A stretch of DNA of 38,502 bases from Mycobacteriales bacterium (lineage in GTDB: Bacteria > Actinomycetota > Actinomycetes > BP-191): assembly GCA_035714365.1 (NCBI GenBank), contig DASTMB010000015.1, forward strand, positions 1 through 38,502. The letters run 5' to 3'. Of this stretch, positions 1 through 38,502 are shown piece by piece. How positions within the stretch are numbered: position 1 is the first letter of the stretch; each line of letters begins with the position of its first letter. The translations under genes and the position numbers were made by a program. The notes beneath the pieces were generated by a model. That model saw only the letters and a list, made by a program, of their open reading frames with translations, did not search any database and was not told the DNA's origin.

Positions 1-2
1 CG

Positions 3-167
3 CCCGCCAAGGCCGCCACCGGCAACCAGGTCGTCGTGATCCCGGACCGCCCGAAGTTCCACGTCGAGACCTGCCGGTTCGTCCGCGACGTCCCGGGCAC
101 GCTCACGGTGACCAAGGCGACGGCCAAGCGCCAGGGTTACACGCCCTGCGGGGTGTGCAAGCCGTAG
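3..167 (+). CDS. C-terminal fragment of a protein with an Ada-like Cys motif (partial)
   Basis: This is the last 54 codons of a gene entering from the left edge, ending in TAG at 165-167. The visible part starts with an Ala/Lys-containing stretch. It then has a His-x3-Cys (HVETC) followed about 25 residues later by GYTPCGVCKP at the very C-terminus. The arrangement H-x3-C ... GY-x-PC-x2-C resembles the small zinc-binding module of Ada and of some nuclease-linked domains, so a structural zinc site is likely. The rest of the protein and its function are not visible. A strong palindromic terminator follows 13 bases after the stop. The reading frame is inferred from the motif and stop only. Confidence 0.6.
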   Translation, partial: PAKAATGNQVVVIPDRPKFHVETCRFVRDVPGTLTVTKATAKRQGYTPCGVCKP

Positions 168-180
168 CACCAGCCACACG

Positions 181-224
181 AAAGCCGGAGCCCTCCTCGT
201 GCGCACGAGGAGGGCTCCGGCTTT
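181..224. terminator. Perfect 44-bp palindrome, bidirectional terminator
   Basis: The left arm 181-202 and right arm 203-224 are exact reverse complements (22 bp each, no unpaired centre). The palindrome begins with AAA and ends with TTT, so each strand has a short U tract after the GC-rich stem. It lies between the converging ends of the gene ending at 167 and the reverse gene ending at 286, as expected for a shared intrinsic terminator. Confidence 0.85.
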
Positions 225-285
225 TCCGGGGGCCGCGGCCCCGGGGAAGGCCGCGGTGTACCGCGAGCGGGGTACTCGCGGGGTC

Positions 286-750
286 TCAGACCGCCAGCCG
301 GCGGAACGGGTCGCGCGGCGGCGGCGCCGGCATCGTGATGCACGAGCCGCCCATCGGGATGCCGCAGAGGCCGAGCACGGCCTGGAGCACGGTGGTCGTC
401 GTCTCGCCGGCCGCCACGCCGGAGGCGGTCACCATCGCCCGGTAGATCGTCGCGTAGTGGCGGACCGGGGTGTCGTAGCTCCAGTCCACCGAGCCGAGGT
501 GCACGGCGTTGCCGGGGGCGCCGCCGGGGCCGTCGAACGCCGCGCTCCACACCTGGATCCCGGCCGGGCCGGACGCGAACCGGCCGCCGGAGCGCACGTC
601 GCAGCGCGACGCCGCCTCCAGCAACGCCCGCGTCTCGCGCTCGGCGAGCACGAGCGCCGGGCGCACGTGGCTGGACAGCGCCGGGACCGCGACCGCGTTC
701 GGCGCGAGCGTCAGCCGGGGAGCGCCGACCGGGAGGGTGATGACCGACAT
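286..750 (-). CDS. Hypothetical protein, 154 aa
   Basis: The start is ATG at 750-748, preceded on the reverse strand by GGAG about 7 bases upstream. No signal peptide or membrane segment is apparent. I do not recognise a domain. The C-terminal part has two cysteines in CGIPMGGSC followed by a Pro-rich end, and the middle carries aromatic residues (WSYDTPVRHYATIYRAM). It lies downstream of ileS on the same strand with about 90 bases between them, so it could be co-transcribed with ileS, and it ends against the palindromic terminator. The coding call rests on the uninterrupted frame, the ribosome site and the terminator position. Confidence 0.6.
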   Translation of the reverse strand: MSVITLPVGAPRLTLAPNAVAVPALSSHVRPALVLAERETRALLEAASRCDVRSGGRFASGPAGIQVWSAAFDGPGGAPGNAVHLGSVDWSYDTPVRHYATIYRAMVTASGVAAGETTTTVLQAVLGLCGIPMGGSCITMPAPPPRDPFRRLAV

Positions 751-840
751 GGGTTCTCCGTCAGGGGGAGCCGTGGCGTGGCGTACGGAGGATTGATCGG
801 CATCCCGGGAGGACGGTCTTTACTCGGCCGGACGGGTGAA

Positions 841-3800
841 TCAGCGGCCCGCCTCCCGGAGCCACCAGGTGAGGCCCAGGTCGTCGTCGCGGTACGGCTT
901 CATGTCGGTCGGCGGCCCCGACCGCACGAACGTCACCGCCAGCACCTCGTCGGCCACCGTCGCGGCGTGCTCCTCCAGGGCGGCGGCCGTCTCGCCGTCG
1001 GCCTGCCACCACAGCTCGATCCGGTCGCTCACGTCGAGGCCGTCGGCCTTGCGCGACTCCTGCAACGCCCGCACCGCGTCGCGCGCGAGCCCGGCCCGGC
1101 GCAGCTCGTCGGTGATGGCGAGGTCGAGCGCGACCGTCGCGCCGCCCTCGCTCTGCACCGCCCAGCCCTGTAGCGGCGTCTCGGTCACGATCACGTGGTC
1201 GCCGGAGAGCTCGACGTCGCCGAGCCCCTCCACCGCCAGCGTCGTCGTCCCGCCGCCCGCCGTCTCGCGCGCGACGAGCGCATGGTCCGCGTCCGCGAGC
1301 GCCGCCGCGACGAGCGGCGTCTGCTTGCCGAACCGCTGGCCGAGCGCGCGGAAGTTCGGCTTCACCGACACCTCGCGCACGCCGCCGCCCTCGTCCAGCG
1401 TCCCGACGGAACGCACGTTGAGCTCCTCGGCGAGCTCCGCGCGTAGCTCCTCGCCGACGTCGTAGCCGTCCTGGTTGACGAGCGCCCGGGCGAGCGGCTG
1501 GCGGGTCTTCACGCCGCTCTCCGCGCGGGTGGCGCGGCCCAGCTCGACCAGCCGCCGCACCAGCGCCATCCGCCGGCCCAGGTCCTCGTCCACCGCGCCC
1601 GCGTCGGCGACCGGCCAGGACGCGAGGTGCACCGACTCCTCCGCGCCGTCCAGCCGGTCCCAGACCTCCTCGGCCAGGAACGGCACGAACGGCGCCAGCA
1701 GCCGGGTCAGCGTCAGCAGCGTCTCGTGCAGCGTCGCGAGCGCCGCCGGGTCGCCCTTCCAGAACCGCCGCCGCCCGCGGCGCACGTACCAGTTCGACAG
1801 GTCGTCGACGAACTGCGTGAGCCGCCGCCCGGCGCGCGTCGTGTCGAACGCCTCCAGGGCCGCCGTCACCTCGGTCACGGTGGCGTTCAGCTCCGACCGC
1901 AGCCACCGGTCCATCGCTGTCGGCTCGCCGGCGTCGCCGCCCGGCTCCCACCCGGCCGTCGACGCGTAGAGCGTGAAGAACGACACGGTGTTCCAGTAGG
2001 TGAGCAGGACCTTGCGCACGACCTCCTCGATCGCGGCGTCGCCGACGCGGCGGTTGGCCCACGGATTGCCGACGCAGAGCAGCAGCCAGCGCACCGGGTC
2101 GGCGCCGTAGCGCTCGAACACCTCGAACGGCTCGAGGATGTTGCCGAGGTGCTTGCTCATCTTCCGGCCGTCCCCGTCGACGATGTGCCCGAGGCAGAGC
2201 ACGGTCTCGTACGACGACCGGTCGAATACCAGCGTCCCGATCGCCATCAGCGTGTAGAACCAGCCGCGGGTCTGGTCGATCGCCTCGGCGATGAACTGCG
2301 CCGGGTACCGCTGCTCGAACGTCGCGCCGTTGACGTGCGGCGCCCCCCACTGCGCGAACGGCATCGACCCCGCGTCGTACCAGCAGTCGATGACCTCGGG
2401 CACCCGCCGCGCCTCGGCGCCGCACTCGCGGCACGGCACGGCGACCTCGTCGACGAACGGCCGGTGCGGGTCCAGCTCCGACAGGTCGCGGCCGGCCAGC
2501 TCGCCGAGCTCGCGGCGCGACCCGACGCAGGTGAGGTGCCCCTCGGCGCAGCGCCACACCGGCAGCGGCGTGCCCCAGTAGCGGGAGCGGGACAGCGACC
2601 AGTCGATGTTGTTGACCAGCCAGTCGCCGTACCGGCCGTCCCGGATCGACTCCGGGTGCCAGTCGGTGCGCGCGTTCTCGGACAGCAGCCGGTCCTTCAC
2701 GGCCGTGGTCCGGATGTACCAGGACGGCGTGGCGTACTGGATGAGCGGGGTGTCGCAGCGCCAGCAGTGGGGGTAGCTGTGCTCGTAGGTCTCGGCGCGC
2801 CACAGCAGGCCGCGGCGTTCCAGGTCGGCGGTCAGGTCGGCGTCGACCTCCTTGAAGAACCGCCCGCCGACGACCGGCACCGACGCCTCGAACTCGCCCT
2901 TCGCGGTGATCGGGTTGACGACCGGCAGGCCGTACGCGCGCCCGACCGCGAGGTCCTCCGCGCCGAACGCCGGCGCCGTGTGCACCAGCCCCGTCCCGTC
3001 CTCGGTCGTGACGTAGGTCGCCAGCGCGACGTAGTGCGCGTCCGGGATCTCCACCAGGTCGAACGGCCGCACGTAGCGCAGCCGCTCCAGGTCGCGGCCC
3101 GGGAAGCGGTCCAGCACCTCCGCGCCCGCGCCCAGCGCCCGCTCGACCAGCGCCTCCGCGACGACGAGGCGCTCGTCGCCGACCCGCGCCGTGACGTAGG
3201 TGACGTCCGGGTGGACGGCGACGGCGGTGTTCGACACGAGCGTCCACGGCGTCGTCGTCCAGACCAGCAGCGTCCGGTCGTCGTCCACCAGCGGGAAGCG
3301 CACGTAGACGCTCGGGTCGGCGACGACCGCGTACCCCTGGGCGACCTCGTGGTCGGACAGCGTCGTGCCGCAGCGCGGGCAGTACGGCGCCACCCGGTGG
3401 TCCTCGACCAGCAGCCCCTTGTCGAAGATCCGCTGCAACGACCACCACACGGCGTCGATGTACTCGGCGTCCATCGTGCGGTAGGCGTTGACCTGGTCGA
3501 CCCAGTACCCCATCCGCCGCGACAGCTCCTGGTGCTCGTGCACGTGGCGCAGCACCGACTCGCGGCAGCGGGCGTTGAACTCCTCGATGCCGTAACGCTC
3601 GATCTCCTGCTTGCCGGAGAAGCCGAGCTCCTTCTCCACGGCCAGCTCGACCGGCAGCCCGTGGCAGTCCCAGCCGGCCCGGCGGGGGACGTGGTGGCCG
3701 GTCATCGTGCGGTACCGGCAGAACACGTCCTTGAACACCCGCGGCACCGCGTGGTGCACGCCCGGCTTGCCGTTGGCGGTCGGCGGCCCGTCGTAGAACG

Positions 3801-3927
3801 TCCACAGCGGGCCGTCCTTGGTCTGCGCCAGCGACCGGCCGAACACGTCCGCGGCCTCCCAGCGCTCCAGCACGCGGCGTTCGAGCGCGGGCAGGTCGAG
3901 CTGGGCGGGGGCGGGCTGGAACGTCAT
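841..3927 (-). CDS. ileS: Isoleucyl-tRNA synthetase
   Basis: IleRS charges tRNA-Ile with isoleucine in the cytoplasm. The 1028-residue length is normal for the family. The N-terminal catalytic signature is PTANGKPGVHHAVPR, so residues 56-59 read GVHH where class I synthetases normally have HxGH. AGWDCHGLPVE follows. The second signature is GRKMSKHLGN, with K589-MSK, ahead of an anticodon-binding C-terminal half. The sequence resembles the eukaryote-like IleRS2 class, which is intrinsically mupirocin-resistant; the swapped GxHH form of the motif has been linked to much higher resistance within that class. The start is ATG 3927 with GGAGAGG at 3941-3935, 7 bases upstream. The preceding 250 bases form an Ile-specific T-box leader, so expression should rise when tRNA-Ile is uncharged. 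Confidence 0.97.
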   Translation of the reverse strand: MTFQPAPAQLDLPALERRVLERWEAADVFGRSLAQTKDGPLWTFYDGPPTANGKPGVHHAVPRVFKDVFCRYRTMTGHHVPRRAGWDCHGLPVELAVEKELGFSGKQEIERYGIEEFNARCRESVLRHVHEHQELSRRMGYWVDQVNAYRTMDAEYIDAVWWSLQRIFDKGLLVEDHRVAPYCPRCGTTLSDHEVAQGYAVVADPSVYVRFPLVDDDRTLLVWTTTPWTLVSNTAVAVHPDVTYVTARVGDERLVVAEALVERALGAGAEVLDRFPGRDLERLRYVRPFDLVEIPDAHYVALATYVTTEDGTGLVHTAPAFGAEDLAVGRAYGLPVVNPITAKGEFEASVPVVGGRFFKEVDADLTADLERRGLLWRAETYEHSYPHCWRCDTPLIQYATPSWYIRTTAVKDRLLSENARTDWHPESIRDGRYGDWLVNNIDWSLSRSRYWGTPLPVWRCAEGHLTCVGSRRELGELAGRDLSELDPHRPFVDEVAVPCRECGAEARRVPEVIDCWYDAGSMPFAQWGAPHVNGATFEQRYPAQFIAEAIDQTRGWFYTLMAIGTLVFDRSSYETVLCLGHIVDGDGRKMSKHLGNILEPFEVFERYGADPVRWLLLCVGNPWANRRVGDAAIEEVVRKVLLTYWNTVSFFTLYASTAGWEPGGDAGEPTAMDRWLRSELNATVTEVTAALEAFDTTRAGRRLTQFVDDLSNWYVRRGRRRFWKGDPAALATLHETLLTLTRLLAPFVPFLAEEVWDRLDGAEESVHLASWPVADAGAVDEDLGRRMALVRRLVELGRATRAESGVKTRQPLARALVNQDGYDVGEELRAELAEELNVRSVGTLDEGGGVREVSVKPNFRALGQRFGKQTPLVAAALADADHALVARETAGGGTTTLAVEGLGDVELSGDHVIVTETPLQGWAVQSEGGATVALDLAITDELRRAGLARDAVRALQESRKADGLDVSDRIELWWQADGETAAALEEHAATVADEVLAVTFVRSGPPTDMKPYRDDDLGLTWWLREAGR

Positions 3928-4170
3928 GGCGGTACCTCTCCGTCGCGTCGGCCGGAGGGACCCTTGCGGGCGGTACCACCCTCCTTGCCGCGCCCGGGGG
4001 CGCGACCGCTCTTGCCGTGCCGTTCGCGGGGTCTACTGGGCCGCCTCGGGAGGCGCCGTTCTTCCCGCCGCTCGGGGGTGATCTTCGCGCCGCGCTCGCC
4101 CCCGGGCTCGCACCGTCCCCGGGTCGCTCCTGGCTGCGTCCGGCGGTACTCGTCCCCGTCGTCGCGCTTG
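3928..4170 (-). promoter_or_regulatory. Isoleucine T-box riboswitch leader, translational type
   Basis: Reading the reverse strand, the distal Stem I elements AGCGA and GGTGCGAG flank a CCGGG/CCCGG helix. The specifier loop has GAAG-ATC-ACC, with the ATC (isoleucine) codon at 4082-4080. AGTAGA...GAAC follows. The T-box core GGTGGTACCGC is at 3980-3970. The antisequestrator can be drawn exactly: GGAGGG (3984-3979) pairs with CCCTCC (3959-3954), around the TGGT bulge and a small CCC-GCAA-GGG hairpin with a GNRA loop. The same CCCTCC can instead pair with the ileS ribosome site GGAGAGG (3941-3935). No U-tract terminator is present, so control should be at translation. The 5' boundary is approximate. 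Confidence 0.93.
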
Positions 4171-4172
4171 CG

Positions 4173-4178
4173 AGGATA
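4173..4178 (-). promoter_or_regulatory. Candidate -10 element for the ileS T-box transcript
   Basis: TATCCT on the reverse strand (4178-4173) lies just upstream of the first recognisable Stem I sequence, giving a start site near 4166. The same hexamer is used in the better promoter at 5183-5188. I see no good -35 at 17-18 bases, so the call is tentative. The site overlaps the 5' region of the divergent HAD gene. Confidence 0.35.
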
Positions 4179-4184
4179 TAGGCC

Positions 4185-4847
4185 GTGACGCGCGCCGTGC
4201 TGTGGGATTTCGACGGCACCCTCGCCACCCGCCCCGGCGGCTGGTCGCGGTGCCTGGTGGAGGCGCTCGCCGGCGTCGGTGGCGCCTGCGCGGCCGAGGC
4301 GGTGCGGCCGGGGCTGCGCGACGGCTTCCCGTGGCACACGCCCGATGTCGGGCACCGCCACGACGCGGACGGCTGGTGGGCGGCGCTCGCGCCGCTGCTG
4401 GCGCGCGCCTATGCCGGGGCGGGCGTCCCACGCGAGGCCGCCGGCGCCGCGGTGGCGGCGTTCCGCGCCGTCTACACCGACCCGGCCGCCTGGACCGTCT
4501 ACGCCGACGTGGCGCCCGCCCTGGCGCTGCTGGGGGAGTACCGGCACGTGATCGTCAGCAACCACGTGCCCGAGCTGCCGGCGCTCGTGGCGGCGCTGCG
4601 GCTGCCGGTCGACGCGGTCGTCACCTCCGCGGCCGTCGGCTGGGAGAAGCCGCACCCGCGCCTGTACGCGGCCGCCCTCGACGCAGCCGGGCACCCGGAC
4701 GAGGTGTGGATGGTCGGCGACAACCCCGTCGCCGACGTCGCCGGCGCCGAGGCGCTCGGCATCCCCGCGATCCTCGTCCGCACCGCCGGCGAGGCGCAGC
4801 GGCGTTGCGAGGGGCTGGTCGAGGCGGCCCGGCTCATCCTCGCCTGA
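4185..4847 (+). CDS. HAD-superfamily hydrolase, phosphoglycolate-phosphatase-like
   Basis: A 220-residue haloacid-dehalogenase fold phosphatase. Motif I is DFDGT with D8 and D10 as nucleophile and acid/base. Motif II is the Ser of VIVSNH. The motif III Lys is in GWEKPHP, and motif IV is GDNPVADVAGA. A helical cap lies between motifs I and II. The substrate cannot be predicted; small phosphate esters are usual for the group. The GTG start at 4185 is preceded by GAGG about 9 bases upstream and runs divergently from the ileS T-box leader. The 3' end overlaps the convergent DUF167 gene by 14 bases. An alternative upstream start is unlikely because the T-box promoter region lies there. Confidence 0.85.
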   Translation: MTRAVLWDFDGTLATRPGGWSRCLVEALAGVGGACAAEAVRPGLRDGFPWHTPDVGHRHDADGWWAALAPLLARAYAGAGVPREAAGAAVAAFRAVYTDPAAWTVYADVAPALALLGEYRHVIVSNHVPELPALVAALRLPVDAVVTSAAVGWEKPHPRLYAAALDAAGHPDEVWMVGDNPVADVAGAEALGIPAILVRTAGEAQRRCEGLVEAARLILA

Positions 4848-5112
4848 GCGCGGCGGCGCGTTCGGCCAGGGCGTCCGCGTCGCCCGCGACCGCCAGGACC
4901 TTGTCGCGGCTCGTCGCGCCGGTCACCAGCGTCACGTCCGCCCGCCGCACGCCCAGCGCCTCGGCCACCGCCCGCAACGCCGCCTCCGTCGCCGCGCCGT
5001 CCACCGCGCGGGCGCTCACGCGGACCACGAGCGCCGCGCCGTACGCGCCGCCGACCGCCGTCCGCGGCGACCCCGGCCGCACCCGGATCGCCAGCCGGAA
5101 CCCCTCGCCCAC
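4834..5112 (-). CDS. DUF167 (YggU-family) protein
   Basis: A 92-residue small protein with the DUF167 signature: an N-terminal RLAIRVRPGSPRTAV strand-turn, then LVVRVSARAVDGAATEAALRAVAEALGV, then a C-terminal TSRDKVLAVAGD. The family has a compact alpha/beta fold, and its biochemical role is not established. The start is GTG 5112; a nearby ATG at 5120 is out of frame. A GAGG lies about 9 bases upstream on the reverse strand. The gene converges on the HAD hydrolase with a 14-base overlap of the coding ends. Confidence 0.8.
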   Translation of the reverse strand: MGEGFRLAIRVRPGSPRTAVGGAYGAALVVRVSARAVDGAATEAALRAVAEALGVRRADVTLVTGATSRDKVLAVAGDADALAERAAALRRG

Positions 5113-5159
5113 CCCCGCATCCTCGCGCGGGAATCCCGCCGTACGTCCCGCGCGCCGAA

Positions 5160-5188
5160 TTGATCACGGTCCGGGGGCGGCTTATCCT
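5160..5188 (+). promoter_or_regulatory. Sigma70-type promoter for the DksA-like gene
   Basis: TTGATC at 5160-5165 and TATCCT at 5183-5188 are separated by exactly 17 bases, giving a start near 5195 and a leader of about 87 bases before the ATG at 5282. This is one of the best housekeeping-type promoters visible in the window. Two DnaA-box sequences lie directly downstream of it. Confidence 0.65.
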
Positions 5189-5210
5189 GCGGCAACTCGT
5201 TCGACCGGGT

Positions 5211-5251
5211 TGTGGATAACTCGGCGCAGCACGCACGAAAACTGTGGACAA
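5211..5251 (-). promoter_or_regulatory. Pair of DnaA-box sequences
   Basis: TGTGGATAA at 5211-5219 is the reverse complement of the consensus DnaA box TTATCCACA. TGTGGACAA at 5243-5251 is the reverse complement of TTGTCCACA, the variant favoured in G+C-rich actinobacteria. They have the same orientation with starts 32 bp apart, about three helical turns. Both lie between the predicted transcription start and the ATG of the DksA-like gene, a position suited to repression or to DnaA titration. Function is inferred from sequence only. Confidence 0.55.
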
Positions 5252-5281
5252 CCGGGCCTCACCGCCGGGACGGGAGCAGCG

Positions 5282-6562
5282 ATGAGCAGCGGACGCGTCC
5301 CCTCGACGTACGCCACCGACGGCCCCGGCCGCGCCGGGAAGGGGCGGCTGTCGAAGATCTTCGGCCGCCGCACCGGTGCCGGTGGCGCCGCGCCGGCGCC
5401 GGAGCCGTCCTCGGTGAAGGTACGGCCCGCTCCGGCCCAGGAGGTTCCGACGCCTGCCAAGAAGCCCGCGCCCGCCGCGGCCACGAAGCCCGCGCCGGCC
5501 AAGGCCGCCGCCAAGCCCGCCAAGAACGCCGCCCCGGCCGGGAAGCCGGCCAGGACGGTCACGCCCGCCGCCAAGCCCGCGCGGGCCACCAAGCCGGTCG
5601 CCACCGCCGCCGCGAAGCCGGCCAAGGCCGCCGCCAAGCCGGCCAAGCCCGCGAAGCCGGTCGTCAAGGCACCCGCGAAGAAGGCCGCGCCGCCGGTCAA
5701 GGCCGCCGCGGCGAAGCCCGCGAAGGCCGCCACGGCGCCCGCGAAGGCCCAGGCCAAGGCCGCGAAGGCCCCGGCCAAGGCGCCCGCGAAGCCGGCCAAG
5801 GCCGCGAAGCCCGCCCCGGCGAAGCCCGCCGCCAAGCCCGCCAAGGCGGCGACCAAGGCGGCCGCGCCGGCGAAGGCCGCGAAGCCGGCGCCGGCCAAGC
5901 CCGCCGCCAAGCCGGCGACGAAGGCCGCCGCCAAGGCACCGGCCAAGCCCGCCGCGAAGGCACCGGCCACGGCGCCCGCCAAGCCCGCCGCGACGGCGCC
6001 CGCCAAGGCGGCGGCCACGAAGCCGGCCACGAAGCCGGCCGCTCCCGCGAAGCCCGCCAAGGCGGCGAAGCCGGCCCCCGCCGCGGCGCCCGCCCCGGCC
6101 AAGGCGGCCCCCGCCAAGGCCGCCCCGGCGAAGGCCGCCGCGCCCGCCAAGGCCGCCCCCGCCAAGGCGGCGCCGGTGCCCACCCAGCCGGCCGAGAAGT
6201 GGTCGAGGTCCGAGCTCAACTCCGTCCGCAAGGAGCTGGAGTCCCAGCGCGACGAGCTGCGCCGCGAGATCGACGAGGCCGAGACGGCGTGGGCGAAGAT
6301 CCAGGCCGAGGGCGGCGGCGAGGGCGCCGGCGACGACCAGGCCGACGCGGGGACGAAGACGTTCGAACGCGAGCACGAGATGTCGCTGGCCAACAACAGC
6401 CGCGACCTGCTCGCCCAGGTCGAGCGCGCCCTCGAACGCGTCGCCAACGGCACCTACGGCGCCTGCGAGTCCTGCGGCAACCCGATCGGCAAGGCGCGGC
6501 TCATGGCCCGCCCGGCCGCGACGCTGTGCGTGACGTGCAAGCAGCGCGAGGAACGCCGCTGA
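5282..6562 (+). CDS. TraR/DksA-family zinc-finger protein with long Ala/Lys/Pro-rich N-terminal region
   Basis: The product is 426 residues. Residues 1-40 include a basic GRLSKIFGRR segment. Residues of about 55-300 are almost entirely Ala, Lys and Pro in degenerate KPAAKA/KAAPAK units, like the tails of histone-like proteins. From about residue 305 (WSRSELNSVRKELESQRDELR) comes a predicted coiled coil. The C-terminus is a DksA/TraR C4 finger with C395, C398, C416 and C419. I see no DxxDxA tip motif of classical DksA, so a ppGpp-DksA-like action on RNA polymerase is uncertain; DNA binding through the tail is plausible. The start ATG 5282 has GGGAG 6 bases upstream. Much longer open frames run through the repeat region but are composition artefacts. 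lspA overlaps its stop. Confidence 0.85.
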   Translation: MSSGRVPSTYATDGPGRAGKGRLSKIFGRRTGAGGAAPAPEPSSVKVRPAPAQEVPTPAKKPAPAAATKPAPAKAAAKPAKNAAPAGKPARTVTPAAKPARATKPVATAAAKPAKAAAKPAKPAKPVVKAPAKKAAPPVKAAAAKPAKAATAPAKAQAKAAKAPAKAPAKPAKAAKPAPAKPAAKPAKAATKAAAPAKAAKPAPAKPAAKPATKAAAKAPAKPAAKAPATAPAKPAATAPAKAAATKPATKPAAPAKPAKAAKPAPAAAPAPAKAAPAKAAPAKAAAPAKAAPAKAAPVPTQPAEKWSRSELNSVRKELESQRDELRREIDEAETAWAKIQAEGGGEGAGDDQADAGTKTFEREHEMSLANNSRDLLAQVERALERVANGTYGACESCGNPIGKARLMARPAATLCVTCKQREERR

Positions 6563-7071
6563 CGAGCGCCGTCCCGCGCCGCCCGCTCGCGTTCCTCGCG
6601 GCGACCGCGACGGCGGTCCTCGCCGCCGACGTCGCCACCAAGGCGTGGGCGGTCGCGCGCCTTCCCGGCCGCGAGGTCGGGCTGCTCGGCGGCCACGTCG
6701 TGCTGCACGTGCAGCGCAACCCGGGCGCGGCGTTCAGCCTGGCGGGCGGCGCGACGGTGCTGTTCACGCTGCTCGCCATCGGCGTCGTCGTCGTCATCGT
6801 CCGGGCCGCGCGCCGCCTGGCCAGCACCGCCTGGGGCGTGACGCTCGGCCTGCTGCTCGCCGGCGCGACCGGCAACCTGGTCGACCGGATGCTCCGCGAC
6901 CCGGGGCCGTTCCGCGGGCACGTCGTCGACTTCGTCGACCTCCAGTGGAACGGCCGTTCCGTCTGGCCGGTCTTCAACGTCGCCGACATGGCGATCGTCA
7001 CCGGCGGCCTGCTGGCGCTGCTGCTGACGTGGCGCGGGATCCCGCTCAAGCCGGGCGATACTGAACCGTGA
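6559..7071 (+). CDS. lspA: Lipoprotein signal peptidase (signal peptidase II)
   Basis: The product is a 170-residue integral membrane aspartyl peptidase that cleaves prolipoproteins at the lipidated cysteine. Four membrane segments are visible. The family motifs are [17 protein letters not shown] with catalytic D109, and FNVADMAI with catalytic D143. There is no ATG, GTG or TTG at a sensible position. The best start is CTG 6559, which overlaps the stop of the DksA-like gene as CTGA and has GAGGAA at 6548-6553, 5 bases upstream. The alternative is GTG 6535, without a ribosome site. It overlaps the next gene as GTGA. Several lipoproteins encoded in this window would be its substrates. Confidence 0.92.
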
Positions 7072-7997
7072 GCGAACGCCGCACGATGCCCGTCCCCGAG
7101 GGCCTGGACGGGCTGCGCGTGGACGCCGCGATCGCCCGGCTGTTCGGGCTGTCCCGCAACGCCGCCGCCGACATCGTGGACGGCGGCGGCGCCACCGTCG
7201 ACGGCGTCACCCGCAAGGGCTCCGACAAGGTCCGCGGCGGCGCCTGGCTCGAGGTGGAGCTGCCGCCGCCGCCCGCGCCGCCTACCGCCACCCCGCAGGC
7301 CGTTCCCGGCCTCGCCGTCGTGCACGAGGACGACGACGTGCTCGTGGTCGACAAGCCGGCCGGCGTCGCCGCGCACCCCAGCCCCGGCTACACCGGCCCC
7401 ACCGTCGTCGGCGGGCTGCTCGCCGCCGGCCACCGGCTGTCCATCCACGGTCCCGCCGAGCGGCAGGGCATCGTGCACCGCCTCGACGCCGGCACCAGCG
7501 GGCTGATGGTGGTGGCCAAGAGCGAGCGCGCCTACAGCGCCCTCAAGGACGACTTCCGCGAACGCCGCGTGGACAAGCGCTACCACGCCCTCGTCCAGGG
7601 CCGCCCCGACCCGACGAACGGCACCATCGACGCGCCGATCGACCGGCACCCGACGCACCCGTACCGGTTCGCCGTCGTCGCGGGCGGGCGGGACAGCGTC
7701 ACGCACTACGAGACGCTGGAGGCGTTCCGCGCGGCCAGCCTGGTCGCGATCCGGCTGGAGACCGGCCGCACGCACCAGATCCGCGTCCACTTCGCGGCGT
7801 TGCGCCACCCGTGCGTGGGTGACCTCCAGTACGGCGCCGACCCCACCCTCGCCGCCCGGTTGAACCTCCGGCGGCAGTGGCTGCACGCCGTGCACCTGGC
7901 GTTCGACCACCCGGGCGACGGGCGGCGGGTCGCGTTCGACAGCGCGTATGCCGCCGACCTCGACGCGGCGCTCGCGACGTTGCGGGCGGAGGCCTGA
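7068..7997 (+). CDS. RluA-family pseudouridine synthase (RluD-like)
   Basis: A 309-residue enzyme that isomerises specific uridines in RNA to pseudouridine. It has an N-terminal S4 RNA-binding domain ([33 protein letters not shown]). The catalytic domain contains the signature [10 protein letters not shown] with catalytic D140, and the conserved [17 protein letters not shown] and GD-x2-YG segments. Large-subunit rRNA is the usual RluD target, but RluA-family specificity cannot be read from sequence. It follows lspA with a 4-base GTGA overlap, the standard order in actinobacteria, and its TGA overlaps the ATG of the next gene (TGATG). Confidence 0.9.
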
Positions 7998-8923
7998 TGG
8001 GCTTCCTGGAGGACCTGGACGCGAAGTACCTGCCCGGGCTGGCCGCGTGGCTGGACCGGCAGGTGCGCCGGCTGCCGACGCCGCCGGAGCCGGAGGGCCC
8101 GGCGCCGTTCATCGTGCGGCTGCGCCGGGTCGACGACCGCTGGGCGCGGAAGGGGCCGCTGGCGCTGGTCCGCGACGTGCCGCAGCTCGGTGCCGTCGTC
8201 GTCGCCGCGCTCGTCCTCAGCGGCGCCGTCGTCGTCCGCAGCCGCACCCACCCGCCCGCCGAGGGCCGCCCGGGCGCCGAGCAGACGGCCGGCCCCGCGC
8301 AGCCGGACAGCACCCACCTCGGCCCGCAGCTCGGCGACAGCGTCACGCAGTACCTGCGCGCCGCCCGCGACCGGCTCGCGACGTACGCGCCCGGGCAGCC
8401 GGACGGCGTGGCCGTCGCGGTGATCAGCTTCACCGGCTACCGCACGCCGCAGCAGGTCCGCGACCTGCTCGGCCCGGTCCAGGTCAAGGTCATCTACTAC
8501 CGCGCCGCGCCGATGCCGCTCAACGTCGTCACGCTGCACGACGACCCCGTCCAGGACCTGCTCAAGGACAGCCGGAAGGCGTTCGCGCGCGCCGCCGCCG
8601 AGCCCGAGGCCCGCGCCCGGGAGCTGGACCAGATCAACCCGACCATCCCCGGCAACACGCCCGAGGAGGCGCGGCAGAAGGCCGACCAGGAGAAGGACGC
8701 CAAGAACTTCCACCGCGAGGCCGCCCTGCTCCGCGGCACCTGCGCCTGCATCTACGGCGTCGTCGTCCGCACCCGGCTCCGCCTGCTCCTCGACCTCGTC
8801 GGCCGCCCGGAGATCCGTTCCATCGACCCCAGCCGCCCGGGCGCCGACCTGGACGACCTGACGTATCAGGCGCTGCTCCCCGAGGAGAAGGTCACCGTCA
8901 CCGGCGGCAACCAGGCCGGCTGA
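7997..8923 (+). CDS. Conserved-looking single-pass membrane protein, unknown function
   Basis: The 308-residue product starts at ATG 7997, which overlaps the stop of the preceding synthase, so it is translationally coupled. The N-terminal 60 residues are cytoplasmic-like with many Arg. One membrane segment lies at about 63-80 (LGAVVVAALVLSGAVVV). A charged, mostly hydrophilic domain follows. The motif TCACIYGVVVRTRLRLLLDLVGRPEIRSIDPS near the C-terminus and the VAVAVISFTGYRTPQQVRDLL segment look like structured alpha/beta elements. I recognise no named family. The position at the end of the dksA-like/lspA/rluA-family series suggests an envelope role, but that is only context. Confidence 0.75.
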   Translation: MGFLEDLDAKYLPGLAAWLDRQVRRLPTPPEPEGPAPFIVRLRRVDDRWARKGPLALVRDVPQLGAVVVAALVLSGAVVVRSRTHPPAEGRPGAEQTAGPAQPDSTHLGPQLGDSVTQYLRAARDRLATYAPGQPDGVAVAVISFTGYRTPQQVRDLLGPVQVKVIYYRAAPMPLNVVTLHDDPVQDLLKDSRKAFARAAAEPEARARELDQINPTIPGNTPEEARQKADQEKDAKNFHREAALLRGTCACIYGVVVRTRLRLLLDLVGRPEIRSIDPSRPGADLDDLTYQALLPEEKVTVTGGNQAG

Positions 8924-8944
8924 CGCCCGGCCCGCCGCCGGAGC

Positions 8945-8962
8945 GCGGCGCGGGCGCGCCGC
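8945..8962 (+). terminator. GC hairpin after the lspA-region series
   Basis: GCGGCGC (8945-8951) and GCGCCGC (8956-8962) form a 7-bp stem with a GGGC loop, 21 bases after the preceding stop codon. There is no U tract, so termination is only a possibility. The rest of the 8924-9133 gap is GC-rich with no ORF. Confidence 0.3.
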
Positions 8963-9007
8963 CGGCCGCCCTCCTTCGGCGGGTCGCCCCCTCCCGTCCC
9001 GACCCCC

Positions 9008-9020
9008 GTGTTACAAACAC
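9008..9020. repeat. Short inverted repeat upstream of dnaE
   Basis: GTGTT-ACA-AACAC is a 13-base dyad in an otherwise almost AT-free spacer, about 115 bases before the dnaE start. It may be part of a promoter or operator. No clear -10/-35 pair can be drawn around it. Confidence 0.3.
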
Positions 9021-9133
9021 ACCAGCCCGACCAGCACCCCCAACGGCCGCCTTCCCCCGCGCCGCCCGCCGCGTCGCCGCTCCCGCGGCGCCGCCTGGTC
9101 GCCCGCGCGCGAGAGGAGGCAGGAGCAACCCCC

Positions 9134-12100
9134 GTGGCCGACTCGTTCGTGCACCTGCACGTCCACACCGAGTACTCGATGCTCGACGGCGCCGCGCGGG
9201 TGAAGGACCTGTTCGCCGAGGCGGAGCGGATGGGGATGCCGGCGCTGGCCTGCACCGACCACGGCAACCTCTACGGCGCGTTCGACTTCTACAACACCGC
9301 GAAGTCGTTCGGCGTGAAGCCGATCGTCGGCATCGAGGCGTACCTCGCGCCCGGGCACCGGACGGACAAGACCACGGTCGCGCTCGGCGGCGGCGGCAAG
9401 GGCGAGCCGGACGCCAAGGGCGACAAGTACACGCACATGACGATCCTGGCCACGAGCGACGAGGGCTATCGCAACCTCGTCAGCCTGGCGAGCCTCGCCA
9501 GCCTCGAGGGCTACTACTACAAGCCGCGGATGGACCGCGAGATCCTCGCCCGCTACTCCGGCGGTCTCGTCGCGACGAGCGGCTGCCCGTCGGGCGAGGT
9601 CAACCGGCTGCTCCAGCAGGGCCGCTACGACGCCGCGAAGCAGGCGGCGAGCGACTACAACGACATCTTCGGGCGCGGCAACTTCTTCGTCGAGCTGATG
9701 GACCACGGCGTCGAGATCGAGAAGCGCACGATGACCGACCTGCTGCGCATCGCGAAGGAGCTCGACCTCCCGCTGCTCGCCACGAACGATCTGCACTACA
9801 CGCGCGAGGAGGACGCCGTCGCGCAGGAGGTGCTGCTCTGCGTGCAGACCGGCTCGACGCTCGCCGACCCCAACCGGTTCCGCTTCGACGGCTCCGGCTA
9901 CTACCTCAAGAGCCCGGAGGAGATGCGCCACGTCTGGCGCGACTTCCCGGAGGCCTGCGACAACACCCTCGCCATCGCCGAACGCTGCGACCTCCACCTC
10001 GGCACGGACGGCTACAAGCTGCCGCGGTTCGAGGTGCCGGAGGGGGAGACCGAGGAGTCGTGGTTCCGCGTCGAGGTCGAGCGCGGGATGCGCCGCCGCT
10101 TCGGCGACGCGCCGCCGGAGGAGGTGCGCCGCCAGGTCGAGTACGAGGCCGGCGTGATCATGCAGATGGGGTTCCCGTCGTACTTCCTCATCGTCGCCGA
10201 CCTCGTGCGCCACGCCCGCGAGACCGGCATCCGCGTCGGCCCGGGGCGCGGCAGCGCGGCGGGCTGCATGGTGTCGTACTGCCTCGGCATCACCGACCTC
10301 GACCCGATGGCGCACGGCCTGGTGTTCGAGCGGTTCCTCAACCCCGAGCGCGTGTCGATGCCCGACATCGACCTGGACTTCGACGAACGCCGACGCGCCG
10401 ACATGATCCGCTACGCCACCGAGAAGTACGGCGAGGAGCGCGTCGCGCAGATCATCACGTACTCCACGATCAAGGCGAAGGCCGCGATCCGCGACTCGTC
10501 GCGGGTGCTGGGCCTGCCGTACGCCGTGGGCGACAAGATCTCCAAGCTGATGCCGCCGCCGATCATGGGCCGCGACATGCCGCTGCGCGACGTGTTCGAC
10601 GCCAAGTCGGACCGGTACAAGGAGGCGGCGGAGCTGCGGTCGGTCTACGAGACCGACCCCGAGGTGAAGAAGGTCCTGGACACCGCGCGCGGCCTGGAAG
10701 GGCTGAAGCGCCAGGCCGGCGTCCACGCGGCCGGCGTCGTCATCAGCCGCGACCCGCTCACCGAGCACATCCCGGTGTGGCGGCGGGAGGCCGACGGCGC
10801 GGTCATCACGCAGTTCGACATGGGCGCGGTCGAGAAGCTCGGCCTGCTCAAGATGGACTTCCTCGGCCTGCGCAACCTCACCGTCCTCGACGACTGCCTC
10901 GCGCACATCCGCGACAACCGCGGCGAGACGGTGGTGCTGGAGGACCTGCCGCTGGACGACGTCGAGGCGTACCGGCTGCTCGCGCGTGGCGACACGATCG
11001 GCGTGTTCCAGCTCGAGGGCGGGCCGATGCGGGCGCTGCTGCGCTCGATGCAGCCGACGACGTTCGAGCACATCTCGGCGGTCCTCGCGCTGTACCGGCC
11101 GGGCCCGATGGCCGCCAACGCGCACAACGACTACGCCGACCGCAAGAACGGCCGCAAGCAGATCGTGCCGATCCACCCGGAGCTCGCGGAGTGCCTGGAG
11201 GAGATCCTCGGCGAGTCGTACGGCCTGATCGTCTACCAGGAACAGGTCATGGCGATCGCCCAGAAGCTCGCCGGCTACACGCTCGGCCAGGCCGACCTGC
11301 TCCGCCGCGCGATGGGCAAGAAGAAGAAGGAGATCATCGACAAGGAGTACGTGCCGTTCAGCGAGGGCATGCGCAAGAACGGCTACTCCGACGCGGCGAT
11401 CAAGACGCTGTGGGAGATCCTCGTCCCGTTCAGCGACTACGCGTTCAACAAGGCGCACACCGCCGGCTACGGCCTGGTGTCGTACTGGACGGCGTTCCTC
11501 AAGGCGCACTACCCGAGCGAGTACCTCGCCGCGCTGCTGACCAGCGTGAAGGACAACCGCGACCAGTCCGCGCTGTACCTGCACGAGTGCCGCCGGATGG
11601 GCATCAAGGTGCTGCCGCCGGACGTCAACGAGTCCGACCTGAACTTCACCCCGCGCGGCACCGACATCCGCTTCGGCCTCTCGGCGATCCGCAACGTCGG
11701 CGAGAACGTCGTCAACTCCATCGTCGCGACCCGCCGCGCGAAGGGGCGTTACACCGGCTTCCACGACTTCCTGCGCAAGGTCGAGGGCCTCGTCTGCAAC
11801 AAGCGGGTCGTGGAGTCGCTCATCAAGGCGGGCGCGTTCGACTCGCTCGGCCACACCCGGCGCGGCCTGATGGCCGTGCACGCGGACGCGATCGACGCGT
11901 GCATGGAGACCAAGCGCGCCGAGGCGGCGGGGCAGTTCTCGCTGTTCGGCGAGGTCGAGGCGGCGGCCGCCGACGAGGGCGGCGACCCGCTCGGCGCCAT
12001 CGCGATCCCGCCGCAGGAGTGGGACAAGAAGCTGCTGCTCAACTTCGAGAGGGAGATGCTCTCGCTCTACGTCTCCGACCACCCGCTGCTCGGCGTCGAG

Positions 12101-12658
12101 CACGTGCTCGCGCAGCACACCGACACGCGCGTCACCGACCTCACCGGCGACGGCGCCGAGGACGGCAAGGTCGTCACCGTCGGCGGCCTGCTGTCGTCGG
12201 TGGCGCGGAAGACGACCAAGCGCGGCGACGCGTACGCGCAGGCGGTGCTGGAGGACCTCGAGGGCGCGATCGACGTCTGGTTCTTCCCGAACACCTACCG
12301 CGAGTACGGCCTGCTGCTCGCCGAGGACGAGGTCGTCGTCGTCAAGGCGAAGGTCGACAAGCGCGAGGACACGCCCAAGCTCGTCGCGATCGAGGTGAGC
12401 CGCCCCGACCTGTCCGCCGCCGGCCCGCGCGGCCCGGTCGTGCTGCGGCTGGACATGGCGCGCTGCACCGAGCCGGTGGTGGAGGAGCTCAAGGGCATCT
12501 TGCGCCAGCACCCCGGCATGACCGAGGTCCACCTCGAGCTCCAGCGCGGCGGGAAGACCACCTACACGCTCAAGCTGGACGACGGCCTGCGCGTCACCGC
12601 CAACCCGTCGCTCATGGGCGACCTCAAGCAGCTCCTCGGCGCCGGCTGCCTCGGCTGA
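9134..12658 (+). CDS. dnaE: DNA polymerase III alpha subunit (DnaE1 type)
   Basis: The replicative polymerase subunit, 1174 residues, usual for actinobacterial DnaE1. The N-terminal PHP domain keeps its metal-binding motifs HLHVHTEYSMLDG, CTDHGN, TSGCPSGEV and ATNDLHY, so the PHP exonuclease used for proofreading in actinobacteria looks intact. The polymerase core has GPGRGSAAGC and PDIDLDF at 410-416 with catalytic D411 and D413. Helix-hairpin-helix and OB-fold regions follow; the OB strand begins near VTVGGLLSSVARKTTKRGDAYAQ. The start is GTG 9134 with AGGAGGCAGGAG ending 8 bases upstream. It is the last gene of the ileS-lspA neighbourhood seen in many actinobacteria. Confidence 0.97.
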   Translation: MADSFVHLHVHTEYSMLDGAARVKDLFAEAERMGMPALACTDHGNLYGAFDFYNTAKSFGVKPIVGIEAYLAPGHRTDKTTVALGGGGKGEPDAKGDKYTHMTILATSDEGYRNLVSLASLASLEGYYYKPRMDREILARYSGGLVATSGCPSGEVNRLLQQGRYDAAKQAASDYNDIFGRGNFFVELMDHGVEIEKRTMTDLLRIAKELDLPLLATNDLHYTREEDAVAQEVLLCVQTGSTLADPNRFRFDGSGYYLKSPEEMRHVWRDFPEACDNTLAIAERCDLHLGTDGYKLPRFEVPEGETEESWFRVEVERGMRRRFGDAPPEEVRRQVEYEAGVIMQMGFPSYFLIVADLVRHARETGIRVGPGRGSAAGCMVSYCLGITDLDPMAHGLVFERFLNPERVSMPDIDLDFDERRRADMIRYATEKYGEERVAQIITYSTIKAKAAIRDSSRVLGLPYAVGDKISKLMPPPIMGRDMPLRDVFDAKSDRYKEAAELRSVYETDPEVKKVLDTARGLEGLKRQAGVHAAGVVISRDPLTEHIPVWRREADGAVITQFDMGAVEKLGLLKMDFLGLRNLTVLDDCLAHIRDNRGETVVLEDLPLDDVEAYRLLARGDTIGVFQLEGGPMRALLRSMQPTTFEHISAVLALYRPGPMAANAHNDYADRKNGRKQIVPIHPELAECLEEILGESYGLIVYQEQVMAIAQKLAGYTLGQADLLRRAMGKKKKEIIDKEYVPFSEGMRKNGYSDAAIKTLWEILVPFSDYAFNKAHTAGYGLVSYWTAFLKAHYPSEYLAALLTSVKDNRDQSALYLHECRRMGIKVLPPDVNESDLNFTPRGTDIRFGLSAIRNVGENVVNSIVATRRAKGRYTGFHDFLRKVEGLVCNKRVVESLIKAGAFDSLGHTRRGLMAVHADAIDACMETKRAEAAGQFSLFGEVEAAAADEGGDPLGAIAIPPQEWDKKLLLNFEREMLSLYVSDHPLLGVEHVLAQHTDTRVTDLTGDGAEDGKVVTVGGLLSSVARKTTKRGDAYAQAVLEDLEGAIDVWFFPNTYREYGLLLAEDEVVVVKAKVDKREDTPKLVAIEVSRPDLSAAGPRGPVVLRLDMARCTEPVVEELKGILRQHPGMTEVHLELQRGGKTTYTLKLDDGLRVTANPSLMGDLKQLLGAGCLG

Positions 12659-12778
12659 ATGCAGTAATGCGGGTGAGGCTGTCACCATTCTTTTCGTGAA
12701 GTACGCAGGAGATGGCCGGGTCGCGGCGTAAGGAAGGCACTTGTTCGGCTGACGTACGAATCGAATCGGGGGATTCAC

Positions 12779-13249
12779 ATGAACCGTCGGCACACCGTTG
12801 CCGCGCTCGCGCTGCTCGCCGCCACGGCCACCGGCCTCCCGGCGCGCGCCGCCGGGGGCGGCGTCGACGCCGGGGACGACGGCGGCCTCGTCTACGTCAC
12901 GTACTCCGCCGGCGGCGCCGACCTCACCGGCGCCTGCACCTACGTCCGGTACGCCGCGGGCGTCGGCGGCAGCGGCATCACGTACCAGGTCGTGGGCGCG
13001 GGCAGCACCGGCGGCGTCTACCAGGGCATCCCCGTCGTCGCGACCGGCGTCCGCTGCCGGTTCTTGCTCGGCTCCACCATGTACGTGTCCGGGCCGGAGT
13101 ACCTGCCAGGGGCCGTCGCGGAGACCGACCGTGCGGTGACGAGCACCAACGCCGCGGGCGGCACGGTCTGCGTCACGGTGTACGCCGTGCTGCGGCAGAC
13201 CCCGCCCGGCGAGGCGGACAACCTGCTCGAGTCGAGCGAGCAGTGCTGA
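12779..13249 (+). CDS. Small secreted protein, unknown function
   Basis: The 156-residue product has a clear signal peptide: MNRRHTVAALALLAATATG followed by LPARAA with a predicted cleavage after the Ala motif near residue 25. The mature part is Gly-rich with four cysteines that could form two disulfides (GACTYV, GVRCRF, TVCVTV, EQC at the end). No family is recognised. The ATG 12779 is preceded by GGGGG about 6 bases upstream. The 120 bases after dnaE include a relatively T-rich stretch (CATTCTTTTCGTG), probably the promoter area, but no definite hexamers. The next gene starts inside its stop codon region. Confidence 0.7.
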   Translation: MNRRHTVAALALLAATATGLPARAAGGGVDAGDDGGLVYVTYSAGGADLTGACTYVRYAAGVGGSGITYQVVGAGSTGGVYQGIPVVATGVRCRFLLGSTMYVSGPEYLPGAVAETDRAVTSTNAAGGTVCVTVYAVLRQTPPGEADNLLESSEQC

Positions 13250-14121
13250 CGGCGCGGGCTCGCCTCCTGGCCACAGCGTGCGCGCTGCTGGCCGGCGCGG
13301 TCGTGGCGCCGGCCGCGGGCGCGGCGGCGCCGGCGCTCGCCGCGACCACCGTCGTCACCGGGACGATCACCGGGTACGCGGACGTCACGCTCACCCGGCC
13401 GCTCGTCGTGGCGGACGCCACACCGAACGTGACCGTGCGCGGCTCCGGGTTCGTCGCGGTGGTGCTCGTCCGCCTCCAGCGCGGCATCGCCCCCCCCGGG
13501 CTCGCCGTGAGCACGCTCCCGGGCACGAGCACGTTGCACCACCACTGGATCGGGCACGCGCGCGGGACGTTCGCCGACGACGACCAGCCGACGTTCTTCA
13601 CGCACCGGCTCCCGGCCGGGCGGTACCGCCTCTACCTCGTCACCCACGGGCCGGTCACGGTGACCTGGCGGCTGCCGCTCGGCGGCGGCCGGGCGACGGT
13701 TACGGCGCGCACGCGGACGGCGGACACGCGCGCGGTGACCATCCCGGCCGGCACCCGCGGCGTCGCGGTCGCCCCGGGCTACGCCGCCACGGCCACCACG
13801 ACGTTCGCGCACCGCGGCGTCACGCTCGCCTGGTCCTGGTACGAGGCGGCCGCCGACGTGGCGGCGGCCACCGGCGGCTGCACGTACCCGGGCGCGCCGT
13901 CGACGGACGGGCTCGGGCCGGCGCCCGCCTGCCTCGACCGGGACGCGAGCAAGGGGCCGGTGGGGCCGGCGGTGGACGACCGGCTGGTCGGCCAGGGGAC
14001 GGCGTTCACGGCGCCGGGGACGTGGACGAGCAAGCAGTACGCGCGGGTGGCCGGCGTGGTGCGCGACGGTGGCGCGTCCGTGCTCCTGCTCGACCTCGGC
14101 ACCGGCTTCCCCGGCGAGTGA
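13243..14121 (+). CDS. Secreted protein of unknown function, coupled to the preceding gene
   Basis: The 292-residue product begins at GTG 13243, overlapping the last codons of the upstream gene by 7 bases, which implies translational coupling. Residues 1-33 are a signal peptide (LLATACALLAGAVVAPAAGAAAPALA). The mature protein alternates beta-strand-like segments, including GRYRLYLVTHGPVTVTWRLPL, and ends with a two-Cys region (GGCTYPGAP...PACLDRDAS). The pattern suggests a beta-sandwich exported domain, but I recognise no family. Longer open frames upstream are antisense or shadow readings of the previous gene. Confidence 0.65.
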   Translation: MLTARARLLATACALLAGAVVAPAAGAAAPALAATTVVTGTITGYADVTLTRPLVVADATPNVTVRGSGFVAVVLVRLQRGIAPPGLAVSTLPGTSTLHHHWIGHARGTFADDDQPTFFTHRLPAGRYRLYLVTHGPVTVTWRLPLGGGRATVTARTRTADTRAVTIPAGTRGVAVAPGYAATATTTFAHRGVTLAWSWYEAAADVAAATGGCTYPGAPSTDGLGPAPACLDRDASKGPVGPAVDDRLVGQGTAFTAPGTWTSKQYARVAGVVRDGGASVLLLDLGTGFPGE

Positions 14122-14162
14122 CCGGACCCGTGTCACTCCCCGCGAACCGGCGGAACGTCGCT

Positions 14163-14168
14163 TAGCCT
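14163..14168 (+). promoter_or_regulatory. Candidate leaderless promoter -10 for the DUF3048 gene
   Basis: TAGCCT ends 7 bases before the GTG at 14176. A TAnnnT hexamer placed 6-7 bases ahead of a start codon is the usual sign of a leaderless transcript in actinobacteria. No good -35 and no convincing ribosome site are seen. Confidence 0.4.
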
Positions 14169-14175
14169 CGGTGGG

Positions 14176-15213
14176 GTGACCCTCCAGTACCGCCGCCTCG
14201 CCGCCGTCCTCGTCGCGGGCGCCCTCGTGGCCGCCTGCTCGCACGGCAAGAAGCCGCAGGCGGTGCCGTCCCCGACCGCGACCCCGACGCCGACGGCCAC
14301 CCCCACGCCCACCCCGTCGCCGACGCCCACCGGGCCGGTGTCGCCGTTCACCGGGCTGCCGGTCGACCGGCTCCGGCCGGTGGTGGCGGTCAAGATCGAC
14401 AACGCGCCGCTGGCCCGCCCGCAGCGCGGCCTCGACAACGCGGACATCGTCTACGAGGAGGTCGTCGAGGGGCGGATGACGCGGTTCCTGGCGATCTTCT
14501 CGTCCAAGGACGCGCCGGACATCGGGCCGGTGCGCAGCGTGCGGGAGAGCGACTTCCCGCTGCTGCGCGAGTACGGCACCGTGGCCCTCGGCTTCTCCGG
14601 CGGCAACCGCGGCGTGCTGGCGATCATGCGGCAGAACCCGGTCATCGACGTCTCGTATGACAGCCACCCGCAGGCGTACACGAAGGCCGGCCGCCGGGTG
14701 GACGCGTACAACTTCATCACCTCGTCGCAGCGCCTCCTCGCGCTGGCGCCGAAGACGGCGACCGCGCGCGACATCGGCCTGCGGTTCGGCGCCGCGGCGC
14801 CGGTGAAGGGCACGGTGCCGGGGACGTCGCTCGACCTGGTCTGGTCGCGGTTCGCGCGCACGACGTGGCGCTGGGACCCGACGCACGGCGTCTACCTGCG
14901 GTCGATGGACGGCCGCCCGGCGATGCTCAAGAACGGCCGCCAGCAGCAGGCGCCGAACGTCCTCGTCCAGTACGTCCACGTCCGCAACTCGCGGTTCACC
15001 GACGTGCACGGCACGCCGTCGCCGTACACGACGACGACCGGCACCGGCGCGGCCGTGCTGCTCCGCGACGGCAAGGCCGTCAACGGCACGTGGCGCCGCG
15101 ACGCGAGCGGCACCCACTTCATCGACCGGGCGACCGGCAAGGACATGGCGCTGCACCCCGGGCCGGTCTGGATCATGCTGGTGCCGCTCGACACCCGGGC
15201 GACCATCCGGTAG
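14176..15213 (+). CDS. DUF3048 (YerB-family) lipoprotein
   Basis: The 345-residue product has a lipoprotein signal peptide ending in the lipobox LVAAC (Cys about residue 21), so it should be lipidated and membrane-anchored outside the cell. A Thr/Pro linker ([18 protein letters not shown]) follows. The DUF3048 domain starts at [20 protein letters not shown] and continues with [27 protein letters not shown] and [11 protein letters not shown], the hallmark run of the YerB family. The biochemical role of the family is not established. It is probably transcribed alone from a leaderless promoter. It depends on lspA-type processing. Confidence 0.85.
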
Positions 15214-15302
15214 CGGACGGCAGGATCCCGCCGCCCGTTGGCGCGAATCCGGTGCGGCGCGCCCGTACGATGGACCTCGCGACGAGAGCGGGAGGCACCA
15301 CG

Positions 15303-16193
15303 GTGAGCGAGACCGAGCGCGGGACGGCCCGCGTCAAGCGGGGCATGGCGGAGATGCTCAAGGGCGGCGTGATCATGGACGTCGTCACGCCCGAGCAGGC
15401 GAAGATCGCGGAGGACGCCGGCGCGGTCGCCGTCATGGCGCTCGAACGCGTCCCCGCCGACATCCGCCGCGACGGCGGCGTCGCCCGCATGAGCGACCCG
15501 GACATGATCGACGGCATCATCGCCGCGGTCTCCATCCCGGTCATGGCCAAGGCCCGCATCGGCCACTTCGTCGAGGCGCAGGTGCTCCAGTCCCTCGGCG
15601 TCGACTACGTGGACGAGTCCGAGGTGCTCACGCCCGCCGACGAGGCGCACCACATCGACAAGTGGGCGTTCACCGTGCCGTTCGTCTGCGGCGCCACCAA
15701 CCTCGGCGAGGCGCTGCGCCGGCTCTCCGAGGGCGCCGCGATGATCCGCTCGATGGGCGAGGCCGGCACCGGCAACGTCGTCGAGGCGACCCGCCACATG
15801 CGCTCCATCACCGGCGAGATCCGCCGCCTCACCACGCTGGACGAGACCGAGCTGTACGCCGCCGCCAAGGAGCTGCGGGCGCCGTTCGAGCTGGTCAAGG
15901 AGGTGGCGTCGCTGGGCCGGCTGCCGGTCGTGCTGTTCACCGCCGGCGGCATCGCCACCCCCGCCGACGCGGCGATGATGATGCAGCTCGGCGCGGACGG
16001 CGTGTTCGTCGGCTCCGGTATCTTCAAGTCCGGGGACCCGGCCGCGCGGGCGCGCGCGATCGTCGAGGCGACGACGTTCTACAACGACCCCGACGTCATC
16101 GCGAAGGTCTCCCGCGGCCTCGGCGAGCCGATGGTGGGCATCAACGTCTCCACGCTGCCCGAGTCGGAGCGGTACGCGTCGCGCGGGTGGTAG
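15303..16193 (+). CDS. pdxS: Pyridoxal 5'-phosphate synthase subunit PdxS, with Met at a catalytic lysine position
   Basis: PdxS (Pdx1) builds PLP from ribose 5-phosphate, glyceraldehyde 3-phosphate and ammonia supplied by PdxT. The 296-residue TIM barrel has the expected motifs: [62 protein letters not shown] with K83 (the first catalytic lysine, K81 in well-studied enzymes), [16 protein letters not shown] and [14 protein letters not shown]. The loop normally R-S/T-K-G-E-A-G-T-G-N reads [10 protein letters not shown], so M151 (ATG at 15753-15755) replaces the second catalytic lysine (K149). The offset of two residues is the same for both sites, so the alignment is firm. The start is GTG 15303 with GGGAGG 7 bases upstream. 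A lipoprotein gene overlaps its end. Confidence 0.95.
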
Positions 16194-16840
16194 CCCGGCG
16201 GGCGCTGGTCGCCGCGCTGCTGCTCGCCGCCGCGTGCGACCGGACGCCGGCGCGGCTGCCCGACCGCACGCCCGCCGAGATCTGGGCCGCCGCCCGCGCG
16301 GGCGGCGCCGCGCACGTGACGGTGACGTTCGCCACGACCGCGGCCGGCGCGACGTTCACGAGCACCGCCACCGGCACCGTGGACCTGGCCCGGCACCGCT
16401 CGTCGGTGCACGTGGAGCAGGACGGGTACAACGCCGAGGCGGGGCTGTTCCCGACCGACGAGGTGGCGGTGGACGGGCGCACCTACGTGCGCCGTCCCGG
16501 CCGGCGCTGGTTCGTGGCGACGGGGTCGGTGGGGATGAAGCCGTACGACGTCGTCGCGCTGCTCGCCGAGGTCCGCGAGCTCACCCGGACCGGCGACGAG
16601 GTGGTGCGCGGCCAGCGGGTCGTCCGCTACGCCGGCACGGCGCAGCGGCTCACCGTCGAGGTGTGGGCGCGCCGGGACGGCCGGCCGCTGCGGGTGCGCA
16701 CCACCGAGGACGGGCCGGGGCGGATCACGCGGACGGTCGAGCTGGAACGCTACGGCGGCGAGCCGGAGGTCGTCGCGCCGCCGGACGCGACGCCGGTGCG
16801 GGACGTGACGAAGCTGTTCGAGGCGGCGAGACGGTCGTGA
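16187..16840 (+). CDS. Putative lipoprotein, unknown function
   Basis: The 217-residue product starts at GTG 16187, inside the last codons of pdxS (7-base overlap), so it is likely coupled to pdxS. The N-terminus [17 protein letters not shown] is a short lipoprotein signal peptide with a LAAAC lipobox at Cys17. The mature domain has alternating strands ([60 protein letters not shown]) that resemble the antiparallel sheet of LolA/LprG-like lipoproteins. This is a fold guess only. It separates pdxS from pdxT, which are usually adjacent. Confidence 0.7.
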
Positions 16841-16843
16841 CCG

Positions 16844-17020
16844 CTACGGCGTGAGGATGCACACCGTCTGGTCGACGAGCGTGTGGTTCGGGTCCTGGTC
16901 GATGTACCCGGTCGGGTCCTTCTCCTGGACGGTGACGCAGGTCTGCCCGGCGAGCGCGGGAGCCGCGGTGAGCGCGGTGGCGGCCGCGGCCAGCGTGGCG
17001 GCGGCGAGGACGAGGCGCAT
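16844..17020 (-). CDS. Tiny secreted peptide with two cysteines (58-aa precursor)
   Basis: The start chosen is ATG 17020, because GGGGGAA lies just upstream on the reverse strand. A longer in-frame start at 17041 would add seven residues before the signal peptide and lacks such a site. Residues 1-24 are a signal peptide ending in APALA. The predicted mature peptide of about 34 residues has one Cys near each end (GQTCVTVQ... and ...DQTVCILTP), suitable for a single disulfide, and an Asp-rich middle (KDPTGYIDQDPNHT). No family is recognised. It converges on the lipoprotein gene with only three bases between the coding ends. Confidence 0.55.
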   Translation of the reverse strand: MRLVLAAATLAAAATALTAAPALAGQTCVTVQEKDPTGYIDQDPNHTLVDQTVCILTP

Positions 17021-17063
17021 GGTTCCCCCAGCGGCCCGCACGGGCGCGTCGGACGACGGCGTA

Positions 17064-17079
17064 GGGACCGGCGGGTCCC
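17064..17079. repeat. Inverted repeat in the divergent spacer before pdxT
   Basis: GGGACC (17064-17069) and GGTCCC (17074-17079) form a 6-bp dyad with a 4-base centre in the 111-base spacer between the reverse small peptide gene and pdxT. It is a possible operator for either gene. No function can be assigned. Confidence 0.3.
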
Positions 17080-17119
17080 GGCAGGGTAAGCCGGTGCCGG
17101 AGTGCGGTCAACGACTTCG

Positions 17120-17125
17120 TAGCAT
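17120..17125 (+). promoter_or_regulatory. Candidate leaderless promoter -10 for pdxT
   Basis: TAGCAT ends 6 bases before GTG 17132, the TAnnnT-N6-start arrangement of leaderless actinobacterial transcripts. No ribosome site is seen ahead of this GTG, which fits. Confidence 0.4.
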
Positions 17126-17131
17126 GGCGGC

Positions 17132-17704
17132 GTGACGACCGTGGGTGTGCTCGCGTTGCAGGGCGACGTGCGGGAGCACCTGGCGTCGCTGCGTTCGGCC
17201 GGGGTCGAGGCGGTCGAGGTGCGCCGGGCGGCGGAGCTCGACGCGGTCGACGGGCTGGTCGTCCCGGGTGGCGAGTCGACCACGATCGGCCGGCTGCTCA
17301 CGATCTTCGGCCTGCTCGAGCCGCTGCGCGCGCGGATCGCCGCCGGGATGCCGGCGTACGGCTCGTGCGCCGGGATGATCCTGCTCGCCGACCGCGTGCT
17401 CGACGGCAAGCCGGGGCAGCCGACGCTCGGCGGGCTGGACGTGGCGGTGCGGCGGAACGCGTTCGGGCGGCAGGTGGACTCGTTCGAGACCGACCTGGCC
17501 GTGGCCGGGGTCGGCGGCGGGCCGGTGCACGCGGTGTTCATCCGGGCGCCGTGGGTGGAGGAGGCGGGGCCGGGCGTCGAGGTGCTCGCGGAGGCCGCCG
17601 GGCACCCGGTCGCGGTGCGGCAGGGCCGGCTGCTGGCGACGTCGTTCCACCCGGAGCTGACCGGCGACGCCCGCGTGCACGAGCTGTTCGTCTCGATGCT
17701 GTGA
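17132..17704 (+). CDS. pdxT: Pyridoxal 5'-phosphate synthase glutaminase subunit PdxT
   Basis: PdxT (Pdx2) hydrolyses glutamine and channels ammonia to PdxS. The 190-residue class I amidotransferase has [12 protein letters not shown] at its N-terminus, the oxyanion segment [12 protein letters not shown], the nucleophile C79 in [10 protein letters not shown], and H173 with E175 in SFHPELTGD. The catalytic triad is therefore complete. The GTG start agrees with the family N-terminus. Unusually, it is not directly behind pdxS: a lipoprotein gene and a reverse small gene lie between, and pdxT appears to have its own promoter. Confidence 0.96.
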
Positions 17705-17747
17705 ACTGCTTGTACCATGACGAAGGGCGCGTGACGGAGGGATCGCA

Positions 17748-18710
17748 ATGCATCGCACGGTCCGGAAGCTGTTGAAGTCGGCGGTCGGTGAGTCAAGACT
17801 GGTCGTAGTCGTTTTCTTGGACATCCGGGGCTTCTCATCATTCGCCAAGCTCGCGGAGTCTAGCGAGACCGCCTTGTTCTTGAGGAGTGCGTATTCGCGT
17901 ATACTGGACGACTACTTTCCGGATGCTAGTTTTTTCAAGCCCACCGGGGATGGCCTGCTCATCGTCATCGACTACGACGAAGCAACCGTCGATCGGACGG
18001 TCATAGACTCGCTCGCGCGTGCGATCCGCCTCGTTGAGGAGTTCCCTAGTCTCTGTTCTAGCGACAAGATGGTGAACTTCGATGTACCAGGAGCGCTTGG
18101 CATTGGGTTGGCACGGGGAGCGGCTACGTGCCTGACGTCGGGTGACGTCGTTCTGGACTACTCGGGCCGTCCACTGAACTTGGCCTCGCGTCTTATGGAT
18201 CTAGCGCGACCACTTGGCGTCGTGTTCGATTCGTCTTTTGTCCACGGTGTGGACGTGGAAGAACTCAGAGAAGAGTTCCACGAGGAACCAGTGTTCATAA
18301 AAGGCTTAGCGGAGGATGATCCGATAACGGTCTTGGTGTTGAATGATACTGTCGAGGTCCCTGAGTTCAATTGGCATCCAATCAACCGTAGTGTGACGAA
18401 GGTTGTCAAGGTAACGGAAGAGCCCTTCAAGGAACTCCTCACCTATGAGAAATATGTCAAGAAACTTGAAGCGGAGCCCATTGACCCGCAAGGGATTCAG
18501 GTAAGAACTAAATCCCCTAAAGCGCTTCCTAACGGGCGTAAGCATAAATCTTTGCGCACCAACCGCTCTTTTAAGGCGGAATATATCCGCCGCGGTGGCG
18601 AACCCTATGCGCGTATTGACTTTAATGCCATAGGGCGCACGTTGGTCAGAGACGGTGTGAAGCCGATGTGGAAGGTAGAGGTCACGCTCGAGTACGACAC
18701 CCGCGCTTGA
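17748..18710 (+). CDS. Class III nucleotidyl cyclase-domain protein, low-GC, probably horizontally acquired
   Basis: The 320-residue product has a cyclase catalytic domain at about residues 18-198. Metal-binding Asp residues are D25 (FLDIRGFSSF) and D68 (KPTGDG). K64 and D137 occupy the purine-recognition positions. N144 and R148 (GRPLNLASRL) are the transition-state pair. The domain ends with the usual strand FIKGLAEDDPITVLVL. All residues for activity are present. The C-terminal 120 residues are basic and unrecognised. Two sampled 60-base stretches are 47-50% G+C, against about 67-80% in neighbouring genes, and L187 is a TTA codon. The start ATG 17748 has GGAGG 7 bases upstream. It sits between pdxT and yebC, which are commonly adjacent. 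Product (cAMP, cGMP or a cyclic pyrimidine) and partner are unknown. Confidence 0.88.
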   Translation: MHRTVRKLLKSAVGESRLVVVVFLDIRGFSSFAKLAESSETALFLRSAYSRILDDYFPDASFFKPTGDGLLIVIDYDEATVDRTVIDSLARAIRLVEEFPSLCSSDKMVNFDVPGALGIGLARGAATCLTSGDVVLDYSGRPLNLASRLMDLARPLGVVFDSSFVHGVDVEELREEFHEEPVFIKGLAEDDPITVLVLNDTVEVPEFNWHPINRSVTKVVKVTEEPFKELLTYEKYVKKLEAEPIDPQGIQVRTKSPKALPNGRKHKSLRTNRSFKAEYIRRGGEPYARIDFNAIGRTLVRDGVKPMWKVEVTLEYDTRA

Positions 18711-18716
18711 CCGCTG

Positions 18717-19139
18717 CTAACTCTTCAGCCCCGCCGCCAGCCGGACCCGCCGCGCCAGCTCGCGGTGCGCCTCCGCGCGGCGCCGGTCGCCGAGCCAGCC
18801 GGTCGCGGCGACGTGGACGTCGCGGTCCGGCAGCAGCACCAGCAGCCGGGTGGTGGCGGTCGACATCCTCAGGCGCAGGGGCGCCTCGCCGATCGCGACC
18901 ACATCCTCGTAGCGGGCGCGGTAGGTGCGCAACGGGTTGCGCACGACCAGCCCGTCGACGTCGAGCACCAGCGCGATCCGCAGCGCCCGGACCACGAACG
19001 CCGCTGGCACCAGCGCCAGCGGCACCAGCACCGGCACGTGCGAGGAGACGCCGGCGCCGGCCCAGCAGACCGCGAGGAACGCCGGCACGTTCGCGTACCA
19101 GAGCCGCGCGAACCACGACGCCCACGACCGCTGCCCCAC
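18717..19139 (-). CDS. PH-domain membrane protein
   Basis: The 140-residue product starts at GTG 19139. Two adjacent membrane segments lie at about residues 15-50 ([13 protein letters not shown], then [25 protein letters not shown]). A small bacterial PH-type domain follows: [33 protein letters not shown], then [20 protein letters not shown]. The function of such proteins is generally unknown. TACCAT at 19151-19146 on the reverse strand is 6 bases before the GTG, so the transcript is probably leaderless. Base composition is normal for this genome, unlike the cyclase gene it converges on (6 bases between coding ends). Confidence 0.72.
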
Positions 19140-19200
19140 GCCGGGATGGTACGGGCCGCCGCCCGGTACCCTGATCGCCGAGCAACGTCGAGGAGGACTC

Positions 19201-19950
19201 GTGAGCGGCCACTCCAAGTGGGCCACCACCAAGCACCAGAAGGCGGCCAAGGACGCCAAGCGCGGCAAGGCGTTCGCCAAGCTGATCAAGACGATCGAGG
19301 TCGCGGCGCGCACCGGTGGCGGTGACCCCAACGGCAACCCGACCCTCGCCGACGCGATCGTCAAGGCGCGGAAGGAGTCGGTCCCGCTCGACAACATCGA
19401 GCGCGCGGTCAAGCGCGGCTCCGGCGAGCTCGCCGACGGCGTCAGCTACGAGTCGATCATGTACGAGGGGTACGCCCCCGGCGGCGTCGCCGTGCTGGTC
19501 GAGTGCCTCACCGACAACCGCAACCGCGCCGCCTCCGAGGTCCGCACGGTGTTCTCCCGCAACGGCGGGAACCTCGCCGACCCCGGCTCGGTCGCGTACC
19601 TGTTCAACCGCAAGGGCGTCGCGATCGTGAAGGGCGCCGGGATCACCGAGGACGACGTGCTCGGCGCGGTGCTGGACGCGGGCGCCGAGGAGGTCAACGA
19701 CCTGGGTGACGGGACGTTCGAGGTCGTCTCGGAGGCGGGCGACGTGCACGCGATCCGGGTGGCGCTGGAGGCGGCCGGGTTCGAGGTCGACTCGGCGGAC
19801 ATGACGTTCCTGCCGTCGATGTCGGTGACGCTGGACGACGACGTCGCGAAGAAGGTGCTGAAGCTCGTCGACCTGCTCGACGACCTCGACGACGTGCAGA
19901 ACGTCTGGGCCAACTTCGACGTCTCCGACGAGGTGCTGGAGAGCGTCTGA
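19201..19950 (+). CDS. yebC: YebC/PmpR-family regulatory/translation protein
   Basis: A 249-residue protein of the widely conserved YebC/PmpR family. These act as transcriptional regulators in some bacteria; more recent work ties members to translation of difficult sequences. The N-terminus [24 protein letters not shown], the [28 protein letters not shown] core and the acidic C-terminal [19 protein letters not shown] are diagnostic. GTG 19201 is preceded by AGGAGG at 19191-19196. TACCCT at 19167-19172 may be its -10 element. The placement upstream of ruvC matches the common pdx-yebC-ruvCAB order, here interrupted by a lipoprotein and a sigma-factor pair. Confidence 0.95.
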
Positions 19951-19951
19951 C

Positions 19952-20506
19952 ATGCGCCGCCTGGGGGGAGCCGCGGTCCTGCTGGTGCTGCTCGTCGCAT
20001 GCGCTCGCGGGCAGGACCCGCTGCGCGGGGCGATGGGCAACCAGCCGTACACGCCGCTGCTGCGGCACGGGCGGCTGCGGGTCGGCGTGCACCGCGAGGA
20101 CCCGGGCCGCGTCTGCTTCGGCTACGTCGGCAGCCGGCAGGGCGGCGGCCACTGCATGATCAATACCGGGTGGGCGCTGGAGGTCGCCACCGCCAGCCCC
20201 GGGCCCACGTCGATCCTCATGGTGGTCGGCGACCCGCGGACGGCCGAGGTACGCATCCCGCGCACCGACGGCGGCACCCTCACCGTCCGGCCGCGCTACC
20301 TGCCCAAGGAGGACGCGTACGCGGCGGTGGTGGAGGTGGACCTGTCGACGCTGCGGCTGGGCCGCAACGCGCCCGCCGCCTACGACGCGCAGGGCCGGCT
20401 GCTCGGCCACACCCACGACTGCGCCGGGCTCGGCGGGCCGCCGGACTGCGGCCCGTACACGGGGCTGATCGACGAGCGGATGCCGCGCCCGTCTCCGGTG
20501 CCGTAG
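19952..20506 (+). CDS. Putative lipoprotein, unknown function
   Basis: The 184-residue product starts one base after the yebC stop. MRRLGGAAVLLVLLVAC is a lipoprotein signal peptide with Cys17 in LVAC. The mature domain contains further Cys residues (RVCFGYVG, GHCMINTG, HDCAGL, PDCGPYTG) that could form two disulfides, and strands such as SILMVVGDPRTAEVRIP. No family is recognised. It may be co-transcribed with yebC, and it precedes the sigma-factor gene by about 47 bases. Confidence 0.65.
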   Translation: MRRLGGAAVLLVLLVACARGQDPLRGAMGNQPYTPLLRHGRLRVGVHREDPGRVCFGYVGSRQGGGHCMINTGWALEVATASPGPTSILMVVGDPRTAEVRIPRTDGGTLTVRPRYLPKEDAYAAVVEVDLSTLRLGRNAPAAYDAQGRLLGHTHDCAGLGGPPDCGPYTGLIDERMPRPSPVP

Positions 20507-20553
20507 CAACCTCCCGGCCGGGTCGTTCCGTGTGACCGGGTGAAGGAGGCCAC

Positions 20554-21057
20554 ATGGGCACGGACCGGGACGAGGAGTTCACCGCCTTCGCGGCGGCGGC
20601 CACACCGGCGCTGCTGCGGACGGCGTACCTGCTCTGCCTCGACCGTGCCCTCGCGGAGGACCTGACGCAGACCGCGCTCGCGCGGCTCTACGTCGCGTGG
20701 CCGCGGCTGGCGCGGCGCGGCGAGCTGCACGGCTACGCCCGGCAGGTGGTGGTGCGGGCGTTCGTTGACGAACGCCGCCGCCCCTGGCGCCGGGAACGCG
20801 CCACCGCCGACCTGCCGGACCACGCCGGCGCCGAGCCGTACGGCGACGTGGACGAGCGGGACCGGCTGCGCCGGGCGGTGGCGACGCTGCCGCGCCGGCA
20901 GCGCGCGGTGGTGGTGCTGCGGGTGTGGGACGACCTGTCGGTGGCGCAGACCGCGACGGCGCTGGGCATCTCGGAGGGCGCCGTGAAGTCGCAGCTCTCC
21001 CGCGCGCTGGACGCGTTGCGCGCCACCCTGGCCGACACGACGGAGGCGGGACGATGA
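20554..21057 (+). CDS. ECF RNA polymerase sigma factor, SigE family
   Basis: A 167-residue extracytoplasmic-function sigma factor. Region 2 runs over about residues 8-75 (EFTAFAAAATPALLRTAYLLCLDRALAEDLTQTALARLYVAW). Region 4 is at about 108-160, with ERDRLRRAVATLPRRQRAVVVLRVWDDLSVAQTATALGISEGAVKSQLSRAL as the -35-recognising helix-turn-helix. The pattern matches the large actinobacterial SigE-type ECF group, whose members usually pair with a downstream membrane protein. The start ATG 20554 has GAAGGAGG about 8 bases upstream. Its TGA overlaps the ATG of the next gene (ATGA), so the two are coupled. Confidence 0.88.
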   Translation: MGTDRDEEFTAFAAAATPALLRTAYLLCLDRALAEDLTQTALARLYVAWPRLARRGELHGYARQVVVRAFVDERRRPWRRERATADLPDHAGAEPYGDVDERDRLRRAVATLPRRQRAVVVLRVWDDLSVAQTATALGISEGAVKSQLSRALDALRATLADTTEAGR

Positions 21058-21914
21058 CCGACGACATCCGGAACGCGCTCGGCACCCTGGCGGCGGACGT
21101 CACGCCGCCGCCCACGCTCGTCACCGGCGGGCTGGCGCGCGGCCGGCGGCTGCGGCTGCGGCGCCGGGTCGCGGCGGCGGCCGTCGCGGTCGCGGGGGTC
21201 GCGGCGGTCGCCGGCGGCGCCGCGCTGGTGGCGGCGCGGCCGGCCGCGGTCGAGCTGGACCCGGCCGGCCGCCCGGTCGTCACCGGCGGCAACGTCGAGG
21301 GGTACGAGTACCGGCTCGGCGTCGAACGGATCGCCACCGGCGACGTCTGCCTCGTCGCCTCCGGCCCGGCGGTGCCGCCGGCGCAGGGGAGCTGCTGGGA
21401 GCCGTCGATCAGCGGGCACGAGCAGTCGCTGGACGTGGGCCGTGGCTACGCGGTCGCCATCGTCGGGCTGCACGGCGAGGAGGCGGGCGTCACCTTCGCG
21501 GGCGTGCCGGAGTACACGGTGCCGTCGGCGGAGCGGTTCGGCTGGCGGTTCGCGACCTGGCTCTACCGGGGTCCGGCCGCGCACCCGCCGCGGTTCACCG
21601 TGCTGCGGGCGACGCGCTGCAACGGGGCGGTGGTCGGGGTCGGCGGGTACTACCCGCTCCGGGTGCCGGAGGGCCAGTCGGCGCGGCGGACGCCGGAGGA
21701 CGCGCTGCGGCTCGCGCTCGGCGGGTACGGCACCCTCGCCGCGCCGGGGGTCCGGCTGCCGCGGGGGCCGTACCTGCGCGTCGACCCGACCAACCGCGAC
21801 CTGGTGTCGTTCGTGCACTACGACGGCAACGGCGCCCCGGCGAGCTCGGTGGAGGTCGTCAAGGTGCCGGGCGGCTGGTTCCCGGGGACGACGAACCTCT
21901 GCTCGGAGATGTAG
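21054..21914 (+). CDS. Single-pass membrane protein partner of the ECF sigma factor
   Basis: The 286-residue product begins at ATG 21054 in a 4-base overlap with the sigma gene. Residues 1-37 are cytoplasmic and end in an Arg-rich stretch (GRRLRLRRR). Residues of about 38-60 form a membrane segment ([23 protein letters not shown]). The rest is an extracytoplasmic domain with four Cys residues ([27 protein letters not shown]) and many beta strands. The layout is that of a membrane-bound regulator or anti-sigma factor. No zinc-binding anti-sigma motif is seen in the short cytoplasmic part, so sequestration of the sigma factor is an inference from gene order. Confidence 0.65.
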
Positions 21915-21984
21915 CGGCGCGCCGCCGCCGCCAGGGCCGCCCGCTGCCGTAGGGTCGAACACACGTTCGGCGGACGGAGGCGCG

Positions 21985-22497
21985 ATGCGGGTGCTCGGGG
22001 TGGACCCCGGCCTGACCCGGTGCGGCCTCGGCGTGGTCGACAGCGGCACCGGCGGCCGGCTGCACCTCGTCGCGGTCGGCGTCGCGACGACGCCCGCGAC
22101 CGACGACGTCGCGACGCGCCTGCACGTGCTCGCCACGACCGTCGACGCCTGGATCGAGACGCACCGGCCCGACGTGGTCGCGGTGGAGCGGGTGTTCAGC
22201 CAGCACAACGTCCGCACGGTCATGGGCACCGCGCAGGCGGGGGCGGTGGCGATCCTCGGCGCCGCCCGCGCCGGCATCCCCGTCGTGCTGCACACGCCCA
22301 GCGAGGTCAAGGCCGCCGTCACCGGCAACGGCCGCGCCGACAAGGCGCAGGTCGCCACGATGGTGACCCGGCTGCTGCGGCTCCCGGCCGCGCCGAAGCC
22401 CGCGGACGCCGCCGACGCGCTCGCGCTGGCGATCTGCCAGCAGTGGCGCGGACCCGCGGCCGAACGCCTCGCCCGCGCGAAGGCGGCCGCCCGGTGA
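21985..22497 (+). CDS. ruvC: Holliday junction endonuclease RuvC
   Basis: The 170-residue resolvase cuts Holliday junctions together with Ruv[21 protein letters not shown] carries catalytic D7. The [11 protein letters not shown] strand carries the catalytic Glu. The C-terminal [15 protein letters not shown] carries the last two acidic residues, so all four are present. ATG 21985 has GGAGG at 21976-21980. TAGGGT at 21950-21955 is a possible -10 element. ruvC, ruvA and ruvB overlap end to start (GTGA twice) and form a single operon. Confidence 0.96.
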
Positions 22498-23090
22498 TCG
22501 CCTCCGTCCGCGGCCGGGTCGCGTCGGTGCACCCGGACAGCGCGGTGGTCGAGGTCGGCGGCGTCGGCATGCTCGTGCAGTGCGCGCCCGGCACCATCGC
22601 GACGTTGCGCGTCGGCCAGGAGACGACGCTGCACACCGCGCTGGTGGTGCGCGAGGAGAGCCTGACGCTGTACGGCTTCGCCACGGCCGACGAGCGCGCG
22701 ACGTTCGAGCTGCTCCAGACCGCGAGCGGCGTCGGGCCGCGGCTGGCGCAGAGCATCCTCGCCGTCCACTCGCCGGACGCCGTACGCCGGGCGGTCGCGA
22801 CGGAGGACCTCGGCGCCCTCACCCTCGTGCCGGGCATCGGCCGCAAGGGCGCCCAACGCATCGTGCTCGAGCTGCGCGACCGCTTGGGGGAGCCGGAGGC
22901 GACCGGTGCCGCCGCGCTCGGCACCGACGCCGCCAACGCCGTCCGGAGCCAGGTGCGCGACGCGCTGGTCAGCCTCGGCTACGCCGCCCGGGAGGCCGAC
23001 GAGGCCGCCCGCGCGCTGCCGGCCGACGTGGAGGACGGCGACGTCGGGGTGGCGTTGAAGACGGCGCTGCGGTCGCTGGGGCGCCGGTGA
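22494..23090 (+). CDS. ruvA: Holliday junction branch migration subunit RuvA
   Basis: The 198-residue protein forms the tetramer that grips the four-way junction and loads RuvB. Domain I is the OB fold ([28 protein letters not shown]). Domain II has the helix-hairpin-helix repeats [19 protein letters not shown] and [21 protein letters not shown]. After a flexible linker ([14 protein letters not shown]), domain III ([26 protein letters not shown]) contacts RuvB. GTG 22494 overlaps the ruvC stop. Confidence 0.95.
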
Positions 23091-24118
23091 CCGAGGACGC
23101 GCTGACCCCGGTCGGCCTGCCGGACGAGCGGGAGCTCGAGGCCGGGCTGCGGCCGCGCACGCTGGACGAGTTCGTCGGCCAGGAACGCGTCCGCGAGCAG
23201 CTCTCCGTCGTCATCGAGAGCGCCCGCCTGCGCGGCACCGCGCCCGACCACCTGCTGTTCTCCGGCCCGCCCGGGCTCGGCAAGACCAGCCTCGCGATGA
23301 TCGTCGCCGCAGAGATGGGCGTGCCGATCCGCGTCACGAGCGGCCCCGCGATCGAACGCGCCGGCGACCTCGCGGCGGTCCTCACCGCCGTGGCGGCGGG
23401 CGAGGTGCTGTTCATCGACGAGGTGCACCGGATGTCCCGGCCCGCCGAGGAGCTGCTCTACGGCGCCATGGAGGACTTCCGCATCGACGTCGTGGTCGGC
23501 AAGGGGCCGGGCGCGACCGCGATCCAGGTGCCGTTGGAGCCGTTCACGCTGATCGGCGCGACGACCCGCAGCGGCCTGCTGACCGGGCCGTTGCGGGACC
23601 GGTTCGGCTTCGTGGGCCGGATGGAGTTCTACGAGCCGGAGGAGCTCGAACGCGTCCTCGCCCGCTCGGCGCGGCTGCTCGGCGTGCGCATCGAGGACGG
23701 CGGCCGGGCGGAGATCGCCCGGCGCTCGCGCGGCACCCCGCGCATCGCCAACCGGCTGCTGCGCCGGGTCCGCGACTTCGCGGAGGTGCGCGGCGACGGC
23801 GACGTGACGGAGGCGGTCGCGCGGGCGGCGTTGACGCTCTACGACGTCGACCTGCTCGGCCTGGACCGGCTGGACCGGGCGGTGCTCGACGCGGTGGTCC
23901 GCCGCTTCGGCGGCGGCCCGGTGGGGCTCGGCACGGTCGCGGTGGCCGTGGGGGAGGAGCCGGAGACCGTGGAGACGGTCGCGGAGCCATTCCTGGTGCG
24001 GGCGGGGCTGCTGGCGCGGACGCCGCGCGGGCGGGTGGCCACCCCGGCGGCCTGGGCGCACCTGGGACTGGCACCGCCGCCGGCTGGGCCTACGGCCGGG
24101 CCGACGCTGTTCGACTAG
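23087..24118 (+). CDS. ruvB: Holliday junction ATP-dependent DNA helicase RuvB
   Basis: The 343-residue AAA+ motor drives branch migration with RuvA. It has [19 protein letters not shown], Walker [12 protein letters not shown], Walker B LFIDEVHR, the RuvB-specific [15 protein letters not shown] hairpin, sensor 1 [19 protein letters not shown], and the sensor 2 Arg in [18 protein letters not shown] winged-helix C-terminal domain ends in [21 protein letters not shown] 23087 overlaps the ruvA stop. Its TAG shares the palindrome CTAG with the stop of the convergent small gene on the other strand. Confidence 0.96.
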
Positions 24119-24258
24119 TCCGCGATCACCGCGTCGATGGCGGCGAGCGTGCTCGCGGCGGCGGAGGTGTCGCTGGCGGGGACCGTCGGCAGGACGGCGT
24201 CGGGCTCGCCGGGGCCGCCGTGGCGGCGCGCCTTGCGCTCGATCCTGACCTGCTTCAC
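24115..24258 (-). CDS. Small basic/acidic protein, 47 aa, unknown
   Basis: The chosen start, GTG 24258, has AGGAGG 5 bases upstream on the reverse strand. An in-frame longer version from 24327 lacks a ribosome site. The first 15 residues are strongly basic ([15 protein letters not shown]). The middle is Pro/Ser/Thr-rich. The end is an amphipathic ALA/ILE helix finishing AAIDAVIAD. No Cys, membrane segment or signal peptide is present. The helix faintly recalls the LLDEIDDVL part of the actinobacterial protein modifier Pup, but the C-terminal Gly-Gly-Gln/Glu is absent. Its stop shares CTAG with ruvB. Confidence 0.5.
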
Positions 24259-24329
24259 GGTGGCCTCCTCGTGGCGACACGTACCCATCGGGCCGTCAAC
24301 GCGAAAGCGGTAGGACAAGTGGCGCAAAT

Positions 24330-24358
24330 CGACGGGTGGTTCCGAGAACCACCCGTCG
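24330..24358. repeat. Strong hairpin between the small reverse gene and yajC
   Basis: Arms 24330-24342 and 24346-24358 are exact 13-bp complements around a CGA loop. On the forward strand there is no U tract. On the reverse strand it is followed by ATTTG, a weak tract. It lies between divergent genes, so it may insulate them (a terminator for reverse read-through) or act as an operator. The rest of the 253-base gap holds the promoter below and no ORF. Confidence 0.5.
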
Positions 24359-24403
24359 TGACTAGCCCGCCCCGCCCGGAAACTCGGCGGCCCCCACCGT
24401 CCG

Positions 24404-24433
24404 TTGAACCCCCGACGAGGGCTTGACTAGACT
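24404..24433 (+). promoter_or_regulatory. Sigma70-type promoter for yajC-secD-secF
   Basis: TTGAAC at 24404-24409 and TAGACT at 24428-24433 are separated by 18 bases, giving a start near 24440 and a leader of about 70 bases before the yajC GTG. Confidence 0.55.
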
Positions 24434-24511
24434 CGCCGCCACGGCCACGGCGCTACGTCGTGGCCGCGCGCACGTCCGCACCCCTACGACCAGGAAGAAG
24501 GCAGCCCACCC

Positions 24512-24838
24512 GTGATCGCGTTGGCGGCGGCGAAGCAGCAGGGCAGCCCCCTGGGCGCGCTCGTCATCCCCGTGGTGGTCCTGCTGGCGTTCTACCTCCT
24601 GGCGATCCGTCCGGGGCGCCGGCGGATGCAGGCGATGCAGGCCGTGCAGGCGACGCTGGCGCCGGGCCGCGAGGTCGTCACGACCGCCGGCATGTACGCC
24701 ACCGTCACCGCCGTGGACGACGAGGCGCAGACGGTCACGCTCGAGATCGCCCCCGGCGTCGAGGCGCGGTTCGCGCGCGGCGCCGTCATGAAGGTCGTGG
24801 ACGAGGCACCCGTGCCCGCCACCGGCACCGAGGACTGA
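24512..24838 (+). CDS. yajC: Preprotein translocase subunit YajC
   Basis: A 108-residue single-span membrane protein that associates with SecDF at the Sec translocon. One N-terminal membrane helix (LGALVIPVVVLLAFYLLAI) is followed by RPGRRRMQAMQA and the conserved cytoplasmic sheet APGREVVTTAGMYATVTAVDDEAQTVTLEIAPGVEARFARGAV. The GTG start at 24512 is preceded by AGGAAGAAGG, rather distant at about 10 bases. secD follows after 11 bases, and the three genes form one operon. Confidence 0.92.
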   Translation: MIALAAAKQQGSPLGALVIPVVVLLAFYLLAIRPGRRRMQAMQAVQATLAPGREVVTTAGMYATVTAVDDEAQTVTLEIAPGVEARFARGAVMKVVDEAPVPATGTED

Positions 24839-24849
24839 CAGAGGGAACG

Positions 24850-26544
24850 ATGGCCACCAAGACACCCGCACGGAAGCAACCGCGGCCGAGCCGCCCGCTC
24901 GCGCTGCTGCTGCTCGTGCTCGTCGGGCTCAACGTGTTCGTGCTCGTCCAGGGCTGGAAGCCCCGCCAGGGCCTCGACCTGGTCGGCGGCACCAGCGTCA
25001 TCCTCACGCCCAAGGGCGGCAAGCCGTCGTCCCAGGCGCTCCAGGCGGCGGTCGACATCATCCGCCAGCGCGTCAACGGCACCGGCGTGAGCTCGGCCGA
25101 GGTCGTCGCGGAGGGCCAGAACGTCCGCGTCTCGCTCCCGAGCGTCGGCCGCAGCGAGGCGCTGCGGATCGTCGGCACGACCGCGGAGCTGACGTTCCGC
25201 CCGGTCGTCAACACGCTCCAGCCGGGGCCGCAGTCGCTCGCGACGCCGACCCCGACGCCCACGGCGAAGACGCCGGCCAAGCCGAGCGCCAGCGCGAAGC
25301 CGACGGCCAGTGCCACCGCCAGCACGAGCAAGCGCGCGCTGTCCGCCGCGCTGCTCCCGGCGCAGACCAGCCCGTCGCCGACGCCCGCGCCGACCACGCC
25401 GGCCGCGTCCGCGACGCCGAAGGCGACCCCGAAGGCGACCGCCACGCCGACCCCCGGCATCGGCAACCCCACCGGCGCGGACCGGCCGCTGACCATCCAG
25501 GAGGCGATCGAGAAGATCGACTGCTCCAGCGAGGCCGACCGGCAGCGGGTCGCGGAGTCGTTCGGCGCCCCGTCGAAGGACAAGGAGCAGATCGTCTCCT
25601 GCGACGCCGACGGCGGCGCGAAGTACATCCTCGGCCCGGCGGAGATGACCGGCCGCGACGTCAAGACGGCGCAGGCGACGATCCCGCAGTCCCAGGGCAC
25701 GGTCTCGACCGGCCAGTGGGTGGTCGAGCTGGAGATGAAGAGCGCCAGCCGGTGGGCGACGCTCACCGAGCAGTACGTCAACAAGCAGCTCGCCATCGTG
25801 CTCGACGGCATCACCCAGTCGGCGCCGAACATCAACGAGAAGATCACCGGCGGCCGCGCGCAGATCTCCGGCAACTTCACCGAGAAGAGCGCGAACGGCC
25901 TGGCCAACGTCCTCAAGTACGGTGCGCTGCCGGTCCAGTTCGAGCAGTCGCAGACGCAGACGATCTCGCCGACCCTCGGCAAGCAGTCGTTGCACGGCGG
26001 CCTCATCGCCGGCCTGCTCGGCCTCGGCCTGGTGCTCGTCTACGCGCTCGTCTACTACCGCGGCCTCGGCCTGGTGACGGTGCTCGGCCTGCTCGTCTTC
26101 GGCGGCCTCAACTGGGCGCTCGTCGTCATCCTCGGCCACACCATCGGCTTCACGCTGACGCTCGCCGGCATCGCCGGCCTGATCGTCTCGGTCGGCATCA
26201 GCGCCGACTCCTATGTCGTCTTCTACGAACGCCTCAAGGACGAGGTGCGCGAGGGACGGTCGCTGCGGGCGAGCGTCGACCGCGGCTTCACCCGGGCGTT
26301 CCGGACGATCCTCACCGCCGACTTCGTGTCGTTCCTCGCGGCGGCGGTCCTCTACTTCCTCTCGGTCGGCGAGGTGCGCGGCTTCGCGTTCACGCTCGGC
26401 CTGGCGACGGCGCTCGACGTGTTCGTCGCCTACCTGTTCACCCGCCCGCTGGTGACGCTGCTCACCCGGACCAGGCTGTTCTCCGAGGGCCGGTTCGTCG
26501 GCATCAAGTCCGCGCCCCCGATCGCCGCCGCCAAGGAGGCCTGA
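24850..26544 (+). CDS. secD: Protein-export membrane protein SecD
   Basis: A 564-residue subunit of the proton-driven SecDF machine that pulls exported proteins across the membrane. There is one N-terminal membrane helix (about 17-35), the GLDLVGGTSVIL motif and a large periplasmic-type P1 domain. This domain is interrupted at about residues 130-207 by a Thr/Pro/Ala/Lys-rich linker. It then continues with LTIQEAIEKIDC and the P1 motif QLAIVLDGITQSAPNINEKITGGRAQISG. Five membrane helices from about residue 380 carry GLIVSVGISADSYVVFYERLKDE. The ATG has GAGGGA 3-4 bases upstream. secF overlaps the stop (TGATG). Confidence 0.96.
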   Translation: MATKTPARKQPRPSRPLALLLLVLVGLNVFVLVQGWKPRQGLDLVGGTSVILTPKGGKPSSQALQAAVDIIRQRVNGTGVSSAEVVAEGQNVRVSLPSVGRSEALRIVGTTAELTFRPVVNTLQPGPQSLATPTPTPTAKTPAKPSASAKPTASATASTSKRALSAALLPAQTSPSPTPAPTTPAASATPKATPKATATPTPGIGNPTGADRPLTIQEAIEKIDCSSEADRQRVAESFGAPSKDKEQIVSCDADGGAKYILGPAEMTGRDVKTAQATIPQSQGTVSTGQWVVELEMKSASRWATLTEQYVNKQLAIVLDGITQSAPNINEKITGGRAQISGNFTEKSANGLANVLKYGALPVQFEQSQTQTISPTLGKQSLHGGLIAGLLGLGLVLVYALVYYRGLGLVTVLGLLVFGGLNWALVVILGHTIGFTLTLAGIAGLIVSVGISADSYVVFYERLKDEVREGRSLRASVDRGFTRAFRTILTADFVSFLAAAVLYFLSVGEVRGFAFTLGLATALDVFVAYLFTRPLVTLLTRTRLFSEGRFVGIKSAPPIAAAKEA

Positions 26545-27728
26545 TGTCGCTCGCGAGCCGTCTCTACGCCGGCGAGTCGTCGTACGACTTCATCGGCCGC
26601 CGCAAGCTCTGGTACGCCATCTCGGCCGGCTTCATGCTCATCAGCCTGGCCAGCCTGCTGGTCCGCGGCTTCAACCTGGGCATCGACTTCCAGGGCGGCG
26701 GCGTCTTCGAGTTCTCCCCGAAGACCGCCACCACCGTCACCGAGGTCCGCGAGACCGTGAAGGCGGCGGGCGTCGAGGGCGAGCCGGTCGTCGAGAAGAT
26801 CGGCTCCGGCGTCGGCGCGTACCGCGTCAAGACGGAGTCGCTCACCAGCGGCGAGGTCACCGCCGTCGCCAACAAGCTGTCCACCAAGTACGGCGTGCCG
26901 GCCGACTCGATCAACCCGACCTCGGTCAGCCCCACCTGGGGCAAGCAGATCACCAACAAGGCGCTGATCGGCCTCGCCGTCTTCCTCGCGCTGGTGATCG
27001 TCTACATCTCGATGCGGTTCGAGCCGAAGATGGCCGCCGCGGCGATCCTGGCGCTGCTGCACGACATCCTCATCACGGCCGGCATCTACTCGATCGTCGG
27101 GTTCGAGGTGACGCCGTCGACGGTCATCGCGTTCCTCACCATCCTCGGCTACTCGCTCTACGACACCGTCGTCGTGTTCGACAAGGTCCGGGAGAACACG
27201 CAGGGCCTGGCCGGCGGCAACCGGATGGACTACTCGACCGCCGCGAACCTCTCCGTCAACCAGACGCTGATGCGTTCGATCAACACCTCGCTGACGTCGC
27301 TGCTGCCGGTCGCGTCGCTGCTGTTCGTCGGCGTGTTCCTGCTCGGCGCCGGGTCGCTCAAGGACCTGTCGCTGGCGCTGTTCGTCGGCATCGCGACCGG
27401 CGCGTACTCGTCGATCTTCGTGGCGACGCCGCTGCTCGCCGACTTCAAGGAGCGCGAGCCGCAGTTCAAGGCGCTCAAGGCCCGCGTCGCGGCCCGGCAG
27501 GCGGGCACCGCCACCCGCGGCGGCCGCCTCGCGGCGGCGGGCGCCGGCGGCGGCACGGTCGCCGTCTCCACCCCGGCCACCACGGTCACCGACGAGGTCC
27601 CGGAGACGCCGCGCGGCGGCGCTGCGAAGCAGCGGTCCAGCGGCGGCGGCAGCGGGCGGCCGCAGCCGCGCCCGCAGAAGAAGAAGGGCGGCAAGGGCGG
27701 CCGTCCCAGCGGGAAGAAGCGGCGCTGA
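26544..27728 (+). CDS. secF: Protein-export membrane protein SecF
   Basis: The 394-residue partner of SecD. It has an N-terminal helix (about 24-42), the GFNLGIDFQGGGVFEF motif, a small extracytoplasmic domain and five helices with the signature ILGYSLYDTVVVFDKVREN and TSLTSLLPVASLLFVG. From about residue 303 the C-terminus becomes a disordered, basic tail (repeated Gly/Ala/Arg, then RPQPRPQKKKGGKGG), which is long for the family. The ATG overlaps the secD stop by one base. Its own stop may overlap a CTG-initiated apt frame. Confidence 0.95.
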   Translation: MSLASRLYAGESSYDFIGRRKLWYAISAGFMLISLASLLVRGFNLGIDFQGGGVFEFSPKTATTVTEVRETVKAAGVEGEPVVEKIGSGVGAYRVKTESLTSGEVTAVANKLSTKYGVPADSINPTSVSPTWGKQITNKALIGLAVFLALVIVYISMRFEPKMAAAAILALLHDILITAGIYSIVGFEVTPSTVIAFLTILGYSLYDTVVVFDKVRENTQGLAGGNRMDYSTAANLSVNQTLMRSINTSLTSLLPVASLLFVGVFLLGAGSLKDLSLALFVGIATGAYSSIFVATPLLADFKEREPQFKALKARVAARQAGTATRGGRLAAAGAGGGTVAVSTPATTVTDEVPETPRGGAAKQRSSGGGSGRPQPRPQKKKGGKGGRPSGKKRR

Positions 27729-27832
27729 CCGCCGGCCCCGGCGCGGGCGAGCCGCCCGCGCCCCGGCTCGACCCCGACCCCGCCGCGCCCCCCGGCGCAG
27801 GCCCCGGCGACGCCGCGCGCCCGGAGGCCCCG

Positions 27833-27889
27833 CGCTTCCCGGAAGCGAACGCGACCGGTTCCACGCACGAGGCGCTTCCCGGAAGCGCC
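27833..27889. repeat. Two palindromes sharing CGCTTCCCGGAAGCG, 40 bp apart
   Basis: CGCTTCCCGGAAGCG occurs at 27833-27847 and again at 27873-27887; the second copy extends to a 19-base palindrome at 27871-27889. The repeat offset is 40 bases, not a multiple of three, so the copies read differently (RFPEA and ALPGS) in the frame open through this spacer. That argues for a DNA or RNA role rather than a protein repeat. They sit in the 218-base stretch between secF and the conserved part of apt. Confidence 0.6.
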
Positions 27890-27946
27890 GGGGACAGCGG
27901 TGGCCCCGCCGGCAGCGGCGGCGTCGAAGCGCTGCTGCGGGGGCTG

Positions 27947-28444
27947 GTGCGGGACGTGCCGGACTTCCCGCGGCCGGGCATCCTGTTCCGCGACATCGCG
28001 CCGCTGCTCGCCGACCGGGCGGCGTTCGCCGCGGCGGTGGACGCGCTGGTGAGCCGCGCGGGCGCGTTCGGGCCGGTCGACACGGTGGTCGGCATCGAGG
28101 CGCGCGGGTTCATCCTCGCGGCGCCGGTGGCGTACCGGTACGGCGCCGGCTTCGTGCCGGTCCGCAAGGCCGGGAAGCTGCCCTGGGCGACCCACGCCCG
28201 CACCTACGACCTGGAGTACGGCACCGCGACGCTGGAGGTGCACCGGGACGCGTTCGCGCCGGGGGAGCGGGTGCTGCTGGTCGACGACGTGCTCGCCACC
28301 GGCGGCACCGTCGAGGCGACGCGGGCGCTGGTCGAGCAGGCCGGCGCCGAGGTGGCCGGCTGCGCGGTGCTGCTGGAGCTGGCCGCGCTCGGCGGCCGCG
28401 CCCGGCTCGCCGGGCTCGCCGTGGCGGCGCTGCTGGCGTACTGA
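27947..28444 (+). CDS. apt: Adenine phosphoribosyltransferase
   Basis: Apt salvages adenine to AMP using PRPP. The conserved body is VRDVPDFPRPGILFRDIAPLL, then GIEARGFILAAPVAYRYGAGFVPVRKAGKLP and the PRPP-binding loop RVLLVDDVLATGGTVEA. The annotated GTG 27947 gives 165 residues, but homology seems to begin a few residues earlier (ALLRGLVRDVPDF). The frame is open back to CTG 27725, which overlaps the secF stop as CTGA, and the only candidate starts in between are CTG. The true start is therefore uncertain: a leader with regulatory palindromes, or a disordered N-terminal extension of up to 74 residues. It lies between secF and rel, the usual place. Confidence 0.9.
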   Translation: MRDVPDFPRPGILFRDIAPLLADRAAFAAAVDALVSRAGAFGPVDTVVGIEARGFILAAPVAYRYGAGFVPVRKAGKLPWATHARTYDLEYGTATLEVHRDAFAPGERVLLVDDVLATGGTVEATRALVEQAGAEVAGCAVLLELAALGGRARLAGLAVAALLAY

Positions 28445-28453
28445 CGCCGCCCG

Positions 28454-28459
28454 TATAGT
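28454..28459 (+). promoter_or_regulatory. Candidate -10 element for rel
   Basis: TATAGT at 28454-28459 lies in the 52-base gap between apt and rel, giving a leader of about 30 bases. It is the most canonical -10 hexamer seen in the window, but no good -35 is evident within the apt coding end. Confidence 0.45.
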
Positions 28460-28496
28460 GGAGGCTCCGCCGGATTTCTAGCCCCTGGGAGCCGCG

Positions 28497-30911
28497 GTGA
28501 CCGACGTAGCGCCAGCGACGTCGGACAACCCTGCCCTTCCCACCCCGGCCGCGCCGGGCCCGCCGCGCACGCCCGAGCAGGACGCCGCCCTCCCGCCGAC
28601 CGCGCCGTCGGCCGCCGTCGCCGCGCCGTCGCCGGCCACCCCGGCCGAACGCCGCCCGGACGCGCCGCGCGCGGAGCCGCCGGCCGTCCCGCGCCGGGTC
28701 CGCGCCGCGCTCGGCCGCCTCACGCCGTCGCGCGCGCCGCAGGTGCCGGCCGAGCTGGAGCCGCTGCTGCGCACGCTGCGCACCACCCACCCGAAGGCCG
28801 AGCTGCGGCCGGTGGTCCGCGCGTACGAGGTCGCGGCGGAGGGGCACAAGGGCCAGCTCCGGCGCAGCGGCGAGCCGTACATCACCCACCCGCTCGCGGT
28901 GGCGCAGATCCTCGCCGACCTCGGCATGCTGCCGACGCCGATCGTGGCGGCGTTGCTGCACGACCTGGTCGAGGACACCCCGGCGACGCTGGAGACGGTG
29001 CGCGCGGAGTTCGGCGACGAGGTGGCGCTGCTGGTCGACGGCGTCACCAAGCTGGACAAGGTGAAGTACGGCGAGGCCGCGCAGGCCGAGTCGATCCGCA
29101 AGATGGTCGTCGCGATGGCGAAGGACGCCCGCGTCCTCGTCATCAAGCTCGCCGACCGGCTGCACAACATGCGCACCCTCGGCGCGATGCCGCCGGAGAA
29201 GCAGGAGCGCACCGCCCGCGAGACGCTGGAGATCTTCGCGCCGCTGGCCCACCGCCTGGGCATGAACACCATCAAGTGGGAGCTCGAGGACCTCGCGTTC
29301 GCGACGCTGTACCCGAAGCGGTACGAGGAGATCGTCCGCCTCGTCGCCGACCGCGCGCCGAGCCGCGACACCTACCTCGAGACGGTCATCGAGCAGGTCT
29401 CCGCGCACCTGCGCGAGGCGAAGATCAAGGCCGAGGTGACCGGCCGCCCGAAGCACTACTGGTCGATCTACCAGAAGATGATCGTCCGCGAGCGCGACTT
29501 CACCGACATCTACGACCTGGTCGGCATCCGGGTGCTCGTCGAGGACCTGCGCGACTGCTACGCGGCGATCGGCGTCATCCACGCGATCTGGACGCCGATC
29601 CCGGGCCGGTTCAAGGACTACATCGCGCGGCCCAAGTTCAACATGTACCAGTCGCTGCACACGACCGTCATGGGGCCCGACGCCAAGCCGGTCGAGCTCC
29701 AGGTGCGGACGGTCGCGATGCACCGCGTCGCCGACTACGGCATCGCCGCCCACTGGAAGTACAAGGAGACCTCGAAGGTCGGTGACGACCTGAACTGGCT
29801 GCGCCAGATCGTCGACTGGCAGAAGGAGACCGCCGACCCGGGGGAGTTCCTCGACTCGCTGCGGTTCGACCTGCACACCGCCGAGGTCTACGTCTACACG
29901 CCGAAGGGCGAGGTCATCTCGTTGCCGGCGGGGGCGACGGCGGTGGACTTCGCGTACGCCGTGCACACCGAGGTCGGCCACCGCTGCATCGGCGCCCGCG
30001 TCAACGGCCGCTTGGTCCCGCTGGAGAGCCCCCTCGACAACGGCGACGTGGTCGAGGTGTTCACGTCCAAGGCGGCGACGGCGGCGCCGAGCCAGGACTG
30101 GCTGGCGTTCGTCAAGACGCCGCGGGCGCGCAACAAGATCCGCCAGTGGTTCGCCAAGGAGCGGCGCGAGGACGCGATCGAGACCGGCAAGGACCTCATC
30201 GCCCGCGCCATGCGCAAGCAGAACCTCCCGCTGCAACGGCTGCTCTCCGGCGACGCCCTCGTCGCGCTCGCGAAGGACCTGCGCTACCCGGACATCGCGG
30301 CGTTGTACGCCGCCGTCGGCGAGAACCACGTCTCCGCGCAGACGATCGTGCACCGGCTGGTCCAGTCGCTGGGCGGCCCGGACGGTGCGGTCGAGGACCT
30401 GGCCGAGACGGTCCAGGCGCCGACCCGGACGCCGCGGCCGCGCGCCACCGGCGACCCCGGCGTCGTCGTCAAGGGCACCTCCGACGTCTGGGTCAAGCTC
30501 GCCCGCTGCTGCACGCCTGTACCCGGCGACCCGATCCTCGGCTTCGTGACCCGCGGCAACGGCGTCTCGGTGCACCGCACCGACTGCGTCAACGTCGAGG
30601 GGCTGCGGGCGCAGCCCGGCCGGCTGGTCGAGGTCGAGTGGGCGCCGTCGGCCGGGTCGCTGTTCCTCGTGGCGATCCAGGTGGAGGCGCTGGACCGTAC
30701 CCGGCTGCTCTCGGACGTCACGCGGGCGCTGTCCGACCACCACGTGAACATCCTGTCGGCGTCGGTCACGACGACGCGCGACCGGGTCGCGGTGAGCCGG
30801 TTCACGTTCGAGATGGGCGACCCGACCCACCTCGGCCACCTGCTCAAGGCCGTGCGCCTGGTGGAGGGCGTCTACGACGCCTACCGGGTGGTGTCCACCA
30901 AGGGCGGCTGA
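28497..30911 (+). CDS. rel: Bifunctional (p)ppGpp synthetase/hydrolase (Rel)
   Basis: An 804-residue long RSH enzyme that makes and degrades the stringent-response alarmone. The first 75 residues are Pro/Ala-rich and disordered. The HD hydrolase domain has the HDLVEDT signature at H155-D156 with intact acidic residues, and ADRLHNMRT. The synthetase domain (about 330-440) has [15 protein letters not shown] and RFKDY, the basic RxKD form typical of bifunctional enzymes. The TGS domain ([41 protein letters not shown]) starts near 460. A C-terminal ACT domain ends the protein. GTG 28497 has GGGAG upstream. It converges on the cyclophilin gene with four bases between them. Confidence 0.96.
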
Positions 30912-30915
30912 CGCC

Positions 30916-31743
<828 letters not shown>

Positions 31744-31830
31744 GGTGAACTCCCCGTCGGGACGGCGTCCGGTCGAATCGTCCGGATTCTATGGGGCGCG
31801 AACCCGTTCGCGGGCACGCGGGGGCGTCGG

Positions 31831-31836
31831 TAGGCT
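31831..31836 (+). promoter_or_regulatory. Candidate leaderless promoter -10 for the MBL-hisS-aspS operon
   Basis: TAGGCT ends 7 bases before ATG 31844, and there is no ribosome site. This is the leaderless arrangement seen at other genes in the window. Confidence 0.4.
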
Positions 31837-31843
31837 CCGCCGC

Positions 31844-32536
31844 ATGCTCGTAGCGGGGTTCCCGGCCGGGACGTGGGAGACGAACTGCTACGTCGTCGCG
31901 CCCGCGCCCGGCGAGCAGTGCGTCGTCGTGGACCCCGGCCAGGACTCGGTGCGCGGCATCGAGGAGCTCGTCCGGGAGCACCGGCTCTCGCCCGTCGCGG
32001 TGCTGCTGACGCACGGCCACCTCGACCATACGTGGAGCGTCGTGCCGGTCTGCGAGGCGCACGACGTGCCCGCCTACCTGCACCCCGCGGACCGGTACAT
32101 GCTCAGCGACCCGGGGATCGCGTTCGGGCAGCCGCCGGGGACGCCGCTGTTCGGCGGGCTGACGTTCGCCGAGCCGAGCGACCTGAAGCCGCTGGCCGGC
32201 GGCGAGACCGTGACGGTCGCCGGGCTGGACTTCGCCGTCGACCACGCGCCCGGGCACACCGAGGGGTCGGTGACGTTCCGGCTCGCCGACGAGGTGCTGT
32301 TCTCCGGCGACGTGCTGTTCCGCGACTCGATCGGGCGGGTCGACCTGCCCGGCGGCTCGTACGCCGCGATGCTCGACACGCTCGCGCGTGTCGTGCTGCC
32401 CATGCCCGACGACCTGCGCGTGCTCTCCGGGCACGGCCCGGAGACGACGATCGGGCGCGAGCGCGCGTACAACCCGTACCTCGCCGAGGCCGCCGCGCGT
32501 GCCGGCCTCGCCGAGCCGCGCGGGCGGGGGCTGTAG
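31844..32536 (+). CDS. Metallo-beta-lactamase-fold hydrolase, glyoxalase II-like
   Basis: A 230-residue hydrolase with the complete two-metal site: H57-G-H59-L-D61-H62 in THGHLDHT, the next His in APGHTEGSV, the bridging Asp in LFSGDVLF and the last His in LSGHGPETT. The N-terminus [19 protein letters not shown] and the overall length are those of YcbL/GloB-like hydrolases that act on thioesters such as S-lactoylglutathione analogues. The natural substrate is not known. Its stop abuts the ATG of hisS with no gap. The pairing of this hydrolase with hisS is common in actinobacteria. Confidence 0.88.
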
Positions 32537-33856
32537 ATGGAGTTCACCGCCCCCAAGGGGACCTACGACGTCCTGCCGGAGCGTTCCGGGCAGCGGTCGC
32601 GCGCGATCGAGGCGCTGCTCGCGCCCGCGGTCCGCGCCGGCTACCGGCTGGTCGAGACGCCGGTGTTCGAGGACACCGGCGTGTTCCTCCGCGTCGGCGA
32701 GGCCACGGACATCGTGACGAAGGAGATGTACACGTTCGCCGACAAGGGCGGGCGGTCGCTCACGTTGCGCCCGGAGGGCACGGCGGGCGTCATGCGCGCG
32801 GCCGTCGAGCACCACGTCGACCGGGGCGCGTTGCCGTGGAAGGTCCGCTACGCCGGGCCGATGTTCCGCTACGAGCGCCCGCAGGCCGGCCGCACCCGGC
32901 AGTTCTTCCAGGTCGGCATCGAGGCGCTCGGCGTGGACGACCCCGCGATCGACGCGGAGGTCGTGGCGCTCGGCGCGCGGGCGTTCGAGGAGGCGGGGCT
33001 GCCGAACGTCACGCTGCTCCTCAACTCCATGGGCGACGAGGCGTGCCGGCCCGCGTACATCGAGACGTTGCGGTCCTACCTGCGCTCGCAGGCGGCGCGG
33101 CTCTGCGGCGAGTGCCACGGCCGCACCGAGACCAACCCGCTCCGCGCGCTCGACTGCAAGCGCCCGGACTGCCAGGCGGCGCTCGGCCTGGCCCCGGCGA
33201 TCACCGACCACCTCTGCGTGCCGTGCAAGGAGCACTACGCCGAGGTGCGCGCGCTGCTCGGCGCGATCGGCGTCGCGTGGACCGAGGCGCCGCGGCTGGT
33301 GCGCGGGCTCGACTACTACCGGCGCACGACGTTCGAGTTCCAGCACAGCGGGCTCGGCGCGCAGAACGCCGTCGGCGGCGGCGGCCGTTACGACGGCCTG
33401 TCGGAGTCGCTCGGCGGGCCCGCGCTGCCCGGCATCGGCTGGGCGTTCGGCGTCGAGCGCATCCTGCTCGCGCTCGAGGCGGAGCAGGTGGAGTCGGAGG
33501 GGCGCGCGGTCTGCGAGGTGTTCGTCATCCCGCTCGGCGCGGCGGCCAAGGCACCGGTCGTCGGCATCGTCGACGAGCTGCGGCAGGCGGGCGTGCACGC
33601 GGACATGGCGTTCGGCGCCAAGGGCATGAAGGGCGCGATGAAGGCCGCCGACCGCTCGGGCGCGCAGGTGACGCTCATCGTCGGCGAGCGCGACCTCGCC
33701 GAGGGCGTCGCGCAGCTCAAGCACATGGACACCGGCGAGCAGTACGCCGTGCCGTTGTCGTCGGCCGCGGCGGAGGCCGCGGCGGCCGCCGAACGAGATC
33801 AGGTTGCGGACGACCTGGCCCCCACCGATCTCACCCCCGAGGAAGAAGCCGAATGA
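32537..33856 (+). CDS. hisS: Histidyl-tRNA synthetase
   Basis: A 439-residue class II synthetase charging tRNA-His. Motif 1 is near [33 protein letters not shown] and motif 2 [24 protein letters not shown] (from about residue 109) form the ATP and histidine site. The HisRS-specific [14 protein letters not shown] is at about 255-268. Motif 3 is [18 protein letters not shown]-terminal anticodon-binding alpha/beta domain follows, then an Ala/Glu-rich tail. Cys residues in GECHGR...CKRPDCQ and VPCKEHY are the inserted zinc-like knuckle common in this subfamily. Its stop overlaps the aspS ATG. Confidence 0.96.
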
Positions 33857-35622
33857 TCCGCACGCACGAGGCCGGCACGCTGCGCGAGTCGCACGCCGGC
33901 ACCGAGGTCACGCTCGCCGGCTGGGTGGCGCGCCGCCGCGACCACGGCGGGGTGGTGTTCATCGACCTGCGCGACGCGAGCGGCGTCGTGCAGGTGGTGT
34001 TCCGCGAGGGCGCGCCCGCCGCGGCCGCGCACGACCTGCGCGCCGAGTACTGCGTCCGCGTCGAGGGCGTCGTCGGCACCCGCCCCGCCGGCAACGAGAA
34101 CCCCGACCTGCCCACCGGCGGCGTCGAGGTCACCGCGTCCGTGGTCGAGGTGCTCTCCGCCGCCGCGCCGCTGCCGTTCCAGGTCGAGGGGCAGCAGGGC
34201 GAGGTGGACGAGCAGACCCGCCTGCGCTACCGGTACCTCGACATGCGCCGCGCCGACGCCGCCCGCGCCCTGCGCATCCGCGCGCAGCTCACCCGCGTGA
34301 TCCGTTCCGTCATGGACGCGCACGGCTTCCTCGACATCGAGACGCCGACGCTCACCCGCTCCACGCCCGAAGGCGCGCGCGACTTCCTGGTGCCGTGCCG
34401 GCTCCAGCCGGGCACGTGGTTCGCGCTGCCGCAGTCGCCGCAGCTGTTCAAGCAGCTCCTCATGGTCGCCGGGTTCGAGCGGTACTACCAGATCGCCCGC
34501 TGCTACCGCGACGAGGACCTGCGCGCCGACCGGCAGCCGGAGTTCACCCAGCTCGACGTGGAGCTGTCGTTCCTCGACGAGGAGGACGTCTACCGGCTCA
34601 TCGAGGAGCTGGTCCCGCGCGTCTGGCGCGAGGTGCTCGGCGTCGAGGTGCCGGTGCCGTTCGAGCGGATGCCGTACTGGGAGGCGATGCGCCGGTACGG
34701 CTCGGACAAGCCCGACCTGCGCTTCGAGCTCGAGCTGATCGACCTGGCGCCGGTGTTCGGCGCCACCGAGGTCGGCGTGTTCAAGTCGGCCCTGGAGGCG
34801 GGCGGGCACGTCGGCGGCGTCCTCGTCCCCGGCGGCGCGTCGCTCACCCGCAAGCAGCTCGACGGGTGGGTCGACTGGGCCAAGGGCCGCGGCGGCAAGG
34901 GCCTCGCCTGGGTCGCCGTCGAGGCGGACGGCGCGCTGCGTTCGCCGCTCGCGAAGTTTTTCTCGCCCGACGAGACCGCGGCGTTTGCGGCGGCCTGCGG
35001 CGCGGCGGCGGGCGACCTCGTGTTCGTCGTCGCCGACGCGCACCGCGTCAAGGCGCTGGAGATGCTCGGCGCGCTGCGCGTCGCCGTCGCGAAGGACCGC
35101 GGCCTGGTGCGCGAGGGGGAGTGGCGGTTCGTCTGGATCGTCGACGCGCCGATGTTCGAACGCACCGACGACGGCGGCTGGACCGCCGTGCACCACCCGT
35201 TCACCGCGCCCGCGGTCGAGTGGGAGGCGACGTTCGACCAGTCGCCGGCCGACGCCCTCGCCCGGGCGTACGACCTGGTGCTGAACGGCGTCGAGCTCGG
35301 CGGCGGGTCCATCCGTATCCACCGCAGCGAGATGCAGCGGCGGGTCTTCGACACGATCGGGCTGACCGAGGCCGAGGCGAAGGAGAAGTTCGGCTTCCTG
35401 CTCGAGGCGTTCGAGTACGGCCCGCCGCCGCACGGCGGCATCGCGTTCGGGCTGGACCGGCTGGCGATGATGCTCGCGGAGGTCGACTCGATCCGCGAGG
35501 TGATCGCGTTCCCGAAGACCGCGTCCGGCGGCGACCCGCTGACGGGTGCGCCGACGCCGATCAGCCCGGCGCAGCGCAAGGAGGCGGGCGTCGACGTCCC
35601 GCCCCCGGTCACTCCCGGCTGA
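33853..35622 (+). CDS. aspS: Aspartyl-tRNA synthetase, probably non-discriminating
   Basis: A 589-residue bacterial-type class II enzyme with an N-terminal OB anticodon-binding domain ([19 protein letters not shown]), the catalytic domain, a GAD insertion and motif 3 [18 protein letters not shown] is present in [45 protein letters not shown]31 in the RRRDHGG turn, and a Gly near position 80 (RPAGNENP), match residues known to relax specificity in non-discriminating AspRS, which also charge tRNA-Asn. ATG 33853 overlaps the hisS stop (ATGA). The last 14 bases overlap the convergent GNAT gene. Confidence 0.95.
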
Positions 35623-36319
35623 GGACCGCCATGGGGTGCTCGTCGCGGTAGCCGAGGCGGGTGTAGAGGGCGGCGGCGACGAGGTTGTCGGCCATGTGCC
35701 ACAGCCCGCACGCGCCCTCCTCGCGCACCAGCTCGGCGGTCGACCACGCGGTGACGGCCGCGCCCGCCCCGGTGCCGCGCAGGTCGGGGTGCGTCGCGAT
35801 CGAGGCGAGGAAGCCGAGCCCGGGCACGATCGTCGCGTCGGCCGCGACGGCGACGAGCCGGCCGTCGCGGCGCAGCCCGGCCCAGCGGCGGACGTCCGGG
35901 TGCCCCACCGGCATCGACGCGTCCGGGAACGCCACCGCCAGCAGGTCCCGCACCTCGTCCTCGTCGCCCGCCCACGCGACGCCCTCGGTGGGCAACGACG
36001 GCGCCTCGGTCGTCCAGCGGAACGCCCAGCCCATCGGCTCGGCGAGCCCGAGGCCGGCGAGCAGCGGGACCGCCGGGACCGGCAGCGAGACGCCGTGCAC
36101 GGCCGGGTCGGCGAACGCCGCCCGCGCCAGCACGGTCGCGTCCGTCGGCGGGCCGGTGATCACCAGTTCCGGGTCGTCGCCGAACAGGTGCCACAACGCC
36201 ACCGCCTCCCCGCACGCGGTCACCGGCCGGTCGGTGGCGTGCCGGGCGGCGAGCTGGCGGAGCAGCAGGTCGCGCTCGCCGGCGGCCGCGAGGTCCGCGG
36301 GGGAGAGGGGCCGGATCAC
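35609..36319 (-). CDS. GNAT-family N-acetyltransferase
   Basis: The 236-residue product starts at GTG 36319, overlapping the TGA of the upstream surface-protein gene as GTGA, so the two are translationally coupled. The C-terminal half is a GNAT domain: [66 protein letters not shown], with the acetyl-CoA loop RGTGAG. The N-terminal half ([21 protein letters not shown]...) looks like a degenerate or substrate-binding GNAT-like half. The substrate is unknown. The coding end overlaps aspS by 14 bases on the opposite strand. Confidence 0.82.
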
Positions 36320-38502
36320 GCGCGGCGGCGCCGGACGGCCAGCGCCGCGGCGGTCGCGGCGGCGGCGGCGAGCGGGAGCGCGAACGGCAGCCCGGTCGCC
36401 GGGATGCGGCCGGTCCCCGACCCCGACCCGCCGGACCCCGAGCCGCCGGAGCCGGAGCCGGAGCCGCCGGAGCCGGAGCCGCCCGGGTTGGTGCCGACGA
36501 CGACGCCGGTGCCGGTGGCGCCGAGACGGTAGTTCCAGGTGCGGGTGCCCTCGACCTGGAGCGGCACCGCGTCGGCGAACGTCTCGGCGTTCGTCTGCGG
36601 CGCCGCCGCCGAGTGGGCGGAGACGGTGACGAACGCCATGACCTCCTCGAAGAGGTCGGTCTCCTTGGGGTCGCCGATCGCCGACAGCGGCACGTCGATC
36701 GTGTACTTCCCGGACGCCTCGCTGCCGGTGACGGCGGTCGCGCCGGCGGGCGGGGCGACGTACTCGAGGTACTGCGGGTTGCACGCGGACACCGAGCAGA
36801 GGTCGAGGCTGCGGGTGGCGCCGGCGTAGTAGCGGACGTTTGCCCCCGCGGCGTCCGACTCGACGGCGGCGTGCCACAGCGTGTCGCCGCGCTGCCAGCG
36901 CAGCACCAGCTCGGCGAACGGCTGCCCGGTCGCGGTGGCCGCGTCGGCGAGGGTGCCCTCGGTGGTGTCGATCGCGATGTGCAGCACGTCGCCGTCGCGG
37001 GTGAGGGTGACGCCGCGGATGTCGGCGGCGGGGACGGGCGAGCCGCCGATCGGCTGGAACAGCGCGTCGCCCGGCGGGTCGGTGACCCCCGCGAGCGGCG
37101 CGGTCGTCTCGCCGGGCGTGAGCGGCGCGCCGGTCCAGGCGTTGAGGCCGGTGCTCTGGGTGAGGACGGTGTCGACCTCGGCGCCCGGCGCGTCGAAGCC
37201 GACCGCGCCGGTCGCGTCGCCGAAGCCGGGCTGGATCAGGCCGTTCGAGGTGTCGGGGTAGACGATCCGCGCGCGGCCGTCGTTGTCGATCGTGACCTCG
37301 AAGAAGTCGGCGAGGTTGCGGTTGCCCTGGCTGAGGATGCAGCCGGCGCCGGAGAGGCAGATGTCGTCGTAGTGCATCGGGTGCGGGCTGGCGCGCACCT
37401 GCTCGACGTGCGGCGCGGCGCCGGTCGCGTCCGACACCTGCGCGAAGTACGTCCACCACACCTGGCTCTTGTGCTCGCTCGGGTCGCCGGGGGTCTCGGT
37501 GCCGTACCAGGCGACGTCGAGGATGCCAGGCCCGCCGGCCTGCGCCCAGGAGAACACGTTCGTCGTCGCGGGCGGCGTGCTGACCTGGCGCACCGGCGCC
37601 CACGTCTTCCAGCCGTCGGCGGCCGCGGCCCAGGTGTAGAAGACCTGGTACGAGCCCTCCTCGGTCCAGACGAGGTACACGTTGCGCGCCGTGTCCTGCG
37701 TGACGACCGGGAACAGCACGCCGGGGGAGCCGGGGCGGCTGTCGACCGCCTCGTTGTAGTGGAACGTCAGCTTCCCCGCCGCGTCCGGCTCGCCGACGGC
37801 GAGCGAGAGGCCGTTGCCGGCGTTGGACGTCGCGGACAGCAGGTCACCGGTGTGCTGGTCGACGACGATCGTGGCGTCGTTGCCGCTCTGGCCGCCGCCG
37901 TCGCCGTACTGCCCGGCCTCGGCGTCCCAGCTCACGCCGTCGGTGCTCATGTCGACGGCCTGGCCCTTCACGTCGCTCGTGTACGACAGGTACACCAGCG
38001 GCGTCGGGCCCGTGTACGGCGACACGGTCGCGTCCGACGGCGCCGGGTCGAACCCGGCCATCCACTGCCGGTCCGCGCTCGGGAACGAGCACCCCTTGGG
38101 GTTGGACTGCACGGTCGCGCCGCGGTCGTCGGTCGTGGCGGCGGTGAAGCAGACCAGCGCCCACAGGTCGTCGTAGAACACCTTGCCGTTGCGCGCGATG
38201 TAGATCTCGGTGTCGCCGCCGCCGGGGCCGAGCGAGGACTTGTTCGGGATGCCGCCGGCCGGCATGTCGTTGACTGGCACGCCCTGGACGACGCGGTACG
38301 AGTCGCCGCCGTCGTGCGAGACGTTCCAGACCGAACGCTGCGTGCCGGTGCCGTTGGGGCCGGAGACGTGGACGTCGCCGTTGGGGGCGACCTTGATGTC
38401 CGGCTCGCCGTAGACGTGCGTGGGGTCCACGACCCTCGGCACGCCGAACGTGATCGCCGCCGGCGCGGGCGCGGCCGTCACCGGCGGTACGGCGACGAGG
38501 GC
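36316..38502 (-). CDS. Cell-wall-anchored beta-propeller (BNR/sialidase-like) surface protein, N-terminus off the window
   Basis: About 728 codons are visible; the frame runs off the right edge. The first visible residues (ALVAVPPVTAAPA) look like the end of a signal peptide, so little is missing. The body has Asp-box-like turns (SHDGGDSY, STDGVSWD) and recurrent strands (LVYLSYTSD, NVYLVWTEEG, ARIVYPDTS) typical of BNR or sialidase-like propellers, but no identifiable sialidase active site. From about 36850 downward a second beta-rich domain follows. The C-terminus is a GSGSGG linker, then IPATG, a hydrophobic stretch and RRRRA: a sortase-type wall-sorting signal in a variant LPxTG form. The GNAT gene is coupled to its stop. 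Confidence 0.8.
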   Translation of the reverse strand, partial: ALVAVPPVTAAPAPAAITFGVPRVVDPTHVYGEPDIKVAPNGDVHVSGPNGTGTQRSVWNVSHDGGDSYRVVQGVPVNDMPAGGIPNKSSLGPGGGDTEIYIARNGKVFYDDLWALVCFTAATTDDRGATVQSNPKGCSFPSADRQWMAGFDPAPSDATVSPYTGPTPLVYLSYTSDVKGQAVDMSTDGVSWDAEAGQYGDGGGQSGNDATIVVDQHTGDLLSATSNAGNGLSLAVGEPDAAGKLTFHYNEAVDSRPGSPGVLFPVVTQDTARNVYLVWTEEGSYQVFYTWAAAADGWKTWAPVRQVSTPPATTNVFSWAQAGGPGILDVAWYGTETPGDPSEHKSQVWWTYFAQVSDATGAAPHVEQVRASPHPMHYDDICLSGAGCILSQGNRNLADFFEVTIDNDGRARIVYPDTSNGLIQPGFGDATGAVGFDAPGAEVDTVLTQSTGLNAWTGAPLTPGETTAPLAGVTDPPGDALFQPIGGSPVPAADIRGVTLTRDGDVLHIAIDTTEGTLADAATATGQPFAELVLRWQRGDTLWHAAVESDAAGANVRYYAGATRSLDLCSVSACNPQYLEYVAPPAGATAVTGSEASGKYTIDVPLSAIGDPKETDLFEEVMAFVTVSAHSAAAPQTNAETFADAVPLQVEGTRTWNYRLGATGTGVVVGTNPGGSGSGGSGSGSGGSGSGGSGSGTGRIPATGLPFALPLAAAAATAAALAVRRRRA

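Follow-up and report, generated by a model that had tools for sequence, protein, structure and literature searches.

A predicted adenylyl cyclase gene, apparently acquired by horizontal transfer, between pdxT and yebC in a Mycobacteriales bacterium

A low-G+C cyclase gene in the pdxT-yebC gap

The window, that is, the whole 38.5-kb stretch of DNA analysed here, belongs to a 3.8-Mb assembly of 99% completeness. In it, an intact ORF of 320 aa with an ATG start (17748..18710, + strand) encodes a class III nucleotidyl cyclase with an extra C-terminal domain. It is preceded by pdxT (SNO glutamine amidotransferase; 17132..17704, + strand; PF01174, E = 1.7e-56) and followed farther downstream by yebC (TACO1/YebC; 19201..19950, + strand, with an approximate start at ~19201; PF01709, E = 3.3e-57), and a Shine-Dalgarno-like GGAGGG can be read in the sequence 6 nt upstream of the ATG (17736..17741, + strand). 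A reading of the letters without database searches (hereafter the sequence-only reading) had described a lone cyclase in this gap. The cyclase is there, but a bacterial-PH-like gene on the minus strand (18717..19172; an ORF matching PF10756 at E = 0.0043, below the Pfam cut-off) also lies in the gap and had been overlooked. This gene is convergent with the cyclase, the two stops being separated by 6 bp, and its G+C content is normal for the host.

The cyclase ORF has a G+C content of 54.2%, compared with a mean of 73.6% for the window, and its G+C fractions at the three codon positions are 0.59, 0.39 and 0.64, whereas the GC3 of its neighbours is ~0.95-0.99. In a sliding scan of the 38.5 kb (mean 0.736, sd 0.039), the lowest 960-bp stretch starts at 17701 (0.541), and the second-lowest non-overlapping one has 0.671. 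The dip runs from just past the stop of pdxT (17704) to that of the cyclase itself. The low-G+C island reported earlier is therefore real and is the most AT-rich 960-bp stretch of the window; the TTA leucine codon reported with it is also present (18306..18308, + strand) and is the only one in the ORF. No direct repeats of the target-site-duplication type were seen flanking the insertion, no tRNA lies close by (the single one is far off), Rfam gave no match, and a promoter search for the gene found none that was convincing.

YebC is present in all of the 60 genomes searched, and the pdxT-yebC gap was surveyed at 29 loci from other genomes, 28 of which, including both congeners, are informative in that pdxT and yebC are both visible. 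In all 28, pdxT and yebC adjoin with neither the cyclase nor the PH-like gene between them; presence of the cyclase here in all relatives, with the same low G+C and a vertical phylogeny, is what the sequence-only reading had named as speaking against its proposal. The distance between the two genes is below 120 nt in 26 of the 28, the exceptions being locus L092 (451 nt) and the congener G002 (705 nt); in the other congener, G001, they almost touch. The cyclase gene is also missing from the whole genomes of both congeners. Because these 28 relatives carry the pdxT-yebC pair without either gene, the cyclase and the PH-like gene are most simply explained as derived insertions into a conserved pair. 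In G002 the gap is occupied by ~700 nt of other sequence (L037, ~4580-5230), which seems to be a gene on the minus strand encoding a secreted protein; insertion into this gap has thus happened more than once within the genus.

Relatives and evidence for horizontal acquisition

When the host genome was searched with the cyclase protein, one other match was found, an ordinary cyclase (E = 5.7e-4); besides the query, the genome encodes five or more class III cyclases. Searches of genomes of the same class and phylum (198, 396 and 394 genomes in overlapping sets) returned weak matches to the cyclase domain only (best E ~1e-8 to 1e-10). A plasmid collection yielded the one near relative, a lone, unannotated 356-aa ORF on the Methylobacterium aquaticum plasmid pMaq22A_1p (L032:5953-7023), which shares ~33-36% identity with the query, the best found (36% over aa 20-161). 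Scans of genome contigs (using either the protein or an alignment of two sequences), of viral contigs and of phages found no relative, the single pattern match among viral contigs (L069) falling outside any cyclase ORF; since the contig scans were seeded by short peptide patterns, the lack of a match may be partly technical.

The M. aquaticum gene has 48% G+C, compared with 65% for the whole stretch in which it lies, and an IS1595-type transposase gene is located ~1.2 kb away (8234-9220 of L032). Its product ends in a NUDIX-type domain (PF00293, E = 9.8e-5), whose Nudix box appears degenerate by eye, R-H-Y-R-S-E-M-Q replacing R-E-x-x-E-E-x-G; the motif suggests a module for ligand binding rather than for hydrolysis.

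A maximum-likelihood tree was built from 32 cyclase domains (the query, M. aquaticum and 30 actinobacterial sequences, five of them from the host); in it the query and M. aquaticum share a long branch, supported at 100/99, that is separate from the remaining 30. Because the branch of M. aquaticum is long and carries a composition flag, and the tree includes no known PycC sequences, this position reads as that of a cyclase not belonging to the host set, without saying which family it belongs to. Clustering with housekeeping adenylate cyclases had been named as an outcome against transfer, and no grouping with the host's own cyclases was seen. Taken together, the outlier composition, the absence at the locus in 28 relatives and the separation from five host cyclases make horizontal acquisition of the gene well supported, as the sequence-only reading had proposed.

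Catalytic domain and predicted product

The catalytic domain covers approximately aa 16-200 (17793..18347, + strand), as delimited from the sequence and from alignments with the M. aquaticum homologue and actinobacterial cyclases. The complete class III catalytic set claimed earlier is confirmed, and all six residues are invariant in the two-sequence alignment of the query with its M. aquaticum relative. By role these are D25 and D68 (metal), K64 and D137 (base) and N144 and R148 (transition state), so that the two metal Asp, the base-reading pair and the transition-state Asn/Arg of a class III nucleotidyl cyclase are all in place. Because the full-length single-sequence AlphaFold model is poor (pLDDT 42), these roles rest on sequence. 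K64 and D137 were placed by alignment with actinobacterial cyclases, and the M. aquaticum homologue, in which both are conserved, was aligned with CyaB. K64 lies four residues ahead of the second metal Asp and has D137 as its partner, the arrangement of an ATP-type enzyme (Lys with Asp or Thr). Among class III cyclases, a Lys/Asp base-reading pair is the adenylyl-cyclase pattern.

The Pfam family PF00211 matched the cyclase below threshold (E = 0.039, aa 18-163). A two-sequence profile searched against the PDB ranked CyaB (8.5e-8), soluble adenylyl cyclase (1e-4) and CyaC (6e-4) first, and a uridylate cyclase appeared only at E = 0.3. The dimerisation arm has 7 residues from the adenine Asp to the Asn, as in the Rv1264 type, and the distance from the conserved Gly to the adenine Asp is 13 residues, near that of ordinary cyclases (both counted by eye on the alignment). 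A helix at aa 3-12 is predicted ahead of the core, at a pLDDT of only ~31-35.

The specificity residues were also compared with those of the Pycsar cyclases, a relationship raised by the sequence-only reading. In PycC, pyrimidine reading involves F60, K104 and F109 around the metals D62 and D106 in clade D, and F100, R142 and Q144 around D102 and D146 in clade E (PMC11224242). Mapped onto the query by their offsets from the metals, these positions correspond to F23, K64, T66 and L71, so that only the common aromatic is shared; K64 and T66 match neither clade D (K at D2-2, F at D2+3) nor clade E (R at D2-4, Q at D2-2), and in this residue-based comparison the query lacks the pyrimidine-specific pattern of PycC. 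Given the Lys/Asp pair and this mismatch, cAMP is the most likely product predicted from the sequence.

C-terminal domain

The C-terminal domain (aa 205-320; 18360..18707, + strand) had been called unrecognised, and it is so by every search made. A single-sequence Pfam search found no family at E <= 10, tblastn against plasmids and phages gave no significant match, and Foldseek returned nothing significant for a single-sequence AlphaFold model of the domain (mean pLDDT 63.6); the structure prediction suggested earlier thus yielded a mixed alpha/beta fold and no fold match. AGS-C (PF18134), the cyclase/SMODS C-terminal sensor, was found neither in this domain at E <= 10, in a single-sequence test that leaves room for remote kinship, nor elsewhere in the host genome. 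In Mycobacterium phlei, a class IIIc cyclase that makes cAMP consists of one catalytic domain and a C-terminal YHS copper sensor (PMC4626032). By analogy with this enzyme and with the NUDIX domain of the M. aquaticum relative, the C-terminal domain of the query is probably regulatory, and it is a candidate new sensor.

Search for a defence role

A Pycsar-like cyclase, or a new one-gene module, could be activated by infection and harm the cell through its product or its C-terminal domain. Several features would be expected of such a gene: it is a lone AT-rich gene in a host of 74% G+C and is absent from the congeners, it is fast-diverging, the identity quoted above being the best found, its sole near relative is likewise lone, AT-rich and plasmid-borne with a different C-terminal domain, and a defence gene, too, would show such a patchy, AT-rich, mobile distribution. 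However, the PADLOC PycC profile (PDLC00734) matches the query at E = 0.009 over 35 residues, and reaches 8e-24 on the host's ordinary cyclases. Because this profile matches in 129 of 296 genomes and more strongly to ordinary cyclases, the match was rejected as evidence of defence. One long match to the same profile (L042) is a CNBD-plus-cyclase protein and not a PycC. A match of the PDC-S07 profile (PDLC04899) to the M. aquaticum C-terminus (E = 7e-13) was likewise rejected as a defence link; this profile matches in 279 of 296 genomes and in 14 of 14 control genomes and so acts as a general NUDIX profile. Both profiles match ordinary proteins widely, and a hit to either alone is therefore not evidence of defence.

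Moreover, PADLOC reported no defence genes beside the query or beside the M. aquaticum copy. The neighbours of the cyclase are pdxT, the PH-like gene and yebC, which bears out the earlier statement that no effector gene of the TM or TIR type is adjacent. No CNBD-TM or CNBD-TIR protein was detected anywhere in the 99%-complete host genome; the CNBD proteins found in the host are two, both Crp-type regulators with an HTH. Together with the absence of AGS-C and the poor fit of K64 and T66 to either PycC clade, these results make a defence cyclase rather unlikely. An anti-phage role in general is possible, without specific support, and the Pycsar proposal of the sequence-only reading is not upheld, given the adenylyl-type specificity residues, the non-discriminating PycC match and the missing effector. 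Were a defence role true, it would bring something new to cyclic-mononucleotide immunity, a purine-type cyclase that operates with no partner effector.

Proposed role: an acquired cyclase feeding the host's own cAMP receptor

The reading that we favour, and to which we give about an even chance, is that of a soluble class III adenylyl cyclase, gained as a single gene by horizontal transfer, which has an accessory and probably sensory domain at its C-terminus and signals through the host's Crp. Catalysis would take place in a head-to-tail pair of chains, with D25 and D68 as ligands of two metal ions, K64 and D137 as readers of adenine, and N144 and R148 as stabilisers of the transition state, and would turn ATP into cAMP plus pyrophosphate. 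On some cue, the C-terminal domain (115 residues) would set the activity, and the cAMP would be read by the host's own Crp-type regulator. We infer that signalling through this regulator is the most economical mechanism; in one candidate receptor (C87 of the host genome, G000), the cAMP-binding cassette keeps what we take to be its Glu and Arg (GELALFDAQPRGAT). Ordinary cAMP/cGMP signalling, one of the options of the sequence-only reading, is thus the best fit among them, with the modifications that the enzyme is acquired and predicted to be of the adenylyl type.

A broader proposal, which we hold unlikely, is that the query and the M. aquaticum protein represent a lineage, so far undescribed, of mobile cyclases encoded by one gene, which swap C-terminal domains (NUDIX or the new domain) and act alone in signalling or anti-phage roles, possibly via the host's Crp. 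It is less probable still that the gene is a functionless remnant of a larger transferred unit whose partner was lost: no partner gene is adjacent, the PH-like neighbour having host composition and the opposite strand, but the frame is intact, the six catalytic residues are kept and the ribosome-binding site is good, and the distant M. aquaticum relative is also lone, so that being lone may be normal. Vertical inheritance of a host cyclase with odd composition is very improbable despite the other class III cyclases in the genome, since the gene is absent from both congeners, the searches of several hundred other genomes in the class and phylum turned up ordinary cyclases only, and its composition and its position in the tree lie outside those of the host. 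If the acquired adenylyl cyclase is what the gene encodes, one gene would suffice to give the bacterium a new cAMP input, the receptor being already in place in the host.

Comparison with known cyclases

Pycsar PycC proteins (clades A-E; PMC11224242) resemble the query in having a class III cyclase domain, in size and possibly in mobility, and differ from it in their base-reading residues and in their CNBD-TM or CNBD-TIR effector; the match of the query to the PycC profile is not a discriminating one. The M. aquaticum cyclase is closer, with a sister cyclase domain (100/99), the same six catalytic residues, an equally short spacing from the adenine Asp to the transition-state Asn, and a lone, AT-rich gene, whereas its NUDIX C-terminus is unrelated to the unrecognised domain of the query. 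CyaB of Pseudomonas aeruginosa (PDB 3r5g), the best solved match to the catalytic domain by profile, has the same K/D pair for base reading as the query, but is two residues longer from the adenine Asp to the transition-state Asn and bears other regulatory domains. The M. phlei YHS cyclase shares the plan of a single catalytic domain with the canonical set followed by a small C-terminal domain; it is shorter (233 aa), its YHS domain senses copper through Cys ligands, a signature that the query lacks, and it belongs to class IIIc, to which the dimerisation arm of the query does not clearly correspond (PMC4626032). The query thus joins a known kind, the class III cyclases with a C-terminal accessory domain, and is probably an adenylyl cyclase.
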